64,000 nt of DNA from Clostridia bacterium (GTDB taxonomy: Bacteria > Bacillota > Clostridia > Oscillospirales > RGIG5299): the NCBI GenBank assembly GCA_017504945.1, contig JAFVQJ010000023.1, positions 1-64,000 on the forward strand. Direction: 5' to 3'. Of the stretch, positions 1 through 64,000 are shown piece by piece (position 1 is the stretch's first letter; each line of letters opens with the position of its first letter). Made by a program: the position numbers and the translations under genes. The notes under the pieces were generated by a model. It ran no database searches. It was not told the DNA's origin and worked only from the letters and a program-made list of their open reading frames with translations.

Positions 1-131
1 ATGATATCGCTCTGCGAGCGATGATATATGCCTGCGGCATATTAAAGAACGGATATTATATCATATTTTCACGAAGTGGAAATATATCATACGGCGAAGC
101 CGTATATCATATCTCGTCAGAGATATATCAT
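1..131. repeat. Hairpin array 1 with strand-switching 7-nt linkers (right part)
   Basis: Short palindromic modules are separated by a 7-nt linker. Two linkers read ATGATAT (1-7, 21-27) and then four read the reverse complement ATATCAT (58-64, 84-90, 104-110, 125-131). Modules include 8-20 (CGCTC/GAGCG), 28-40 (ATGCC/GGCAT), 65-83 (stem with one wobble), 91-103 (ACGGC-GAA-GCCGT) and 111-124 (ATCTC-GTCA-GAGAT). The array probably continues left of the window. It has the same design as arrays near 28.9 kb and 39.2 kb. It contains no credible gene. The remainder up to the lgt-like gene holds only two hairpins (203-231, 250-283). Confidence 0.85.
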
Positions 132-202
132 TCTTTACGCACCGAAAAAACGATCATTTATTTTCGGCAAGCATTTACCTTTCTCAAAGTATGTAACCCA
201 CT

Positions 203-231
203 ATGACACTTTCAAAATCTGAAAGTGTCAT
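203..231 (+). terminator. Hairpin ATGACACTTTC/GAAAGTGTCAT
   Basis: A perfect 11-bp stem with a 7-nt loop, followed by a T-rich run on the plus strand. It could end a transcript entering from the left of the window. The gene it would serve is not visible. Confidence 0.55.
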
Positions 232-249
232 TTTCTCTTTGTATAGAAA

Positions 250-283
250 AACGGAGACTACTTCTTTACGAAGTGTCTCCGTT
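250..283 (-). terminator. Terminator of the Lgt-like gene
   Basis: An imperfect GGAGACACTTC/GAAGTAGTCTCC stem whose minus-strand copy is followed by a T run. It lies about 17 bp beyond the stop of the minus-strand Lgt-like gene. Confidence 0.7.
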
Positions 284-299
284 TGCACTCCCTTTTGAA

Positions 300-1559
300 T
301 TATACTGCTTCGTAGATATACGAGATAGTCCAGCGGCCGCCCGCATTTAAAAACTGCATGGCGTAAACGACAGTGGTATCTCCCTTTTGCACCGTCATTT
401 CGGCGTAGGCGGTGTTATTTGCGCTCAAATAGCTTCCGCCGAAGCTTGCCTTGTCAAGCGAAACGAGGCTATGGGCGGGGAGGCCTGATTTGCCGTCGTC
501 GATATCCTTAAGGCTTTGAAGCACGAGATCCATACTCCTCTCGGTGAGGGTGATATATCTCGGGTCCTTTGCGCCGTACGCCTTGGTAAGAAATGCCTTT
601 ACTGCCGTTGCCGACTCCGATTTATAAAGCGCTATCTCTTCCGCGGTGGCGGATGCGGTATCGAAATCGTATTTTGAACGGTCGGTGAGAACTATGAAAT
701 ACTCCGAAACAAGAGTTTCGAGGTCCTCTTTATCTTTTGCTCTTGCGTTTGTAACGATGATCGAGGAAACGATTGAGAAAAGAAGGCAGGGGAGAATTAT
801 CGCCGCGGTGAGTAAGGCGCGCTTTGCCTTGGCATCCTTACCGTATCTCGTAAAGATAAGGTAAATCAGAGCGACGGCGATGACGATAATTGCCATCTGC
901 TGCGAGGGTGAGAGGGGAATATTGCGGATGAGATAGCCTCTGTCGTCGCCCCTTAAGAATTCGATAAGAAAACGGAAGACGGCGTAGGAGGTGAAATAGG
1001 TTATCGTTCTTGCCTTTTTTATCTTGTATTCAAGCAAATAGAAGAGGATAAAGAGGAAAAGGCTTTCGCAAAACTGTGTGGGGAAGTTTGAAATAACGAA
1101 ATCGCCTATCTGCAGATTTATGGGGATTCCGTAGCAGCAGCCGTCTATCGCACAGCCGACTCTCGCAATGCCGTGGAAAAGCGGAATTGCGGGGACTATA
1201 TAATAGAAAAGCTTTTTAACGTCGTAGCGCCTTAACTTAAGAAGGAGGGCAAGTGCGCCGCAGAAAACGAAAAGTCCGGCGTAGAAGGTAAAGCCCGCGC
1301 GCTCGAAAAGCTCGACAAACGAGTAGTTTTTGCCTGCGGCAAACATATTGTCGCGGAAGAAAAACCAGTTTGCAAGGTTTGCAAGGAAAAGGCAGACCAA
1401 AAGCGAGAGGATACCGATAATAACTATTTCGGATTTTTGCTTTTTCTCATAGGGGGCGCCCTTGAAATTATCCACTACTATAACGACGGCGGATATTGCG
1501 CCGAACGCCGCCATAATAACGTAGATATTTTCTCTTATAAAAGCCATTAACTGTTCCAT
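300..1559 (-). CDS. Lgt-like membrane protein with C-terminal extracytoplasmic domain
   Basis: A 419-residue polytopic membrane protein of the prolipoprotein diacylglyceryl transferase (Lgt) superfamily. About seven hydrophobic segments span residues 5-270. The Lgt-like signature lies at 129-144 (HG-IARVGC...GCCYG), with a conserved ES at 165-166, RFLIEFLRGD at 196-205 and LSPSQ at 216-220, resembling the Lgt arginine and C-terminal motifs. The usual HGG motif of classical Lgt is replaced by FYAGL near 92-96, and GNFxNxE is replaced by the cysteine-rich GCCYG form, so transfer of diacylglycerol to lipoproteins is not assured. Residues 272-419 form an extra polar domain outside the membrane that typical Lgt lacks. 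Monocistronic, with its own promoter and terminator. Alternative: a specialised Lgt paralogue with another lipid-transfer role. Confidence 0.8.
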   Translation of the reverse strand: MEQLMAFIRENIYVIMAAFGAISAVVIVVDNFKGAPYEKKQKSEIVIIGILSLLVCLFLANLANWFFFRDNMFAAGKNYSFVELFERAGFTFYAGLFVFCGALALLLKLRRYDVKKLFYYIVPAIPLFHGIARVGCAIDGCCYGIPINLQIGDFVISNFPTQFCESLFLFILFYLLEYKIKKARTITYFTSYAVFRFLIEFLRGDDRGYLIRNIPLSPSQQMAIIVIAVALIYLIFTRYGKDAKAKRALLTAAIILPCLLFSIVSSIIVTNARAKDKEDLETLVSEYFIVLTDRSKYDFDTASATAEEIALYKSESATAVKAFLTKAYGAKDPRYITLTERSMDLVLQSLKDIDDGKSGLPAHSLVSLDKASFGGSYLSANNTAYAEMTVQKGDTTVVYAMQFLNAGGRWTISYIYEAV

Positions 1560-1588
1560 AAATTCAATGCCTTTCGGTATTTTTATCT

Positions 1589-1617
1589 ATTATAACATTT
1601 CAAAAAGCATTCGTCAA
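1589..1617 (-). promoter_or_regulatory. Promoter of the Lgt-like gene
   Basis: Minus-strand TTGACG (1612-1617), 17-bp spacer, TATAAT (1589-1594), about 30 bp upstream of the start codon. Confidence 0.75.
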
Positions 1618-1641
1618 TCAATTTTAAATGTAAAATTGCTA

Positions 1642-1670
1642 TTGACAAACGATATAAATGTATATATAAT
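1642..1670 (+). promoter_or_regulatory. Consensus promoter of secreted protein gene
   Basis: TTGACA (1642-1647), 17-bp spacer, TATAAT (1665-1670), a full housekeeping consensus. AAGGAGAAG follows just before the ATG at 1701. It is divergent from the Lgt-like promoter. Confidence 0.85.
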
Positions 1671-1700
1671 ATAGATATAAACTGAAAAGGAGAAGCAGTT

Positions 1701-2501
1701 ATGAAAAAGATCTTGGCAATAGCACTTTCTTTGGCACTCGTTCTTTCATTGGTATCGGCAATGTCTTTGGCAAGCGCCGATAAGGGCGACGCTCTCGGCA
1801 CCGAAATAACCGATTGGAGAGTTTCGGTTAAAAGCGAGGCTTCCAAATTCGTAAAGCAGGATAACGGAATTCTTTTCCAGAGCGCAGAGGCTGCAGGCGC
1901 AATTGCTGCGGCAAACCTCAAGGAAGCGGTAACGCTCGACGGCTTTGAATTCACCATGACTCCCACTATGTGGTCTATGGGACATTGGATCGCATTCACC
2001 CTTTCAAATAAAGCCGATTACGTTTCCGGTAACACCGACGTCAATGCGTTTGGCTGCGGACTTATGGTAATCTGCCAGTACGTTGCGACCACCGATTACA
2101 TCAACATAATTCCTTACAGCGTTAACGAAAACGGCTTTGCGGTAGGCAACCCCGATATCGCCTGCATCGGCGGCGAGTTTATGTATCCCACTGAGTCGGT
2201 AACGGTAAGATTCGAGGCTGACGAGACCTACGGCTACATCATCTACATCAACGATAAGGCAATGATGAACGACAGCGGCGCAAACATCGATATGACCAGA
2301 CTTGTGGAGGATTTCCCCGACGGAAAGGCGTATTTCGGACTTTCAATGCTTAACAACAACGGCGTGGACAATGATTCCATTCTTATTGAAAGCGTTAAGG
2401 ACGGCGGCGCTTCCGCTCCCACACCCTCCGAGCCCGCACCCTCCGAGCCTGCACCCTCTGCTCCCGAAGAGAGCAAGGGCGGCTGCGGAAATAAAGCGTA
2501 A
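1701..2501 (+). CDS. Secreted protein with PSEPA linker and C-terminal KGGCGNKA
   Basis: A 266-residue exported protein of unknown function. An N-terminal signal peptide (MKKILAIALSLALVLSLVSA) is followed by a domain of about 205 residues rich in predicted beta strands. Patterns such as DGFEF, YIIYINDKAM and DGKAYFGLSM resemble LamG/concanavalin-like sandwich proteins, which is inference only. A Ser/Pro/Glu repeat linker (PSEPAPSEPAPS) follows, and the protein ends in KGGCGNKA with no transmembrane segment. It is paralogous to the two tandem proteins at 12831 and 14139, sharing signal peptide, linker and tail. A near-perfect promoter suggests high expression. The tail cysteine, five residues from the end, may mediate attachment or disulfide bonding. 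Confidence 0.85.
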   Translation: MKKILAIALSLALVLSLVSAMSLASADKGDALGTEITDWRVSVKSEASKFVKQDNGILFQSAEAAGAIAAANLKEAVTLDGFEFTMTPTMWSMGHWIAFTLSNKADYVSGNTDVNAFGCGLMVICQYVATTDYINIIPYSVNENGFAVGNPDIACIGGEFMYPTESVTVRFEADETYGYIIYINDKAMMNDSGANIDMTRLVEDFPDGKAYFGLSMLNNNGVDNDSILIESVKDGGASAPTPSEPAPSEPAPSAPEESKGGCGNKA

Positions 2502-2519
2502 TTAAATAGTGAAATAAAA

Positions 2520-2546
2520 AATCCAAGAGCAATCAGCTCTTGGATT
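2520..2546. terminator. Bidirectional terminator
   Basis: AATCCAAGAGC/GCTCTTGGATT stem with T runs on both sides, placed between the convergent secreted-protein gene and trmB. Confidence 0.85.
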
Positions 2547-2557
2547 TTTTTATTTAA

Positions 2558-3181
2558 TTATTTTTTCAAAACGGCAACGAGCTTCTTTATCGGAACGCCC
2601 TCTTGGGAAAACCTTGCTTCGTATTCCGTTACGACGTTGGGAACGTTTTCGCTGTGGAGGTCGCGTGTGAGATAGGTTATCTCAAAGCCGTTTGAAGATA
2701 TTTCATCAACGGAGAAATCAAAAAGCTTATCGTTGTCGGTCTTGAATTCAAGCCTTCCGTCTTCGGTGAGAAGCCTTTTGTATATCTCAAGAAAGCCTCT
2801 GTGGGTAAGTCTTCTCTTTGCGCGATTATTTGGCGGCCACGGGTCTGAAAAATTGAGATAGACGGTATCTATCGAGTGGTCGCTGAAATAGTCGCAAAGC
2901 TCGGAGGCGTCAGCCATAAGCAGACGTATGTTTTTTGCTCCGCACTCATCGGTCTTGACGGCGGCGGTGGCAATGACGTCGGATACCTTTTCGATTCCGA
3001 CGAAAGCGACGTCGGGTTCCAAGAGCGCCGACTGCGAAATAAAGGCACCCTTGCCGCAGCCTATCTCTATCTTTATTTTTTTGTTTTCGAAAAAGGCTTC
3101 GTCGCGGTTTTCCTTATTTATAAACAAATGGGAATACTTTAAAAGCCTTTCGGGAGTGTTTTTCTTTTTTCTTGCTCTCAT
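2558..3181 (-). CDS. trmB: tRNA (guanine-N7-)-methyltransferase TrmB
   Basis: A 207-residue SAM-dependent enzyme that methylates G46 in the variable loop of tRNAs. The SAM-binding motif is IEIGCGKGAFI (about 38-48). The family signature DPWPPNNRAKRRL at about 114-126 and the C-terminal TEYEARF motif are present. Length matches the Firmicute family. The cytosolic enzyme is encoded by a stand-alone gene convergent with the secreted protein. The start ATG at 3181 is supported by AGAAGT upstream on the minus strand. Confidence 0.95.
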   Translation of the reverse strand: MRARKKKNTPERLLKYSHLFINKENRDEAFFENKKIKIEIGCGKGAFISQSALLEPDVAFVGIEKVSDVIATAAVKTDECGAKNIRLLMADASELCDYFSDHSIDTVYLNFSDPWPPNNRAKRRLTHRGFLEIYKRLLTEDGRLEFKTDNDKLFDFSVDEISSNGFEITYLTRDLHSENVPNVVTEYEARFSQEGVPIKKLVAVLKK

Positions 3182-3237
3182 TTTACTTCTCTTTTCTTTG
3201 ATGCTCTCTATATATTATAAAGGTTTTTATAAAAAAA

Positions 3238-4254
3238 TCAAGATATCTCCGATATTATTTTGGCGGCAAGCTGCTCACTCGCTCTTTTGTCAAGTGCCGC
3301 GACGTAGTATTTTTCAAGCTCGTCGTGAAGCCTTTTTGCCTCGCAAAGACGTGCTTTTGCGGCAAAAAGCGCGCTTTTTGAAAGCTCACCGTAGAGCTTA
3401 AGACGGTTGGGAAATGAGATGACCTCCGTTAAAAAGCGGGCACAGTTTACCTTTCGCGTGGCAAGAGAGGGGTCGGTGGTGAAGCAAAGCGAAGCGCCCG
3501 GTATTACGACGTGAGAGATGCGGCTCGGGTCAAGAGGGGAGAAAAAGCATATAACGTCGTGTCCGCGTAAAACGGCGCGCTCCGATATCTCCTTCATAAC
3601 GGCGTCGGCAACAGAGAGGTATTTATCGTTAAGGAAGATGCGCTCGTTGGAAAGAGATAAAATGGTGTCCTTTAGGGTGAAGGTGCCCTTATGACAGTGA
3701 GCGCTCAAAAAGCGCTTACTGATATTTCCTTTTCCTTCCTTTTCCTTAAGACGCCGTTTTACAAGGCTTTTTGAATATTCCGATATTCTTTGGCAGCATA
3801 TAAGGGGAAGTGCGGCGGAGGAAACGAGCTCGTCTGCCTTGCCTGCGGCGGAAAGAAGGGAATATGCGGCGCGGTATTCTTCCGAAATGGCGGCAGAGAG
3901 CGCCGCTATCTCGTTTTTATGAGGGATAAGCTTGCTTTCGTCCCACAGCTCGCCGGTGTTTATAATTCTGCCCGCGGCGCCGGGAAGGGGAGGCTCTGCA
4001 AGATGAGGCGAGGTGCCGTCGAACAGCACGGTACCGTCGGAAAGCACGGCACCGTCAAGCGAATCGGGGTCTGATGAGCAGTGGATAAGCTCTGCAGCAC
4101 CGACTGCCGCCGCAACTCGTCTTATAAGAGTGCTTTTGCCCGTGCCGGGTCCGCCCTTGATAACGTAGACTCGCTTTGCTCTTTCGTTTATCACCTCGTT
4201 TTGAAGAGAGAAAAAGCCGTTTTTTGTGTTGGCGCAAATAAAGGTATCTATCAT
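3238..4254 (-). CDS. P-loop ATPase, PRK06851-like
   Basis: A 338-residue cytosolic NTPase-like protein. The Walker A motif GGPGTGKSTLIRR lies at about 34-46, followed by the family-typical HCSSDPDSLDGAV, LFDGTSPHL and INTGELWDESKL blocks, which occur in an uncharacterised ATPase family of spore-forming Firmicutes. The second half carries FFSPLDPSRISHVVIP and lacks an obvious second Walker A. The function is unknown, and a sporulation-associated distribution is recalled from family knowledge rather than shown here. The ATG at 4254 follows AAGGAGATT, a good ribosome site. Upstream stands a TATAAA box and an orphan terminator-like hairpin. Confidence 0.8.
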   Translation of the reverse strand: MIDTFICANTKNGFFSLQNEVINERAKRVYVIKGGPGTGKSTLIRRVAAAVGAAELIHCSSDPDSLDGAVLSDGTVLFDGTSPHLAEPPLPGAAGRIINTGELWDESKLIPHKNEIAALSAAISEEYRAAYSLLSAAGKADELVSSAALPLICCQRISEYSKSLVKRRLKEKEGKGNISKRFLSAHCHKGTFTLKDTILSLSNERIFLNDKYLSVADAVMKEISERAVLRGHDVICFFSPLDPSRISHVVIPGASLCFTTDPSLATRKVNCARFLTEVISFPNRLKLYGELSKSALFAAKARLCEAKRLHDELEKYYVAALDKRASEQLAAKIISEIS

Positions 4255-4319
4255 AAAAGCAATCTCCTTTTTTATCGTTTATACCATTTTATTTGCAAAA
4301 CGGCGAATTTGCCACAAAA

Positions 4320-4341
4320 AACCGCCACAAAAGTGGCGGCG
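4320..4341 (-). terminator. Orphan terminator-like hairpin (copy of the one at 8.1 kb)
   Basis: A CCGCCAC/GTGGCGG stem with AAAA loop, followed on the minus strand by TTTTTTG. It lies upstream of the ATPase gene rather than behind any minus-strand gene. About 30 bp including the flank CCACAAAAAA are nearly identical to 8103-8133. Confidence 0.65.
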
Positions 4342-4457
4342 AGAAGGGGTACGGTTGATAAATGGTTTAGGTGTTTTTATGGTATTGGGGATGAAAGAAT
4401 TATCGAAAAATTGATTTGCACCTGCCAGAATTGTTTATACAAAATCACTAAAATGTA

Positions 4458-4486
4458 TTGACTTAGGTTATAAAATTGTGTATAAT
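4458..4486 (+). promoter_or_regulatory. Promoter of the beta-helix operon
   Basis: TTGACT (4458-4463), 17-bp spacer, TATAAT (4481-4486), 31 bp before the ATG at 4518, which has ACGGAGGGA as ribosome site. Confidence 0.85.
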
Positions 4487-4517
4487 TACCGTAAATTTTT
4501 AATACGGAGGGATATTT

Positions 4518-6227
4518 ATGACCTTATTCAAACGAACCTTGTCCGTTTTGACTGCCGCGGCAGTAGTTGCCGGAGTGTCGGCAGTCATTGCGACGTCCGA
4601 TTTAAAATCGGATAAACAGCCGTCGGATAACGGCGGTCAAACAACGGTCGGCTACGCGGATTTTTCGTCAATCGCCACCGTGAGCGAAATTTTAGAAGTT
4701 GCGATGAACGTTGCTCCCTCGGGTGAAGTCATCAATATGTCGGCTCACCTCACTCCTACCGCAACTGCGGCGGAGCAGACAAGCTACGCTGTCGGAAATG
4801 CGGCGGCACTTAACGCGCTTCTTTCCTCTCTCGACGCGTCGAAGGAATACGTCCTCTATTTCAAGGGCGGCTGTTACGGCCTTAACGGTGCGGTAACCTT
4901 TCCCGAAAACACTACTCTTATGTTTGATTCAAACGCTTCGAGCTCACTTTACTGCGGATACGGCACCACTCCCGTTTTTAACTGCAAAAACGTTATTACG
5001 GAAAGCGACCACTGTGTTTTTTATCTTGATATCAATTCGATCCCCGAAAACTCGGGTAATTTTGCAAATTTGTCTTATGTCAGACCCGAATGGTTCGGCG
5101 GCTTCCCAAGCGACGGTATCGACGATTCCGGTGCGTTTACTCTTGCCGCGCGCTTCGGTATTCCCGTTTTGCTTTCGGAGGGTGTTTATAACGTAAATTC
5201 CCCCGTAAACGTAAGAAACGATCTGTTTTTATACGGTAACACCGAAAGCAAAGGCTCGGTAATAAAGGTTGCCGCAGGCGTTACTGCTTTTAACGTTATC
5301 TGTTATACTTCCCAAAGCGTTGATTCAAACGGAGTTATCTCAAGAGTCGGAAACGCCTACGTTTCGCGAATTGAAAACGTTAAGTTTGAGGGCGCGGCAA
5401 TGTCAAGCGGCGGTGCGGTTGCCTATTACGGCGTGAACAACGGTGTGAGCCGCATAGATGCCTATAACTGCGAATTCAACGATCTCGGCACTGCCGTATT
5501 CTTTGATTTCTCCGGCGGCTGTTCCTTTGAAGATCTTGTTTTCAACAGAGTCGACAGAGCTGTCGACGTGGGCGCTTATTCAATGTTTATATTTGTAACC
5601 GATTGCCACGCTGCCGATTCGAGCTGCTTGGTCTTCTGCGATCAGTTAGAGACAAACGGTGTTGCAAACGGTATTCAGATAGACAGATGCTCCACCTTGA
5701 GAAACCGCTGGGCAAGCGTTTATATAACCAAAAATCAGACTACCTTTATAACAAACTGCAACTTTGATGCGATTTCAAATTGGGGTATAAAGCTTATCGA
5801 ATGCTATGATTCGAGAATAGACAACAACGTGATCACCTTTTCGGGAACACATTCGGAAACGGGACTTTTTGAAGAGGGAATATATCTTGATACCTCGTCG
5901 GGAAGAGAATCGGTTACCGGAAATCACGTTATAGGCTTTACGATAGGTATTGCTTTGACGAAGGGAAACTGTACCCGCTCGGGTGCTATCGTGCATAACA
6001 ATCTTATTAAGGATTGTGTGAACGGTATGTATATAGCCAATCTTAACGACGTTAAGATAATTGCAAACGCCTTTAAGGGCTGTGCGATGGGTATGTACGG
6101 AAGCAACAATGCGGGCGTGATAATTGCCCAAAACACCTTCAACGGTAACGGCAGCGACGAAATACTTAAAAACGTTATAGGCTTTGTTAGCGGTATCGTT
6201 GCAAATAACGGCTACGGTATAGCGTAA
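4518..6227 (+). CDS. Exported right-handed beta-helix protein
   Basis: A 569-residue protein with an N-terminal export signal (residues 1-28; alanine-rich, no clear lipobox). Residues about 130-569 carry short repeated strand units typical of the pectate-lyase-like right-handed parallel beta-helix fold. Features include the linker RPEWFGGFPSDGIDDSGAF at about 190-208, common in such proteins, and repeats with N/G ladder residues (DNNVITF, GNHVIGF, HNNLIKD, IANAFKG, AQNTFNG). No catalytic triad of a known polysaccharide lyase or hydrolase could be assigned. It is followed after 14 bp by a paralogous lipoprotein, so the pair probably works together on a cell-surface or extracellular glycan. Confidence 0.8.
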   Translation: MTLFKRTLSVLTAAAVVAGVSAVIATSDLKSDKQPSDNGGQTTVGYADFSSIATVSEILEVAMNVAPSGEVINMSAHLTPTATAAEQTSYAVGNAAALNALLSSLDASKEYVLYFKGGCYGLNGAVTFPENTTLMFDSNASSSLYCGYGTTPVFNCKNVITESDHCVFYLDINSIPENSGNFANLSYVRPEWFGGFPSDGIDDSGAFTLAARFGIPVLLSEGVYNVNSPVNVRNDLFLYGNTESKGSVIKVAAGVTAFNVICYTSQSVDSNGVISRVGNAYVSRIENVKFEGAAMSSGGAVAYYGVNNGVSRIDAYNCEFNDLGTAVFFDFSGGCSFEDLVFNRVDRAVDVGAYSMFIFVTDCHAADSSCLVFCDQLETNGVANGIQIDRCSTLRNRWASVYITKNQTTFITNCNFDAISNWGIKLIECYDSRIDNNVITFSGTHSETGLFEEGIYLDTSSGRESVTGNHVIGFTIGIALTKGNCTRSGAIVHNNLIKDCVNGMYIANLNDVKIIANAFKGCAMGMYGSNNAGVIIAQNTFNGNGSDEILKNVIGFVSGIVANNGYGIA

Positions 6228-6241
6228 AAGGAGGGATAGCT

Positions 6242-8029
6242 GTGAAAAAGTTATTAAAAGCGGTTTCTTTAATGATAGCGGCTGTTTTGGCGCTTGGTGT
6301 ATTGTCGGGCTGTGTTACCACGCAGAAAAAAACAGACGGCGGAATCGATCTTATAAAGGGAAGTGGCGAAGCCGTTACTCTTTACAACAGCCTTGCGGTG
6401 TCTATGCCGTTGCTTACCGCCGCGCCAACCGAGCTTTTGACAAAAATTCCTGCCTCGGTAACGGTTATTACCGCCGATACGGTTTATGAAAATTTCGTGG
6501 GAATTATCTCGGATAACGATTTTTTGGAGGCGGGTATTCTTCTTGCATCGCAAAACGAAAGAGGCTCTTTCGTAATTACCGAGGAACTCACTGTTACTCA
6601 AAGCGTAACGGTTGCTTCAAACGTTATTCTTTGCTTCAGAGGCGAGGGCAAGATAAATTTGGGAGCAGGTGCGCACCTTTATTTCGAAAACGGCTCGGAG
6701 ATAATTGCCGGCAAAACGAAAATTTTTTCGGGCAACGTTAATAATATTTCGCTTATTGCCGATCCCGAGAATTCCGCGGCACCGCTTTCGATGGGTGCAA
6801 GACCCGAGTGGTTCGGCGCAAGCTCCAAGGACGGTCTCGGGGTTGCAAATTGCGACAGTGCGGCTATTTCCGCGGCAATAAGCTTTGCAACAAAGGTCTA
6901 TTTGAGCGCAGGCGAATATCTTGTAAATTCCACCGTCACACTTCCCACGTCGCATTCCGTAGAGCTTATCGGAAGCGGACGAAACGCTTCAAAGCTCGTC
7001 CTCGGCGGAGAAGCAAGGACCTATTTCGTGGGAAACGGCAGTAACGTTGGCTTTTACGATATGAATATCGAGCAAATAGGACATTTAAAGACAGCTTCCT
7101 TCCTTTCGCTTGTCGGCGGAGAGCTTACCTTATCTGCGGTGGCTTGCTACGGAATAGCTAACGTGTTTACACTTACTGACTGCACGGGCTTGCGCTGTGA
7201 ATATCTTTTTGCAAACAGCAACGTCGTGGTATTCAACGCTAACGGGTGCACCGATATGAATTTCATATCAAGCCTCGGAAACAGTAATAAAAACTTTCTC
7301 GTTGCAACAAATTGCAGTAATATTACGGCGGTAAACAGCTCGTCGGTTTGGAATTACGGCACCGATTACACCTTCTATAACTGTCACGGCATTGTTATGA
7401 ATGCTCTCGGCTGCGATCTCGGATACGACAGATGTAACGGTCAGACGGGTGAGATATACGAGCTTAATCAATTTGCGATCTATATGAGCAACTGCTACGA
7501 TTTTACCTTGAAAAATCTTTGGGTAGCCTCGAACTACGGGCTTTCCAAAACTCACGCTCCGTTGACGGATTACAACGGCAATATCGGCGCATATCCCGAC
7601 GGCGTTCACGAGGCAAGCAACCGCACCGGTATTTGTCTTGTGGGCTGCTACAAGGGAAGCGTTGCTTACTGCACTATTACCAACCACGCGGTTGCGGTTA
7701 AGATATCCGCTTCACCCGACGTTGCATTGAACGCCGGTAACGAAATAGTATTTTTGGGCAATCAGTTTGTCGGTAACGTGCTTAAGGAGGTTATGATGAA
7801 TGGCGCAAGAAATATTGCCTTCCATTATAATTCCCACAAGCAGTATCACGCGGGTGAATTTGCAAGCTGCGACGAATTGGACGGCGCAGGCTGCTCAAAC
7901 GTTGCATTTATCGGCGAGACCTTCTACGGCTACAATTCGATAGCGGAGCTGCAGGCAAGGTTCGTAAACAGCACGGGAATACTCTTTAACAGCATAATAG
8001 ATGCAAAGACGGGAAACGTTTTGGTATAA
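6242..8029 (+). CDS. Beta-helix lipoprotein, paralogue of the preceding gene
   Basis: A 595-residue lipoprotein. The GTG start follows AAGGAGGG. The signal peptide ends in a lipobox LSGC (Cys about 23), which would anchor it to the membrane after lipidation. The mature part repeats the architecture of the upstream protein, with an N-terminal strand-rich region, the shared RPEWFGASSKDG segment near 183-194, then beta-helix rungs. It is downstream in the same transcript and ends at a strong terminator. Probable role: extracellular binding or modification of carbohydrate. No active-site residues could be recognised. The pair of one secreted and one lipid-anchored paralogue is notable. Confidence 0.8.
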   Translation: MKKLLKAVSLMIAAVLALGVLSGCVTTQKKTDGGIDLIKGSGEAVTLYNSLAVSMPLLTAAPTELLTKIPASVTVITADTVYENFVGIISDNDFLEAGILLASQNERGSFVITEELTVTQSVTVASNVILCFRGEGKINLGAGAHLYFENGSEIIAGKTKIFSGNVNNISLIADPENSAAPLSMGARPEWFGASSKDGLGVANCDSAAISAAISFATKVYLSAGEYLVNSTVTLPTSHSVELIGSGRNASKLVLGGEARTYFVGNGSNVGFYDMNIEQIGHLKTASFLSLVGGELTLSAVACYGIANVFTLTDCTGLRCEYLFANSNVVVFNANGCTDMNFISSLGNSNKNFLVATNCSNITAVNSSSVWNYGTDYTFYNCHGIVMNALGCDLGYDRCNGQTGEIYELNQFAIYMSNCYDFTLKNLWVASNYGLSKTHAPLTDYNGNIGAYPDGVHEASNRTGICLVGCYKGSVAYCTITNHAVAVKISASPDVALNAGNEIVFLGNQFVGNVLKEVMMNGARNIAFHYNSHKQYHAGEFASCDELDGAGCSNVAFIGETFYGYNSIAELQARFVNSTGILFNSIIDAKTGNVLV

Positions 8030-8059
8030 GATCTTAATTCAATAAGTTAAATAAAAACG

Positions 8060-8087
8060 CCTCCGAAGCCGATATGGCTCTCGGAGG
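8060..8087 (+). terminator. Terminator of the beta-helix operon
   Basis: CTCCGA-AGCC/GGCT-CTCGGAG stem followed by GTTTTTT on the plus strand, 30 bp after the stop codon. Confidence 0.85.
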
Positions 8088-8110
8088 AGTTTTTTGAATT
8101 TTCCACAAAA

Positions 8111-8132
8111 AAGCCGCCACAAAAGTGGCGGC
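8111..8132 (-). terminator. Terminator of the kinase-MATE-GH78 operon
   Basis: GCCGCCAC/GTGGCGGC stem followed on the minus strand by TTTTTTG, eight bases after the GH78 stop codon. Nearly the same 30-bp cassette occurs at 4312-4342. Confidence 0.85.
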
Positions 8133-8139
8133 GTATCTT

Positions 8140-10188
8140 TTATTTTCCGAGTCCGTAATGTGCGAAAATATATATAGGGACCGCAGACCAGCCGTGGCAA
8201 AGGCTTCCCGCATTGGAAAAATCGCTTTCGCCCTTTTCGGTCTCCCAGAAGGTATCGGCGCCGTGGGAAAGCATTTTGCCCCACACGCTTTCGATATCGT
8301 CAACTACGTAATCGGCGTTTTTCTTATTTTTCAAAAGCGCCTCGTAGCTGAAAACTGTCATACTTACCGACGTTTTTATAAGCTCGCCGCTCATAATGAG
8401 ATCTTCAACGCCTTTGACATATTTTTCGGGGACGGCATCGGTATAGAGCATAAGCGCTTGGGTAAGCTCGTGAAGCGGCTTTTCGTCGCCGTGACGGGTA
8501 ACGAAGCCGCCCGATTCGTAATCGAAAAAGCTTTCGAAGGTCGCTCTTTTTAATGCGGAGGCGGCATCGGCGTAGTAGGACGCGAGTGCGGGACGTATCT
8601 GCTTGCAGATAAGGGAAAAGCAGTGAAGTGCGTCGGCAACGAAGGCACAAAGGGGAGCCTCGTAGCGTTTTTCGTCCGTTTCATTAAAATATTCGGCGCC
8701 GTCAAGTCCCTTTCGCCACTCGTAGAAATTCCAATATTTCTTACCTCTGTAAAGCGGAATAAGCCCCGTTTCGTCAATCCTGCCGATAAATCCGTCGGCG
8801 ATGACCTTTAGTGAGTCGAAGATGGTTGCGGCAAGAGAATTATCCTTGCAATATAAGGTATATTCCCATACCTCTCTCAGATAGATCGCCGTGAACGACG
8901 GTATGGTGATGGGAACGATTCCGGGCGGGCAAAGCTCAAGCGTACCGTCCTCGCGAAGAGAGTAGCTCATCATTTCAAGTGCCTCGCGCGGAAAATCCGA
9001 TTCGCCGAAGGCGTAGTAGCCGCAGAGGATCTGGATTCGGCTGTCCATTCCGTACATCGCCTGCTCGCGCCACGGACAGTCCTCGTAATGCTCGTGCATA
9101 CAAAGACCGAGCGTTTTTGCGGCGGTATTCCATATATCGAGATGAAGCTTGCTTGAGACGGTTGGAGTGAGATGATTGAGAGGGTAATCGGTCCTTTTAA
9201 CGCCCGTGTGATGTATCTCGCCCTTTTTGGAATAGATATGAAGCTCGATATATCTGCCGCCGAGCCTTAAAAACGGGTGTAAAAAGCTGTTTTCGCCCTC
9301 CTTTGCCGTGTAGCGAAGGGCAAAGCTTCGACCTCCGAGGCTTGCTCTCACTCTGCCGTCGGCAATATGCTCGCCGTAGCCGATAAGCACCTCGGTGCCG
9401 TGCGGAAGAGAGGCAAAAAGCTCGAAAAGCCCAGCGCACTCACCCATAAGATCGAATATTGCAAAAACGCCGTCGGCATCGGAGGAGATGCTCCATTTGA
9501 GCGAAGCGCCGTCTGTAAAAATGCCGCTTTCACTCTCTTTTAAAACGGCGTTTTGTATTCTTTGCGCCTTGTTGCTGCCGCCGTTTTCGTAAAATACGCC
9601 GTATTTTACGGGTTTGCCCTTCAAAGTTTCGGAAATTACGGGCTTTTTGATATTCCTTTTAAAGAGCGCCTTTTTCTTTGAAACGGGAACGCTGCTTTTA
9701 AAGGGAAACTCGGCTGCGGTAGCATCATAGTCAAAATTGAAATTAAGCTGTGCCGAGATAAGCTCGCAAGCCTCGAGATAGCCGTTGTTTTTGCGGGAGA
9801 GGCAGCTCTCGTCGCTTATCAAAAGGCTTTTTTCTCCCTCGAAAACGGAGAAGATGACGCCTGCCTTCTGCACTCTTACGGTGCTTGTGTTTATTCCTGC
9901 CGCATACTGTGCGATATGAAGAGTGTTTTTTCCCGAAATTACGAAATCGGTGATATCGAGCTCCTCGTATATCTGATGATGCTCGTAGTCAGCCATTTGA
10001 CCGCAGTTTACGAAGCTTCCGTTTATATAAACGGCGTAGGCGGAATAGACCGAAAGATAAAGCGTTACCTTACCGCTTTTTTCGGCGGTAAAGTCGGAAA
10101 GGTAATCAAAATAGCAGTTTTGGCATTTTTTCGGATCGTATCCCGATGCGAATATCCATTTTGCTCGCAAAAAGGGGTTGAAGTCCAT
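8140..10188 (-). CDS. Alpha-L-rhamnosidase-like glycoside hydrolase (GH78 type)
   Basis: A 682-residue cytosolic protein without signal peptide. N-terminal beta-sandwich domains (about 1-340) precede an (alpha/alpha)6-barrel domain. The family motif lies at 366-384: HEHYEDCPWREQ followed by MYGMDSR, the GH78-type region that contains the catalytic acid, here in a subfamily form with REQ in place of the classical RDER. Further barrel motifs are WNFYEWR and CHGWSA near the C-terminus. GH78 enzymes release terminal L-rhamnose from plant or microbial glycosides. Nine bases separate it from the MATE gene upstream, so it is the last gene of the operon. Exact substrate is not assignable. Confidence 0.82.
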   Translation of the reverse strand: MDFNPFLRAKWIFASGYDPKKCQNCYFDYLSDFTAEKSGKVTLYLSVYSAYAVYINGSFVNCGQMADYEHHQIYEELDITDFVISGKNTLHIAQYAAGINTSTVRVQKAGVIFSVFEGEKSLLISDESCLSRKNNGYLEACELISAQLNFNFDYDATAAEFPFKSSVPVSKKKALFKRNIKKPVISETLKGKPVKYGVFYENGGSNKAQRIQNAVLKESESGIFTDGASLKWSISSDADGVFAIFDLMGECAGLFELFASLPHGTEVLIGYGEHIADGRVRASLGGRSFALRYTAKEGENSFLHPFLRLGGRYIELHIYSKKGEIHHTGVKRTDYPLNHLTPTVSSKLHLDIWNTAAKTLGLCMHEHYEDCPWREQAMYGMDSRIQILCGYYAFGESDFPREALEMMSYSLREDGTLELCPPGIVPITIPSFTAIYLREVWEYTLYCKDNSLAATIFDSLKVIADGFIGRIDETGLIPLYRGKKYWNFYEWRKGLDGAEYFNETDEKRYEAPLCAFVADALHCFSLICKQIRPALASYYADAASALKRATFESFFDYESGGFVTRHGDEKPLHELTQALMLYTDAVPEKYVKGVEDLIMSGELIKTSVSMTVFSYEALLKNKKNADYVVDDIESVWGKMLSHGADTFWETEKGESDFSNAGSLCHGWSAVPIYIFAHYGLGK

Positions 10189-10197
10189 AATATCACC

Positions 10198-11523
10198 TTA
10201 ATAATCGTATTTTTTCTTATTGGCGGCAAGAAAAATAAGGGTTACGGCAACCGCCATTATCTCGGCGGCGACTAGCGAGAGCCATATGCCGTCTATCTGC
10301 CAGATGAGAGGGAATAAAAGCACGGCGCCGATCTGGAAAACGAGTGTTCTGAGAAAGGATATAACGGCGGAAATAAGTCCGTTATTGAGCGCCGTGAAAA
10401 AGGAGGAGCCGAAAATCGCAATTCCCGCAAATAGAAACACGAAGGAATAGAAAAAGAAGGCTCTTTCGGTGAGGGAAAGAAGGCTTTGATCGTATCCCAC
10501 GAAAAGAAGAGAGAGGGGACGTGCAAGAAGCTGACAGGCAAAAAGCATTGCTACCGAGCAGACTCCGATTATCACGAAGCTTTTTTTGAGCAGGCTTTTG
10601 AATTCGGCACTGTTTTTTGCACCGAAATTGTAGCTTATAACGGGTGCCGAGCCGACGGAATAGCCGATAAAAATACTGTTGAATATAAGGCTTACGTACA
10701 TAAGCACGCCGTAGGCGGCAACGCCGTCCTCTCCCGCATAGGCAAGAAGCTGAACGTTATAGAGCATACTTACCACAGACATTGAGATATTGGTCATAAG
10801 CTCGGACGAGCCGTTGGTTACCGTTTTTAAGATCGACGCTCCGTCGAAGCCGGTCCTTCCGAGCTTTAAAAGGCTTGAATTTTTTCTGCCGAAATATACG
10901 AGCGGGAAAATGCCGCCGACTACCTGACTCAAAACCGTCGCCGTAGCCGCGCCGATAAGTCCCATACCAAAGACCGCGATAAAAAGGGCGTCGAGCACGA
11001 TATTGGTAACGCCTGCCGCGATAGACGAATAAAGTCCGAGTTTCGGCTTTTCGGCGGTTATGAAAAGAGCCTGGAATTCAAACTGCAAAATACAAAAGGG
11101 CACACCTGCCAAAATTATTCTGCCGTATAAAATGCAGTTTTCAAGAAGAACGCCGGCGGCGCCTAAAAATTTCGTGAAGGGAAGAATGAGGAGATTTCCC
11201 AAAAGAGTAAGAAGCACGCCCGTTATTATTGAAATGTAAACTATAAGAGAAAAGACGGAATTTGCCTTCTTTTCATTGCCCTCGCCGAGCGTTTTAGCAA
11301 TGAGGGCGCTTCCGCCCGTGCCGAACATAAAGCCGACGCCGCCGAGTATCATAAGAAAGGGCATTATAAAGTTTACGGCGGTAAATTCCTCCTTGCCCAC
11401 GAAATTGGAAACGAAAAATCCGTCGACTATTCCGTAAACGGAGGTGAAAATAAGCATAATTATCGAGGGCAGAGTAAAGCGGATTATGCGCTTATAGGTA
11501 AAGTGGTCCGAGAGCTTTATCAT
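10198..11523 (-). CDS. MATE family efflux transporter
   Basis: A 441-residue polytopic membrane protein with about 12 hydrophobic segments. The MATE pattern GTGGSALIAKTLGEG is near 62-76, and AAATVLSQ-like repeats appear in both halves (GAATATVLSQVVGG). MATE proteins export cationic drugs or metabolites using Na+ or H+ gradients. It overlaps the stop of the upstream kinase-like gene by one base (TAATG), so translation is coupled. Substrate unknown. Confidence 0.9.
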   Translation of the reverse strand: MIKLSDHFTYKRIIRFTLPSIIMLIFTSVYGIVDGFFVSNFVGKEEFTAVNFIMPFLMILGGVGFMFGTGGSALIAKTLGEGNEKKANSVFSLIVYISIITGVLLTLLGNLLILPFTKFLGAAGVLLENCILYGRIILAGVPFCILQFEFQALFITAEKPKLGLYSSIAAGVTNIVLDALFIAVFGMGLIGAATATVLSQVVGGIFPLVYFGRKNSSLLKLGRTGFDGASILKTVTNGSSELMTNISMSVVSMLYNVQLLAYAGEDGVAAYGVLMYVSLIFNSIFIGYSVGSAPVISYNFGAKNSAEFKSLLKKSFVIIGVCSVAMLFACQLLARPLSLLFVGYDQSLLSLTERAFFFYSFVFLFAGIAIFGSSFFTALNNGLISAVISFLRTLVFQIGAVLLFPLIWQIDGIWLSLVAAEIMAVAVTLIFLAANKKKYDY

Positions 11524-12149
11524 TATTTTTCTCTGCTCCCAAAGCTGCTTCTTATATATTGCGCAACGGCGGGAACAAGCGATTTAATGTCCATTCCCGT
11601 GGTATTTACCGTAAGGTGATAATGATGAGGATCGCCCCAAGGAATATCGGAAATAAGAGCGCGTGTCTCTCTGCGACATTTGTCAATGCTCTTTATCTTG
11701 CTTATCATTTCCTTTTCTGAAAAGCTTTTTTCTTTGTCGGTCGCTCTGTCAAAGCATCTTGACACCCTCGAGAGCATCTCTGCGCAGACGAATATGTTAA
11801 AAGGAGCGTATTCCTCTAAGATTATATCGGCGTTTCTGCCTACTATAACGCAGTCTCTGCCCGATCTTGCTATCGATTCCAAAACCTTCTTTTGCTCAAG
11901 CAAAAGATTGGTCTTTGAGCTTTGAAAAACGGGAAGAGATATAAAGGAGCTGCCGAAGGTGAGCGGTATCTGCTGCCAGACGTTATTTTCAAGCGACGCC
12001 TCAACGTATTTTTCGTCAAGCTCGCAGTTTTTCGAGATGGCGGTGATTATCTCTCTGTCGTAATAATCAAAGCCGAGCTCGTCGGCAAGACGCTTTCCCA
12101 GCTCTCTGCCTCCGCTTCCGAATTCGCGGCTTACGGTAATAATTTTCAT
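11523..12149 (-). CDS. Cytidylate kinase-like family protein
   Basis: A 208-residue P-loop kinase of the cytidylate-kinase-like family. The N-terminal phosphate loop is ITVSREFGSGGRELGKRL and a second block is CVIVGRNAD. The LID region carries RRETRALISDIPWGDPHHYHL. It is not the housekeeping Cmk, which has a different glycine loop. The true substrate of this family is unproven. It is first gene of a three-gene operon with a MATE exporter and a rhamnosidase, with GAGAAGC as ribosome site. The family often sits next to MATE or other transport genes in Clostridia. Confidence 0.85.
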   Translation of the reverse strand: MKIITVSREFGSGGRELGKRLADELGFDYYDREIITAISKNCELDEKYVEASLENNVWQQIPLTFGSSFISLPVFQSSKTNLLLEQKKVLESIARSGRDCVIVGRNADIILEEYAPFNIFVCAEMLSRVSRCFDRATDKEKSFSEKEMISKIKSIDKCRRETRALISDIPWGDPHHYHLTVNTTGMDIKSLVPAVAQYIRSSFGSREK

Positions 12150-12187
12150 AATGCTTCTCCTTTGCCAAAGTGATGTCTATATATTTA

Positions 12188-12216
12188 AGTATAGCATAAA
12201 TACAATAAAACTACAA
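12188..12216 (-). promoter_or_regulatory. Promoter of the kinase-MATE-GH78 operon
   Basis: Minus-strand TTGTAG (12211-12216), 17-bp spacer, extended TGCTATACT (-10 at 12188-12193). It is back to back with the phosphatase promoter, with the -35 boxes only 7 bp apart. Confidence 0.65.
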
Positions 12217-12223
12217 CAGAAAC

Positions 12224-12252
12224 TTGACATTTTGCGCCGCCGAATTTATAAT
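12224..12252 (+). promoter_or_regulatory. Promoter of the LMW phosphatase gene
   Basis: TTGACA (12224-12229), 17-bp spacer, TATAAT (12247-12252), 27 bp before the ATG. Confidence 0.8.
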
Positions 12253-12279
12253 AAATAAAACGGAAAAAGAGGTAACGGA

Positions 12280-12729
12280 ATGAAAAAGGTGCTTTTTTTA
12301 TGCCACGGCAATATCTGCCGCTCGCCCATAGCGGAATACGTGTTTAAGAATATTTCAAAGGGCAGGGAAATATACTGCGAATCGAAGGCGGTGTCGTCAG
12401 AGGAGCTTGGAAATCCTATCTATCCTCCCGCGGCGGCGGTGCTTCGCGCACACGGCGTGCCGTTTGGAAACCACAGAGCGCGCAAGACGGAAAAAAGCGA
12501 TTACGACGCCTTTGATTATATAATAGTAATGGAGAGCTACAATATTCCGCGTCTTATGAGAATAATCGGAGAAGACCCCAAAGGAAAGGTCCGCCGTCTG
12601 CTCGATTTCACAAATAAGCCGGGAGATATCGAGGACCCGTGGTACAGCGGAAATTTCGAGAAGGTATATTCGCAGATCGAAGAGGGCTGTTCCGCCTTGC
12701 TTAAAGTCCTCGACGGCGAAAATAAATAA
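12280..12729 (+). CDS. Low-molecular-weight protein tyrosine phosphatase
   Basis: A 149-residue cytosolic phosphatase. The catalytic P-loop CHGNICRSP starts at Cys8 (C-X5-R) and the general-acid loop DPWY lies near residue 118, so the active site is complete. Family members dephosphorylate tyrosine or arginine phosphates on proteins. The last 27 codons were copied into a tandem duplication and reappear as a fragment at 13953-14035. GAGGTAACGG supplies the ribosome site. The two secreted proteins downstream have their own promoters. Confidence 0.93.
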   Translation: MKKVLFLCHGNICRSPIAEYVFKNISKGREIYCESKAVSSEELGNPIYPPAAAVLRAHGVPFGNHRARKTEKSDYDAFDYIIVMESYNIPRLMRIIGEDPKGKVRRLLDFTNKPGDIEDPWYSGNFEKVYSQIEEGCSALLKVLDGENK

Positions 12730-12764
12730 AAATACAAAAACTGCAGTTTTTTATTAAAAAACTA

Positions 12765-12792
12765 TTGCATTTTGCTTAAAATTTTATATAAT
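12765..12792 (+). promoter_or_regulatory. Promoter of secreted protein, copy 1
   Basis: TTGCAT (12765-12770), 16-bp spacer, TATAAT (12787-12792). A GAAAGGAAAA ribosome site precedes the ATG at 12831. Confidence 0.75.
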
Positions 12793-12830
12793 AGAATTAC
12801 AATAAAATTTTTCGAAAGGAAAAAAGCAAA

Positions 12831-13736
12831 ATGAAAAAGATACTTGCAATAGCACTTACTCTTACTCTTATTTTAGCCCTTGCTGTTATGCCCACCAGCG
12901 CAGCTTCTCTCTCTTCCAACTGGACTGAGATCTGGAATATGGTTGACGGATGCGGCGAGCTCGTAGTGGATAACGACGGATCTATCTATTTCGATAGCGA
13001 AATCGGCGGCTTCCACGGCGGAATTGGTGTTACCTACAATGAAAAGGTAGCGGTTGACGGCCTTGAAATACACATTAAGCTTGAAAATCTTACCGGTGTA
13101 AATACATTCCTTCCCGCTACTCTCGGTCAGCTTATTTCAGTAAACCTTTCCGCAGATAAAGCAACCGATTTCGTACCCTACAGTGTTAACGGTACCGCAC
13201 AGGAACCCACTGCAGACTGGAAAAACCCCAATTGCGGCTTTGCTACCGGCCTTGACGTAAAGTGCCTCTCCACTGCAGCGGTTACCTTTACTCAGGTTGG
13301 CAACGACGAGACCTACGGTATCTTCGGCGGTATGACCTCCGCTATTAAGATCGGTTACGATGCAGTTGTCGGTGACGTTATTAACAGCGGCGACGAGTTC
13401 CTCCTCAAGTTCGTAGTTGACGGTGAAAACGTAAAGGTTCTCGTTAACGGCGCTGAGCTCGGCGTTACCTTCCTTGCAGCAGACGTTCTTGATGCAGAAG
13501 GTAAAGCATACCTCTCATTCAGCAATCAGGGCTTTGGTACCTCGCACGCAGCACTTATCGTTAAGTACATCAACGGTGTAGCAGCTAACGATTGGGCAGG
13601 CGAAGCAGGTTCTTGCGCTCCCATCACTCCCGATGAGCCCGAGACTCCCTCCGAGCCCGCTCCCTCTGAGCCCGAGTCCTCTATCGTTATCACTCCTCCC
13701 GCTGAGAACAAAGGCGGCTGCGGAAATAACGCATAA
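12831..13736 (+). CDS. Secreted protein with C-terminal KGGCGNNA, tandem copy 1
   Basis: A 301-residue exported protein of unknown function. The signal peptide (MKKILAIALTLTLILALAVM, ending near TSA-A) is identical to that of the next gene. The mature domain of about 230 residues is predicted mostly beta strand, with lectin-like patterns such as VDGLEIHIKLEN, FVVDGENVKVLVNGAEL and DAEGKAYLSF. A PSEPAPSEPESS linker then leads to the tail KGGCGNNA at the stop codon. There is no LPXTG motif and no C-terminal transmembrane helix. It is one of three paralogues in the window. Possible roles are surface lectin, glycan sensor or matrix component; none is demonstrated. Confidence 0.85.
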   Translation: MKKILAIALTLTLILALAVMPTSAASLSSNWTEIWNMVDGCGELVVDNDGSIYFDSEIGGFHGGIGVTYNEKVAVDGLEIHIKLENLTGVNTFLPATLGQLISVNLSADKATDFVPYSVNGTAQEPTADWKNPNCGFATGLDVKCLSTAAVTFTQVGNDETYGIFGGMTSAIKIGYDAVVGDVINSGDEFLLKFVVDGENVKVLVNGAELGVTFLAADVLDAEGKAYLSFSNQGFGTSHAALIVKYINGVAANDWAGEAGSCAPITPDEPETPSEPAPSEPESSIVITPPAENKGGCGNNA

Positions 13737-13753
13737 TTTGATTTAAAACTAAA

Positions 13754-13783
13754 GGATCCACCCATACGGGTGGATCTTTTGTT
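13754..13783 (+). terminator. Terminator of secreted protein copy 1
   Basis: GATCCACCC/GGGTGGATC stem followed by TTTTGTTTTTT. An almost identical hairpin ends copy 2 at 15053. Confidence 0.85.
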
Positions 13784-13952
13784 TTTTGCTAAAGTTAAGG
13801 GTGATTACCGCTCGAGCCACGAGGTTCCTCTATGATTGAAATTTCCCACTGCGCGTGGGGCGCCTATTTCTTGTAGCGATAAGAAATAGGAAAAGAAGCG
13901 CTTTAAAGGGGAAGCTTCCCCTATGCTCGCGAGCGAGAAAAAAGCAAAATCC
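13784..13952. other. Non-coding duplicated tail with small inverted repeats
   Basis: Part of a 402-bp stretch between the two secreted-protein genes. It holds CCGCTCGAGCC (13808-13818), the palindromic GGGGAAGCTTCCCC and CTCGCGAG motifs, and a segment (13840-13935) nearly identical to 15119-15215. No gene or recognised RNA was seen. The end is the duplication junction. Confidence 0.7.
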
Positions 13953-14035
13953 GCGGAAATTTCGAGAAGGTATATTCGCAGATCGAAGAGGGCTGTGCCG
14001 CCTTGCTTAAAGTCCTCGACGGCGAAAATAAATAA
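13953..14035 (+). pseudogene. Fragment of the LMW phosphatase gene (last 27 codons)
   Basis: This stretch matches 12647-12729 with a Ser to Ala codon change in the segment EEGC-S/A-ALLKV and the same stop codon. It lacks the catalytic loop and a start codon, so it is a passenger of the duplication and not functional. Confidence 0.9.
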
Positions 14036-14071
14036 AAATACAAAAACTACAGTTTTTTATTAAAAAAACTA

Positions 14072-14100
14072 TTGCATTTTGTTTAAAAAATATATATAAT
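14072..14100 (+). promoter_or_regulatory. Promoter of secreted protein, copy 2
   Basis: TTGCAT (14072-14077), 17-bp spacer, TATAAT (14095-14100). The spacer is one base longer than in copy 1, which may change relative expression. Confidence 0.75.
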
Positions 14101-14138
14101 AGAATTACAATAAAATTTTTCGAAAGGAAAAAAGCAAA

Positions 14139-15035
14139 ATGAAAAAGATACTTGCAATAGCACTTACCCTTACTCTTATTTTAGCCCTTGCTGTTATGCC
14201 CACCAGCGCAGCAACTCTCTCTTCCAACTGGAATGAGATCTGGAATATGTGTCTTGATGCAAATGGCGCTCAGGAACAGGCCGGCGAAGCAATTGCAGAC
14301 GATACAGGCGCTATCACCCTTAACAATGATGGCTTTGGTTGGTTCTCAAAAGTTGGTCTTGTGTACAATGAAAAGGTAACCGTTGATGGTCTTGAGCTTA
14401 TTATCTCCATAGATAACCTCTATGACGGTGCTGATCTCCCCGGTATGCCTACAGCACTTACTTCTTTCGTTAATGTTATTCTTTCTGCTGATAAAGCAGA
14501 CAACTTTGTTCAGTATGATGTCACCGATGGAACAAACCCCATGGGTGGTTTCTCTAACGGTCTAAACATGACAGCAGCTACTTCCGCAGCTTTGACCTTC
14601 GCCATGAATAACGACCGCGCTTCTTGGAGCGCATTCGGCGGTATGGATTCTGCTATTAAGGTTTCATATGAGAACCTTTATGGCAACTTTGCTGATGAGG
14701 CTGATATCACCGTTAAATTTGTTGCAAACGGCGACAATATTGATATTCTTCTTGACGGTCAAGTAGCAATGAGTTTTGCGGCAGCAGAGGTTCTCGATGC
14801 TGACGGTAAAGCATATCTCGCATTCGCAGCTAACGGCTACGGCAATGCAGCAGCTAATATGACCGTTAAAGCCATCAACGGCCAAACAGCTAACAGCTTC
14901 CTTGCCGCAGGTGGCGGAACACCCTACGCTCCCGACGCTCCTGAGTCAAGCGAGCCCGCTCCCTCTGAGCCCGAGTCCTCTATCGTTATCACTCCTCCCG
15001 CTGAGAACAAAGGCGGCTGCGGAAATAACGCATAA
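14139..15035 (+). CDS. Secreted protein with C-terminal KGGCGNNA, tandem copy 2
   Basis: A 298-residue exported paralogue of the preceding gene. The first 25 residues (signal peptide) and the last 29 (Ser/Pro/Glu linker plus KGGCGNNA) are identical, yet the mature domain between them differs at more than half of the positions. Shared anchors are LSSNW-EIWNM, YNEKV-VDGLE, LSADKA, FGGM-SAIK and DGKAYL. Function unknown. The pattern of conserved ends and divergent middle suggests diversification of the exposed domain or recombination with another family member. Confidence 0.85.
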   Translation: MKKILAIALTLTLILALAVMPTSAATLSSNWNEIWNMCLDANGAQEQAGEAIADDTGAITLNNDGFGWFSKVGLVYNEKVTVDGLELIISIDNLYDGADLPGMPTALTSFVNVILSADKADNFVQYDVTDGTNPMGGFSNGLNMTAATSAALTFAMNNDRASWSAFGGMDSAIKVSYENLYGNFADEADITVKFVANGDNIDILLDGQVAMSFAAAEVLDADGKAYLAFAANGYGNAAANMTVKAINGQTANSFLAAGGGTPYAPDAPESSEPAPSEPESSIVITPPAENKGGCGNNA

Positions 15036-15052
15036 TTTGATTTAAAACTAAA

Positions 15053-15080
15053 GGATCCACCCATACGGGTGGATCCTTTG
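15053..15080 (+). terminator. Terminator of secreted protein copy 2
   Basis: GGATCCACCC/GGGTGGATCC stem followed by TTTGTTTTTG; the duplicated counterpart of 13754-13783. Confidence 0.85.
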
Positions 15081-15642
15081 TTTTTGTTCAAACGGTGGCG
15101 GCGTCGCTTTCTCAAAATCCCCACTGCGCGTGGAGCGCCTATTTCTTGTAGCGACAAGAAATAGGAAAAGAAGCGCTTTAAAGGGGAAGCTTCCCCTATG
15201 CTCGCGAGAGAAAGGAAAACAAAAATCCCCTTTCACTTCGGCGAAAAGCATACGGAAGCAAAAGCTTCCTATGCATTTCTTATGCGAAAGGAAAGTTTAT
15301 ACAAAGGGTGAAAGGGGGTTGCTTGTTCGCATTTACCCCTCTTTTGTTGCGTTTCCAAAAGATGCGCAAGGTTTCAAAAGGGCGGTAGCCCTTTGCGGTT
15401 TCAAGGGGTTAGCCGCGAAGATGACATAAAGCAATAGATAAGTACAGCTAAAGCGGCGTAAGGGGGAAATTCCGAATCCCCCTTGCGCCGAGGGCGAGAA
15501 AAAGATTCTTTTCCCCCTTTTCTCATCTTTGAGAAAAGGGGAGCCCCGCGGCTCGAGCGGTAAAGCCCCGCGGCTTGAGCGGAAATGAAAAAGAAAAATC
15601 AAATTGGTGTGCGCCCTGCGGCTTGAGCGGGGGAAAAAGCAA
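15081..15642. repeat. Non-coding region with dispersed short repeats
   Basis: Over 500 bp without a credible gene. It contains the duplicated segment 15119-15215, hairpins such as GAAGC-AAAA-GCTTC near 15256, and three copies of CGGCYTGAGCGG (15549-15560, 15571-15582, 15619-15630), whose reverse complement also occurs at 13808. Open frames here are repetitive, purine-skewed and lack ribosome sites. It looks like accumulated intergenic repeat debris or a structured RNA of unknown type. Confidence 0.6.
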
Positions 15643-15663
15643 GATCCGCACAGCGTGCGGATC
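15643..15663 (-). terminator. Terminator of the YgjV-like gene
   Basis: GATCCGCA/TGCGGATC stem followed by TTGCTTTTT on the minus strand, just past the stop at 15674. Confidence 0.8.
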
Positions 15664-15673
15664 CGATTTAAAA

Positions 15674-16207
15674 TTATTTTCTTTTTATATCGTGCCTTAT
15701 AATTCCGAGCGCTATTGAAATAAGGCTGAGTATTTCGCAAATTATAGCGCCTATCGCAACGTTTGCGACGTTATATATAAGCCACGAGGGCGAGCTTATA
15801 AGTCCCGAAAGTCTTATTGCCTTGGAATTATCCTTGCTGTAGCCCACCGTCATCGCCGTAAGACCGATAACGGGAAGCAACTCAATAACGGCGTTAAACA
15901 GCGTGAATTCCTTTGAAAACAGCGTAAAGGTGGCAATATACGATAAAACGTATATTATGATAAATACCGCTATCCACACGGGGCTATCTGCTTTCAGCTT
16001 TTTCTTATCGTAAAAAACAAGCCCTCTTACCGTGTCGACGGCGTTTAAAATTCCGCCCGTGTAGGCGCCGAGCATAAAAAAGCTTATTGCAAAGAGGGTT
16101 GAGCCGAAAAGGTGGCAAATTATTACCGATTCCCTCTTTTTAAACTGATATGACAAAATATTAAACGCCATGGCGACTATGCCGACTGCCTGTGCAAGCT
16201 CTTCCAT
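15674..16207 (-). CDS. YgjV family inner-membrane protein
   Basis: A 177-residue membrane protein with five to six hydrophobic helices. The N-terminal pattern AQAVGIVAMAFNILSYQFKKR and the central AVIELLPVIGLTAMTVGYS match the YgjV-like (Imp-YgjV) family, whose function is unknown. Stand-alone gene with its own terminator, divergent from the aldo/keto reductase. Confidence 0.8.
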   Translation of the reverse strand: MEELAQAVGIVAMAFNILSYQFKKRESVIICHLFGSTLFAISFFMLGAYTGGILNAVDTVRGLVFYDKKKLKADSPVWIAVFIIIYVLSYIATFTLFSKEFTLFNAVIELLPVIGLTAMTVGYSKDNSKAIRLSGLISSPSWLIYNVANVAIGAIICEILSLISIALGIIRHDIKRK

Positions 16208-16290
16208 AAAATACTCCCCAAAAAACAGTTACTAAATTATATCACAAAACAATTCGGTAATCAAGATGACAAAAAGCCGATATATTTGTC

Positions 16291-16319
16291 TTGAAAGACA
16301 GTGCCGGTTGTGTTATAAT
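16291..16319 (+). promoter_or_regulatory. Promoter of the aldo/keto reductase gene
   Basis: TTGAAA (16291-16296), 17-bp spacer, TATAAT (16314-16319), 26 bp before the ATG at 16346. Confidence 0.75.
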
Positions 16320-16345
16320 TATAAAAAATTCTGCGGAGATGCGAT

Positions 16346-17524
16346 ATGAATTACAGAAGCGATAAATACGGAAATAATCTCTCTTGTCTTGGATTCGGCT
16401 GTATGCGCTTTACACGCAATATGGGAAAGCTCGATTTCGAAAAGGCGGAACGGGAAATAATGCTTGCCGTTGAAAACGGAGTAAACTATTTCGACACGGC
16501 GTATATCTATCCCGGAAGCGAGGCGCTTCTCGGCGAGATAGTTTATAAAAACGGAATAAGAGATAAGATAAATATTGCAACGAAGCTTCCGCATTACCTT
16601 ATTAAAAGCCGCGAAACGCTTGACAAGATGTTTGACGAGCAGTTAAAGCGGTTGCGTACCGACCACGTTGACTACTATCTTATGCATATGCTCACGGATA
16701 TCGGCGCGTGGGAGCGTATGAAAGAACTCGGAATAGAGGACTGGATAGCCGAAAAGAAGGCGTGCGGTCAGATAAGGCAGATAGGCTTTTCCTACCACGG
16801 CAACAGCGAGATGTTTTGCACTCTCGTTGACGCCTATTTGTGGGATTTTGCGATGATACAGTATAACTATATGGACGAGCATTCGCAGGCGGGCAAAAAG
16901 GGGCTTCAATATGCAAGCTCGAAGGGGCTTGCCGTTATGATAATGGAGCCGCTTCGCGGCGGACGTCTTGTAAACCGTCTGCCCGACGAGGTGCTGAAGC
17001 TGTTTGCAAGCTCGAAAAGAAATATAACTCCTGCCGCGTGGGCGCTCAAATGGCTTTACGATCAGCCCGAGGTGACGGTGGTGCTTTCGGGTATGAATTC
17101 GAGCGAGATGGTTGCGGAAAATATTAAAACGGCATCGGAAAGCTTTGTCGGCGAGCTTGATGAATCCGATAAGGAGCTGCTTGCAAGGGTCGTAAAGGCG
17201 ATAAACAAGAGGATAAAGGTAGGCTGCACCGGCTGCGGATATTGTGTGCCCTGTCCGCAGAAGGTGGATATTCCCGGCATATTCTCCGCCTATAACCGCC
17301 GCTATTCAGAGGGCAAATACAAGGCGCTTAAGGAATATATGATGTGTACTACTCTCAGAAAGGACTCGACTGCCGCTTCGAACTGCATCGGCTGCGGCAA
17401 ATGCGAAAAGCACTGTCCGCAGGCGATACCGATAAGGGAAAAGCTTAAGGAGGCACAAAAGGAGCTTGAGGGTCCTATTTACAAAATAGCGAGCAAGGTT
17501 GCAAAAAAAGCAGTTAAGTTTTAA
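16346..17524 (+). CDS. Aldo/keto reductase with C-terminal 2x[4Fe-4S] ferredoxin domain
   Basis: A 392-residue cytosolic oxidoreductase. The TIM-barrel part (1-270) carries the tetrad residues in YFDTAYIYPGS (Asp, Tyr), IATKLP (Lys) and YYLMHML (His). The C-terminal part holds cluster motifs CTGCGYCVPCP (near 293-303) and CIGCGKCEKHCP (near 349-360). This AKR-ferredoxin architecture is widespread in anaerobic Clostridia, where its physiological substrate is mostly unknown. The ferredoxin domain suggests electron exchange with ferredoxin rather than NADPH only. Monocistronic, ending in the hairpin at 17574. Confidence 0.9.
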   Translation: MNYRSDKYGNNLSCLGFGCMRFTRNMGKLDFEKAEREIMLAVENGVNYFDTAYIYPGSEALLGEIVYKNGIRDKINIATKLPHYLIKSRETLDKMFDEQLKRLRTDHVDYYLMHMLTDIGAWERMKELGIEDWIAEKKACGQIRQIGFSYHGNSEMFCTLVDAYLWDFAMIQYNYMDEHSQAGKKGLQYASSKGLAVMIMEPLRGGRLVNRLPDEVLKLFASSKRNITPAAWALKWLYDQPEVTVVLSGMNSSEMVAENIKTASESFVGELDESDKELLARVVKAINKRIKVGCTGCGYCVPCPQKVDIPGIFSAYNRRYSEGKYKALKEYMMCTTLRKDSTAASNCIGCGKCEKHCPQAIPIREKLKEAQKELEGPIYKIASKVAKKAVKF

Positions 17525-17573
17525 AACAAAAAAATAAATCCCTTTTGAGCGTCACTCTAAAGGACAGGTTTCA

Positions 17574-17611
17574 AAAATACGGCATATCTCGAAAGATGTA
17601 TGCCGTATTTT
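17574..17611 (+). terminator. Terminator of the aldo/keto reductase gene
   Basis: AAAATACGGCATA/TATGCCGTATTTT stem with T run. Smaller inverted repeats CTTGTCA/TGACAAG (17637-17657) and TTTTGCTA/TAGCAAAA (17686-17705) follow before the next gene. Confidence 0.8.
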
Positions 17612-17742
17612 TGCATTTGTGACCACAAATGCAGTGCTTGTCAGTAAAATTGACAAGTTATAGGTGAACATAAAAAAGGCTCCCTTTTGCTATACATAGC
17701 AAAAACCACGGCTCATTTTGAGGCGTGGTTAATCAATAATTA

Positions 17743-19122
17743 TTATGATGGCATTGTTATTACAATTCCGGGGACTATTTCTGTTATCACATAATATACC
17801 TTCTGTCCGTTTATCTCGAAGGTGGATAAGTACACATAATCCGCAGGGACATCTGCTTCTACTGTATAGAAGTAACTTTCTATCTGATTATGAGAAGTCT
17901 TTGACGGAAAAGAACAATACCAAAGAGGAGAACGCTCTTCAGACAGTGATGAGATGGATATATCGGTCATCTTTTCATAATATTGTTGCGAGTCACCATC
18001 GTATGTATATAGGCATCCAACGATAATCTTTTCATCTGTGCGGCAGACAAACATCGCATCGATATTTTCCTCACCGTTTTTCAGATTGAAGGCTTCAAGC
18101 ATAACTACGTTATCATAATCTTCTTCTACAAGCACGCGAACATTCTCAAGATAAGCATGATAAGCATCTGTCTTGCTGTCGGAGCCCTTATTCGAGTTTA
18201 TGACTCTTAAGATTCCTATAGCAGCATAAATTACCACGAACGCAATCAAGCAAATGGCGAGTATCTTTCTAAACTTACGTCTGTTTGCAGGATATAGAGT
18301 AACATCTGCTGATTCATCCGAGACGTTTAATGTTTGTAAGGAATCATCAATTTCTTGGTTCTTTTGCTCGGCTAACTGTCTTATCGCTAATTTACCATAA
18401 TTCAAATGGGCGGCTTCTTTTGCTAATACCTCATAATATTCGTTAGCTTCTTCTTCATTCCCCTGCATAAGAGAGAGTCTTGCTTTGCAAAGTTTACGGT
18501 GATATTGGTTGAGTATTACAGGTGTAGGCGTATTGACCCACGCAATACAAGCATCAATATTTTGCTTCAAATAGAGATCATAAAATGTCATTCGGGGGAA
18601 GCGTGTACGGCAGTTTGCTTGTTTGCTCGTTTTTTCCTTAGCCAATGCAATTTCATATTGCTCACATACGCTTCGGAGATTTTCGTCATCACCAATATCA
18701 AAATACACATTAGCAAGATATATAAGATAATGATATTTATAACGATTTGCAGTTTTCGGATCATTTAATTTTAATTTACAAATACTGATGACATTTTGAT
18801 AGTGTCCGCAAAAATACTCGCCATATAATTGCCATAAAGCCGCAGGTGTATCAAAATTTCCTTGATATACGGTGGCAAGATACGTATCGGCATCCAGTTT
18901 TTTATTCAATATTGACAGTATGCACTTGTTGAATACAATCGGACTACCTATTAGAATCATCAAAAGGAATACAACTAATGCTGCAAGCGTAGCAAATATG
19001 TTGCCCTGCAAAGCAACCAAGCAATATCCCAAAACAATGCACATGGCAAATACAGTACACCAAATTTTATATCTTCTTACATATCGTTTTGCTTTTTGAA
19101 TAACATCGGGATTGTTTTGCAT
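17743..19122 (-). CDS. TPR-like protein with three hydrophobic segments, unknown function
   Basis: About 459 residues from the ATG at 19122, chosen because GGAGG lies six bases upstream; the longer frame to 19215 has no ribosome site. Two adjacent hydrophobic segments lie near residues 20-60, a tetratricopeptide-like helical region spans about 80-270 (NVYFDIGDDENLRSVCEQYE, LSLMQGNEEEANEYYEVLA), a third transmembrane helix lies near 285-305 (ILAICLIAFVVIYAAIG), and an extracytoplasmic C-terminal domain of about 140 residues follows. Codon use is more A+T-rich than its neighbours, suggesting later acquisition. No function can be assigned; a membrane-linked scaffold or sensor is possible. Confidence 0.75.
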   Translation of the reverse strand: MQNNPDVIQKAKRYVRRYKIWCTVFAMCIVLGYCLVALQGNIFATLAALVVFLLMILIGSPIVFNKCILSILNKKLDADTYLATVYQGNFDTPAALWQLYGEYFCGHYQNVISICKLKLNDPKTANRYKYHYLIYLANVYFDIGDDENLRSVCEQYEIALAKEKTSKQANCRTRFPRMTFYDLYLKQNIDACIAWVNTPTPVILNQYHRKLCKARLSLMQGNEEEANEYYEVLAKEAAHLNYGKLAIRQLAEQKNQEIDDSLQTLNVSDESADVTLYPANRRKFRKILAICLIAFVVIYAAIGILRVINSNKGSDSKTDAYHAYLENVRVLVEEDYDNVVMLEAFNLKNGEENIDAMFVCRTDEKIIVGCLYTYDGDSQQYYEKMTDISISSLSEERSPLWYCSFPSKTSHNQIESYFYTVEADVPADYVYLSTFEINGQKVYYVITEIVPGIVITMPS

Positions 19123-19380
19123 AACGCCACCTCCTAAACCACCTTGCTTTACCGATGATATAATTGTTATACCATAAAACTGCCCAAAAGTAAATAGGAC
19201 GGCTTGAATTTTCACTCAAACCGCCCTATTTTGTTAGGAAGCCTTACAACATTCGACCTCTGCAGGTCTGCTCGCACTTTCGGGGGATGATATGCCAAGC
19301 GGAAAAGATAATCCATGCTTTTTTGTCGGTAGGTAAAAACTGTCCTTAAGAGTACAGCCCTTTCGGGATTTATTTTTTGT
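19123..19380. other. Intergenic region without recognised gene
   Basis: It contains a TTTACT-17-TATAAC promoter-like pair for the minus-strand TPR gene near 19160-19190, an imperfect hairpin GGCTTGA/TCAAACC near 19202-19225 and a short CCCTTTCGGG hairpin at about 19357-19366. No gene found. Confidence 0.5.
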
Positions 19381-19923
19381 TTATTCAATAGATTCGTCGT
19401 ATTCCGCTATGTAGGGGAGATTTCTGTAAAGCTCGCCGCAGTCAAGACCGTAGCCGATAACGAACTGATCGGGAATGGTAAAGAGTGATATATCGGAGTT
19501 GAAATCAACGGCACGTCTTGAGGGCTTATCAAGCAGGGTGATCACCTTCAGGGAAAGCGGATTGCGAGCCTTCAGCATTTCGGTAACCTTTTTGAGAGTT
19601 CTGCCGGTGTCGATAATATCCTCGACCAAAATTACGTGGTATTCGGAGATATCCTGCAAAATGTCGAGCAGGATCTTTACGTTGCCCGAGGAAACGGTTC
19701 CGTGACCGTAGCTCTTTGCGCACATAAACGAGATCTCGCAGGGAATTGTGATGGCACGGCAAAGATCGGCATGGAAGATAAAGGAGCCTGTGAGAATTCC
19801 CACTATGAGCAACGGACGACCCTTGTATTCCTCGTCGATCTGAGCGGCAACCTCTTTGATCCTGGCGTCGATCTCTTCTTTTGTAATGAGTATCTGTTTG
19901 ATTCTTTTGTTATAATTATCCAT
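19381..19923 (-). CDS. hpt: Hypoxanthine phosphoribosyltransferase
   Basis: A 180-residue purine salvage enzyme making IMP/GMP from hypoxanthine/guanine and PRPP in the cytosol. The PRPP motif VILVEDIIDTGRTLKKV is intact, along with GILTGSFIFHADL and the KPSRRAVDF segment. ATG at 19923 is preferred over the GTG at 19935 because GTGAGG overlaps that upstream codon and acts as ribosome site. Monocistronic. Confidence 0.95.
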   Translation of the reverse strand: MDNYNKRIKQILITKEEIDARIKEVAAQIDEEYKGRPLLIVGILTGSFIFHADLCRAITIPCEISFMCAKSYGHGTVSSGNVKILLDILQDISEYHVILVEDIIDTGRTLKKVTEMLKARNPLSLKVITLLDKPSRRAVDFNSDISLFTIPDQFVIGYGLDCGELYRNLPYIAEYDESIE

Positions 19924-19952
19924 AAAGCGCCTCACGAAATATAATATAAATA

Positions 19953-19980
19953 ATTATAACATTTTTTGGGAAAAATGCAA
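19953..19980 (-). promoter_or_regulatory. Promoter of hpt
   Basis: Minus-strand TTGCAT (19975-19980), 16-bp spacer, TATAAT (19953-19958). Confidence 0.65.
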
Positions 19981-19992
19981 CAATAAAAGACA

Positions 19993-20020
19993 AAAAAAGA
20001 CGTCTTATGACGTCTTTTTT
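19993..20020 (-). terminator. Terminator of the Etf-lactate dehydrogenase operon
   Basis: AAAAAAAGACGTC/GACGTCTTTTTT stem with T run on the minus strand directly after the dehydrogenase stop codon. Confidence 0.85.
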
Positions 20021-20025
20021 GCAGT

Positions 20026-21417
20026 TTAATATATCTTTCCGGGGTTTAAAATGTTCTTTTCGTCGAAAACCTTTTTTATTCCCTCCATAATAGCTACGTG
20101 AACGTCGCCATACTGATATTTCAGATAGCTCTTTTTTACGTAGCCGATTCCGTGCTCGCCCGAAACAAGTCCTCCAAGCTCTCGTGCTTTTTTATACATA
20201 CTGTCGAAGCAAAGAGAAAGGGTCCTTTCCCATTTTGTTTTTGATAGCTTATCACGGCATATGTAAACGTGAAGGTTTCCGTCGCCTGCATGACCGAAGC
20301 TCGGAATTCTTACGTTATGTATTTCGGCAAGCTCGTGAGTGTATTTGATAAATTCGTCTATTTTGTTGACCGGCACGACCACGTCGCACTCGTCCATTTC
20401 GGTGGTCGACGCCTTTATTGCCTCAAGAAAAGCTCCGCGTGCAGACCACACTGCCTTTTTTCTCTCGTCGGTATCGACAATATAAACGTCGGTAGCACCT
20501 ATTTCAAGACAGAGATCGGCAACTATCTCCATATCCTTATCGACCTGCTCTTTGGTACTGCCGTCAAAGGTGAGGAGTATATAGGCGTCGCTCTTGGTAT
20601 CGGGGAATTTTTTGCCGAGATAATCCTCGGAAAAAAGAATGGTATCTCTTGACATATATTCTATTGCGGTAGGGATTACCTTTGAGCATATTATTTTCGG
20701 AACTGCCTCAATGGCGCTTTTCATATTACAAAAAGGTACTAATAGACTTATTGAATGCTTCGGCAACGGCACGAGCTTTAAAACTGCCTCGGATATTATG
20801 CAAAGGGTGCCTTCAGAGCCGATAACAAGATCCTTCAAGCTGTAGCCGGAGCTGTTTTTCGCAACCTTACCTCCGAGCGTTATAACCTCACCGTTTGGCA
20901 TGACGACGGTGAGTGAGCGAACGTAATCTCTCGTAACGCCGTATTTTACCGCTCTCATTCCGCCTGCATTGGTGGATATATTCCCTCCTACCGTTGCCGA
21001 TTTTTCGCCCGGGTCTGGCGGATAGAGAAAATCGTGTTGCTCGGCAAATTCCGCAAGCTCCATAAGCAAAACGCCGGGCTGTACGGTGACGGTAAGATTG
21101 TCACTGTCGAGCGAAAGTATCTTGTTCATCTTTAGAGTTTCCATAAGGATACCGCCCATAACAGGAACTGCCGCACCGACGAGTCCCGTGCCGCTGCCGC
21201 GAACCGTAACGGGAATGCTTCTCGAATAGGCGAGCTTCATAACGGCAGATATTTCCTCGGTGGAGCTTACTTTTACAACAGTTTCGGGCATTTTTTCAAC
21301 GCCAGAAAGCTCGTCGTGAGAATAGTCGGGACTTATTTCGTCGCCGACGAGGACGTTTTTGTTTCCCAAAATTGCCTTTAAGGCTGCAATGTCGGCATCG
21401 GTAACTTTATTATACAT
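20026..21417 (-). CDS. lctD: FAD-linked lactate/glycolate dehydrogenase (GlcD/LctD type)
   Basis: A 463-residue flavoprotein that oxidises a 2-hydroxy acid, most likely D-lactate. The FAD-binding PCMH domain shows [18 protein letters not shown] and [19 protein letters not shown]. The C-terminal substrate domain carries [12 protein letters not shown] and SGEHGIG, with the metal/substrate histidines conserved. It overlaps etfA by 8 bp and is the third gene of etfB-etfA-lctD. The same order is known from the electron-bifurcating lactate dehydrogenase of Acetobacterium woodii (LctBCD), where lactate oxidation by NAD+ is driven by reduced ferredoxin. Alternative substrates such as glycolate or 2-hydroxyglutarate remain possible. 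Confidence 0.88.
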
Positions 21418-22606
21418 CGCGGTTCTCCCTTATTTTAGTTATCAGCTCGGGTAAAATGGCAGCTGCATCGCCGACAATGCAGTAATGTGCAATATCGAAA
21501 ATGGGGGCATTTTTGTCGGTGTTTATTGCAACGATACACTCGGAGGATTTCATGCCTGCGGCAAATTGAACCGCACCCGAAATGCCGAGACAAATAATGA
21601 GCTTTGGCTTTACTGTTCTGCCGGAAAGACCTATTTGGCGTTTGGCGTCGAAAATACTGTTTTCAACAAGCGGTCTTGTGCAGGCGACAATGCCTCCCAG
21701 AAGCTTTGCAAGCTCTTTTGCGTTTTCCATAACGGCATCGTCAAGTGCGCCTCTGCCGACGGCAACAATTACCTTTGCTTCGGAAATGTCAATATCGGTG
21801 GGCTTCAGAGTGGTGGAGATTATTTCAATATCCGAAACCAACATTTCAAAAGGAACGTCCATTCTTATTATCTCGCCGTGCGGCTCGGTGGGCACGGGCT
21901 CTGAAAAGACCTTATAGCGCGCGGTGCAGAACTGCGGTCTTGTGTTAGGAGTGATTATCTGCGCCATAATGTTGCCGCCGAATGCGGGACGTATTTGAAC
22001 GAGGTCGGTGTTTTCCTTCATTTCAAGCACAGTACAGTCTGCGGTAAGACCGGTGCGGCATCTCGCCGCAATTCTCGGAGCCAACTGTCTGCCGAGGTCG
22101 GTTGCGCCAACGAGAACAGACGAGGGCTTTATCTTTTGAATAAAATCATAAAATGCGGCCGTGAATGGCTCGATTCTGAAATCGGCAAATTGAGGATGAT
22201 CGTAAACGAATACCTTATCGACGCCGTAGCGGAGAAGTCTTCGCGCATTTTTATCCAGCTGATAGCCTATCATTATTACGTAAACGGGATGATTCGTTAC
22301 CTTGGCAAGCTCGTGAGCCTTGCCGATAAGCTCACAGGTGACTCGGTGAAGCTTGTTTCTGGTGCAGTCGGCAAAGACACAAATACCGTTCCAAAGAGAC
22401 TTGTCAACGCTTTTTCTGGCGTGACTGTCGTCAATGTATTCCACGATACCCTCGCTTTTTCTTACGCATATCTTACACATTTTGCAGGCGGCGGATATTG
22501 AAAGCTCGCTTCCGTTATAGGATATGGCGCTAAAAGGACAGAGCTTTACTATATTTGCTGCTTTTTCGGGGGTGAGTGCTTTTTGATTGATTACAAGGTT
22601 TCCCAT
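21410..22606 (-). CDS. etfA: Electron transfer flavoprotein alpha subunit with N-terminal ferredoxin domain
   Basis: 398 residues. The N-terminal 60 residues hold a probable single [4Fe-4S] site: Cys23-Pro, Cys41, Cys44, Cys47. The remainder is EtfA, with the FAD-binding C-terminal block [20 protein letters not shown] and NTDKNAPIF. An iron-sulfur extension on EtfA is a feature of bifurcating Etf-lactate dehydrogenase complexes, where it passes electrons to or from ferredoxin. The gene starts directly after etfB stops and overlaps the dehydrogenase gene, so the three subunits are co-translated. Confidence 0.92.
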
Positions 22607-23407
22607 TTACTTTTCCACCTCGAGCATTTTTTTCGATACAAGCAGAGAATAAAGATTACTTGCCTGATTTTTATAATCGCCGTCGAATGTTATCTTGGTA
22701 TCGTTTTTTTCGGGCGGAAATATACGTTCAACTTGAGTTGCCGAACCGTTTAACCCAAAGCGCTCGGCGTTTTTGTCGTTAAAATCGTCAAGCGATAAAA
22801 ATCTTACTACGTCGTCGTTTAAGGATCTTTTTATTTTATAAGAGGGAAGCCGCGGAGTGTTTATGTCGCCCTCGACCGAAATAAGACAGGGCATGGTTAT
22901 TGAAAGGGACACCGTTTTATCGTCAAGACCTGCGGTGAGATAAAGCTTGTTTTCTCTTATATCGTTAACGGAAATGACGTTTGAAACGTTGGGAATACCG
23001 AGATACTCCGCAAGCTCGGCACCGACTTGAGCGGTGTCGCCGTCTGTCGTTTGCTTGCCGCAGATAATTATATCGTATTTTCCGCTTATCTTTATTCCGT
23101 GAGAAAGAGTGTGGGCGGTTGAGAGAACGTCTGCTCCCGCAAAACGCCTGTCGGAAAGGACGGTGCCGCGAGAGGCGCCCATGCACACCGTTTCCAAAAT
23201 CACGTCCTTTGCCTGAGGCGGTCCCATCGTAATGCTTTCGACCTCGGCACCGAATTTTTCGGAAATAAAAAGCGCCGTTTCAATAGCATAGAGATCATAG
23301 GGGTTGATTTTACTCAAAACGCCGTTTCTTTTCAGAACGCCGGTAACGGGATCGACCTCAACGTTGCTTGAACCGGGCACCTGCTTTACACAAACTAAAA
23401 TTTTCAC
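22607..23407 (-). CDS. etfB: Electron transfer flavoprotein beta subunit
   Basis: 266 residues, first gene of the operon. It opens with the EtfB pattern MKILVCVKQVPGSSNVEVDP and contains INPYDLYAIETAL and ICGKQTTDGDTAQVGAELAEYLG, the nucleotide-binding regions that hold the bifurcating FAD in bifurcating Etfs. It forms a heterodimer with EtfA. The ATG follows GGGAGGTCC. It is preceded by a clear promoter. Confidence 0.94.
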   Translation of the reverse strand: MKILVCVKQVPGSSNVEVDPVTGVLKRNGVLSKINPYDLYAIETALFISEKFGAEVESITMGPPQAKDVILETVCMGASRGTVLSDRRFAGADVLSTAHTLSHGIKISGKYDIIICGKQTTDGDTAQVGAELAEYLGIPNVSNVISVNDIRENKLYLTAGLDDKTVSLSITMPCLISVEGDINTPRLPSYKIKRSLNDDVVRFLSLDDFNDKNAERFGLNGSATQVERIFPPEKNDTKITFDGDYKNQASNLYSLLVSKKMLEVEK

Positions 23408-23446
23408 AAAGGACCTCCCTGAAATGAAATGAATTATTGTAGAAAA

Positions 23447-23475
23447 ATTATAGCATAAAGCTACGTAATTATCAA
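23447..23475 (-). promoter_or_regulatory. Promoter of the etfB-etfA-lctD operon
   Basis: Minus-strand TTGATA (23470-23475), 17-bp spacer, extended TGCTATAAT (-10 at 23447-23452), 40 bp before etfB. No catabolite or regulator site recognised. Confidence 0.8.
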
Positions 23476-23540
23476 TATATTGTTAAAATGATAACAATTT
23501 TCACAGAAATTTGTAAAAGTTGCACAAAAAAGCACATTAA

Positions 23541-23566
23541 AAAAGACACTCTGAGGAGTGCCTTTT
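23541..23566 (-). terminator. Terminator of the AIM24-family gene
   Basis: AAAAGACACTC/GAGTGCCTTTT stem with T run on the minus strand, 22 bp past the stop codon. Confidence 0.8.
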
Positions 23567-23588
23567 TGTGTAATATCAATAAACGGAT

Positions 23589-24317
23589 TCAGTCGCCCAA
23601 GCGGATGTTTATTCCGCCGCCGTTATTGTTGTTATCGTCGTTTACGTGAATATAGGGGGAAATTCTCTGCGCGGTGTTTATTACGGGCATAGACTGGATA
23701 TAGACCTTTCCGGGACCGGTAACGCGGGTGTGAAAAAGCCCCTCGCCGCCGAAAAAGACGTTTTTAAAGCCCTTTACCGTTTGGATATCCATACTGCAGC
23801 TCTCGCTCATTGCGGCAAGGTAGCCGGTGTCGATGACGATGCTCTCGCCTGCGGCAAGATCGTATTCCTTGCAGTATCCGTCTATCTCAAGAAAGACGGT
23901 GCCGTTTCCGGTTATCTTTTGCATAATAAAGCCTTCACCGCCGAAAAATCCGCCGCCGAGTCTCTTTTGCAGATATATTGAAAGCTCAAGTCCCTTTTCC
24001 ATTGCAAGAAAGCCGCGCTTTTGAACGATAATGCCGTTGCCCTCGGTTACCTGATAGGGAATTATCGAGCCGGGAAAGCTCGAGGCAAAGGCTATCATAC
24101 CTGCGCCACCCTCTGCGGTGTATTCGTTTATAAATAGCGATTCGCCCGAAAACATTCTGCCAAGTACCTTTTTGAAGCCGCCGCCCGAATTGGTGGTCAT
24201 TTTCATATTGGGACTCATCCAGCTCATTGCGCCGCTTTCGGTGCAAACGGTCTGATTCGCCTCGGGATAACAGATAACGACGGGCAGGTTTCCGCCCTCT
24301 ATCTCATATTTTAACAT
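23589..24317 (-). CDS. AIM24 / TIGR00266 family protein
   Basis: 242 residues, all-beta and glycine-rich, no signal peptide. The patterns ESGAMSWMSPNMKMTT, GFIMQKITGNGTVFLEI and FGGEGLFHTRVTGPGKVYIQSMP mark the AIM24-like family (TIGR00266), soluble trimeric beta-barrel-like proteins of unknown biochemical role in bacteria. The C-terminus has a run of asparagines followed by GGGINIRLGD. Stand-alone, divergent from the ECF operon. Confidence 0.85.
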   Translation of the reverse strand: MLKYEIEGGNLPVVICYPEANQTVCTESGAMSWMSPNMKMTTNSGGGFKKVLGRMFSGESLFINEYTAEGGAGMIAFASSFPGSIIPYQVTEGNGIIVQKRGFLAMEKGLELSIYLQKRLGGGFFGGEGFIMQKITGNGTVFLEIDGYCKEYDLAAGESIVIDTGYLAAMSESCSMDIQTVKGFKNVFFGGEGLFHTRVTGPGKVYIQSMPVINTAQRISPYIHVNDDNNNNGGGINIRLGD

Positions 24318-24397
24318 ATTATCTCTCCTTTGCCTTTTTTGTATTATACCACAGGCTTGAAATATAAGTCAATATCTGAAAATATTTTATGCAAATA

Positions 24398-24426
24398 TAG
24401 ACTTTTATATTTGTTTGTGCTATACT
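24398..24426 (+). promoter_or_regulatory. Promoter of the ECF-MFS-kinase operon
   Basis: TAGACT (24398-24403), 17-bp spacer, extended TGCTATACT (-10 at 24421-24426), 57 bp before the ATG at 24483. Confidence 0.65.
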
Positions 24427-24439
24427 TTTAAAAGGTTTC

Positions 24440-24476
24440 AGACTTCTGCATGAATGCAGCTGTGACGAAGGAAGTA
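24440..24476 (+). promoter_or_regulatory. Leader hairpin before the ECF gene
   Basis: The leader contains CTGCAT-GA-ATGCAG inside a second pairing CTTC/GAAG that brings the ribosome site (GAAGGAAG) into the fold. It may modulate translation of the ECF gene. It matches no riboswitch class I recognise. Confidence 0.35.
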
Positions 24477-24482
24477 ATTTAT

Positions 24483-25034
24483 ATGAAAAGTAATAGTAAG
24501 CTTATTAAAATGATACTTGCGGCGCTCTTTTTGGCGCTTGCATATATAATGCCGTTTTTGACGGGGCAGATACCCGATATAGGTGCAATGCTTTGTCCTA
24601 TGCATATTCCGGTGCTTCTTTGCGGCTTTGTTTGCGGCTGGCCGTGGGGACTGCTGGTAGGATTTATTGCGCCGCTCCTTCGCTCGTTTTTGACGGGCGG
24701 CTTTCCGCCTATATTTCCAACCGCCGTGGCAATGGCTTTTGAGCTTGCGGCATACGGCGCCGTTTCGGGCTTGATGCATAAGATTTTACCTAAAAAAAGG
24801 CCGTATATCTACTGCTCGTTAGTCATCGCAATGGCAGTGGGAAGAGCAGCTTGGGGAATTGCAACGGCAATTTGCCTCGGAATAAGCGGAAAGGCATTTG
24901 GAATCGAGGCGTTTTTTGCGGGTGCGATAGTAAATGCCATACCGGGAATAGCGTTGCAGATAGTGCTCGTTCCCGTGATCGTTATGATATTTGAAAAGAT
25001 AGCTTACAATAATAGAAAAAGCGACAGCAATTAA
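24483..25034 (+). CDS. ECF transporter S-component, substrate unknown
   Basis: 183 residues from ATG 24483, preferred over 24450 because GGAAG precedes it. Five to six hydrophobic helices. The patterns CPMHIPVLLCGFVCGWPWGLLVGFIAPLLR and FPTAVAMAFELAAYG occur in energy-coupling-factor S-components of Clostridia, which bind a vitamin or nucleoside-like substrate in the membrane and use a shared EcfAAT module encoded elsewhere. The operon partner with a uridine-kinase-like domain hints at a phosphorylatable substrate such as a nucleoside or pantothenate-like vitamin, which is inference. Confidence 0.8.
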   Translation: MKSNSKLIKMILAALFLALAYIMPFLTGQIPDIGAMLCPMHIPVLLCGFVCGWPWGLLVGFIAPLLRSFLTGGFPPIFPTAVAMAFELAAYGAVSGLMHKILPKKRPYIYCSLVIAMAVGRAAWGIATAICLGISGKAFGIEAFFAGAIVNAIPGIALQIVLVPVIVMIFEKIAYNNRKSDSN

Positions 25035-25051
25035 AGAGGCAAGATCTATTT

Positions 25052-26359
25052 ATGAACACAGTAGCCGATGATATTTATTTATCAAAGGAAAACAAAATAA
25101 CGCGAAATGCATATATCTGGGAGTGCGCCTTTGAGTATTTTATCTCTCTCCTGATATCCGACGCCTATCTTTCAAGCTTATTAAGCTATATGAATATAAG
25201 CGACGGTATGATAGGCGTTATCACCGCACTTATATCGTTTTCATTTATCTTTCAGCTTTTGTCGCTCGTTGCGGTGAAAAAGATAGTAAGGGTAAAGAGG
25301 ACTGTAACGGTAATTCATTTTGCCAGTCAGCTGTTTTTTACAACGATGTTTTTCCTTCCGTTTTTATCGGCGTCCACAGAGATGAAAACGGGACTTGTAA
25401 TAATCTGCACCGTTTTCGGATATCTCGGAAGCCGAATGGTAACGGCGCTCATTTTTAAATGGGGAATGACTTCGGTAGATCCTCATAAGAGAGCAAGCTA
25501 CTCGGCGACCAAGGAAATGGTGTCGCTCGTGAGCGGAACCGCCGTTATGCTTCTTTCGGGCTACGCGGTGGACCTTTTTGCCGCAAAAGGCAATATTGAG
25601 GGCGGATTTATCTTTTTGGCAGTTGTAATATTTGCCTTCAATCTTTTGGATCTTATTTGCCTTCTCCTTATGAAGAATCCGAAGGGAAATACCGAAAATA
25701 CCGATAAAGAGCCGATTTTAAAGGTAGTGGTATCGCTTTTTAAAAACAAGGCGTTTCTATCTATTACCGTTATTACCGTGCTGTATTTTTCGGCGATGTA
25801 TCTCACGAACAGCTTTATGGGAATATATAAGATCGCAAAAGAGGATCTTGGCTTTACCGTAGGTGAGGCGCAGGTAATAAATATAGTGGGTATGCTTTTT
25901 CGCTTTGCTATATCCAAGCCGATAGGAAGGTTTTCCGATAAAACCTCTTATTCTACGGGATTTTTGGTTGGTGCGGTAATGTTTAGCGTTTGCTTTTTCT
26001 TGAATATCTTCACTTCGCCGTCGGCAAGGTGGATGATATGGGTATATACCCTCCTTTTTAACGGCGCACAGGCGGCAATGCAACAGAACGTTGTGAATAT
26101 CACTTTCGACTACGTTAAAGAGGAAGAATTCGTTCAGGCGACCTCGATAAAATCGGCAATAGCGGGAGGCGTGGGATTTCTTACCTCCATTTTGGGCGGT
26201 TGGATAGTCGACGCCGTTCAAGCCTCCGGAAACAGCTTTATGGGAATAGAGGTAAGAGGTCAGCAGATACTTTCAGCAATTTCTTGCATACTTTCGGTAA
26301 TGCTTGTGCTGTTTATGATATTCGTTATGAAAAAGCAAAAGCGAGTGGACGAAGAATAG
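25052..26359 (+). CDS. Major facilitator superfamily transporter
   Basis: 435 residues with about 12 transmembrane helices and a central cytoplasmic loop with charged residues (KNPKGNTENTDKEP). The motif ISKPIGRFSDKTSY after helix 8 resembles the MFS A-like motif. It is not close to a characterised group I can name. It lies 17 bp behind the ECF gene and 19 bp ahead of the kinase-like gene, so it is co-transcribed. Direction and substrate are unknown. Confidence 0.85.
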   Translation: MNTVADDIYLSKENKITRNAYIWECAFEYFISLLISDAYLSSLLSYMNISDGMIGVITALISFSFIFQLLSLVAVKKIVRVKRTVTVIHFASQLFFTTMFFLPFLSASTEMKTGLVIICTVFGYLGSRMVTALIFKWGMTSVDPHKRASYSATKEMVSLVSGTAVMLLSGYAVDLFAAKGNIEGGFIFLAVVIFAFNLLDLICLLLMKNPKGNTENTDKEPILKVVVSLFKNKAFLSITVITVLYFSAMYLTNSFMGIYKIAKEDLGFTVGEAQVINIVGMLFRFAISKPIGRFSDKTSYSTGFLVGAVMFSVCFFLNIFTSPSARWMIWVYTLLFNGAQAAMQQNVVNITFDYVKEEEFVQATSIKSAIAGGVGFLTSILGGWIVDAVQASGNSFMGIEVRGQQILSAISCILSVMLVLFMIFVMKKQKRVDEE

Positions 26360-26378
26360 TTTAAAGGGCGGCGAAAAA

Positions 26379-27434
26379 ATGGAAGGTCGCAATGAATTAA
26401 TTGAATATTTCAAGGCATATCCCGAGCTTGAGATTCGTGATATCTTTAAGTTCCTTTTTCAGAGCATCTTCGGTTGCGAGCATATTGCATTGTCGGAGCG
26501 ATCGGTGGTTGCGAAAATTGAGGAGGAGGCAGCCTCCTTTTTTGGAAACGGCGACAAAGAGGTTACTTCGCTTATCGGCGATTACAGCCGCATTTCTCTT
26601 TCGGTGCTTAATACGGGAATTACTCCGCAAACGCTTGGAAGGCTCGTTTGCCTTTCGGCAAAGCACGGCAAAAAGGGAAGCGAAGATGAGCTTGAAAAAA
26701 GGCTTTTTGAGGTAAAAGAGCTTATTTTAAGCGGCAAATTGCCATTTGAAATAAACGAATTTGAAGAGCAGGCGGAAAAATGGAGAGAAAGCGGCTTTGC
26801 ACCGCTTCATCACTCCGATCTCTATCGAGAAAAATACAAGCCCGCCTACCGTCTTGCTTCAAATGCATATATTCCTTTTTTGCCGCTTTTTGCAAGGCTT
26901 GACACACTGCTTTCAAACGGTAGAGTCATTTTGGCAATAGAGGGCGGAAGCGCAAGCGGAAAGACGACTCTCGCATCACTTTTAAAGGAGCTTTACGGCG
27001 CCGCTGTCTTTCACGCCGACGATTATTTTCTTCAGCCGCATCAAAGAACGAAAGAGCGTCTTTCGGAGATAGGCGGCAACCTCGACAGAGAAAGACTTAA
27101 GGAGGAAATTCTTATTCCGCTTTCCCAAAACGGAGAGGTGCGCTTCAGACGTTACGACTGTCAAAGCGGCAGGCTGCTTGCTCCGAAAAGCGTGACGACT
27201 GCACCGCTTACCGTTATAGAGGGCGCCTATTCGCTGCACCCCGAGTTAAGAGGATTTTACGACATCACCGTATTTCTCGATATAGATAAGGAGCTTCAAA
27301 AAGCACGGGTAACGGCGAGAAACGGAGAAATGGCGCACCGATTCTTTGATGAGTGGATACCCCTTGAGGATATTTACTTTAAAGAGCTTGATATAAAGAA
27401 AAAAGCAGATATTATAATAAAAATAGGAGAGTAA
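26379..27434 (+). CDS. Uridine kinase-like P-loop protein with N-terminal helical domain
   Basis: 351 residues. Residues 1-180 form a mostly helical domain of unknown type (EIRDIFKFLFQSIFGCEHI near 20-38; HHSDLYREKYKPAYRL near 147-162). Residues 185-351 are a uridine/pantothenate-kinase-like domain with Walker A EGGSASGKTTLA (near 188-199), the substrate loop FHADDYFLQP and IEGAYSLHPELRGFYD. Such proteins phosphorylate small alcohol substrates with ATP. The operon contains two transporters, so it probably traps an imported compound. The N-terminal domain is what distinguishes it from canonical Udk. Confidence 0.82.
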   Translation: MEGRNELIEYFKAYPELEIRDIFKFLFQSIFGCEHIALSERSVVAKIEEEAASFFGNGDKEVTSLIGDYSRISLSVLNTGITPQTLGRLVCLSAKHGKKGSEDELEKRLFEVKELILSGKLPFEINEFEEQAEKWRESGFAPLHHSDLYREKYKPAYRLASNAYIPFLPLFARLDTLLSNGRVILAIEGGSASGKTTLASLLKELYGAAVFHADDYFLQPHQRTKERLSEIGGNLDRERLKEEILIPLSQNGEVRFRRYDCQSGRLLAPKSVTTAPLTVIEGAYSLHPELRGFYDITVFLDIDKELQKARVTARNGEMAHRFFDEWIPLEDIYFKELDIKKKADIIIKIGE

Positions 27435-27440
27435 TGTAAA

Positions 27441-28850
27441 ATGGTTAAAAAAATTTTATTGATCCTTACCGTCGTTGTAATGCTTTTGCCGTTTGCCTCC
27501 TGCGGAGCAAAGCCCGCATTGGCAGACTACGTAGTAACCTACGGCGCGGGTGAGAAAAAGGCGGCAGAGCTACTTGTAGAAAAAATCAAGGAAAAGACGG
27601 GTATTGCTCTTGAGCTTGTGGCAGAAAACACCGTAAACAGCGATCTGGTGATCTCTGTGAATGCAGATGAGGTCGGAAACTTCGAGGGAAACCTTGGATA
27701 CGATGACTTTACCGTATATACCGAGGGTAAAGGTCTTCACATTGTCGGCGGCTCCGACTATGCAACGAATACTGCCGTTACAAGACTCGTAAAGCTGATG
27801 AGTGCCAATCCTGACGAATTTGACGTGGCAAAGCTTTCACTTTCCTACGCGTTACCGTCGAGAGAGGAATATATCCAAAATCCCGAAAAGCTTGCACTCC
27901 ATTGGGAATCGGATTTCGAAACACCATCGTGGATGCTGGATTTTGAAGAGAAATACAGAGCGATGACAGACGTTGACGGAAGACTTATCTCGTGCTTACA
28001 CCGCGGAGAAGCAGTCTATTATCCCGAAAACTCAATAGAGGGAATAATAAGTGCGATATATATGGGCGGCGATATGATAGAGATCGACCCGCGCCTTACC
28101 AAAGACGGAGTTTTCGTCTTAATGCACGATGAAACCCTCGGCCGCACCACAGACGTCTATTCAAAGGTCGGTAAAAACGGATTGCCATCAACGGTAAATA
28201 TAAGCGATTGGACCTATGAGCAGCTTATGCAGCTGAACTTAAAGGATGCAAGCGGAGACGTCACACCTTATAAGATACCCACCCTTGAGGAGGCTATAAA
28301 GGTCTCTGCAAACCGAATTTTCATAAGACTTGACGTCAAGGGCCCCACGGGAAGCGATCTTCCGTTTTGGGATTTTGAAAAGGATATCTGGCCGCTTCTG
28401 GAAAAATATAACTGTCACTCAACCGTGCTTTATACCTGGCAAAAATTTTTCCGTGCAGACAGCTTTAAGCTTGTAAAGAAATACCGTAACCTTTCGGAGA
28501 AAGCCTCGGGAAAAGCAATGCTTGGCTTTTTGAATAACAAAACCACGGCAGATGATGCACTTAAGGTTATCGAAAATCACGATCTTGCTTATGCAATGAG
28601 ACTCTCCTTCAATTTAAGCGAATTCGGCTACAATACCTTCCTTTCCGAAAATAAGGACAGGCTTGATGGTTTTAAGGGCAAAATAAGAATTTATGCCGAC
28701 GTTCACAACACAAACCCGAAATATCCGCAAAACAAGGAATCTTACGAGCTTTACGAAACGCTTTATAACGCGGGAATAAACGTTCAGCTTGCAGACAAAA
28801 GTATCCTGATATGCAAATACGTTGCGGAAAACTTCACCGCAACGAAGTAA
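27441..28850 (+). CDS. Lipoprotein with glycerophosphodiester phosphodiesterase domain
   Basis: 469 residues. The lipobox FASC (Cys21) predicts membrane anchoring. Residues 25-135 resemble the small alpha/beta domain found before catalytic barrels in GH20/GH67-type proteins (AAELLVEKIKEKTGIALEL, GLHIVGGSDYATNTAVTRL), an inference from pattern. Residues 180-469 are a GDPD TIM barrel with HRG, EN, EIDPRLTKDG and MHDETLGRTTD motifs, so the metal-binding and catalytic histidines are present. It would hydrolyse glycerophosphodiesters outside the membrane. Last gene of the four-gene operon, six bases after the kinase-like gene. Confidence 0.87.
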   Translation: MVKKILLILTVVVMLLPFASCGAKPALADYVVTYGAGEKKAAELLVEKIKEKTGIALELVAENTVNSDLVISVNADEVGNFEGNLGYDDFTVYTEGKGLHIVGGSDYATNTAVTRLVKLMSANPDEFDVAKLSLSYALPSREEYIQNPEKLALHWESDFETPSWMLDFEEKYRAMTDVDGRLISCLHRGEAVYYPENSIEGIISAIYMGGDMIEIDPRLTKDGVFVLMHDETLGRTTDVYSKVGKNGLPSTVNISDWTYEQLMQLNLKDASGDVTPYKIPTLEEAIKVSANRIFIRLDVKGPTGSDLPFWDFEKDIWPLLEKYNCHSTVLYTWQKFFRADSFKLVKKYRNLSEKASGKAMLGFLNNKTTADDALKVIENHDLAYAMRLSFNLSEFGYNTFLSENKDRLDGFKGKIRIYADVHNTNPKYPQNKESYELYETLYNAGINVQLADKSILICKYVAENFTATK

Positions 28851-28875
28851 ATCAAAAACAAAAAAGCTATCCCAT

Positions 28876-28904
28876 TGCGAGACTTCTCATAAGGAAGTCT
28901 CGCA
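28876..28904 (+). terminator. Hairpin after the GDPD gene
   Basis: TGCGAGACTTC/GAAGTCTCGCA perfect stem with a short T-rich tail, 25 bp behind the stop codon; probable terminator of the ECF operon. Confidence 0.65.
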
Positions 28905-28905
28905 G

Positions 28906-29078
28906 TTTTATTCGCCAAATATATTTGGCGAGTGATATTGCTTCGCAGTGATATGATGCTTCGCATCGTGATATTCGGCTACGCCGAGTTTGGCGAATAA
29001 AATAACACTGAAACCGCAAGGTTTCAATAACACTATTGCGTAAGCGATAATATCACTCCGACAAAGTCGGAATATAAC
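28906..29078. repeat. Hairpin array 2 with strand-switching linkers
   Basis: It begins with the perfect palindrome TCGCCAAATATATTTGGCGA (28912-28931). Linkers GTGATAT at 28932, 28948 and 28968 separate hairpins 28939-28947, 28955-28967 and 28975-28987. After TGGCGAATAAAA (28990-29001), the exact reverse complement of 28906-28917, linkers change to ATAACAC (29002, 29027), ATATCAC (29050) and ATATAAC (29072), separating hairpins 29009-29026, 29034-29049 and 29057-29071. The linkers are less uniform than in array 3, so this copy looks older or decayed. No coding potential. Confidence 0.85.
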
Positions 29079-29080
29079 TC

Positions 29081-29109
29081 TTGCTTTCTCAGCAGATTTT
29101 TGATATAAT
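29081..29109 (+). promoter_or_regulatory. Promoter of the small membrane protein gene
   Basis: TTGCTT (29081-29086), 17-bp spacer, TATAAT (29104-29109). The following leader of about 140 bp carries two hairpins: GGTATGGGC/GCCCTATGCC (29126-29148) and CCTTTGT/ACAAAGG (29147-29163). Confidence 0.6.
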
Positions 29110-29249
29110 ACAATCAGCATGATAGGGGTATGGGCTTTGCCCTATGCCTTTGTAATACAAAGGCGAAACTGGCGATAAAACGGAATGACAAATTCTCATT
29201 TAGCAAATAGTTGAATTAATCAAAAATTACAATATATGGAGGAATTAAA

Positions 29250-29675
29250 ATGAATAAAATTCAAAAAAGAGATTTGTTGGGATTTTTTGTTTTTTTGCTG
29301 ATTTTAGTTGCTATTTTTTGTATATCTGTTTTTGTATATCCAATGTGTTTGACAAGTGAAGGCTATTCGGGTGAACATGTCACCCCAAGCCTGAAAGAAA
29401 TAATAAAATCTATGTTGTTCTTTATTCCAATTATATTATCTTTTTTTGCTGCAATATATCTCTATTATTTTGCTTTAAAATTCAAGAGATTTAATAAGTT
29501 GGTTTTTCCGTGTATTGTTATTGATGCTACGGTTTTAGTATTTTTGGGTGGTATCGCATTATGCGGTGGAGCTTTTTTGTGGTTAATGTTTTTAATAATT
29601 CCCGCTTCTTTTGTCTTGTTCATTTTAGGAATTATTTTTGGTTGGAAACTTGATAACAAATCCAAAAAGGCATAA
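29250..29675 (+). CDS. Small four-helix membrane protein, A+T-rich
   Basis: 141 residues with four predicted transmembrane helices, a short loop with MCLTSEGYSGEHVTPSLKE between helices 1 and 2, and a basic C-terminus (WKLDNKSKKA). The ATG follows GGAGGAATTAAA, an excellent ribosome site. Base composition is visibly richer in A+T than the surrounding operons, and the gene sits between hairpin array 2 and a short palindromic repeat, suggesting an inserted island. No family recognised. Confidence 0.7.
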   Translation: MNKIQKRDLLGFFVFLLILVAIFCISVFVYPMCLTSEGYSGEHVTPSLKEIIKSMLFFIPIILSFFAAIYLYYFALKFKRFNKLVFPCIVIDATVLVFLGGIALCGGAFLWLMFLIIPASFVLFILGIIFGWKLDNKSKKA

Positions 29676-29714
29676 AAAATTCAACAGATTTCAGTTTATC
29701 GAATATATAAAGAT

Positions 29715-29745
29715 CCCCGACAGACGTTTTAAAAATCTGTCGGGG
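29715..29745 (+). terminator. Terminator of the small membrane protein gene
   Basis: CCCCGACAGA/TCTGTCGGGG stem, A-rich loop, T-containing tail. Confidence 0.75.
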
Positions 29746-29782
29746 TTATCTCTTTGTTTTCTGAGGATCAAATATCGCTTAT

Positions 29783-29834
29783 CCGTAGGGGTGTTCTTTG
29801 AACGCCCGCGGACGAACACAGCTCGTCCCTACCG
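29783..29834. repeat. Palindromic cloverleaf-like short repeat
   Basis: Two adjacent stems, GTGTTC-TTT-GAACGC and GGACGA/TCGTCC, enclosed by an outer GTAGG/CCTAC pairing. The wording GTAGGGG...GAACGCCC...GTCCCTAC resembles a small dispersed element I have seen in Clostridia genomes. It is probably non-autonomous and mobile in origin; only one copy occurs here. Confidence 0.6.
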
Positions 29835-29911
29835 TGTATTGGTAAAAATATTTTGAAATTTTTCGCTAATTCTGCACGCCCTTCGGGATAGCTTTTTTAA
29901 TTTGTAAAAGC

Positions 29912-31861
29912 TTACACAGCCTTGAGCCTGTTGCTCTTGCTTTTTACTACCTGCAGGATAACGGGAACCGCGATCAGCGCAACGCCGATAAGGTCGGTAA
30001 CGAGTCCGGGGTAGATGAGAAGCAGACCGCCTGCGGCGCTCGGAATTCTCTCATACCATTTCATATTGGTAAGGAAATATCCCTCAAGCGAAGCAGATAC
30101 CGCAAATATGCCTATAAACGAGGTTATGCAGATGAGGATTACCTCGGGGACGTTTGTATCGATAAGGAGCATTGCGGGGTTTAGTGCAAAAACGTAAGGA
30201 ACGATAAACGCGCCGATAGCAAGCTTTGTTGCGGTAAACGCCGTTTTCATTGGGTTTGCCTGTGCAATCGCGGCGCCCGCATAAGCGGCAAGTGCAACGG
30301 GCGGAGTGAGGTCGGCAACGATACCGAAATAGAAAACGAAGAAGTGAGCGGCAATGGGGGGAATACCGAGCTCAACCAGAATGGGAGCGCAGGTAGCCGC
30401 CATAATGCAGTAGTTTGCGGTGGTGGGAACACCCATGCCCAAAACTATGCAGCAAAGCATCGTGAGGAAGAGGGCGATTATCTTAACGTTGCCCGCAATG
30501 GAAATAATGCCGTTAAAGAGAAGGTAAGCAAGACCTGTTGAGGTGATAAGTCCCGCAACGATACCTGCAACACCGCAGGCTGCGGCGACGGTTATCATAC
30601 CCTGACCGCCTGCCGCCAACGCTTCAAGCAAGCGCTTGGGGGTAATGCGGGTATTTTTGTTAAAGAGGCTTACCAAAATTGCGGCAACTATCGCAATAGC
30701 TGCGGCGTAGGCTATTGAATAGGTGCTGGTGCCTACGAGGTAGATAAGGAGAAGAAGGGGGAAAAGCAGGTAGCACTGCTTTAAAAGGGGCTTTAGCTTG
30801 GGAAGCTCTTCCTTTGTAAGACCCTTAAGTCCCATCTTCTTTGCCTCAAGATGAACCGTGATAAATACGCCCGCGAAATAGAGAACTGCAGGCAAAATCG
30901 CCTTTACCACTATGTTTGAATAAGAAACGCCGAGAGTTTCAGCCATAAGGAAGGCGGCGGCGCCCATAATAGGAGGCATTATCTGACCGCCCGTTGAAGC
31001 CGAAGCCTCTGCCGCGGCGGCAAATTCGGGCTTATAGCCGGTGCGCTTCATGAGAGGAATGGTAACTGCGCCCGAGCCTACGGTATTTGCAACCGACGAG
31101 CCCGAGACCATACCCTCGAGAGCCGAAGCAACAACAGCAACCTTTGCGGGACCGCCGGAGAAGCGTCCGACAAAGGCGTTAGAGATGTTAATAAAGAAAT
31201 CGGCAATGCCGGTGCGCTCAAGAAATGCGCCGAATATAATGAATACCACTATGTATTTCGAGCAAACGTTAATGGGGGTTGAAAGTATGCCCTCCTTGGA
31301 ATAGAAGAGAACGCGAACGGTCTCGGTTATTCTTGCAAGGAAATTGGGGTTGGTTGAGCCCCAGATAAGCGCATAGACGAGAAGCACGCCCGCAACGACG
31401 AGTATCGGAATACCGACGCTTCTGCGGCAAAGCTCGGCAAGACACAAAATGCCGATGATGCCGATTATCATTTCAAAAGTGGATATTTTAAAGTTGGAAA
31501 CTATCCTTGTTGCGTTAAAGCAATAGTAAAGGAAGGAGCCGGTGCCGAGCACCAGAAAAATTATATCGTACCACGGAATATGATTTACCTTCTGCGTACC
31601 CTTTTGTGCGGGGAAAACGAGAAATCCGATAAAGGTGATAAACGCCATAAAAGAGGTAAGACGGATCTCGTCGAGCCAGGTTGCAAAAAGGGTAACGTAA
31701 AGACAGAATACCGCAAAGGTGGCAAGAATTGCCGTAACTATCCACTTGGGAGCGCCTTCCCATATTCTTACGTTTGACTCACGGTCAAACTTTTTCATTA
31801 CGTCGTCAAGCGACATGGCTTCTGCGGCTTCGGGAACGTTTTTCTTTTTGAAAAGTGCCAT
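29912..31861 (-). CDS. TRAP transporter fused permease (4TM/12TM, TAXI type)
   Basis: 649 residues, about 16-18 transmembrane helices. The small (DctQ-like) and large (DctM-like) TRAP membrane subunits are fused, as usual for TAXI-TRAP systems. Family blocks include GSGAVTIPLMKRTGYKPEFAAA, GGQIMPPIMGAAAFLMAE and GMGVPTTANYCIMAA, which form the transport core. TRAP systems import carboxylates with Na+. It is directly downstream of the matching solute-binding protein gene, separated by a weak hairpin, and belongs to the island with aconitase X. Confidence 0.95.
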   Translation of the reverse strand: MALFKKKNVPEAAEAMSLDDVMKKFDRESNVRIWEGAPKWIVTAILATFAVFCLYVTLFATWLDEIRLTSFMAFITFIGFLVFPAQKGTQKVNHIPWYDIIFLVLGTGSFLYYCFNATRIVSNFKISTFEMIIGIIGILCLAELCRRSVGIPILVVAGVLLVYALIWGSTNPNFLARITETVRVLFYSKEGILSTPINVCSKYIVVFIIFGAFLERTGIADFFINISNAFVGRFSGGPAKVAVVASALEGMVSGSSVANTVGSGAVTIPLMKRTGYKPEFAAAAEASASTGGQIMPPIMGAAAFLMAETLGVSYSNIVVKAILPAVLYFAGVFITVHLEAKKMGLKGLTKEELPKLKPLLKQCYLLFPLLLLIYLVGTSTYSIAYAAAIAIVAAILVSLFNKNTRITPKRLLEALAAGGQGMITVAAACGVAGIVAGLITSTGLAYLLFNGIISIAGNVKIIALFLTMLCCIVLGMGVPTTANYCIMAATCAPILVELGIPPIAAHFFVFYFGIVADLTPPVALAAYAGAAIAQANPMKTAFTATKLAIGAFIVPYVFALNPAMLLIDTNVPEVILICITSFIGIFAVSASLEGYFLTNMKWYERIPSAAGGLLLIYPGLVTDLIGVALIAVPVILQVVKSKSNRLKAV

Positions 31862-31890
31862 GATGACCTCCTGGGAATATGATAAGCAAA

Positions 31891-31926
31891 AAAATGGCTG
31901 AAGCGTTAACTGCAGCCATTTTTAAA
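31891..31926 (-). terminator. Intercistronic hairpin between TAXI binding protein and permease
   Basis: AATGGCTG/CAGCCATT stem with T run on the minus strand. It may partly terminate transcription so that the binding protein is made in excess of the permease. Confidence 0.6.
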
Positions 31927-31943
31927 AGACCTGCTAAAGAAAA

Positions 31944-32894
31944 TTATTCGGAAACTACGGTAATATTCTTTTCTGCAAAATATTTTGCGGCGCCCTTGTG
32001 GAAGGGAACGGTGATACCCTCGGTAGCATTCTCGAGAGAAAGCTCTGCGCCCTTTGCGTGAGCGGCAGTGATAGAGTCGATATTATCGAAGATAGCCTTG
32101 GTGATATTGTAAACGTCCTCCTCGGAGGCGTTTGCGCTTACGATAAGGGTTGCCTTAACGGTAACGGTGGTTATCTCCTCGGTCTGACCGCTGTAGGTGC
32201 CTGCGGGGATCTTGTAAACGCTGTAGAAGGGTGAAGCCTGAAGAAGAGTGGATGCAACCTCGCCGCTGATGTCGATAAGGTGAGCCTTGCCGTTGGTGTA
32301 GAGCTCCTGAATTGCGGGAGTGGGAGCGCCTGCAACAACGAATGCTGCGTCGATCTTTCTGTTGGTAAGGTTGTCTGCCGAATCTGCAAACGACTGATAC
32401 TGAGGAATTATATCGTTCTCGGTAAGACCTGCTGCGTTAAGAATGTCGATAGCGTTGAAGTAAACGCCCGAGCCCGGAGCGCCGATGGAAACCTTTTTGC
32501 CTTTGAGGTCGGCAACGGATTTGATGTTGGGGTCGGAGGTAACGAGCTGAACTGCCTCGGCGTAAAGACCGCCGATTACGCGGAAGGACTTAACTGCGCC
32601 GTCTGCCTCGAAGGAGCGGGTGCCTGCCCAAGCGTAAGACATAACGTCTGACTGAACGGTGCCGAGCTGATAGTTGTCAGAGTCGATACCGATGATGTTA
32701 GCCTTGGAGCCGTCGGTTGAAACAACGTTGATATTGATGCCGGTGGTCTGCTTTATCTGGTTGCCGAGTATGCCGCCGTAACCGTAGTAGGTGCCTGCGG
32801 TGCCGCCTGTGCCCATCGTCATCATAGAGCCGCCGCAGGATGCGAGTGAGAATATAACTGCGACTGCCAATAAAAGTGCAATGATTTTTTTCAT
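31944..32894 (-). CDS. TAXI-family TRAP solute-binding lipoprotein
   Basis: 316 residues. The lipobox LASC places the lipidated Cys at 20. The TAXI signature GTGGTAGTYYGYGGIL follows near 30, then IIGIDSDNYQLGTVQSDVM. TAXI proteins bind small carboxylates (glutamate, hydroxy- or ketoacids are known examples) and deliver them to the fused permease. The substrate cannot be read from sequence, but the enzymes upstream suggest a hydroxy-carboxylate. It has its own strong promoter and GGAGAAC ribosome site. Confidence 0.95.
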   Translation of the reverse strand: MKKIIALLLAVAVIFSLASCGGSMMTMGTGGTAGTYYGYGGILGNQIKQTTGININVVSTDGSKANIIGIDSDNYQLGTVQSDVMSYAWAGTRSFEADGAVKSFRVIGGLYAEAVQLVTSDPNIKSVADLKGKKVSIGAPGSGVYFNAIDILNAAGLTENDIIPQYQSFADSADNLTNRKIDAAFVVAGAPTPAIQELYTNGKAHLIDISGEVASTLLQASPFYSVYKIPAGTYSGQTEEITTVTVKATLIVSANASEEDVYNITKAIFDNIDSITAAHAKGAELSLENATEGITVPFHKGAAKYFAEKNITVVSE

Positions 32895-32928
32895 TTTTGT
32901 TCTCCTTGTTTATTAAAGTGTAACATAT

Positions 32929-32957
32929 ATTATACATAATATTTTATCATTTTGCAA
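32929..32957 (-). promoter_or_regulatory. Promoter of the TAXI-TRAP operon
   Basis: Minus-strand TTGCAA (32952-32957), 17-bp spacer, TATAAT (32929-32934). Confidence 0.75.
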
Positions 32958-33044
32958 GTCTTTGTTTATTTATTGTTACAAATATCCAAAAAAATCAAGC
33001 TTTTTCACACTTATAAGCGCTGTTTTTTGGTTATTTTCAACAAA

Positions 33045-33076
33045 AAAGCGTCCCGCCTTTGCAAGCGGGACGTTTT
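33045..33076 (-). terminator. Terminator of the OYE-AcnX operon
   Basis: CGTCCCGC/GCGGGACG stem with T runs, 14 bp beyond the small AcnX subunit gene. Confidence 0.85.
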
Positions 33077-33089
33077 TTATTCGGTATAT

Positions 33090-33533
33090 TTATTCAACGG
33101 TAACGGTGCCGTCTTTTGAAACGGTTATCTTCATTCCGTCCTTGACGTAATTTAAAAACTCGTCGCCAAGACAGTCGATAACGGGCATTGAAACGTTTTC
33201 CACCCAAACGTCTGCCAATATTGCGCCTGCGGCTGCAAGCGAGTCGATATGGCTTGCAAAGAGCATGCAGGCGGGATTTTTCTCCATGGCGCAGGCACAG
33301 TAGAGCACCAAGCCGCCGGTGGTGGAGCCTATAGTCTGCGGAAGGCAAAGAGCCTTATTTATAAGCGGCTTGCCGTGAAGCTGCTTGTTGTTCTGGTCGC
33401 CGCATTTTACCTCTTTGTCGCCAAACTGCAGAGCCATCTGAAATGATGCGAGGGTGTTAAAGCCTTCGGTGGTAACTACTGCCTCAGCCGTTACCTCGCC
33501 GGGAGTAATAACTCTTCCTTTAAACTGTTTCAT
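33090..33533 (-). CDS. Aconitase X small (swivel) subunit, DUF126
   Basis: 147 residues, the swivelling domain of the aconitase X hydro-lyase. It carries the family serine loop IGSTTGGLVL at 68-77 and PGEVTAEAVVTTEGFN at 11-26. It overlaps the large-subunit gene by one base. Known AcnX enzymes dehydrate phosphomevalonate (archaea) or cis-3-hydroxy-L-proline (bacteria, fungi). Because two separate subunits occur here and no proline or mevalonate pathway genes lie nearby, the substrate is open. Confidence 0.9.
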   Translation of the reverse strand: MKQFKGRVITPGEVTAEAVVTTEGFNTLASFQMALQFGDKEVKCGDQNNKQLHGKPLINKALCLPQTIGSTTGGLVLYCACAMEKNPACMLFASHIDSLAAAGAILADVWVENVSMPVIDCLGDEFLNYVKDGMKITVSKDGTVTVE

Positions 33534-34801
33534 TATCTTTTACCTCCGTTCGTAATTGCCTCGAGGATCTCCGCGTCGGTGTAATATCTTGCGCTGGTGT
33601 AGGTGCGGAGCTTGTTTGAGGAGGTTATAACGGGCATCGTCTTGCAAAGGGGATTGTTCATATACATAAGCGGGCAGATATACGAGGTGATAACGCCCGT
33701 TTTTTCAAGCCTTTTTGCATATTCCGTTTCGTTAAACGCCTTTAAGACCTTGGGAGCGGCGGTAAATACGGTGGGAATTACAACCTTTTTGCCCTGAAGC
33801 TTTTCTTCAAGCTTAACAGTCCAATCCTTTAATTGCTCGAGAGAAAGGTGAGGACAGCCTACAAAGCAAAGCTTGGGAGCGGCATCGGGATTTTTCCATA
33901 TAACGGGATAGTTGTTTTTAACTCTTTCGAGCTCGGCGTCGTCTATAACATATTCCTTTGCGCCCTCTGCGATGAGCTTTGCACCAAGCGAGACTGCCTC
34001 GGGAGTGAGGTTTTCAATGTGGTAAAGACCTACCGCGCCGTTTGAAGCGGTTGCGGCGCCGAAATCCTTGAGGTATGCGCAGGCGGCATCGTTAAGCTCG
34101 GTGCCTATCCATTTATCAAGACCCGAAACGTAAGGCACGTCCTCCATTACCTTCATACCGATAGCGGAGCCGAGCAGCTGTGCCTCGGGCTTTTTTGTGG
34201 TGTTTATCTTTACTATCCAGGTGGCCTTTCTGCCCTCGTCGGTGAGAAGTCCGAAATAGGGAACGTAGCCCACGATAGAGCCCATAATATCGATAATTCC
34301 CGAGTTTCTGTTGCATCGTGCGCCAAGCACCGAGTTTGCGTAAACGACGGCGCTCGATTCAGCCCACGAGAGAACCTCTCCCATCTTCGGCTTGTTGCCC
34401 ATTTCGTCCATATAGCAGGTGCAGGAGAAGGCGTCGTCGTTCATAAGACCGAGCTCCTTAAGCTGCTTCTCGTAGAAATCCTGCTTGGTATACATAAATT
34501 TGTTAAAAACGAGATTCTGAAGAAAATTTGCGGGAACGTTTTTGTCAAGCGGACGGGGGTCGACCGAAAACTGCTGACCGCTTGCAACGCCTGCATCGAG
34601 GAGCTTTTGCATAAGGTCGTAAACGGGCGACATTACCTTAAGTCCGAAGGATGTGACGAGATGGTTGTATTTCGAGGTGATGGGCACGAGCTTTTCAGCC
34701 TCGAAGGCGTCGCCGTACATAACGAGTGTCTTCATGACCTTGGCAAGAGTTTCACCCTTCTCGCCGTCTAAAATTGCCTGCTGTTCTTTGGTGAGTATCA
34801 T
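33533..34801 (-). CDS. Aconitase X large (catalytic) subunit, DUF521
   Basis: 422 residues. Family blocks include ILTKEQQAILDGEKG at the start, ARCNRNSGIIDIMGSIVGY near 165-183, and FVGCPHLSLEQL near 310-321, which supply cysteines for the iron-sulfur centre typical of AcnX hydro-lyases. The protein abstracts water from a beta-hydroxy acid. Encoded 15 bp after the flavin oxidoreductase gene and overlapping the small subunit, so dehydratase and reductase are co-expressed. Confidence 0.92.
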   Translation of the reverse strand: MILTKEQQAILDGEKGETLAKVMKTLVMYGDAFEAEKLVPITSKYNHLVTSFGLKVMSPVYDLMQKLLDAGVASGQQFSVDPRPLDKNVPANFLQNLVFNKFMYTKQDFYEKQLKELGLMNDDAFSCTCYMDEMGNKPKMGEVLSWAESSAVVYANSVLGARCNRNSGIIDIMGSIVGYVPYFGLLTDEGRKATWIVKINTTKKPEAQLLGSAIGMKVMEDVPYVSGLDKWIGTELNDAACAYLKDFGAATASNGAVGLYHIENLTPEAVSLGAKLIAEGAKEYVIDDAELERVKNNYPVIWKNPDAAPKLCFVGCPHLSLEQLKDWTVKLEEKLQGKKVVIPTVFTAAPKVLKAFNETEYAKRLEKTGVITSYICPLMYMNNPLCKTMPVITSSNKLRTYTSARYYTDAEILEAITNGGKR

Positions 34802-34816
34802 TTCATTTCCTCCCTA

Positions 34817-36886
34817 TCAAAGCTTCATTGCAACGTCCCAAGCGCCCCAGATAACGGAGCGAAGGTTTCCGACCTTAAGAGCGTCGCCTATAACGTGAAC
34901 GTTTTTACCCTTAACGGCAAGAGGTGCGGGATTATAGCCTACCGAGGTGATTACCGAATCGGCGTCTATCTCAAACGTTTTGCCTTCCTTATCCTTGAGC
35001 AGTACCTTTCCGTCATTTATCTCGCAAACGCCCGTTTCGAGATAGACGGGAAGGTCGTTTGCCTTGAAGCAGTCACGCAGATAGCTGGTGTTTGCAAGGC
35101 AGATGCCGGGAGTGGTGATAAGGTCGTCCTGCATTTCGACTATCGCGGGCTTTTTGCCGCCAAGGAAAAGCTCGTAGGCGATCTCACAGCCGGTAAGGCC
35201 GCCGCCGATAATAACGACGTTTTCGCCGACCTCCTTCTTTCCGAGGAGAAAATCAATAGCCTCGATTGCCTTTTCGGCGCCCTTTATAGGAATTTTCTTT
35301 GCCACCGCACCGGTTGCGATTATTATCTCGTCGGCGCCGAGTGATGAGAGGTCTTTAACCTCGGTGTTCATCTTTATCTCAATGGGATATTTCGCTATCT
35401 CGCGGTTATACCAAGCGATAAGCGCTCTGTCCTTCTCCTTGAAGGAGGGAGTCGCCGCGGCAATAAACACGCCGCCGAGGTTATCGGACTTTTCGTAAAG
35501 AATAACGCTGTGGCCTCTCTTTGCGCAAACTATTGCGGCCTCCATACCGCCTATACCGCCGCCGATAACGGCAATTTTCTTTGCCTTCTTTGCGGGCTCG
35601 ATCTTATATTTTTCCGACTGCATAGTTCTCGGATTGAGAGCGCATCTTGCAAGACCCATAGTGTCCTTGAGGTCCTGAGTGTTGGCATGTCCCTTTGATG
35701 ATGAGAAGTTAAAGCAGCCTGCGTGACAGCAGATGCAGGGCTTTATGTCCTCCACCCTGTCCTCTATCATTTTGGTTATCCACTCGGGGTCGGTAAGGAA
35801 CTGACGTGCAACGCCGACGGCGTCGATCTTTCCGTCCGAAACTGCCTTGGCACCGACCTCGGCGTCCATTCTTCCGGCGCAGACGACGGGGATATTGACG
35901 AATTTCTTTATATGAGCAACGTCCTCAAGGTTGCAGTTTTCGGGCATATACATAGGCGGATGAGCCCAGTACCACGAGTCGTAGGTGCCGTTGTCGGCGT
36001 TGAGCATATCGTAGCCGGCGTCCTCAAGATATTTTGCCGCCTTTTCCGATTCAGCCATATTTCTGCCTACCTCAACGTAGTCCTCACCGGGCATTGCGCC
36101 TTCGCAAAAGCCCTTCATCTTGGACTCGACGGAATAACGGAGCGAAACGGGGAAATCGTCGCCGCAGGACTCCTTTATAGCCTTTACTATTTCGGTTGCG
36201 AAGCGGTAACGGTTTTCAAAGCTGCCGCCGTAATCGTCCTCGCGCTTGTTGAAGAATTCTATTGCAAACTGATCGAGCAAATAGCCTTCGTGGACAGCGT
36301 GGACCTCAACGCCGTCAACGCCGGCGTCCTTACAAAGCTTTGCGGTCTTTGCAAAAGCCTCGATTATCTCGTGGATCTGCTCGAGAGTCATTTCGGGGCA
36401 GATGATGTCGTGCGCCCAGCGCGAAGGCTGTGCAGAGGGACTTGCAAGCTCGTGAGAGGTGTCTAACACGGGCTTTATAAGGGCGCGCGTGAATTTGTTT
36501 TTGTGTAAAGGAGCAACGAGCTCGGTAATTGCCCAGGAGCGACCCATACCTGCGGTAAGCTGAACGAAAAGCTTTGCGCCGGTCTTGTGGATCTCATCCA
36601 TAAACTCCTTTAATTCCTCAAACATTTTGGGGTTTTGCCAAAGCCACTTACCCCAGAAGGTATCACGAAGGGGAGCGATGCCGGGGATAATAAGACCTAC
36701 GTTATTGTTTGCTCTTTCAAGGAAAAGCCTTGCAGCCTCCTTGTCGAAATGACATCCGCCGAGCTCGAACCAGCCGAAAAGCGAGGTGCCGCCCATAGGA
36801 CACATAACGATACGGTTTTTGATCTCTACGTTGCCTATCTTCCAAGGGGTAAACAACGCTTCGTATTTTTTATCGATTTTCTCCAT
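34817..36886 (-). CDS. Enoate reductase / 2,4-dienoyl-CoA reductase-type flavoprotein
   Basis: 689 residues. An N-terminal Old Yellow Enzyme barrel (1-370; FMN, active-site HAVHEGYLLDQF near 194-205) is followed by a [4Fe-4S] motif CICCHAGC with a fourth Cys at ARC, then a C-terminal FAD/NAD(P) pyridine nucleotide-disulfide-type domain with VIGGGIGGMEAAIVCAKRG (near 445) and VVIIGGGLTGCEIA. Length and layout match clostridial 2-enoate reductases and bacterial FadH. It would reduce a C=C bond next to a carboxylate or thioester with NAD(P)H. First gene of the operon with aconitase X, whose product would be such an alkene. Confidence 0.92.
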   Translation of the reverse strand: MEKIDKKYEALFTPWKIGNVEIKNRIVMCPMGGTSLFGWFELGGCHFDKEAARLFLERANNNVGLIIPGIAPLRDTFWGKWLWQNPKMFEELKEFMDEIHKTGAKLFVQLTAGMGRSWAITELVAPLHKNKFTRALIKPVLDTSHELASPSAQPSRWAHDIICPEMTLEQIHEIIEAFAKTAKLCKDAGVDGVEVHAVHEGYLLDQFAIEFFNKREDDYGGSFENRYRFATEIVKAIKESCGDDFPVSLRYSVESKMKGFCEGAMPGEDYVEVGRNMAESEKAAKYLEDAGYDMLNADNGTYDSWYWAHPPMYMPENCNLEDVAHIKKFVNIPVVCAGRMDAEVGAKAVSDGKIDAVGVARQFLTDPEWITKMIEDRVEDIKPCICCHAGCFNFSSSKGHANTQDLKDTMGLARCALNPRTMQSEKYKIEPAKKAKKIAVIGGGIGGMEAAIVCAKRGHSVILYEKSDNLGGVFIAAATPSFKEKDRALIAWYNREIAKYPIEIKMNTEVKDLSSLGADEIIIATGAVAKKIPIKGAEKAIEAIDFLLGKKEVGENVVIIGGGLTGCEIAYELFLGGKKPAIVEMQDDLITTPGICLANTSYLRDCFKANDLPVYLETGVCEINDGKVLLKDKEGKTFEIDADSVITSVGYNPAPLAVKGKNVHVIGDALKVGNLRSVIWGAWDVAMKL

Positions 36887-36916
36887 TTTCGTCTATCCTT
36901 TCATAGATATGATTAT

Positions 36917-36945
36917 ATTATACATCAAAAATCAAAATATGTAAA
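36917..36945 (-). promoter_or_regulatory. Promoter of the OYE-AcnX operon
   Basis: Minus-strand TTTACA (36940-36945), 17-bp spacer, TATAAT (36917-36922), 30 bp before the ATG. Confidence 0.75.
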
Positions 36946-36951
36946 GAAAAA

Positions 36952-36975
36952 TCCCCGCGAAGAAAAACGCGGGGA
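36952..36975 (-). terminator. Terminator after the small lipoprotein gene
   Basis: TCCCCGCG/CGCGGGGA stem with T runs, directly upstream of the OYE promoter, so the epimerase-lipoprotein unit is separated from the OYE operon. Confidence 0.85.
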
Positions 36976-36980
36976 AAAAA

Positions 36981-37370
36981 TTATTTTTGTTTTTCCAAAA
37001 CGTAGGTATTGAAGTCGCCGGGTGCGGTTATCGTCTTATCCTTTGCATTGTAATAGAGCTCTCTGAACCCGAGCATGCCGCTGCCGGTATCGACCCAAAC
37101 TACCGTATATTTTGCGGTGGAGTCGTCATCGTCCTCATCGTCGACCTCGGTAAGAGTTCCCTGATGAGTGGAGGTGTTGTTGTAATAGGTATCGGTGTAA
37201 ACGCAGGTGATGGATTCTCCGTCGATCTCAAAGGTGAAATCGGCATAGCCCTGTGAAACGTGATAAGTGCCGTCAACTCCGTCGCTGCCGCCGGGAAGTG
37301 TGCAGGAGGCAAGAATGGCGAAAATACAAGCCAAAACCGCCACGACCGCCAAAGACTTTTTGAAATTCAT
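36981..37370 (-). CDS. Small lipoprotein of unknown function
   Basis: 129 residues with signal peptide and lipobox LASC (Cys22). The mature domain of about 105 residues has alternating strands (GTYHVSQGYADFTFEIDGESI, TAKYTVVW) and an acidic DDEDDDDS loop near 80-87. It resembles small lipocalin-like or DUF-type lipoproteins of Clostridia but I do not recognise a family. It starts 2 bp after the epimerase stop. Confidence 0.75.
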   Translation of the reverse strand: MNFKKSLAVVAVLACIFAILASCTLPGGSDGVDGTYHVSQGYADFTFEIDGESITCVYTDTYYNNTSTHQGTLTEVDDEDDDDSTAKYTVVWVDTGSGMLGFRELYYNAKDKTITAPGDFNTYVLEKQK

Positions 37371-37372
37371 AT

Positions 37373-38329
37373 TTAAAGCTCCTTTAAAAATTCTTTTTCA
37401 ATTTGATTTTTGAAATTCTTTCCTGTTTCGCAAATATAGCGAAGGGTGGGTAAAAGCATATCCTCGTTTACCTCAAGGGCGGCGATCGCCTGCCTGAAGG
37501 TCTCGAAGCTGAGGTCGCCCTCGTAGCCTATTTCCTTAAGAGAATTACAAAAATGATTCCAGTTTATATTTCCCGCCATCGGTGCAAGGTGCGCGTCCGT
37601 CGTGCCGTCGTTATCGTGAATATGCAGGCATTTTATTCGTTTTCCCAATACGGGAACGAAAACCCTGAAATCCTTTGAAAGAAGCCGTATATGCCCCGTA
37701 TCAAGACAGAAGCCGAATACCGCTTTTCCCGCCTTGGCGTTTAAGCTGTCGATATATTCCGCCGCCTCGTAAGGATCGGAGCATACGCCCTCGATAACGG
37801 GACCGCCGCCTGCGGTAAAGAGATTTTCAAGACAAACGGTAACGTCGCATTTCAAAAGAGTGGGGATAAGCGACTCGTAAAGGCGGTAATTCAATCTCTT
37901 TACCGAAGCCGCCGTGTTGACGTTATCGCCGAGCGAAAGAGAGATACCGTGGATAACGAGCCTTTTGCACCCAACACTGTTGCAGACCTCAATTACTTTT
38001 TTATAAATTTCGGTCATATCGTCGAGAATCTCGGGGGAAGAAGACAGATAAGCGGGGAACGGAGCGTGAGCTTGGGTGATAAAGAGTCCCGCTTCTTTTA
38101 TTGCGTAAAGCTCCTCCTTGAAATATTCAAGCACCTCATTTAACGGGCGGAAATAGATGCAGTCCTTTCTTTTTTCGCCGTCGAAAATGACGCTTCGCGG
38201 ACAGGCGTGCTCAACGCCGTTCCAATCAACAGCGTCAAAGCCTGCCTCGGCAATCAGACGGTAGCATTTTTTTGCGCCGAGATGCTCTATAATTCCACCG
38301 CTTTGAACTGAAATTTTCATAACGCTCAC
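37373..38329 (-). CDS. TIM-barrel sugar isomerase/epimerase-like protein
   Basis: 318 residues of the xylose-isomerase-like TIM barrel superfamily. Metal-ligand patterns appear as CLENLFTAGGG (Glu), FCLDTGHIRLL (Asp, His), CLHIHDNDGTTDAHLAPMAG (His, Asp) and SFETF (Glu). Relatives interconvert keto sugars or hydroxy acids such as hydroxypyruvate. It overlaps the stop codon of the DUF2809 gene by 4 bp and precedes a small lipoprotein. Whether it takes part in the AcnX pathway is uncertain, since terminator and promoter separate the units. Confidence 0.85.
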   Translation of the reverse strand: MSVMKISVQSGGIIEHLGAKKCYRLIAEAGFDAVDWNGVEHACPRSVIFDGEKRKDCIYFRPLNEVLEYFKEELYAIKEAGLFITQAHAPFPAYLSSSPEILDDMTEIYKKVIEVCNSVGCKRLVIHGISLSLGDNVNTAASVKRLNYRLYESLIPTLLKCDVTVCLENLFTAGGGPVIEGVCSDPYEAAEYIDSLNAKAGKAVFGFCLDTGHIRLLSKDFRVFVPVLGKRIKCLHIHDNDGTTDAHLAPMAGNINWNHFCNSLKEIGYEGDLSFETFRQAIAALEVNEDMLLPTLRYICETGKNFKNQIEKEFLKEL

Positions 38330-38724
38330 TCCTTTGAGGTTTTAAACAGAAAACGCTTTGCCAAAAGCTCTGCAAAAAAGAATAAAAGACAGCCTATTGC
38401 GTAGCAGACGATATCGAAAACGGAAAAGCTTCTTCCGAGTAAAATAACGAAGAAAAGTATTTTGTGAAGCCCCAAAAGCTTTACGAAATCAAAATACTGA
38501 AGTATCTCGACCGCTGTCGAAAAGAGAAAGACGTAAAGAGGCAAAAGCGTAAGCTTTTTCGGGAAAAATATTCGTATAAAGGCGCACATAAAGGCGGCAA
38601 AAAGGATATCTCCGCCGTAGGGTCTTATAAAGCTGTCCCTCACGAAAAGGGTGATGATGAGTTCAATAACAAATAAAGCCGCTGTCAAGACGCCGTAAAA
38701 AGCTCTTTCCTTTTTCAATGGCAA
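38326..38724 (-). CDS. DUF2809 family membrane protein
   Basis: About 133 residues with four hydrophobic helices and the family pattern RPYGGDILFAAFMCAFIRIFFP, ending in the DUF2809-like ILLGRSFSVFDIVCYAIGCLL. Function unknown. I start it at a TTG at 38724 (or 38718), which follows AGGTG, because the promoter TATAAT at 38744-38749 lies inside the longer frame to 38823 and would exclude that start. Confidence 0.75.
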   Translation of the reverse strand: MPLKKERAFYGVLTAALFVIELIITLFVRDSFIRPYGGDILFAAFMCAFIRIFFPKKLTLLPLYVFLFSTAVEILQYFDFVKLLGLHKILFFVILLGRSFSVFDIVCYAIGCLLFFFAELLAKRFLFKTSKE

Positions 38725-38743
38725 TGCACCTGCCTTTTTATTG

Positions 38744-38772
38744 ATTATAGCACACTCCCGCAAATAAATCAA
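38744..38772 (-). promoter_or_regulatory. Promoter of the DUF2809-epimerase-lipoprotein operon
   Basis: Minus-strand TTGATT (38767-38772), 17-bp spacer, extended TGCTATAAT (-10 at 38744-38749). It decides the short start of the DUF2809 gene. Confidence 0.8.
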
Positions 38773-38814
38773 GATGTGGTATTGTATATCGCCATTGCTT
38801 TTGCAATGGATAAA

Positions 38815-38845
38815 AAAATCCAAGTCCGAAGACTTGGATTTTTTG
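38815..38845 (-). terminator. Terminator of the 60-residue membrane protein gene
   Basis: AATCCAAGTC-CGAA-GACTTGGATT stem with T runs on both sides. Confidence 0.85.
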
Positions 38846-38873
38846 GCTGTTACGAATTATTATGGTGCCACTA

Positions 38874-39056
38874 TTATTTGTTTGATTTTAATATTTTAAG
38901 AAAAACAAAGAAAAGAACAATTGAAATTAAATGCAAGATGATAGCAATTATTGATATAATTATATGTAGCTCGATAAATAGACCAACAAGGTGAATAAAC
39001 GAAGCTGTCAAAATGCAGAATAAAGCTAATAAAGAAACAATCTTTTCTTTTTTCAT
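38874..39056 (-). CDS. Small two-helix membrane protein, A+T-rich
   Basis: 60 residues: a basic start (MKKEK), two long hydrophobic helices (about 8-28 and 31-54) and a basic end (KSNK). GGAGTG eight bases before the ATG and a clean terminator support a real gene. Base use is A+T-rich like the 141-residue protein at 29250, and again a hairpin array lies next to it. No family recognised. Confidence 0.6.
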   Translation of the reverse strand: MKKEKIVSLLALFCILTASFIHLVGLFIELHIIISIIAIILHLISIVLFFVFLKILKSNK

Positions 39057-39206
39057 AATATTAACACTCCAATAAAGCTATATTACATATTTTTGTTTGC
39101 TGATTGAAACGTTGGGACAAATAGAATTATCTTATGAAAAGATTAAATTTTTCATAAACGTACCGCCCTTTTTTGTTATTATATCATAAATTCATATACT
39201 TGTCAA

Positions 39207-39377
39207 ATGATGCATCGCCTGCGGCGATATGATGTTTTTCGCTTCGCTCAAAATGATGTTGCTCCACTGCGTTCCGCAATGATGCGATGTTTGCCCAATG
39301 TGCCGCAAGGCACACATCATTAGGCGCAGCCGTCATCATTGGCGAAGCCGTCATCATTTGCCGCAGGCAAACATCAT
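39207..39377. repeat. Hairpin array 3: four ATGATG linkers then four CATCAT linkers
   Basis: The clearest array. ATGATG occurs at 39207, 39229, 39253 and 39279; the reverse complement CATCAT occurs at 39315, 39334, 39352 and 39372. Between linkers lie hairpins: 39214-39228 (ATCGCC/GGCGAT), 39235-39252 (imperfect), 39259-39279 (TTGC/GCAA), a central TGTGCC-GCAA-GGCACA (39299-39314), then 39323-39331, 39341-39349 and 39358-39370 (TTGCC/GGCAA). Linkers of the left half can pair with those of the right half, producing one long branched stem. The rest of the 365-bp gap is the tRNA terminator and A+T-rich spacer. Confidence 0.9.
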
Positions 39378-39379
39378 TC

Positions 39380-39420
39380 AAAAAACGCACCTTTGTCGGT
39401 AGACAAAAGTGCGTTTTTTG
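39380..39420 (-). terminator. Terminator of the tRNA-Thr/tRNA-Tyr transcript
   Basis: Compound stem AAAACGCAC/GTGCGTTTT with inner TTTGTC-GGTA-GACAAA, T runs on both ends, touching the right end of array 3. Confidence 0.85.
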
Positions 39421-39421
39421 T

Positions 39422-39507
39422 TGGTGGGGGAAGGTGGATTCGGACCACCGAAGCTGAAAAGCAACAGATTTACAGTCTGCCCCCTTTGGCCACTCGGGAA
39501 TTCCCCC
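39422..39507 (-). tRNA. tRNA-Tyr (anticodon GTA)
   Basis: 86 nt including encoded CCA. Acceptor stem GGGGGAA/TTCCCCC, anticodon loop CTGTAAA with GTA, long class II variable arm, and GGTCCGAATCC T-loop region. Second of two tRNAs on the same minus-strand transcript. Confidence 0.97.
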
Positions 39508-39535
39508 ATATATAAAGTTGTTTTTTTAGGTTGTA

Positions 39536-39611
39536 TGGAGCTGGTGAACGGAATCGAACCATCAACCTGCTGATTACAAATCAGCTGCTCTGCCGATTGA
39601 GCTACACCAGC
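39536..39611 (-). tRNA. tRNA-Thr (anticodon TGT)
   Basis: 76 nt including encoded CCA. Acceptor GCTGGTG/CACCAGC, D-arm TAGCTCAATCGGCAGAGCA, anticodon TGT in loop TTTGTAA, T-arm GGTTCGATTCC. First tRNA behind a consensus promoter, 28 nt from tRNA-Tyr. Confidence 0.97.
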
Positions 39612-39635
39612 GTATCTCTTTTTGACAGCTTGTAA

Positions 39636-39664
39636 ATTATATCAAAAATTAGCGGGCTTGTCAA
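39636..39664 (-). promoter_or_regulatory. Promoter of the tRNA operon
   Basis: Minus-strand TTGACA (39659-39664), 17-bp spacer, TATAAT (39636-39641), about 25 bp before tRNA-Thr. Confidence 0.85.
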
Positions 39665-39748
39665 TAGTAAAAATAATATTTTTTCAATCTTTTTTCAAAC
39701 GCTGTTATAACCTCAAAAAATGCGGATAAAATAACGCAAGGTGATAAA

Positions 39749-41206
39749 ATGACGTACGTGAGCAAAAGCCTTGATATAAACACAGCCGCTATAAAGGCGG
39801 CGTTTTCATACGAAAAGACTGTTATTGTGAGGGAGACCGTTTGCAAAAAAAGCGGTGTAAGAACAGCCGTCTGCTTTATCGACGGAATGGTAAACGGAAA
39901 GATAGTAAATGAGAGCATTATAGAGCGTATAATAGATTTTGATGCAAAAAGCTCCGAAAGTTTTATAAATGAGCTTGCGAGCTTTGGCGTTTGCGCCTCC
40001 GATACCAAGACGGAGAGAGATATTGAAAAGCTTAAGAACGGACTTTGCGAGGGAAATACCGTCGTCTTTGTCGACGGTGAGGAGAAAGCCCTTTTAATAG
40101 ACACGAAGGGATACCTTTTAAAGGCGATAACCGAGCCCGCGGGTGAGAGCATTTCAAAGGGTCCGCACGAGGGCTTTACCGAGGAGATACTCGTGAATAT
40201 GTCGCTTTTGAGGCGAAGGATAGCAAACCCCGATCTCAAAATGGAGATGATGGAGATAGGGGAAAAGACACATACCAAGGTTTGCCTTTGCTATATTGAT
40301 AAGATCGTTAAAAAAAGAACGGTAAGAGAGGTAAAAAAACGTCTTGCCCTACTTGACTGCGACGAGATACTCGACTCAAACTATATTGCCGAATATATAA
40401 GAGATAACCCCTATTCGCCGTTTAAGACGGTGGGCTCGACGGAGCGTCCCGACTCGGTGGCGGCGAAGCTTTTGGAGGGCAGGGTGGCGATAATGGTAAA
40501 CGGGACGCCTGCGGTGCTTACCGTCCCCTATATCTTCGCCGAATATTTTCAGTCAAGCGAGGACTACTACGTCAGCTTCTACTATGCCACCGTAGGCAGA
40601 ATTCTTCGCTTTATAAGCTTTTTTATAAGCATTTCACTGCCGTCGCTCTACGTTGCCTTTACGAACTACCATCAGGACGAGATACCGATAAAGCTGTTTA
40701 TAGCGATAGCGGCATCACGCGACGGCGTGCCGATATCCAATCTGCTCGAGGTGATAGTAATGCTCATCGGCTTCGAGCTGCTGCGTGAGGCGGGCGACAG
40801 AATTCCCGCCTCCTTCGGAGTGTCGCTGAGCGTTGTGGGAACGCTCGTTATAGGACAGGTCGCCGTGACGGCAAAGCTTATCTCCGCGCCGGTGGTATTT
40901 ATTGTGGCAATAACCGCCACCACGGGACTTCTGATACCCAAAATGAAGGGCGCGATAATTTTTGTGAGGCTTGTGATCCTCGCACTGTCGTCGGTGCTTG
41001 GAATTTACGGTTATCTGCTCGGAATAACGCTTTTAACGGTATATCTTTGCTCAATGAGGTCGTTTGGTGTGGAGTATATGGACTATTTATTGCCCGTTTT
41101 CAGAAAAAGCTCCCCCGACGTACCGTTAAGGAGCATAATTCCTGCGATGAAGCGGCGTCCCGATTTTGCCCAAAGCAGAAGGAGAAGGGGAGAGAAGAAT
41201 GATTAA
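39749..41206 (+). CDS. Spore germination receptor A subunit (GerA family)
   Basis: 485 residues. A cytosolic N-terminal region of about 285 residues carries the GerA pattern NPDLKMEMMEIGEKTHTKV and the PTVAVLVEGR-like stretch LLEGRVAIMVNGTP, followed by about five transmembrane helices (from about 290) with ISLPSLYVAFTNYHQDEIP. Together with B and C subunits it forms the inner-membrane receptor of dormant spores that senses germinants. AAGGTG precedes the ATG. The gene overlaps the next by 8 bp. Confidence 0.95.
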   Translation: MTYVSKSLDINTAAIKAAFSYEKTVIVRETVCKKSGVRTAVCFIDGMVNGKIVNESIIERIIDFDAKSSESFINELASFGVCASDTKTERDIEKLKNGLCEGNTVVFVDGEEKALLIDTKGYLLKAITEPAGESISKGPHEGFTEEILVNMSLLRRRIANPDLKMEMMEIGEKTHTKVCLCYIDKIVKKRTVREVKKRLALLDCDEILDSNYIAEYIRDNPYSPFKTVGSTERPDSVAAKLLEGRVAIMVNGTPAVLTVPYIFAEYFQSSEDYYVSFYYATVGRILRFISFFISISLPSLYVAFTNYHQDEIPIKLFIAIAASRDGVPISNLLEVIVMLIGFELLREAGDRIPASFGVSLSVVGTLVIGQVAVTAKLISAPVVFIVAITATTGLLIPKMKGAIIFVRLVILALSSVLGIYGYLLGITLLTVYLCSMRSFGVEYMDYLLPVFRKSSPDVPLRSIIPAMKRRPDFAQSRRRRGEKND

Positions 41207-42302
41207 AAGAGCGGCTTGCATTTTTATTGCCGTATGCATTTTTTTACTTACCCTTACGGGGCTCGGCGGCTGCTTTGACTACGAGGAGATGAACAAGCTT
41301 ATACTTCTCACCGCCGTCGGAATAGACAGAGAGGACGAGGGATACAGAGTTTCGGCGCAGATAATCGTGAGCAAGGGAAGTATGGTTGGAGCGGCGCCGT
41401 CGATGATAGTAAAGAGCGCGAGCGGTAAGACTGTTACCGAGGCGATAAACAAAATACAGTATTATTACGCCGAGCCGATATATTTGGAGCATATAAAAAT
41501 AGTGGTCTTGAGTAAGGAGGTCGCCTCCGAGAGTATGGAAAAAACGGTGGAATTTATAGGCATTTTGGGACCGTTTTACAACTTCGAGGTGACGGTTGCG
41601 GCAAACGCAACAGCCGAGGAGGTCTTAAAGGCAGGCTCCTTTTCGAGCCATATAAACGCTATGGAGGCGGCGCAGATGATATCGGGTAACAATATATCCG
41701 CTCTGCCTCCCTCCGTTAAGGGCTACGAGATAATGACGGGCAAAAGCGATTACGTATTGCCGGAGCTTTATTTGCGTGATAACGACGATACCGAAAACAA
41801 TAGCTCGGAGGAAAAGGCAAGGAAGATAATCATCACCGAGGGCGGCGCCGTAATGAAGGACGGAAAGCTCGTTTCGGAGCTTGACGCGACAGAGTGCAGC
41901 GGCTTTTTGCTTGCGGCAAAAAAGACTCTTAACTGCAATATCTCTCTTGACGAGGGCGAAGCGGTAACGGTTATTGAAAACGTGCGAAAAATAAGCGTTT
42001 GCGTAAAGGACGGAGTGGCTACGGCAAGGATATCGGTCACACTTAAATTGGACGGTGCCCTTGAAGATAAGGAAGAGGCAAAAAAACAGCTTGAGGAAAG
42101 AATAGAGCAGACTCTTAATAAGCTCTACGGCGTCATCGGGTGCGACGCGCTCGGGCTTTTCGAGCTGTTTGAAGCGCATTGCCCGAGCTTTTTTGAAGGC
42201 AAAGAGCAGTTTGAAGAGGAGATCTACGGCATAAAAACCGAGGTGGAGCTTTCGCTCGTTTACGAATCGGGTAAAAATCCGCTTGAGGACAAAACGAATT
42301 AA
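41199..42302 (+). CDS. Spore germination receptor C subunit (GerC family lipoprotein)
   Basis: 367 residues from ATG 41199, which overlaps the GerA stop (ATGATTAA) and follows GGGGAGAG; the longer frame from 41166 is rejected. Signal peptide with lipobox GGC (Cys near 24), then the GerC-like YEEMNKLILLTAVGIDREDEGYRVSAQ and IQYYYAEPIYLEHIKIVVLS. The lipidated protein sits on the outer face of the spore inner membrane in the receptor complex. Confidence 0.93.
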   Translation: MIKRAACIFIAVCIFLLTLTGLGGCFDYEEMNKLILLTAVGIDREDEGYRVSAQIIVSKGSMVGAAPSMIVKSASGKTVTEAINKIQYYYAEPIYLEHIKIVVLSKEVASESMEKTVEFIGILGPFYNFEVTVAANATAEEVLKAGSFSSHINAMEAAQMISGNNISALPPSVKGYEIMTGKSDYVLPELYLRDNDDTENNSSEEKARKIIITEGGAVMKDGKLVSELDATECSGFLLAAKKTLNCNISLDEGEAVTVIENVRKISVCVKDGVATARISVTLKLDGALEDKEEAKKQLEERIEQTLNKLYGVIGCDALGLFELFEAHCPSFFEGKEQFEEEIYGIKTEVELSLVYESGKNPLEDKTN

Positions 42303-42314
42303 AGAGGCAGACAA

Positions 42315-43385
42315 ATGAAGATATTCTCAAAATACCGACTTTTTACCGTAATAGCCTTTTTTATCTTCGGAAACACCTTGCTTACAAAAACGGTTTTTCA
42401 AGGCGGCAAGGATTTTTATCTTTCGGCGCTTATTGCCGTTTGCTTTGCCGCGATTATTCTCGTTGCGGTAACGGCGCCGTTTTTGAAATATCCCTACCTG
42501 ACTGCAGGCGAATATATTAAAATGAAAACGGGAAAGGCCGGAGAAAAGGCAATAAACGCTCTGCTGCTTATATTTTTATCCCTCTCGGCGTTAAAGCTCT
42601 ACCTTGAATTTATAAAATTTCTCACCTCGGTGTCGCTCAATATTACGCCCAACTACTTTATCGCGATAGCGGTATCGGTGTTCGTTTTACTGCTTTCATT
42701 GCTCGGAATCGAAAATATATCGGCGTACACCTCGGCGGTGTTTATATTTGCGGCGGCTTTCGCGGTGTATTCGGTAATATCGGGAGCGTCGCTCTTCAAA
42801 ATAGAGACGTTTATGCCGCTTGCCGACATAAAGACCGAGAAAATGCTCGGTAACGCCGCCGAGATATTTCTTTTTATTCTTTCCGACGTCGCGGCAATAA
42901 TATTTTTCTGCAAAAGGGGATCAAACGGAAAAGACGTTTTAAAATCGTCGCTTGCCGCTTTGGCGGTGTGGTTTGCCGTTACGGCGGCGGTGGGAGCATT
43001 GCCGATCGCCGTTTTTGGCGAAGGATACGAGATTTTTAAATATCCCGTTTTTCAGGCGCTGGCGTCTGTAAAAGGAGTTTCATTTTTGCCGAAAAACAGC
43101 TTTCTTTTTCTCGTTTTGGGATTTATTATAATGATAATAAAGCTCTCGGTTACCCTTTCATTTATTGGAGAGGTAACAGAAAATATAACGGGCGGTAAAA
43201 GGACGGGAAAGGCGAGGATAATAACGAGAGCCGTGCCGGTGGTATTGATAACGTCGGTTGCATCGTTTTTGCTTATAAACGGAATCAAGGCGGAGGAAGA
43301 GATAAAGATGATCTGCGCCGTAGCCGCCGTTGCTTCGTTTTCAGCGCTTTTGATATTGAATTTAAAGAGATACCGAAGAAAATAA
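42315..43385 (+). CDS. Spore germination receptor B subunit (GerB family permease)
   Basis: 356 residues, ten hydrophobic helices, APC-like spore permease. It shows the family LTKTVFQGGKDFYLSALIAV opening and KMKTGKAGEKAINALLLIF. In characterised receptors this subunit binds the germinant, often an amino acid. The order here is A-C-B, and the operon ends at the bidirectional hairpin at 43388. Confidence 0.9.
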   Translation: MKIFSKYRLFTVIAFFIFGNTLLTKTVFQGGKDFYLSALIAVCFAAIILVAVTAPFLKYPYLTAGEYIKMKTGKAGEKAINALLLIFLSLSALKLYLEFIKFLTSVSLNITPNYFIAIAVSVFVLLLSLLGIENISAYTSAVFIFAAAFAVYSVISGASLFKIETFMPLADIKTEKMLGNAAEIFLFILSDVAAIIFFCKRGSNGKDVLKSSLAALAVWFAVTAAVGALPIAVFGEGYEIFKYPVFQALASVKGVSFLPKNSFLFLVLGFIIMIIKLSVTLSFIGEVTENITGGKRTGKARIITRAVPVVLITSVASFLLINGIKAEEEIKMICAVAAVASFSALLILNLKRYRRK

Positions 43386-43387
43386 AA

Positions 43388-43412
43388 AAGCACCGTGAGA
43401 TCCACGGTGCTT
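43388..43412. terminator. Bidirectional terminator between gerB and gpsA
   Basis: GCACCGTG/CACGGTGC stem with A run left and T run right, serving the convergent germination and gpsA operons. Confidence 0.85.
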
Positions 43413-43417
43413 TGTAT

Positions 43418-44419
43418 TTATTTCCAGCTTTCCTCGCGCTCCGACTTCTTTTCACGAAGCATAAGGTCGGTTATTGCTTCCTTGGGAGATTTGTTTTCGT
43501 AAAGAACGCGGTATATCTCGGTGATTATCGGCATATCCGCCTTTTCCTTAATGGCAAGTCTGTAAGCGGCGGACGCGGTCTTATAGCCCTCGACAGTCAT
43601 ACCTATCTCGGCTACCGCCTCCGATGCGGGAACGCCCTTGCCTATGAGAATACCGCAGCGTCTGTTACGGCTGTGCATACTGGTGCAGGTAACGATAAGG
43701 TCGCCGATACCCGCAAGACCGGAGAAGGTCTCTCTGTCGCCTCCCATTTTAACGCCGAGCCGTGCTATCTCCGCAATTCCTCTCGTCATTAAAGCCGCCT
43801 TGGTGTTGTCGCCGAGTCCAAGACCGTCAACCGTTCCCGCGGCAAGCGCAATGACGTTTTTAAGAGCGCCGCCGAGCTCGGTCCCTACGATATCCTTGGT
43901 GGTATAAAGGCGGAAGGACTCGTTCATAAGCTGATTTTGCACGTATCTTGCCGTGCGCTTGCTTTTTGAGGCAACTACGTTTGCCGTGGGAATTCCTCTT
44001 GCAACCTCCTCGGCGTGAGAGGGACCCGACATAACGGCAAGCGCCTTGGGATTTGAAAGCTCCTCGTTGATGACCTCGGAAAGCCTCATAAGAGAGGACT
44101 CCTCAAGTCCCTTACCGATGTTTACCACCGTCTGACCGTTGTAGATACCCTTAAGCTCTCTGCAAACGGAGCGCACCGCAACGCTGGGAACGGCAAGAAT
44201 TATAATGTCCGCTCCTTCGGTGCAGGCAATATCGGAGGTAAGCTCTATGCTTTTTGGAATCAAGGCTCCCTTTAAAAGCGGGTTTTCACGGGTGGCGGAA
44301 AGAGTGTCGATCTCGCTTTGAAATTTACTCCAAAGAGAAACGCGATGACCGTGCTTTGCGGTCATTATCGCCATGGCGGTGCCCCAACCGCCCGAACCCA
44401 AAACTGCAATGTTAGCCAT
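43418..44419 (-). CDS. gpsA: Glycerol-3-phosphate dehydrogenase [NAD(P)+]
   Basis: 333 residues, makes sn-glycerol 3-phosphate from DHAP for phospholipid synthesis. NAD motif LGSGGWGTAMA at 6-16, catalytic Lys in GGALKNVIALAAG, and GLAGIGDLIVTC. It is 4 bp downstream of plsY, coupling precursor supply with acylation. Short C-terminal charged tail. Confidence 0.96.
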   Translation of the reverse strand: MANIAVLGSGGWGTAMAIMTAKHGHRVSLWSKFQSEIDTLSATRENPLLKGALIPKSIELTSDIACTEGADIIILAVPSVAVRSVCRELKGIYNGQTVVNIGKGLEESSLMRLSEVINEELSNPKALAVMSGPSHAEEVARGIPTANVVASKSKRTARYVQNQLMNESFRLYTTKDIVGTELGGALKNVIALAAGTVDGLGLGDNTKAALMTRGIAEIARLGVKMGGDRETFSGLAGIGDLIVTCTSMHSRNRRCGILIGKGVPASEAVAEIGMTVEGYKTASAAYRLAIKEKADMPIITEIYRVLYENKSPKEAITDLMLREKKSEREESWK

Positions 44420-44423
44420 AAAA

Positions 44424-45065
44424 TCACTTATCCTTTTTGCTTCCTATCTTGCTCTCGGTGCCCTTTATGAGCCTTACGATGTTCGCTCTGTGCGAAATAA
44501 TTGCGGCGGTGCCGATTGCCGCAAAAACGGCGGTAGGCCATATTACCGTTTCAAAGGGTACCTTGAAAAGAAAATGAGTGTAGAGAAAATAGAAAACGGG
44601 AGTCATAAAGCCTGCGGCAACAGAGCCAAGGCTTACGTATTTGGTAATTGCCACTATAATTCCCCACATAACGAGGAGTGAGAGCATGGTAAGCGGAGTG
44701 ATTCCCAACAAAACGCCGGCCGTTACCGCAATGCCTTTTCCGCCCTTAAAACCGTAAAAAACGGGAAAAAGATGACCCATAACGGCAAAAAATGCAATTA
44801 TTGCAAGGTAAAGATCGCCTGCAGAGCCCAAGATAAGTCTTGCAAGCAAAACGGCGACAAGACCTTTAAGCATATCGAGCACCATTACCAAAACGCCCTT
44901 TTTTGCGCCGAGCACTCTTATTACGTTGGTGCCGCCCGCGTTTCCGCTGCCGAAATCTCTTATATCCTTATGTATGAGCCTTTCGGTAATTATTATCGAA
45001 AAGCTTATGCTGCCAAGCAGGTAAGCGACGATACAAAGCGCCGCGACCGTTAGGTAAAATTCCAT
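44424..45065 (-). CDS. plsY: Acyl-phosphate:glycerol-3-phosphate acyltransferase PlsY
   Basis: 213 residues, membrane enzyme adding the first acyl chain to glycerol 3-phosphate. Conserved loops GSGNAGGTNVIRVLG and YGFKGGKGIAVTAG are present. Seven-helix topology typical. Ten bases after der, four bases before gpsA. Confidence 0.96.
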   Translation of the reverse strand: MEFYLTVAALCIVAYLLGSISFSIIITERLIHKDIRDFGSGNAGGTNVIRVLGAKKGVLVMVLDMLKGLVAVLLARLILGSAGDLYLAIIAFFAVMGHLFPVFYGFKGGKGIAVTAGVLLGITPLTMLSLLVMWGIIVAITKYVSLGSVAAGFMTPVFYFLYTHFLFKVPFETVIWPTAVFAAIGTAAIISHRANIVRLIKGTESKIGSKKDK

Positions 45066-45075
45066 AACAAAAACC

Positions 45076-46416
45076 TCAAAGCTCGAATTTTTCGCCTCTC
45101 GTGCGAACGTTAAAGACTATGGGAGTGCCTTTAAATCCAAAGACCTCTCTCAAGCGGTTTTCGATGTAGCGCTGATAAGAAAAATGGAAAAGCTCCTTGC
45201 TGTTTACGAAAAAGCTGAAGGAGGGCGGACGGACGCCCGTCTGCGTCATATAATATATCTTCAGACGCTTGCCCTTGTCCGACGGCGGCTCGGTACGCTC
45301 GGTGCAGTCGGCAAGAAATTCGTTTAAAACACCGGTTGCGATGCGTTTCTGATTTTCTGCGTTTGCAAGAGATACCGTTTTAAAGAGCTTATCTATTCGT
45401 TTACCCGTTTTTGCCGAGATAAACACCGTTTCAACGTAGTCCATAAAGGAAAATTCCTTTTTGATATCGTTAAGCTGCTTGTTCATGGTGTAGGAGTCCT
45501 TATCCTCAACGATATCCCACTTATTAACGGCAATGACGGTTGCCTTTCCGGCGTTGTGAGCATAGCCCACTATCTTGGTGTCCTGCTCCGAGGGACCCTC
45601 GGTGGCGTCTATCATAAGAACGGCAACGTCGGCTCTGTCGATGGCTGAATACGCTCTTATAATGCTGTATTTTTCAATGTTTTCTTCAATTTTGGACTGC
45701 TTTCTTATTCCCGCCGTGTCGATAAGATTGAATTTGCCCCACGGCGTTTCTATAAGATTGTCAACGGCGTCACGGGTGGTGCCCGCCACGTCGGAGACTA
45801 TCATTCTGTCCTCCTCGAGCACGCGGTTTACCAAGGAGGATTTTCCGGCGTTTGGCTTACCGATGATGGCAACGGTAATGATGCCCTCCTCCTCTGCCTC
45901 CTTCTCAGCCTCGCGAGAGGGAAGGTGAGAGAATATCTCGTCGAGCAGGTCGCCCGTGCCGTGACCGTGAAGCGACGAAACGGGGAAGGGATCTCCAAGC
46001 CCCAAATTGTAAAACTCGTAAAGCTCCGCGGGCGGCTCGCCTATTGAGTCGACCTTGTTGACGCAAAGCACGACGGGCTTTTTCGATTTCTTTAGCTTAT
46101 CGGCGACGGCGTGGTCGTCGGCGGTAACGCCTACGGTAACGTCTGCAAGCATAACTATAACGTCGGCGGTGTCTATTGCTATCTCCGCCTGACGGGTCAT
46201 TTTTGAAACTATCGGGTCGTTTACGTTTTTTTCAATACCGCCGGTATCGATTACTATAAAAGGTCTGTCGAGCCACTCCGCCTCGGCGTAAACTCTGTCA
46301 CGGGTAACGCCGGGGGTATCGTCAACGATGGAAATACGCTTTCCCGCAAGCTTGTTGAAAAGCGTTGATTTTCCCACGTTGGGACGTCCTATAATTGCAA
46401 CAACGGGTTTTTTCAT
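45076..46416 (-). CDS. der: Ribosome-assembly GTPase Der (EngA)
   Basis: 446 residues with two GTPase domains (GRPNVGKSTLFNKL and GKPNAGKSSLVNRV P-loops, each with NKxD) and a C-terminal KH-like domain (YIENRLREVFGFKGTPIV). Needed for 50S subunit maturation. Start taken at ATG 46416 behind GGAGG; an upstream TTG is less likely. der-plsY-gpsA is a conserved Firmicute order. Confidence 0.96.
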   Translation of the reverse strand: MKKPVVAIIGRPNVGKSTLFNKLAGKRISIVDDTPGVTRDRVYAEAEWLDRPFIVIDTGGIEKNVNDPIVSKMTRQAEIAIDTADVIVMLADVTVGVTADDHAVADKLKKSKKPVVLCVNKVDSIGEPPAELYEFYNLGLGDPFPVSSLHGHGTGDLLDEIFSHLPSREAEKEAEEEGIITVAIIGKPNAGKSSLVNRVLEEDRMIVSDVAGTTRDAVDNLIETPWGKFNLIDTAGIRKQSKIEENIEKYSIIRAYSAIDRADVAVLMIDATEGPSEQDTKIVGYAHNAGKATVIAVNKWDIVEDKDSYTMNKQLNDIKKEFSFMDYVETVFISAKTGKRIDKLFKTVSLANAENQKRIATGVLNEFLADCTERTEPPSDKGKRLKIYYMTQTGVRPPSFSFFVNSKELFHFSYQRYIENRLREVFGFKGTPIVFNVRTRGEKFEL

Positions 46417-46436
46417 CAAAAAACCTCCATAAGCTA

Positions 46437-47729
46437 TTATTTCAAAACAGCAGAAACGAAATCGCTTCCGCTTCCGCCTACTATCCTCACCTTGACTCCG
46501 AGCGCCCTTTCAACGTCGGCGGGGGTGAGAGAATCGAGGAACATATCTCCCTCAAAGCGAAGCATCGAGGAGGGGATAAGCAAATATTCCCCAAGCTCCT
46601 TGCCCTTGAGCTGATCTATTATATCTGTGGCGGTAACAAGACCGCTCACGGTAACGCTCTTTCCGAAGAAATTATTTTCTATCGCAAAAACATTACACCT
46701 TAAATTATGCACTTTTTTTGCAATTTCGTCAACTGATTTAACAATATTTTTACAAGCGGCAACGCCGGTTGCTATCGAAACGCCGTGGCGCTGACGCTTT
46801 GTCTTAAGCTTCGAGAGAGCCTCCGCTACCTCGCTGTCAAACAGCGAAAGAAGCCCCACTCCGTTTTCGAGCTGGGTAAATTCCTCGTAAAAACTTGCGT
46901 CGGGACAGTCCTTTCCCGCCTTTACGAAAAATTCGTCGGCAGGGAAAACGAGCCTCGTTCCGAGCTCATTAAGACATCTGTCGCCAAACTCGGTAACGGT
47001 TTTTATCACCTCGAGGCTCGACTCGCTGTCAAACGCCTTGAGCGGATAAAGCCCTTCACGGTGGTCGGTAAGACCAACGGGGACGACGGATACGCTCGAA
47101 ACGGCGGGATAAAGCTCCTTAAGACCGTTTAGGGTGTATAAAAGCTCCTTACCGTCGTTTATATCTCTGCAAAGCACTATCTGGCACTTCATTTCGATGT
47201 GAGCCTCTGCAAGACGCTTCATAAGCTCGCCTATCCTGTCGGCAAAGCGGTTTCCGAGCATCTTCTTGCGAAGCTCACCGTTTAGCGTGTGAACGGAAAC
47301 GTTTATGGGACTGATCTTTAACTTTATTATTCTGTCGATGTCACAGTCCTTCAAATTGGTGAGGGTAACGTAATTCCCGTGCATAAAGGAAAGACGGAGA
47401 TCGTCGTCCTTGACGTATATCGTATCTCGCATTCCCTTGGGGTTTTGGTCGATAAAGCAGAAGATGCATTTGTTTGAGCAGCTCTTTTGCGAGTCCATCA
47501 AAAAGCTGTCAAACTCAAGACCGAGGTCGTCGTATTCGTCTTTTTTAACGGAAACTTTTATCTCCTTGCCGTTTCTCAAAACGGTTACCGACGGATCCTC
47601 CGCTACCGAGTAGTACATATAATCAAGAATATCCCTTATCTCGTTTCCGTTTATCGAAATAAGCTCGTCGCCCGCAAAAATGACCTTTGCGGCAGGGGAA
47701 CGCCTGTCTACCGAAACGACCTTTGCCAA
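46437..47729 (-). CDS. DUF512 radical-SAM-like protein with N-terminal PDZ
   Basis: 430 residues. A PDZ-like region (1-60, RRSPAAKVIFAGDELISING) is followed by the iron-sulfur motif CSNKCIFCFIDQ (CxxxCxxC near 84-91) and the DUF512 C-terminal domain. This family (TIGR03279) commonly lies beside der in Clostridia and has unknown function. TTG start at 47729 with GAGAGGTGAAGG upstream. Confidence 0.9.
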   Translation of the reverse strand: MAKVVSVDRRSPAAKVIFAGDELISINGNEIRDILDYMYYSVAEDPSVTVLRNGKEIKVSVKKDEYDDLGLEFDSFLMDSQKSCSNKCIFCFIDQNPKGMRDTIYVKDDDLRLSFMHGNYVTLTNLKDCDIDRIIKLKISPINVSVHTLNGELRKKMLGNRFADRIGELMKRLAEAHIEMKCQIVLCRDINDGKELLYTLNGLKELYPAVSSVSVVPVGLTDHREGLYPLKAFDSESSLEVIKTVTEFGDRCLNELGTRLVFPADEFFVKAGKDCPDASFYEEFTQLENGVGLLSLFDSEVAEALSKLKTKRQRHGVSIATGVAACKNIVKSVDEIAKKVHNLRCNVFAIENNFFGKSVTVSGLVTATDIIDQLKGKELGEYLLIPSSMLRFEGDMFLDSLTPADVERALGVKVRIVGGSGSDFVSAVLK

Positions 47730-47752
47730 TTACCTTCACCTCTCAATAAACA

Positions 47753-47780
47753 AAAAAGAGTTGCCAAAACAACTCTTTCC
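47753..47780 (-). terminator. Terminator of rpmF
   Basis: AAAGAGTTG/CAACTCTTT stem with T run on the minus strand. Confidence 0.8.
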
Positions 47781-47786
47781 GTTTAA

Positions 47787-47987
47787 TTATGCTTCGTTAG
47801 CTTTCTCTGCTTCTTTCTTTACTACCTCTTTGCCGTCGTAAAATCCGCAAGCGCTGCAAACGGTGTGCGGCTTTATGAGCTCGTGACAATGAGGACAAGC
47901 GATAAGATTGGGAGTGTCGAGCTTCCAAACGTTAGAACGTCTCTTATCTCTTCTTGCTTTTGAAACCTTTCTCTTCGGTACTGCCAT
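47787..47987 (-). CDS. rpmF: Ribosomal protein bL32
   Basis: 66 residues. MAVPKRKVSKARRDKRRS start and a zinc ribbon CPHC...CSAC at about 32-49, hence the zinc-containing form. It follows the DUF177 gene, the usual yceD-rpmF pair. The C-terminus is extended by an alanine/glutamate/lysine tail. Confidence 0.97.
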   Translation of the reverse strand: MAVPKRKVSKARRDKRRSNVWKLDTPNLIACPHCHELIKPHTVCSACGFYDGKEVVKKEAEKANEA

Positions 47988-48040
47988 TTTTAAATCCTCC
48001 TTTTATGGTAAGCGATGTTTTAATTTACTTTTTTGAACAC

Positions 48041-48442
48041 TTATAACTCAATTCCGGGGCAGTCTTCACTGCACAGCTTCTGGTAGGGAAGCGAAAGGCA
48101 AAGTGCCTCCCAGACGAGCGGATCGAGCTCAATGCCGTTATTTTCCGCCAAAACGCAGTCAAACGATTCCTCGTCCTTAAATACCACGGTGTAATCCTCG
48201 CTTGAAGCTACAGTAAGTTTGTATTCGGAAAGACATCTGTCGCAGGCGACGGTGAGCTCCGTTTCAAACGAGATATTGAGAAGCACGGTGCCGTTTGCAT
48301 CGGTAAGCTTGGCGGTAACGCTTATCGGGAAGTCGGCCTTAAAGCCTGCATTCTCGTAATCGTAGCCGGGAAAGCCGTTTATTTCGAAACGGACCGTGTC
48401 GCTTCCGCCGTTTTTGGTAAGATTTTGTAAATTGTATCTCAA
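48041..48442 (-). CDS. DUF177 (YceD-like) protein
   Basis: About 133 residues from TTG 48442, chosen because GGGAGG lies eight bases upstream; the longer frame to 48478 begins before that site. Motif LTVACDRCLSEY with a paired Cys near the C-terminus. The family is linked to 23S rRNA/50S maturation and is encoded with rpmF. Confidence 0.88.
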   Translation of the reverse strand: MRYNLQNLTKNGGSDTVRFEINGFPGYDYENAGFKADFPISVTAKLTDANGTVLLNISFETELTVACDRCLSEYKLTVASSEDYTVVFKDEESFDCVLAENNGIELDPLVWEALCLSLPYQKLCSEDCPGIEL

Positions 48443-48495
48443 CGTTAAAACCTCCCAAACGGCAAAAAAACACCGCAATTAAAGTGTACCGAATA

Positions 48496-48524
48496 ATTAT
48501 AAACCTTAATTTCGATTTTGTCAA
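48496..48524 (-). promoter_or_regulatory. Promoter of yceD-rpmF
   Basis: Minus-strand TTGACA (48519-48524), 17-bp spacer, TATAAT (48496-48501). Confidence 0.85.
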
Positions 48525-48594
48525 CCGATTTTATTCTTTTTTGCATTAAAATAACCGATAAAAATATAATAAACACATTTTTTGTAAAATTATA

Positions 48595-48623
48595 TTGTAA
48601 TCGGTTAAAAAAATTGTTATAAT
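48595..48623 (+). promoter_or_regulatory. Promoter of the DnaD-DnaI-like operon
   Basis: TTGTAA (48595-48600), 17-bp spacer, TATAAT (48618-48623). Confidence 0.8.
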
Positions 48624-48656
48624 AAATTATCACGCTGTTTGCAAGGAGGTCATTTT

Positions 48657-49595
48657 ATGTCTGCAATAATATTTGAAAAAACCGAAAATTCATTTTTCCT
48701 CGTGCCCTCCGAGCTGGTAGACAGGTATCTCGACGGCGCAAGCGAGCTTGAGCTTAAGCTTATGCTCTATCTGCTTCGCAACGGAGGCAAGCTTCTTTCG
48801 GAGGATATGCTTGCGCAAAAATTCTCCGTTTCCGCAGAAGAAATAATGGGCGCCGTTGATTTTTGGGTAAAGAGCGGAATAATCGTTAAAAAGAACGAAC
48901 GCTATTCGATAAATTTCTCGGTGAAGGACAGCCGTCCGAGCTATTCTGCCGACGTTATCGCAAAGCGGGTTGAGGGCGACCCGAATCTGAGGGCGCTTAT
49001 AAACGGTGTAGAAACGCTGTTTGGCAAAATGCTCTCGCCCACCGAATTGAATTCTCTTATGACGCTCTACGAGTGGGACGGAATTTCCCCCGAGCTTATT
49101 TTGCTCATAATCTCGCATTGCAAGGAAAACGGCAAAAAGGGCTTTAAATACATAGAAAAGACCGCTGTCGAGTGGTTCGAGGCGGGAATAGACACGGTGG
49201 AAAAGGCAGAAGCCAAAATAAAGGAATCGGAGCGCAGAAAAAGCACCGAATACACCGTTCAGAAGATAATAGGCGCCGAAAACAGAGCGCTCACCGCCAA
49301 GGAAAAGGAATGCGTAAATGCTTGGATAAACGAGCTTGAGACAAGTGAAGAGCTTATATCCCGCGCATATGAAACCACCGTTGAGAAAACGGGAAAATAC
49401 TCGATAGGCTATATGAACACCGTTTTGCGAAGCTGGCACACGCAGGGAATAAAAACGGTAAAGGATCTTGAAAAGGATAAAAAGCCTGCCGCAAAGAAAA
49501 CGTCCGCAAAGAGTAAGAACGCAAAGCTCAATGCGGGGAAATACGCCGAATACTCTTGGGAAATACTCAAAAACGAAACTGAAAATCTCGATTAA
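48657..49595 (+). CDS. DnaD domain protein
   Basis: 312 residues from ATG 48657 (AAGGAGGTCA upstream; frame start at 48639 rejected). An N-terminal winged-helix region (LMLYLLRNGGKLLSEDMLAQKFSV) is followed by two DnaD-like domains, with the YxxxI-type pattern in TEYTVQKIIGA and WINELETSEELISRAYE. DnaD proteins act with DnaB/DnaI to load the replicative helicase at oriC and restart sites. It lies 12 bp before the DnaI-like loader gene. Confidence 0.88.
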   Translation: MSAIIFEKTENSFFLVPSELVDRYLDGASELELKLMLYLLRNGGKLLSEDMLAQKFSVSAEEIMGAVDFWVKSGIIVKKNERYSINFSVKDSRPSYSADVIAKRVEGDPNLRALINGVETLFGKMLSPTELNSLMTLYEWDGISPELILLIISHCKENGKKGFKYIEKTAVEWFEAGIDTVEKAEAKIKESERRKSTEYTVQKIIGAENRALTAKEKECVNAWINELETSEELISRAYETTVEKTGKYSIGYMNTVLRSWHTQGIKTVKDLEKDKKPAAKKTSAKSKNAKLNAGKYAEYSWEILKNETENLD

Positions 49596-49607
49596 CGGAG
49601 AATAAAG

Positions 49608-50627
49608 ATGTATAACGCAGAAGCATATAAGGCAGTACTTGCCAAATACGAAGCAAGGCGCATCCGCCGTGAGCGCGAGCTTGAGGAAAACAGAAAAAAG
49701 GCTATCACCTCGGTGCCGCAGATAGAGACCATCGACGCCGAGCTTGCATCGCTTGCCTCGGCGGCGGTGCTTAAGGCTATGAGCAGCGAGACCGAAAAGG
49801 CAAAGAAAAAGGCGATAAAGGAATTTAAGGAGAGAAGCGTTGAGCTTCAGGCGCAGAAGATAGAGCTTTTGGTAACGGGCGGCTTCTCCACCGATTTTCT
49901 CGATGAGAAATTTCAGTGCAAAAAATGTCAGGATAAGGGCTTTATCGGCACGAAAATGTGTGATTGCTTCAGAAAAGAGCTTAATCGCGAGTGCTACGGA
50001 AGGACAAAGCTTGCCTCGATAATCGACGATTGCACCTTCAAAAGCTTTGATCTCAGCTTTTACGACGACGAGCCCATTGCCGAATACGGCAGAAGCGCAA
50101 AGGAAAATATGAAGCGCGTTTACGACTATTGCCGTGAATACGCCGCAAGCTTCACCACCGCGTCGCCGAATTTACTTCTTACCGGTCAACCCGGGCTTGG
50201 AAAGACCTTCCTCTCCTCCGCGATAGCGAGAGAGGTAATAGACCGCGGCTTTTACGTGCTTTACGAGAGCTGTCAGAATATACTCACGAGAATGGAAAAC
50301 GCTAAATTCAAAAACTTGAACGACGATTTTTCCGATCTTTTAAGCTGTGAGCTGCTTATAATCGACGATCTCGGCGCGGAATTCAAAACGCAGTTTTCCG
50401 AATCGTGCATTTATAATATAATCAACAGCCGAATAATCTCAAAGCTTCCCACCGTGATAAGCACCAACCTCACGCCCGACGAGATATCGGAAAGCTACCA
50501 CGAGAGGATAGGCTCGCGCATTTTGGGCGAATATACCACCGTTATGTTTTTGGGAACCGACGTAAGACTTCAAAAGCTTGCGCGCGCCTCGAAAAAGAAA
50601 AAGAATAAGGAAAAGACCGAGAGATGA
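49608..50627 (+). CDS. DnaC/DnaI-like helicase loader ATPase
   Basis: 339 residues. A zinc site CKKC...CDC lies near 103-119, then an AAA+ domain with Walker A LTGQPGLGKTFL (near 190) and Walker B LLIIDDLGAEF, plus arginine-finger region ERIGSRILGEY. The N-terminal 90 residues are predicted coiled coil, as in DnaI. It loads the DnaB-type helicase on DNA. Overlaps the decarboxylase gene by 4 bp (ATGA). Confidence 0.9.
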   Translation: MYNAEAYKAVLAKYEARRIRRERELEENRKKAITSVPQIETIDAELASLASAAVLKAMSSETEKAKKKAIKEFKERSVELQAQKIELLVTGGFSTDFLDEKFQCKKCQDKGFIGTKMCDCFRKELNRECYGRTKLASIIDDCTFKSFDLSFYDDEPIAEYGRSAKENMKRVYDYCREYAASFTTASPNLLLTGQPGLGKTFLSSAIAREVIDRGFYVLYESCQNILTRMENAKFKNLNDDFSDLLSCELLIIDDLGAEFKTQFSESCIYNIINSRIISKLPTVISTNLTPDEISESYHERIGSRILGEYTTVMFLGTDVRLQKLARASKKKKNKEKTER

Positions 50628-51964
50628 AAAGTCTTTATGACGTCGGCAGGGAATATGCAGAAAGCGATTACGCCGTATTCTCAATGCCGGGACATAAAAA
50701 CAGAGCGAGCTTCGTTCTTCCCGAGGGCGCATATCGGTACGATTTTACCGAGCTTTCGGTGACCGACGATCTTTATTGCTCGGAAAACGGAATAAAAAAT
50801 ATTGAAATAACTGCCGAAAAGCTTTTTGGCAGTTATTTTTCGTGTCTTTCGGTGGCAGGTGCATCGCTTTGCGTTATGGCGGCGATGGGCATTGCGAGAA
50901 AATTTACCGAAAAGATAGTGATATCGCGCTTTTGCCACTCGAGCGCGGTAAACGGAATGAGCATTTTCGGGCTCACACCCGTCTGGCTCACGCAGAAGCG
51001 ATGCGGCACCGCCTTTGCGCCTCTTTGTGCAGAGGAGATAGAGAGAAAAATAGCGGAGGACAGCTCAATAGGCGCCGTTTTTATAACCACTCCCGATTAC
51101 TACGGTACCGTTACCGACCTTAAAGGGATATCAACGGTGTGCAAAAGGCACAAAAAGCTTTTGATCGTAGATAACTCTCACGGCACTCACTTCGTGCTTG
51201 GCGGCACTCACCCGATAAAATACGCCGATATAACTTGCGATTCCCTTCACAAAACGCTGCCGTCGCTCACGGGAACGGCACTGCTCAATATTTCAAAGAG
51301 CCTTGAGAATAAGGTAGAAAAGGACGAGGTAAAGGATGTAATGAAGCGTCTTTCCTCCACGAGCCCCTCCTATTTGCTTGCACTTTCTGCGGAAAGCTGT
51401 ATAAATTGGATGATAAAAGAGGGAAAAAGCGCCTATTTGAAGGCAAATCGGACGGCGCTTGAGGCAAGAGAAAAAATAGAGGCGCTCGGATTTGAGCTGA
51501 ATTGCGGAAAGGTTGACCCCTGCAGAATATGTATCTCTGCGCTCGGCTTCGGAATTGACGGTAAGCGGCTTTACAGCCTTTTGCTTGACGAAAAGGTGGT
51601 CTGCGAGATGGCGGACGACGTTTTTGCCGTTGCGATATTAACGCCGTTTAACAGCGAGAGCGACCTTTCCCGTCTTATAAACGCCCTTGAAAAGATTGCA
51701 AAAAACGGCAAAAAACGCCCTGCAAATATCCCGCCGCTTGAATTTTATATTCCGAAATGCGCCAAAAGGCTTGCATTTTTCGACGGCGAAAAAACCGAAA
51801 AGCTGCCCCTGTGTTCGTCGTATGGCAGAATATCTGCCGAAAACAAATATATTTATCCTCCCTCAAGACCGATAGTTCTCTGCGGCGAGATAATTGACGA
51901 AAAGGTAATAGATGAGCTTACCGCCGCGGGAGAAAAGACGGTAAGGGTAGTTTCGGAAAAATAA
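50624..51964 (+). CDS. Orn/Lys/Arg decarboxylase-family PLP enzyme (YaaO-like)
   Basis: 446 residues of the fold-I PLP decarboxylase family. The PLP lysine lies in CDSLHKTLPSLTG, with AVFITTPDYYGTVTDL and DNSHGTHF upstream. It is shorter than biodegradative decarboxylases and matches the B. subtilis YaaO-type proteins that sit upstream of tmk-darA. Substrate is undetermined; arginine or lysine decarboxylation for polyamines is possible. Confidence 0.88.
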   Translation: MKSLYDVGREYAESDYAVFSMPGHKNRASFVLPEGAYRYDFTELSVTDDLYCSENGIKNIEITAEKLFGSYFSCLSVAGASLCVMAAMGIARKFTEKIVISRFCHSSAVNGMSIFGLTPVWLTQKRCGTAFAPLCAEEIERKIAEDSSIGAVFITTPDYYGTVTDLKGISTVCKRHKKLLIVDNSHGTHFVLGGTHPIKYADITCDSLHKTLPSLTGTALLNISKSLENKVEKDEVKDVMKRLSSTSPSYLLALSAESCINWMIKEGKSAYLKANRTALEAREKIEALGFELNCGKVDPCRICISALGFGIDGKRLYSLLLDEKVVCEMADDVFAVAILTPFNSESDLSRLINALEKIAKNGKKRPANIPPLEFYIPKCAKRLAFFDGEKTEKLPLCSSYGRISAENKYIYPPSRPIVLCGEIIDEKVIDELTAAGEKTVRVVSEK

Positions 51965-51967
51965 TTA

Positions 51968-51996
51968 TTGTAATGTTTAAAAAAATATAGTATAAT
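51968..51996 (+). promoter_or_regulatory. Promoter of darA-holB-ricT
   Basis: TTGTAA (51968-51973), 17-bp spacer, TATAAT (51991-51996), beginning 3 bp after the decarboxylase stop codon. Confidence 0.75.
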
Positions 51997-52029
51997 AATA
52001 TATTAAGAAAATAAGAAAGGGCAAAAACA

Positions 52030-52353
52030 ATGAAACTTGTAATGGCAATTGTTAATAACGACGACAGCAACAGAGTTCAGAAGGCGCTGGCAAGCGGCGG
52101 ATTTTCGGCAACCAAGCTTGCAACCACCGGCGGTTTTCTTATGTCGGGAAATACTACCTTTATAATAGGTACCGAGGACGAGCGCGTTACCGCTCTTATA
52201 GACATTTTGAGAATACACTCCAAAAGACGTTACGAAAGGCTTGAGACCGTTAACGTATCCGACGGCAGCTTTATCGCTCCCGCCTCCACCGAGATAATGG
52301 TCGGCGGCGCAACGGTATTCGTAATGAACGTCGAAAGGTTTGAAAAGATTTGA
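52030..52353 (+). CDS. darA: Cyclic-di-AMP receptor DarA (PII-like, YaaQ)
   Basis: 107 residues, trimeric PII-like protein that binds c-di-AMP. The signature TTGGFLMSGNTTFIIG and the opening MKLVMAIVNNDDSNRVQKAL are typical. The end overlaps the holB TTG start. In B. subtilis darA lies between tmk and yaaR; neither neighbour is present here. Confidence 0.95.
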   Translation: MKLVMAIVNNDDSNRVQKALASGGFSATKLATTGGFLMSGNTTFIIGTEDERVTALIDILRIHSKRRYERLETVNVSDGSFIAPASTEIMVGGATVFVMNVERFEKI

Positions 52354-53333
52354 CAGGGCAGACAGGCATTATCGGAAACTCACGCAATATCGAGCTTATA
52401 AAGGCGCTTGCAAACGGCAAGAGCTTCGGTAATGCATTTCTGTTTTTAGGCAAAAAGGGGTCGGGAAGGCATTTGCTTGCCTCGCACCTTATGGCGTCGT
52501 TGCTTTGCGAAAAAAGCAACCATTGCGGCGAGTGCCGCGCCTGCAGACTGGCGCAAAAAGGCATACATCCCGATATTATCCTTCTCACCCCGGGTGAGAA
52601 CAGGAAAAACGTCAGCGTTGAGGACGTAAGAGAGTTTGTAAAAGAGGCGTTTATGAAAACGGTTGAGGGAAAGAAAAAGTTCCTCGTTATAAACGACGTC
52701 GACAAGCTCAACGTTCAGTCGCAAAACGCTCTTCTCCTTGTGCTTGAGGAGCCGCCGGAGCAGACGGTATTCGTGCTTTTTGCAGAAAATAAAAACCGCG
52801 TTTTGCAAACCGTGCTTTCGCGCTCCACCGTAATAAATACAGATATAATACCTATTAAAGATATAGAAGAATACCTTATTGAAAAGGGAACGGAGCCAAA
52901 AAAGGCGCTGTATGCGGCAAGGCTCTCGGAGGGCTCCGTGGGAAAGGCGCTTGAGCTTTGCGAAGGCGAAAGGGACGAGAGTCAGATCTCGGAGGCGTTA
53001 AGGAGCTTTGCTCTTAAAAGTCCCTTTTTGGCGTATGAAAAATTTTTTTCACTCTCGCTTTCGAGCCGCGATGATATAATGGGGCTTGCAAAGGGAATTC
53101 TGGGCGCGGCAAGAGATCTTCTCGTTTACAAAGCCACGGGTAAAATAGAAAAAACGGAGTTTTTCTCCGATGAAGCGCTTATAATAAAGGCGTCCTCGGT
53201 GCTTTCCGAGGAGGGACTTATAAAGCTTATAACGGTAGCCGACGAGACCGTTTCGTTTGCGGAGCAAAACTGCAACGTCGGTGCGCTTTCGGCGAATTTA
53301 TTTATAAAAGGTTGGGAATGTTTCAATGGTTGA
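52350..53333 (+). CDS. holB: DNA polymerase III delta-prime subunit
   Basis: 327 residues from a TTG overlapping darA. Clamp-loader AAA+ subunit with a degenerate nucleotide loop (GKKGSGRHLLA) and zinc module CEKSNHCGECRAC, then the LLVLEEPPEQTVFVLF and SRSTVIN sensor regions. It overlaps ricT by 8 bp, confirming the block order holB-ricT. Confidence 0.92.
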   Translation: MTGQTGIIGNSRNIELIKALANGKSFGNAFLFLGKKGSGRHLLASHLMASLLCEKSNHCGECRACRLAQKGIHPDIILLTPGENRKNVSVEDVREFVKEAFMKTVEGKKKFLVINDVDKLNVQSQNALLLVLEEPPEQTVFVLFAENKNRVLQTVLSRSTVINTDIIPIKDIEEYLIEKGTEPKKALYAARLSEGSVGKALELCEGERDESQISEALRSFALKSPFLAYEKFFSLSLSSRDDIMGLAKGILGAARDLLVYKATGKIEKTEFFSDEALIIKASSVLSEEGLIKLITVADETVSFAEQNCNVGALSANLFIKGWECFNG

Positions 53334-54201
53334 GGTAATAGGAGTTTCCTTTAAAAAATCCGGCAAGGTCTACTATTTCAGTCCGGGTAAACTAAAAATA
53401 GAAAAGGGTTATAACGTAATAGTCGAAACGGCGCGCGGCGTTGAATTCGGCTACGTGGCGTTCGGCAACCGCGAGGTTGACGAGTCGACTATCGTTGCCC
53501 CCTTGAAGCAGGTGCTTCGAATAGCCACCGAGAAGGATAAGCAAAATAACGAATCAAACCGTCAGCGCGAAAAAGAGGCGTTTGCGATATGCGAAAACAA
53601 GATAGCGAAGCACGGCCTTGAAATGAAGCTCGTTGACGTTGAATATACCTTCGACGGCAGTAAGATACTGTTTTACTTCACGGCGGACGGCAGAGTTGAT
53701 TTCAGAGAGCTCGTTAAGGATCTTGCTTCGGCATTTCGCACCCGCATAGAGCTTCGTCAGATAGGCGTGCGCGACGAGAGCAAGCTGCTCGGAGGTCTCG
53801 GAATATGCGGTCAGCCCTATTGCTGCTCGAGATTTTTAAACGATTTTCAGCCCGTTTCGATAAAAATGGCAAAGGAACAGGGGCTTTCTCTTAATCCCAC
53901 CAAGATATCCGGTGCCTGCGGCAGACTTATGTGCTGTCTTAAATACGAGCAGGAGGCGTATGAGGAGCTTATAAAGAAAACGCCGCGAGTGGGCGCGATA
54001 GTCAAAACGCCCGACGGCGAGGGAACGGTAAGCGACGTAAATCTTCTTCGCGGAAGACTCAAGGTGAAACTGAAAAGCGAACTTCCCGACTCGGCACCGA
54101 AGGAATACGCCGCAAAAGAGGTAAGGCTTATCAAGAACGCCTCTAACAGACAAAACGACGAAAATATAGATATGGAAGCTCTCAAAAAGCTTGAAGAATA
54201 A
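53326..54201 (+). CDS. ricT: PSP1-domain protein RicT (YaaT)
   Basis: 291 residues. Cysteine blocks GLGICGQPYCCSRF and ACGRLMCCLKYE match RicT, which joins RicA and RicF in an iron-sulfur complex (Y-complex) that directs RNase Y mRNA maturation and affects sporulation in Bacillus. Last gene before the bidirectional terminator. Lysine/asparagine-rich C-terminus. Confidence 0.93.
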   Translation: MVEVIGVSFKKSGKVYYFSPGKLKIEKGYNVIVETARGVEFGYVAFGNREVDESTIVAPLKQVLRIATEKDKQNNESNRQREKEAFAICENKIAKHGLEMKLVDVEYTFDGSKILFYFTADGRVDFRELVKDLASAFRTRIELRQIGVRDESKLLGGLGICGQPYCCSRFLNDFQPVSIKMAKEQGLSLNPTKISGACGRLMCCLKYEQEAYEELIKKTPRVGAIVKTPDGEGTVSDVNLLRGRLKVKLKSELPDSAPKEYAAKEVRLIKNASNRQNDENIDMEALKKLEE

Positions 54202-54202
54202 A

Positions 54203-54236
54203 AAATATCCGCTCTTTTAAAGAGCGGATATTTTTT
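54203..54236. terminator. Bidirectional terminator after ricT
   Basis: AATATCCGCTCT/AGAGCGGATATT stem with T runs on both strands, between convergent genes. Confidence 0.88.
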
Positions 54237-54250
54237 ATTTTTTTACCGTT

Positions 54251-56101
54251 TTATTTTATTATCTTTATTCCGGTGGTGTTGTTGAAATCACCGAGATCGA
54301 GCGAAGAACAGCCGGAGCAGTATATCGAGCTTATATGCTCGTTGCCCGAAAGCGCGGCAATCGAGGTAACGGAGGTAACGCCGTTTATCTTAAGGTATTT
54401 AAGATTTTCGCACGATGCAAGGGGTGAAACGTCGGTAAATGCGTTTTGCTCGTTGAAGATGTCTGCCGATGCGGGCGAGTTTGAAATATCGAGCGTTACG
54501 ACGTTTAACGACGCAAAGTCGGCAAGCGAGGTAATGCCGCAGTTTCTCGCGGTAAGCGTTGTGAGCGCAGAGGAGGAAAGGGCGGTAAAGCTGCTTACGG
54601 GGTTACCGCTTATATCCACCGACTTCAACGAGGTCTTGCCCGAAAGTGCCGAGATCGAGGTAATGCCGTTGTTTGCAAGCTCGAGGTTCTGAAGCTTTCC
54701 GAGCTTCGCAAGAGCGTTTATCGACTGTATCTGGTTGCCGGAAAGCTCAAGCGTTACGAGCGAGGTGCATTTTTCAAGATCGACGATGCTGCTTATATTA
54801 TTGTAGGCGGCGGTGAAGCTCTTGAGATTCTTGAGCGACTTAAGGGGAGAAAGCGATGAAATGCCGTTAAAGGAAACGCTCAGCGTTTCAAGCTTTGAAT
54901 TGGAGCTGAACGCCGTGAGAGATTTGAGCTGATTCTGGTCGAATATCGCCGTCTTGAGATTTACGAGCTGACTTATGGGCGTTACCGACGATATGAAGTT
55001 TGAGCTCATATCAACGTAGGTGAGGGTGGTTATGGAGCATATCGACTTGAATATCGCATTGGATACCGAGCAGTTTACGAGAGAGAGCGACTCGAGCGAT
55101 GGTAGCTGTGAGAAATCGCAATACTCGGTAATTGACTGCTGATCCTTCAAATAAAGCGTTTTGAGGTTTTTGAAGTTGGGAAGATCTGCAAGCGAGGTAA
55201 CGCTTCCGTCGCCGGTGTAGAGAGAGGAATCTATCTCCTCAAGAAGCATAATATCGGAGAATGTTATCGATTTAACGCTTTTTCCTAAATTTGCGGCAAC
55301 TATCTTGCCGAGCACCGCGTCCTTAAAGGTGTATTTCTTGGAGGGATCGGCGAAGTTGTAGTTTACGGTCGCAACGCGGCTTATGAGCCCTTCCGAATTT
55401 ACGGCGACAGCCTTGACTACAAGACTGCTCTCATAGGCGCTGACGTCTATGGGATCACTGTATTTTGCCGACGAAACGGTGGGAACGGTGCCGTCAAGCG
55501 TGTAGTATATGTCACATTCCGAGTCGGTTGAAATGGTAACGGAGGTTACCTTTTCTGTGGTATTTGCAGAGGGGAGAATTCTCACCGCGGCAGGCGAGAT
55601 ATCGTCAAGCCTTGATTTTACCGAAAGGCTGGTAATGGAGTCGATAACGTCGTAGGCAGAGGTCATTTTGCCTGCGCGAACGTAAAAGCCTATGAGGAAG
55701 GCGGGATATCTGTACTCGTTGGGAGCAAGATAAATGCCCTCGTCAACGGTCTTTAAAACGTTGTTTTCGTCGTTACACATCTCGTAGCATACGGCAAGCT
55801 TCAAACGGTAATCAACGTTATCCGCGGCAAGCGACACCGCCTCGGTGTAATGCTCGAGAGCGGAGGCGTAAAGCCCCTGATCGAAAAACTCGTTGCCCTT
55901 GTTAAAGGCGCTTACTGCGGCGCCGTTATTCGCAAGCAGGGTATTGTAAACGAATACCGATGAGAAAAAGAGAATAACGGTAACCGAGAAGGAAACTAAC
56001 ATGCGGAAAAAGACCGAAAGATGAAAATCGTGCTTCGGTTTTTTCTTTTTCGGCATTTTCTTAAGCTCTATTTTGTTTGAGGGAATTTTAGTGGTGTTCA
56101 T
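54251..56101 (-). CDS. Membrane-anchored TPR / CHB_HEX_C / leucine-rich repeat protein
   Basis: 616 residues. A basic cytoplasmic N-terminus (KKMPKKKKPK) precedes one transmembrane helix (about 32-55), then extracytoplasmic parts: TPR-like repeats (60-150, GNEFFDQGLYASALEHYTEA), a chitobiase C-terminal-like beta domain (about 185-250, CDIYYTLDGTVPTVSSAKY) and a long run of SDS22-type leucine-rich repeats of about 22 residues (300-590, LVTLELSGNQIQSINALAKL). Likely a cell-surface protein-protein or glycan interaction scaffold. Monocistronic between darA-holB-ricT and citrate synthase. Confidence 0.85.
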   Translation of the reverse strand: MNTTKIPSNKIELKKMPKKKKPKHDFHLSVFFRMLVSFSVTVILFFSSVFVYNTLLANNGAAVSAFNKGNEFFDQGLYASALEHYTEAVSLAADNVDYRLKLAVCYEMCNDENNVLKTVDEGIYLAPNEYRYPAFLIGFYVRAGKMTSAYDVIDSITSLSVKSRLDDISPAAVRILPSANTTEKVTSVTISTDSECDIYYTLDGTVPTVSSAKYSDPIDVSAYESSLVVKAVAVNSEGLISRVATVNYNFADPSKKYTFKDAVLGKIVAANLGKSVKSITFSDIMLLEEIDSSLYTGDGSVTSLADLPNFKNLKTLYLKDQQSITEYCDFSQLPSLESLSLVNCSVSNAIFKSICSITTLTYVDMSSNFISSVTPISQLVNLKTAIFDQNQLKSLTAFSSNSKLETLSVSFNGISSLSPLKSLKNLKSFTAAYNNISSIVDLEKCTSLVTLELSGNQIQSINALAKLGKLQNLELANNGITSISALSGKTSLKSVDISGNPVSSFTALSSSALTTLTARNCGITSLADFASLNVVTLDISNSPASADIFNEQNAFTDVSPLASCENLKYLKINGVTSVTSIAALSGNEHISSIYCSGCSSLDLGDFNNTTGIKIIK

Positions 56102-56130
56102 AAAATCACCTTTCGTAAAAAAGAAAACTG

Positions 56131-57492
56131 TTATTTTCTCGTTTTAAGAGGAGTATAGCGAATGGGAGTTGCAATGCTCTTGTAGGCGGGACGGATTATC
56201 TTCTTGCAGGAGGTAAGCTCTTCAAGACGGTGTGCGCTCCAGCCCGTTATTCTCGAAAGAGCAAACAGGGGAGTGAAAAGCTCTGTGGGAATGCCGAGCA
56301 TTTTATAAACGAAGCCCGAATACATATCTACGTTTGAGGATATCTGCTTTTCGCTCTTTTTATATCTCGAATAGATATAAGGAGTGAGCTCTTCGACCTT
56401 TTTAATAAGATTAAACTCGTTGTAAAGGGCGGCATCCTTTTTCGCAAGCTTTTCGGCATACTGCTTCAAAAGGAGCGAGCGGGGATCGCTTAAGGTATAG
56501 ACCGCGTGACCCATACCGTAGATAAGGCCCGATCTGTCGCATACCTCTTTTCTTATTATTCTTTCGAGGAAAGCAATTATTTCCTCGTCGTCCGACCAGT
56601 TGCTTACGCTTGACTTGATAACGTCCATCATCTCGACGACCTTGATGTTTGCACCGCCGTGCTTGGGACCCTTAAGCGAGTTTACCGCGCCCGATATTGC
56701 GGCGTAAATGTCGGTTCCCGATGAGGTGAGAACGCGGGTGGTGAAGGTGGAGTTGTTACCGCCGCCGTGCTCCGCGTGTAAAACAAGACAGAGGTCAAGA
56801 AGCTTGGCTTCCTCGTCGGTATATCCTTCCTTTCCTCTTATGAGAGAGAGGAAGGCCTCGGCGATGGATTTGCTTTTTGAGGAGAGAGCGGGAATATCGA
56901 CCTCCGAAAGTCTGCCCTGCTCGTTCAAGTAGTTTAAAGCGATTATGATGGGGAAGCGTGCGATAAGCTCGACCGACTGGCGAATCGAGTTTTCAAGCGA
57001 GCAATCGTCGGCTCTCTTGTCGTATGAGTAGAGGGCAAGCACCGAGGAGGCAAGCTTGTTCATATAGTTAGAGGTCTTAATGCCCTTTATTACGGATTCA
57101 ACGTATCCGTCGGGCAGGCGGCTCGCATCGAAGAGAATAGTCTTGAAGCGGTCAAGCTGCTGGGCATTGGGAAGCTTTCCGAAGAGGAGAAGATATGCGG
57201 TCTCCTCAAAGCCGTAGCGATCGTCGGCGGTGATGCCGCTTACTATATCGTTGATATTTATGCCGCGGTAGATCAGCTCGCCCTTGCAGGGCTTTTTCTC
57301 ACCCTCGTCGATGATATAGCCGTGAACGTTACATATCTTGGTAAGACCTGCTATAACACCAGTTCCGTCGCTGTTGCGGAGTCCGCGCTTGACGGCTATC
57401 TTGTTATAATATGAATTATCGAGGTTGTTATACTTCTCGTATCTGTTTACGACCTCGTTAATAAACGTCTGATATTGCTTTGTAGTAGTCAT
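56131..57492 (-). CDS. gltA: Citrate synthase
   Basis: 453 residues from ATG 57492 (AGGATG upstream; a GTG three codons earlier is possible). Type-I-like citrate synthase with HAEHGGGNNSTFTTRVLTSSG, GPKHGGANIKVVEM and the catalytic GHAVYTLSDPR region (His, Asp). Condenses acetyl-CoA with oxaloacetate; in a fermenter this probably feeds glutamate synthesis. It lies alone. An A+T-rich 120-bp spacer separates it from spoIID. Confidence 0.93.
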   Translation of the reverse strand: MTTTKQYQTFINEVVNRYEKYNNLDNSYYNKIAVKRGLRNSDGTGVIAGLTKICNVHGYIIDEGEKKPCKGELIYRGININDIVSGITADDRYGFEETAYLLLFGKLPNAQQLDRFKTILFDASRLPDGYVESVIKGIKTSNYMNKLASSVLALYSYDKRADDCSLENSIRQSVELIARFPIIIALNYLNEQGRLSEVDIPALSSKSKSIAEAFLSLIRGKEGYTDEEAKLLDLCLVLHAEHGGGNNSTFTTRVLTSSGTDIYAAISGAVNSLKGPKHGGANIKVVEMMDVIKSSVSNWSDDEEIIAFLERIIRKEVCDRSGLIYGMGHAVYTLSDPRSLLLKQYAEKLAKKDAALYNEFNLIKKVEELTPYIYSRYKKSEKQISSNVDMYSGFVYKMLGIPTELFTPLFALSRITGWSAHRLEELTSCKKIIRPAYKSIATPIRYTPLKTRK

Positions 57493-57622
57493 AATTATCA
57501 CATCCTAACGTATATATTAATATATTTCACAAAAATAATTAAGAGAAAATGCAATAAAATTTTTTAAATTACTATAAAAACACTATAATATTATTATAAA
57601 ATGCGATGGAAGGAAAAGAAAT

Positions 57623-58567
57623 ATGAGACTTTTGAAATTTTTGTGCATAGTGATCGCGCTCTCTCTGCCGATAGTTACGGTGCCTTATTTTTTCGCTTCG
57701 GCGGTAAGGCTTAAAGGAGGAGTGGACGAAAATACCGTGATATCGGTCTACGACGTTTCGCTTTCGCAAAGAACGGAAATGAGGCTTTTTGACTATCTTT
57801 GCGGCGTCGTGGCGGCTGAAATGCCTGCTCTCTACAACGTAGAGGCGCTTAAGGCGCAGGCTGTGGCGGCGTTTACATATTTTGCAAAGAGAGCCGAGTC
57901 GGGAGAGGAAAGCGAGGCGCATGCGGGCTGTGCCGTCTGCACAAGCTCCTCTCATTGCAGCGCCTTTATAAACGAGGAGCGTCAGAAAGAGCGTTGGGGA
58001 GAAAATTACGGTGTCTACCGCACGAAAATAGAGGAGGCGGTGAGAGCCGTTTACGGAAAGGTGATAACCTACGGCGGAAAAGCCATCGACGCTCTCTATT
58101 TTGCGCGCTCGTCGGGCAAGACTGAAAGCGCCGCGGACGTTTGGGGCAATCACTACGGCTATCTTACAGCCGTCAACAGCGAGGTCGACGAGAGCGGGAG
58201 CGGCTTTGTGTCGGAGGTGGTAATGAGCCTTTCGGAGTTTGAGGAAAAATTTAAGGAAAAATATCCGAATGCAAGCGAAAGTGGGATATTCACAGAGGTT
58301 GCTCGCTCCGGATCGGGCGGAGTTTTGTCGGCAAAGGTGCTTGGGGTTACCGTTACGGGCAGAGAGCTTCGCTCGATGTACTCCCTCAATTCCACTAATT
58401 TTACGGTAAGCGAGCAGGACGGAAAGATAACCTTTACCGTAAAGGGAAAGGGACACGGCGTGGGTATGAGCCAATACGGCGCAAACGCAATGGCAAAGCT
58501 CGGCTACGGCTGGGAGGAGATAATAAAGCACTATTATACCGGCGTGGAAATATCAAATTACCGATAA
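57623..58567 (+). CDS. spoIID: Stage II sporulation protein D
   Basis: 314 residues: N-terminal membrane anchor (about 5-28), then the SpoIID/LytB lytic transglycosylase domain with VVAAEMPALYNVEALKAQAVAA, YFARSSGKTESAADVWGN and GHGVGMSQYGANAMA. Cleaves glycan strands during forespore engulfment. The conserved glutamate of AAEMP is present. Followed by a SpoIIQ-like gene, as is common in Clostridia. Confidence 0.95.
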   Translation: MRLLKFLCIVIALSLPIVTVPYFFASAVRLKGGVDENTVISVYDVSLSQRTEMRLFDYLCGVVAAEMPALYNVEALKAQAVAAFTYFAKRAESGEESEAHAGCAVCTSSSHCSAFINEERQKERWGENYGVYRTKIEEAVRAVYGKVITYGGKAIDALYFARSSGKTESAADVWGNHYGYLTAVNSEVDESGSGFVSEVVMSLSEFEEKFKEKYPNASESGIFTEVARSGSGGVLSAKVLGVTVTGRELRSMYSLNSTNFTVSEQDGKITFTVKGKGHGVGMSQYGANAMAKLGYGWEEIIKHYYTGVEISNYR

Positions 58568-58627
58568 AAGAATAAAACGGCGCGATAATGTTAAAAATAA
58601 AGGCAGAATAAATAACGGAGGATAAAA

Positions 58628-59359
58628 ATGAACAAAAACGACATTATCTACGCCATTAAAAAATTTTTAAAGGGCAACGGATTTTATCTTGCTCTCGGAA
58701 TATGTCTTGTGGCGGTGCTGACTCTTGCAATAACCACCGCAGGCGGCGATATCCCCGAGGATATCGAATATCCGAGCTCGGTTACCGAGCTTCCGAGCAG
58801 TGAGCCGCCCTCAAGCGTAACGCCGCCCGAAAGCGACGTTGAGGACGTGGGCAAAAACGAGAGCGGCGTAACGCCCGACAGCTCCGAGCCCGAATCCGAG
58901 CCCGAGCCTGAACCCGAACCGGAACCGGAACCCGAGCCTGAGCCGGAACCCGACAAAAGCTTTTATTTGCCGACGGAAAACACGGTAACTCTCGGATATT
59001 CGAAAGACAATCTCGTATTTTCCGACACGCTCGGCGAGTGGCGCACTCACCTTGCAACCGATTTTGAGGGTGATATAGGCGATAAGATACGTGCTGTGTC
59101 GTACGGCGAGGTCGCCGACATCTACAACGACGAGCTTTACGGCACCACCGTGATAATCGACCACGGCGAAAACCTTCTTTCGAGATATTCGGGGCTTCGT
59201 AACGTAACGGTTAAAACGGGCGAAACGGTTGAGGGAAAAAGCGTTATCGGCGAGCTTTCGGGCGATATTCCGCTTGAGGAAAGAGATGGAGTACACCTTC
59301 ATTTCGAGCTTATCAAAAACGGTGAGCAGATAGATATAAATGAACTTTTAACCAAGTAA
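58628..59359 (+). CDS. SpoIIQ-like M23 peptidase-domain membrane protein
   Basis: 243 residues: N-terminal transmembrane helix (about 20-39), an acidic Ser/Pro/Glu linker (45-115) with a run of PE dipeptides, then an M23/LytM domain (about 125-243). The zinc motifs look complete, HLATD and the HLHFE pair, as in clostridial SpoIIQ and unlike the degenerate Bacillus version. Expected to interact with SpoIIIAH across the engulfment space. GGAGG precedes the ATG. Confidence 0.85.
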   Translation: MNKNDIIYAIKKFLKGNGFYLALGICLVAVLTLAITTAGGDIPEDIEYPSSVTELPSSEPPSSVTPPESDVEDVGKNESGVTPDSSEPESEPEPEPEPEPEPEPEPEPDKSFYLPTENTVTLGYSKDNLVFSDTLGEWRTHLATDFEGDIGDKIRAVSYGEVADIYNDELYGTTVIIDHGENLLSRYSGLRNVTVKTGETVEGKSVIGELSGDIPLEERDGVHLHFELIKNGEQIDINELLTK

Positions 59360-59375
59360 AAATGTGCAAATGCAC

Positions 59376-59410
59376 AAAAAGAGATTCGCTTTTTTGCGAA
59401 TCTCTTTTTA
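59376..59410 (+). terminator. Terminator of spoIID-spoIIQ
   Basis: GAGATTCGC/GCGAATCTC stem flanked by A and T runs, 20 bp after the stop codon. Confidence 0.85.
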
Positions 59411-59437
59411 AAATTCATAAAAATTTTCAAAAAACTA

Positions 59438-59466
59438 TTGACAAACATTGGGAAAAGGCATATACT
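59438..59466 (+). promoter_or_regulatory. Promoter of the sigma factor gene
   Basis: TTGACA (59438-59443), 17-bp spacer, TATACT (59461-59466). Confidence 0.8.
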
Positions 59467-59500
59467 TACTATGTATTATTATTTTGGGGGATAGCCGCCG

Positions 59501-60076
59501 TTGAAGCTTTTAGAGGTAAACTACGATGAAATGACGGACGTTGAACTCGTCAAAGCTTTTTCGAAGGGCGACTCCAACGCCATCGGCGTTATCTTCTCGC
59601 GCTATACGGGATTTCTCAAGTCAAAGGCGGCATCGTTTGACTGCAGCTATTACAACGAGGACCTTATGCAAGAGGGCAAGATAGGCTTGTTTAAGGCGGT
59701 GCTTCACTTCGATGAAAGCGCCGGCGTGCCCTTTTCCTCTTATGCAACGGTTTGTGCATTTCACGAAATGCTTAAATTTTATAAGCGCGCGGTGATACGT
59801 CAGCGTGAAAACGAAATAAGCGATACGGCTCTTGCCGAGGCGGTCGACAAGCTTTCGCTCGACGATCTTCTCATCGGCAACGAGGGAGCCGAATTTATAA
59901 ATAAGGCTATCGAATCGGAACTTTCCGATTTTGAAAAGCAGGTGCTTCGCGGCTACTTTATGAAAAAAAGCTATCAGCAGATAGCCGTCGAGCTTGACAG
60001 CAAGCCCAAGGCGGTCGATAACGCCCTTTCGCGCATAAAGAAAAAGATCGCGAAAAAGCTTGCGCAAAGAAACTGA
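59501..60076 (+). CDS. Sigma-70 family factor, SigH-like
   Basis: 191 residues. Region 2 contains NEDLMQEGKIGLFKAVLHFDESAGVPFSSYA and region 4 the helix-turn-helix MKKSYQQIAVELDSKPKAVDNALSRIKKKI. This matches the SigH/SigF-like family that drives early sporulation genes in Clostridia. The start is uncertain: TTG 59501 follows GGGGGATAG, while ATG 59531 has AGAGG upstream at long spacing. Confidence 0.85.
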   Translation: MKLLEVNYDEMTDVELVKAFSKGDSNAIGVIFSRYTGFLKSKAASFDCSYYNEDLMQEGKIGLFKAVLHFDESAGVPFSSYATVCAFHEMLKFYKRAVIRQRENEISDTALAEAVDKLSLDDLLIGNEGAEFINKAIESELSDFEKQVLRGYFMKKSYQQIAVELDSKPKAVDNALSRIKKKIAKKLAQRN

Positions 60077-60160
60077 AAATACGCCCGAATAGCTTAAAAA
60101 AAGCGCCTTTTCGGAGATGGCGGTGAGAGTCCGCCGAGGGCAAAAAAATATTATTACCAA
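60077..60160 (+). promoter_or_regulatory. Leader with GGCGG/CCGCC hairpin
   Basis: A 99-bp spacer with a stem at 60119-60135 (loop TGAGAGT) followed by an A run and then AAAGGTAGG as ribosome site. It may be an attenuator or RNA leader of the zinc-ribbon gene. No known class recognised. Confidence 0.35.
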
Positions 60161-60175
60161 AAGGTAGGTAAAACC

Positions 60176-60457
60176 ATGTTCCAGGACAAGACTTTAGTCT
60201 GCAAAGAGTGTGGAAAGGAATTCATTTTCACCGCAGGCGAGCAGGAATTCTACGCCGAGAAAGAATTCAAAAACGAGCCTCAGCGTTGCAAGGAGTGCAG
60301 AACTAACAGAAAACAGGCTATCAGAGCTACGAGAGAGATGTTCGAAGCAGTTTGCGCCGGTTGCGGCGGCACTGCAAAGGTTCCCTTCCAGCCCAAAGAC
60401 GGCAGACCTGTTTACTGCAGCGAATGCTACGCAAAAATGAAGGAAGAAAACAACTGA
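60176..60457 (+). CDS. Small zinc-ribbon protein
   Basis: 93 residues with two CxxC pairs per ribbon: CKEC (9-12) and CKEC (about 38-41), then CAGC (about 61-64) and CSEC (about 82-85), enough for two zinc sites. The opening DKTLVCKECGKEF and FYAEK are typical of a widespread Firmicute zinc-ribbon family of unknown role. It follows the sigma gene; co-regulation is possible. Confidence 0.88.
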   Translation: MFQDKTLVCKECGKEFIFTAGEQEFYAEKEFKNEPQRCKECRTNRKQAIRATREMFEAVCAGCGGTAKVPFQPKDGRPVYCSECYAKMKEENN

Positions 60458-60546
60458 GCGATCGGTTGTTCGGCGAATTAACTGCTTTGTAAGTTTTTGT
60501 AAGTGAATTTTATTTATAATTAAATACAACGGTCAGTTAATTAAAA

Positions 60547-60578
60547 GCTCCGTCACACTTGGTGTGACGGAGTTTTTT
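60547..60578. terminator. Bidirectional terminator
   Basis: CTCCGTCACAC/TGTGACGGAG stem with T run, between the zinc-ribbon gene and convergent proA. Confidence 0.85.
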
Positions 60579-60582
60579 TGAT

Positions 60583-61833
60583 TTATCTTATCTGGCCGTT
60601 GCCCTTTATTACGAATTTATAGGTGTTTAATTCCGAAAGCCCCATGGGACCTCTCGCGTGCATCTTTTGAGTGGAGATGCCTATTTCCGCGCCGAGCCCG
60701 AACTCAAAGCCGTCGGTAAATCGGGTGGAGGCGTTGTGATATACCGCCGCCGAATCTACTCCCTTTAAGAAGAGCGCCGCCGCCTCCTCGTTTTCGGTAA
60801 CGATGCACTCGGAGTGGTGTGAGCTGTGCTCGTTTATATGAGCTATCGCATCGGAAAGGGAGGAAACCTCTTTTACCGACATTTTATAGTCAAGATACTC
60901 TGTATAATAGTCCTCTTCTGTTGCCAAAAAGACCTTTTCCTTTGAAGAAAGGGCGTTGAAGCAGGCGCTTGAGCAATAGAGCGAAACGCTCTTTTGGTCA
61001 AGACGCTCCTTGATCTTGTCAAGAAGTCCGAGCCTGCTTTCGTGAATGAGCAGACTCTCGGCGGCGTTGCAGACCGAAACCCTCGAGGTCTTGGCGTTGA
61101 AGATGATATCGAGCGCCTTTTTCTCGTCGGCGTGCTCGTCGACGTAGATATGGCAGTTGCCGGTGCCCGTTTCAATAACGGGTATCAGCGAGTTTTCAAC
61201 CGTTGCGCGAATAAGCCCCGCGCCGCCTCTGGGAATAAGCAGGTCGACGTAGTCCTTCATTTTCATAAGCGCCGCCGTGTCCTCTCTCGAAACGGAGTCG
61301 ACGAAGCAGACGGTGTCCTCTGAAAGACCTGCCTTTGAAACGGCGTCGCGCATTATTTTACAGAGTATTCGGTTTGAGTTTATCGCTTCCTTGCCGCCCT
61401 TTAAAATAACGGCGTTGCCCGATTTTATGCAGAGCGCCGCCGCATCCGCCGTGACGTTGGGACGCGACTCGTAGATAATTCCGATAACGCCTATCGGCAC
61501 CGAGATCTTGGTTATTTTAAGCCCGTTCGGACGCACTTCCTCACTCAAAACCCTGCCCGACGGATCGGGAAGCTCGGTAACCTGCAAGATGCCCTCGATA
61601 ATGCCGTCGATGCGCTTGTCCGTAAGGGAAAGGCGGTCGATCATAGACTCGCTCATACCGCTTTTTTTTGCGTTTTCGAGGTCCTTTTCATTTTCAAAAA
61701 TTATTTCGGCGCGCCTTTTTGAGATCGCCAACGCAATCTCCGAAAGAGCGGCGTTTTTTTGATTGGAATCGGCGGCGCAAATGCCGTAGGACGCTTTCTT
61801 TGCCGCCTTGCAAAGCGCTGTTATATCAAACAT
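60583..61833 (-). CDS. proA: Gamma-glutamyl phosphate reductase
   Basis: 416 residues, second step of proline synthesis. The catalytic cysteine lies in TSRVSVCNAAESLL; the NADPH-binding part shows IPIGVIGIIYESRPNVT-like text and GNAVILKGGKEA. Five bases after proB, forming the proBA operon, so glutamyl phosphate is passed directly. Confidence 0.96.
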   Translation of the reverse strand: MFDITALCKAAKKASYGICAADSNQKNAALSEIALAISKRRAEIIFENEKDLENAKKSGMSESMIDRLSLTDKRIDGIIEGILQVTELPDPSGRVLSEEVRPNGLKITKISVPIGVIGIIYESRPNVTADAAALCIKSGNAVILKGGKEAINSNRILCKIMRDAVSKAGLSEDTVCFVDSVSREDTAALMKMKDYVDLLIPRGGAGLIRATVENSLIPVIETGTGNCHIYVDEHADEKKALDIIFNAKTSRVSVCNAAESLLIHESRLGLLDKIKERLDQKSVSLYCSSACFNALSSKEKVFLATEEDYYTEYLDYKMSVKEVSSLSDAIAHINEHSSHHSECIVTENEEAAALFLKGVDSAAVYHNASTRFTDGFEFGLGAEIGISTQKMHARGPMGLSELNTYKFVIKGNGQIR

Positions 61834-61838
61834 TAAAA

Positions 61839-62636
61839 TCAGTCCTTTTTCGGGAAAAATGTACCGATAAAGGCTTTGCCTTCAACGATATTGTAGAGCT
61901 CGTCGGCTCTTTGGCTGTTGATAAAATAGGTGTCGATTCCCGCCGCCGTGGCAACCTCTGCGGCGTGCACCTTGGTTATCATACCGCCCGTTCCCACACC
62001 TGAAACGGATATGCCGCAATGAGCCTTTATCTCGTCGTTTATCTCGGGAACCACCGAGATTATCCTGGCGTTTTCGTTTTTGGTGGGGTCGCAGTCGTAA
62101 AGACCGTCGCGGTCTGTCATAATGCAGAGGGTATCGCACTCGGAAAGCACCGCAACGAAGGCGGAGAGTGCGTCGTTATCGCCGAAGTTGCTTATTCCTA
62201 TCTCGGCAGTGGAGATGGCGTCGTTTTCGTTGACTATCGGCACGACGTTGTAATCAAGAAGGGTAAAAAAACTGTTTTTGGCGTTTTGCCTTTTGGTATC
62301 GACGTCGGCAATATCCTTGGTAAGAAGGAGCTGACCTATCGTGTAGCCGTATTCGGAAAAGAGCTTGTCGTAAAGATCCATAAGGGCGCACTGACCTACG
62401 GCGGCTGCCGCCTGACGCTCTCTCACCGTCTTCGGCTTGCCCGAAATGCCGAGCTTTGAGGCGCCTATTCCGATAGCGCCCGACGAGATGAGTACCACCT
62501 CTATATCTCTGTTTTTGAGGTCTGCAATAAGCCTTACCAGCTTCTCAATGGCTCCGATATTGATTTTTCCGTTTTTGTAGGTCACCGATGAGGTGCCGAC
62601 CTTTATTGCAATTCGTTTTATGGTGCGCTCGGACAT
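61839..62636 (-). CDS. proB: Glutamate 5-kinase
   Basis: 265 residues from ATG 62636 (CGGAGG upstream; the longer frame to 62681 rejected). Amino-acid kinase fold with IAIKVGTSSV, ISSGAIGIGASKL, NENDAIST and GTGGMITKVHAA. No C-terminal PUA domain, so this is the short form. Proline feedback inhibition is likely in the family. Confidence 0.95.
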   Translation of the reverse strand: MSERTIKRIAIKVGTSSVTYKNGKINIGAIEKLVRLIADLKNRDIEVVLISSGAIGIGASKLGISGKPKTVRERQAAAAVGQCALMDLYDKLFSEYGYTIGQLLLTKDIADVDTKRQNAKNSFFTLLDYNVVPIVNENDAISTAEIGISNFGDNDALSAFVAVLSECDTLCIMTDRDGLYDCDPTKNENARIISVVPEINDEIKAHCGISVSGVGTGGMITKVHAAEVATAAGIDTYFINSQRADELYNIVEGKAFIGTFFPKKD

Positions 62637-62832
62637 AAAAACAACGCCTCCGTTAAAATAGACTATAAAATATTTTACCACTTTAGCGCGTTATAGTCAA
62701 CCGAAAAGTTGTATAAAAGAAAAAATGAAAAATAAATGTTAAAATTTGATGATTTTTTATAAAATACTCTTTAAAAAAATATTATTTTATATTATAATAT
62801 TATTTAAGAGAAAAAAACGGAGGTTTAAAATA

Positions 62833-63156
62833 ATGGAAAGACAGTACAATATCAATATCTGCGGTTATCAGTGCAACATCATAAGCGAGGAGAGTCGCGA
62901 GGAGATAGACAGAGCCATCGCGGCGGTTACCGAGCGCGTAAAGGCTATTACCGAGAATAACGACAGAGTGTCCACCACCATGGCGGCGCTTCTCGTTTCT
63001 ATGGATCTTTACGAGGAGCTTGAGGAGGCTAAAATGGCAACGGGCAATCTCCGTATGCAGCTTAAGGGCTATTTCGACGACGCCGCCAGAGCCGACGAGG
63101 AAAAGCGCGCCTTAAAGCATGAGATAGCCGTTTTGAAGGCACGTCTCGGAGAATAA
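62833..63156 (+). CDS. zapA: Cell division protein ZapA
   Basis: 107 residues from ATG 62833 (CGGAGG upstream; the frame from 62746 runs through A+T-rich leader and is rejected). N-terminal ZapA head INICGYQCNIISEESREEIDRA and a C-terminal coiled coil (about 60-107). Promotes FtsZ filament bundling at midcell. Confidence 0.9.
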   Translation: MERQYNINICGYQCNIISEESREEIDRAIAAVTERVKAITENNDRVSTTMAALLVSMDLYEELEEAKMATGNLRMQLKGYFDDAARADEEKRALKHEIAVLKARLGE

Positions 63157-63161
63157 TTTAA

Positions 63162-63614
63162 ATGCAGCTTAAAGTTAAAATAATTGAAAAAGAAAATATC
63201 GCGCCCGTACCGCTTCCCAAAAAACAGTCGGAGGAAGCGGCGGGCTTTAATCTGTCTGCCTCAATAGAGAAGGAGATAACGCTTGCTCACGGCGAGCTTG
63301 CGGTAATACCCACCGGCATTGCCGTTGAAATGGAAAGGGGTTATACCGGCCTTCTGTTCGGAAGAAGCGGTCTTGGGGTAAAGCACGGAATACATCCCTC
63401 AAACGCCGTCGGCGTTATCGACAGCGATTACAGAGGCGAGATATGCGTTGGGCTTTGCAACGTAAGCAGCCGCCCCTACGTTATAAAGCCGTTTGACAGA
63501 GTGGCACAGCTCGTTATTATAAAAACGGCAGAGGTCGATATAGTGGAGGCATCAACCCTTTCCGAAAGCGAAAGAGGAGAAAAGGGCTTTGGCTCAACGG
63601 GAAAAGGCGTATAA
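63162..63614 (+). CDS. dut: dUTP diphosphatase with unusual motif I
   Basis: 150 residues. Motif II GRSGLGVKHGI, motif III AVGVIDSDYRGEI and motif V RGEKGFGSTG are clear, so it should hydrolyse dUTP as a trimer. Motif I reads AAGFNLSA, with Asn where the family has a metal-coordinating Asp (AGYDL), which may alter metal use. Five bases behind zapA and 21 before mreB. Confidence 0.9.
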   Translation: MQLKVKIIEKENIAPVPLPKKQSEEAAGFNLSASIEKEITLAHGELAVIPTGIAVEMERGYTGLLFGRSGLGVKHGIHPSNAVGVIDSDYRGEICVGLCNVSSRPYVIKPFDRVAQLVIIKTAEVDIVEASTLSESERGEKGFGSTGKGV

Positions 63615-63635
63615 TCATCGGAAGGAAGAAAAGCA

Positions 63636-64000
63636 ATGTTTTCAAACGATATCGGTGTCGATCTCGGCACCGCAAACACACTTATATACAAAAGGGGAAA
63701 GGGCATTATAATGCGCGAGCCTTCGGTAATTTCGGTAAACACCGAAACGGGCAAGATCGTTGCCGTAGGTAACGAGGCGAAAAAAATGCTCGGCAGAACT
63801 CCCCGTGAAATAAAAAGCACCCGTCCGCTCGTTGACGGCGTTATAGCCGACTTTGACTGCGCCGCAAAAATGCTTCGCGAGTTTATTAAAAAAACGAAGA
63901 GCGGCGGTATATTCAATAAGACCAGAGTGGTCGTATGCTATCCTGTGGGCGTTTCCGAGGTGGAAAAGATGGCTATTGAGGACGCCGCGGGCGATACCGG
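63636..64000 (+). CDS. mreB: Rod-shape protein MreB/Mbl, 5' part
   Basis: The first 121 codons; the gene runs off the right edge. The actin-like phosphate-1 loop IGVDLGTANTLIY is at 6-18, followed by PSVISVNTETGKIVAVG and RPLVDGVIADFD. MreB filaments guide lateral wall synthesis. GGAAGGAAG lies before the ATG. Confidence 0.95.
   Translation, partial: MFSNDIGVDLGTANTLIYKRGKGIIMREPSVISVNTETGKIVAVGNEAKKMLGRTPREIKSTRPLVDGVIADFDCAAKMLREFIKKTKSGGIFNKTRVVVCYPVGVSEVEKMAIEDAAGDT

Follow-up and report, generated by a model that had tools for sequence, protein, structure and literature searches.

The array downstream of tRNA-Tyr

The window (the whole stretch of 64,000 nucleotides analyzed here) contains a pair of tRNA genes on the minus strand, followed by an intrinsic-terminator hairpin, a symmetrical array of linkers and hairpins, and a small open reading frame. 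Two sibling arrays lie elsewhere in the window, so that the three arrays counted in the initial annotation all exist. The features are:

39536..39611, minus strand: tRNA-Thr(tgt), first gene of the tRNA pair
39422..39507, minus strand: tRNA-Tyr(gta), the address of the focal copy
39379..39420, minus strand: A-run/T-run intrinsic-terminator hairpin that separates the array from the tRNA-Tyr CCA and corresponds to hairpin h0 in other arrays
39207..39377, minus strand: whole symmetrical linker-hairpin array, read on the minus strand, i.e. downstream of tRNA-Tyr
39286..39377, minus strand: first half (A half), ATGATG linkers at 39377-39372, 39357-39352, 39339-39334 and 39320-39315
39370-39358, 39349-39341, 39331-39323 and 39314-39299, minus strand: A-half hairpins
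39366..39375, minus strand: 5' strand of the closing helix, GATGTTTGCC, 100% complementary to the 3' strand
39286..39295, minus strand: 3' strand of the closing helix, GGCAAACATC, and actual array centre
39207..39284, minus strand: second half (B half), CATCAT linkers at 39284-39279, 39258-39253, 39234-39229 and 39212-39207, and three hairpins
39236..39252, minus strand: B-half hairpin TTT-GA-GC-GAA-GC-GA-AAA; its tandem G.A/A.G step (GA/GA) is constant and the pairs on either side covary between arrays
39178..39206, minus strand: promoter-like TTGACA-N17-TATAAT directly behind the last linker, overlapping its last T
38874..39056, minus strand: 60-aa hydrophobic orphan ORF, putative cassette gene
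38812..38844, minus strand: second terminator hairpin, preceded on this strand by ...AATTCGTAACAGCCA, a tRNA-like end (by eye)
38784..38811, minus strand: decayed start of a second array, ATCCATTGCAAAAGCAATGGCGATATAC (by eye, compared with ATCCATTGCGAAAGCAATGGTATATCATC at 82.5 kb of contig C23)
28903..29080, plus strand: sibling array with GTGATAT/ATAACAC/ATATCAC linkers and head-to-head Gut-1 matches
1..141, plus strand: sibling array with ATGATAT/ATATCAT linkers, cut by the contig start and continued in contig C8 (141-nt identical overlap)

Read on the forward strand, ATGATG begins at 39207, 39229, 39253 and 39279 and CATCAT at 39315, 39334, 39352 and 39372, exactly where the initial annotation had put its eight hexamer linkers. 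A three-linker pattern was seen in none of 100 dinucleotide shuffles of the window. The 231-nt stretch around the array folds with a z-score of -8.7 in comparison to shuffled sequences, whether treated as RNA or as DNA.

On the minus strand, the array begins right behind the terminator hairpin (39420-39379). The hairpin previously described as its centre is hairpin 4 of the A half; the true centre is the closing strand at 39286-39295, part of a 13-nt segment between the fourth forward-strand ATGATG and that hairpin which had been overlooked. GATGTTTGCC (39375-39366) and GGCAAACATC (39295-39286) are paired at 10 of 10 positions and form the closing helix of the A half. Since the first of these strands also forms hairpin 1 locally with 39362-39358, three strands compete around this helix.

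The tRNA terminator and the small membrane-protein gene reported next to the array correspond to tRNA-Tyr with its adjacent terminator-like hairpin and to the 60-aa hydrophobic ORF, for which an NCBIfam search returned no match. By eye, the order of array, promoter, 60-aa gene, ...CCA, terminator and decayed second array is the same as in the chains found elsewhere (see below), and the decayed array (38784-38811) would close a one-gene cassette in the window. Another part of the window, 12640-15230, holds a tandem duplication of a unit of about 1.3 kb with segments that are 92-99% identical; it appears to contain secreted-protein-like ORFs with a proline/serine-rich tail, and related segments are present at 1700-2520.

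Folding and covariation

The minimum free energy structure of the focal array (-84.5 kcal/mol) is a long arm-to-arm duplex and not the ladder-like stem with side arms that had been proposed, which reaches -44.9 kcal/mol; local hairpins only give -26.5 kcal/mol. Ladder pairing of the linkers is energetically possible in comparison to the local hairpins; register-specific compensation between linkers, which would demonstrate it, was not significant (p = 0.15, 10 informative arrays). Arrays L059 and L074 of the focal family carry one register-specific compensatory change, exactly in the nested linker pair A2-B3. In agreement with the earlier view of the linker as the conserved unit, each array has uniform linkers, and those of its two halves correspond whichever linker type is used.

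Hairpin sequences vary between arrays yet keep pairing. Arms fully match their own partner (four pairs) in 76% of cases versus 24% with arms of other arrays (205 distinct segments). In the ATGATG family (five sequences) nine pairs are changed on both sides, a number that 500 shuffles never gave, and no signal was left when the partners were slid. Four of the five pairs of the B-half hairpin at 39236..39252 (helix 6 of this alignment) are changed on both sides; the closing helix is invariant across the family except for one cell.

Of 73 arrays, 67 have a closing helix, usually with 10-14 bp and with many different sequences; the search accepts matches down to 7 nt, and a few short ones may be chance. 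In 64 of these 67 arrays the closing strand has a local alternative partner, so that the three-strand plan is present in most arrays. The B-half hairpin with tandem G.A pairs (NNN-GA-..-GA-N'N'N') is present on the array strand in 26 of 73 arrays versus one on the other strand; its inner and outer pairs covary and GA/GA is constant. This strand bias indicates that, in the B half at least, it is the strand co-directional with the upstream gene that folds. Most loops of the B half read C(GN(N)A)G without a strict GNRA rule, and A-half loops are their reverse complements; for this reason an argument from RNA-specific tetraloops was dropped.

One half of the array is related to Gut-1 RNA

Gut-1 (Rfam RF01706; Weinberg et al., 2010, PMC2864571) was described as a noncoding RNA known only from human-gut sequences, and our literature search found RF01706 mentioned only in that paper. 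The Gut-1 model, three hairpins joined by GUGAAAU linkers, is equivalent to one half of the symmetrical array, and tandem hairpins with a uniform 7-nt linker, a feature of Gut-1, are found here as well. Both sibling arrays match the model, each as two head-to-head matches, with 58.6 bits (28903-28979) and 44.4 bits; the former passes the Rfam gathering threshold of 50 bits. The focal array gave no match in one search and 21 bits in another. The statement that the array fits no RNA class thus stands for the focal array, which is under the threshold, and has to be revised for its siblings, which are Gut-1 arrays. One half of the array is thus already catalogued in Rfam, as Gut-1 RNA, where its probable mobile-element character is not mentioned. 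In contrast to Gut-1 as described, the matching segment is half of a palindromic array, occurs with up to about 50 matches per genome, lies in a terminator context and is accompanied by other linker types.

The genomes searched are mostly metagenome-assembled genomes (MAGs), one per species. The genome of the window (G000, 86% complete, with many arrays at contig ends) contains 50 Gut-1 matches at E <= 1e-3; merging nearby matches from several searches gives about 36 array sites. Gut-1 was detected in 20 of 39 relatives from the same order, often as head-to-head pairs about 20 nt apart, and in 30 of 196 sampled genomes of the class versus none of 14 control genomes. Unbiased screening for 6-mer runs yielded 41 loci from at least 14 genomes with reverse-complementary runs in both halves (counted by sequence; a few could be duplicates of one site), confirming that symmetrical arrays are numerous. 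Linkers are of the types GTGAAAT, GTGAAGT, GTGATAT, ATGATAT, ATGAAAT and ATGATG(T), which differ between arrays; exactly complementary consensus linkers are present in 25 of 32 arrays.

The nearest relatives found for the focal array are L059 and L074 in the same genome and, in G135 (a genome from the same class and outside the order), two arrays that lie behind tRNA-Met and behind tRNA-Glu. When the exact ATGATG pattern was searched in 291 genomes of the class, the matches listed were overwhelmingly coding repeats, and the two true relatives among them were both from G135. Two linker patterns gave almost exclusively chance matches on viral contigs, apart from two symmetrical arrays (L154 and the IMG/VR record L227). 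In L227 (IMGVR_UViG_650377966_000001, 12967-13300) a terminator-array unit lies behind tRNA-Ser and is followed by a short ORF starting with MAESKLRELS that resembles four-helix-bundle cargo. The plasmid search with the type-1 element (see below) and the phage search with the focal array returned zero matches. An array type with longer linkers (TATATCATC... / GATGATATA...) and the terminator end TTTTTTTATCC, which matches Gut-1 poorly, was seen at L058, L067, L072 and at 38784-38811 of the window.

Arrays are placed behind tRNA and tmRNA genes

In 53 of 60 cases, the array strand and the upstream gene run in the same direction (53 versus 7; ORF calls are heuristic, and some of the seven opposite upstream genes may be spurious ORFs), and the orientation of the downstream gene is unbiased (31 versus 26). 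The orientation of the A half was taken from the stronger Gut-1 match, independently of the neighbours. The distance to the array is 29-46 nt for most tRNA ends and, as a rule, 41-60 nt for stop codons. An A-run/T-run hairpin between CCA and array defines the terminator class, in which 33 of 35 arrays are directly behind CCA, counting intact tRNA/tmRNA genes as well as remnants that resemble tRNA 3' ends (judged by eye). The same or nearly the same terminator hairpin is seen repeatedly, at different tRNAs and in different families, for instance GAAAACGACAGATTCCGACAGGAATCTGTCGTTTTC, which the tmRNA loci of G021 and G012 share with a tRNA-Leu locus of G011; terminator and array therefore appear to travel together.

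At tRNA-Tyr, an array is present in seven of the 30 loci examined in the order, and the remainder have only other downstream sequence. The linkers of these arrays are of four types: ATGATG in the window, GTGAAAT in a congener and three other families, ATGAAAT in G008 and GTGATAT in G020. Different genes follow, among them the 60-aa hydrophobic ORF in the window and a GNAT gene in G038. Exact location at a tRNA/tmRNA 3' end and presence or absence between genomes, properties of tRNA-targeted integrative elements, are both seen here; an integrase encoded in the element was not found among the array neighbours. Tycheposons and the tRNA/tmRNA-targeted genomic islands catalogued in Islander (PMC4383910) likewise have a tRNA/tmRNA 3'-end address, remnants like tRNA 3' ends and tandem units. 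Unlike them, the units described here are about 1 kb long, carry one or two genes and have their own terminator and array, and no integrase was found nearby.

Two further observations concern tRNA and tmRNA 3' ends. Another unit consists of inverted T-arm fragments around the hairpin CAGTCCGGTGGACTG and ends in a sense tRNA 3' fragment; it was found at tRNA-Arg, tmRNA and tRNA-Tyr in two genomes, sometimes ahead of an array (L056:2080-2290, L077:100-300, L070:7250-7500 and L394, the tRNA-Tyr locus of G003). At L070:1100-1250 and 5500-5650, two tmRNA 3' fragments with terminator and array start abruptly within other coding sequence, one of them inside an SDR-like gene; these fragments look 5'-truncated.

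Genes between arrays

Promoter-like TTGaca-N17-TATAAT sites are located directly behind many arrays, and many arrays have no obvious cassette gene behind them. One chain runs from tRNA-Leu through terminator, array, promoter and HAD gene to a tRNA-like end, which is followed by terminator, array, promoter and a ROK gene. Another consists of an array, a 23S_IVP gene with a lipoprotein gene, a terminator, a second array and a zinc-ribbon-like gene. In G143, two direct repeats of the terminator and an array half surround a gene pair whose second product is HipA-like; the names ROK and HipA-like were read by eye, without a Pfam call. The small ORF and the HipA-like kinase ORF in this genome (L420, contig C19, 2000-3500 of the reverse complement) are a possible toxin-antitoxin cassette. 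No recurrent neighbour protein was detected around the arrays, the clusters being mostly arrays read as ORFs. This context (terminator-associated, dispersed and apparently cassette-bounding) had been missed in the initial annotation.

MITE-like copies in mRNA terminators

A MITE-like form (type 1) is about 330 bp long and has the ends GGCGTGATACTC...GGACATCACCC. All five complete copies in the genome of the window sit inside the loop of an mRNA terminator, and the same element of about 330 bp was found within a terminator stem/loop in G017, which belongs to another family. In a cross-pair null test, the flanking terminator halves of 8 of 29 arrays from the window's genome paired better than 99.6% or more of the mismatched combinations; according to this test, no split terminator surrounds the focal copy. 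The type-1 copies have what characterizes MITEs, near-identical dispersed copies with common ends at unrelated sites, and the focal copy lies outside this result. A candidate target-site duplication comprises at most 2-3 nt and is inconsistent between copies. An autonomous partner with the same ends was not found in the window's genome, where the end pattern occurs only at array copies or on contig C20, whose start may cut the copy that carries it. Our literature search yielded no paper on terminator-loop insertion of such arrays. IS1397 and other insertion sequences are known to insert in REP elements (PMC1525189), and MITEs have been reviewed (PMC10969869). Like MITEs and hairpin-targeting insertion sequences, the copies are short and dispersed, have imperfect inverted ends and lie in palindromes. 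They differ in that the core is a symmetrical multi-hairpin array, the target is an intrinsic-terminator loop entered in a fixed orientation, and a cognate transposase was not found.

Proposed function

We propose, with about an even chance of being right, that gut Clostridia contain a mobile module of terminator and fishbone array which bounds small tRNA-addressed gene cassettes and is probably recognized in a folded, single-stranded state. Behind a tRNA or tmRNA gene, the unit would comprise CCA, terminator hairpin and array, in many cases with a promoter and one or two accessory genes after it. Single units as well as tandem units would follow tRNA 3' ends or look-alike remnants, the array marking the junctions of small gene cassettes, and the MITE-like derivatives of about 330 bp would occupy the loops of mRNA terminators. 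Comparison between species suggests cassette-like movement of the tRNA-linked units. The working form of the array is probably single-stranded and folded, either ssDNA or RNA, and corresponds to the strand that runs in the direction of the upstream gene. Its hairpins and the closing helix of the A half would display copies of the motif RTGANNT / ANNTCAY, inverted between the halves, to a trans-acting protein by which the modules would be moved or joined. The anatomy, the covariation of the arms, the bias in strand and position, the presence or absence at one tRNA and the dispersed copies with shared ends are observed; we infer that the array itself is a recognition or recombination signal and that there is an excision/integration reaction.

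A more specific version, put forward tentatively as a possibility that we rather doubt, is that gut Clostridia have an undescribed system of gene cassettes in which Gut-1 arrays serve as recombination (att) sites. Integrase-less units of terminator, fishbone array, promoter and gene(s) at tRNA/tmRNA 3' ends would be joined or excised via folded single strands by a recombinase in trans, and would have MITE-like derivatives in mRNA-terminator loops.

Several other explanations have to be weighed against the mobile module. The array might be a trans- or cis-acting structured RNA ("Gut-1 sRNA") made by read-through of the upstream terminator, with copies that spread only as passengers. Arm covariation, the strand-specific tandem G.A hairpin (26 versus 1), the co-direction with upstream genes (53 versus 7) and the Rfam type "sRNA" argue for it. 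We consider it unlikely because there are tens of copies per genome with common ends in split terminators, presence varies at one tRNA, the terminator immediately upstream should stop transcription into the array and a dedicated promoter was not found; moreover, the C(GN(N)A)G loops of the B half are equally compatible with folded DNA. It is likewise improbable that the arrays are a plain MITE family, non-autonomous transposon copies that prefer terminator hairpins and lie near tRNAs and ahead of genes only by coincidence. Such a family would fit the sharp ends, the imperfect inverted repeats at the termini, the length of about 330 bp, the 94-96% identity of some copies and the loop insertion. 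Yet 33 of 35 terminator-type arrays are directly behind CCA, h0 in CCA-linked arrays is the terminator and not a MITE terminal hairpin, and tandem repeats flank single genes or gene pairs.

Integron cassettes (attC) are small accessory genes separated by sites that are conserved in structure and not in sequence, a layout shared by the units described here. Cassettes similar to those of integrons, having unusual attC sites and mobilized by Xer or an integron integrase, would account for the cargo (GNAT, PTH2, HAD, 23S_IVP and HipA-like genes, orphans), the tandem layout and a folded-strand site of variable sequence and conserved structure. In the window's genome (86% complete), however, a single tyrosine recombinase was detected, which resembles XerA/C/D below family cut-offs and which integron integrase models match far below their cut-off (70 versus 265 bits). 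The units also have their own promoter and terminator, and the symmetrical arrays are multi-hairpin in contrast to single-hairpin attC, so that we regard this explanation as very unlikely. REP/BIME-like palindromes moved by a RAYT/IS200-type Y1 HUH transposase share the oriented hairpin and short conserved motif units in inverted arrangement; here, in contrast, the linker is the repeated part and the hairpins vary. Y1_Tnp is absent from five array-rich genomes (G000, G001, G004, G012 and G028) and present in 7 of 20 array-bearing versus 8 of 19 array-free genomes. An association with Y1/RAYT was rejected since Y1_Tnp presence does not track the arrays, and this explanation, which would need a divergent HUH protein below the Pfam threshold, is extremely improbable.

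If the proposed mobile module exists, an orphan human-gut "noncoding RNA" would become the visible mark of a widespread mobile-element or cassette system in little-cultured Clostridia. It would explain a repeat class that is often found at the contig ends of MAGs, and it would provide a sequence handle on the addition of accessory genes (for example HipA-like kinases, acetyltransferases and orphan membrane proteins) behind tRNA genes.
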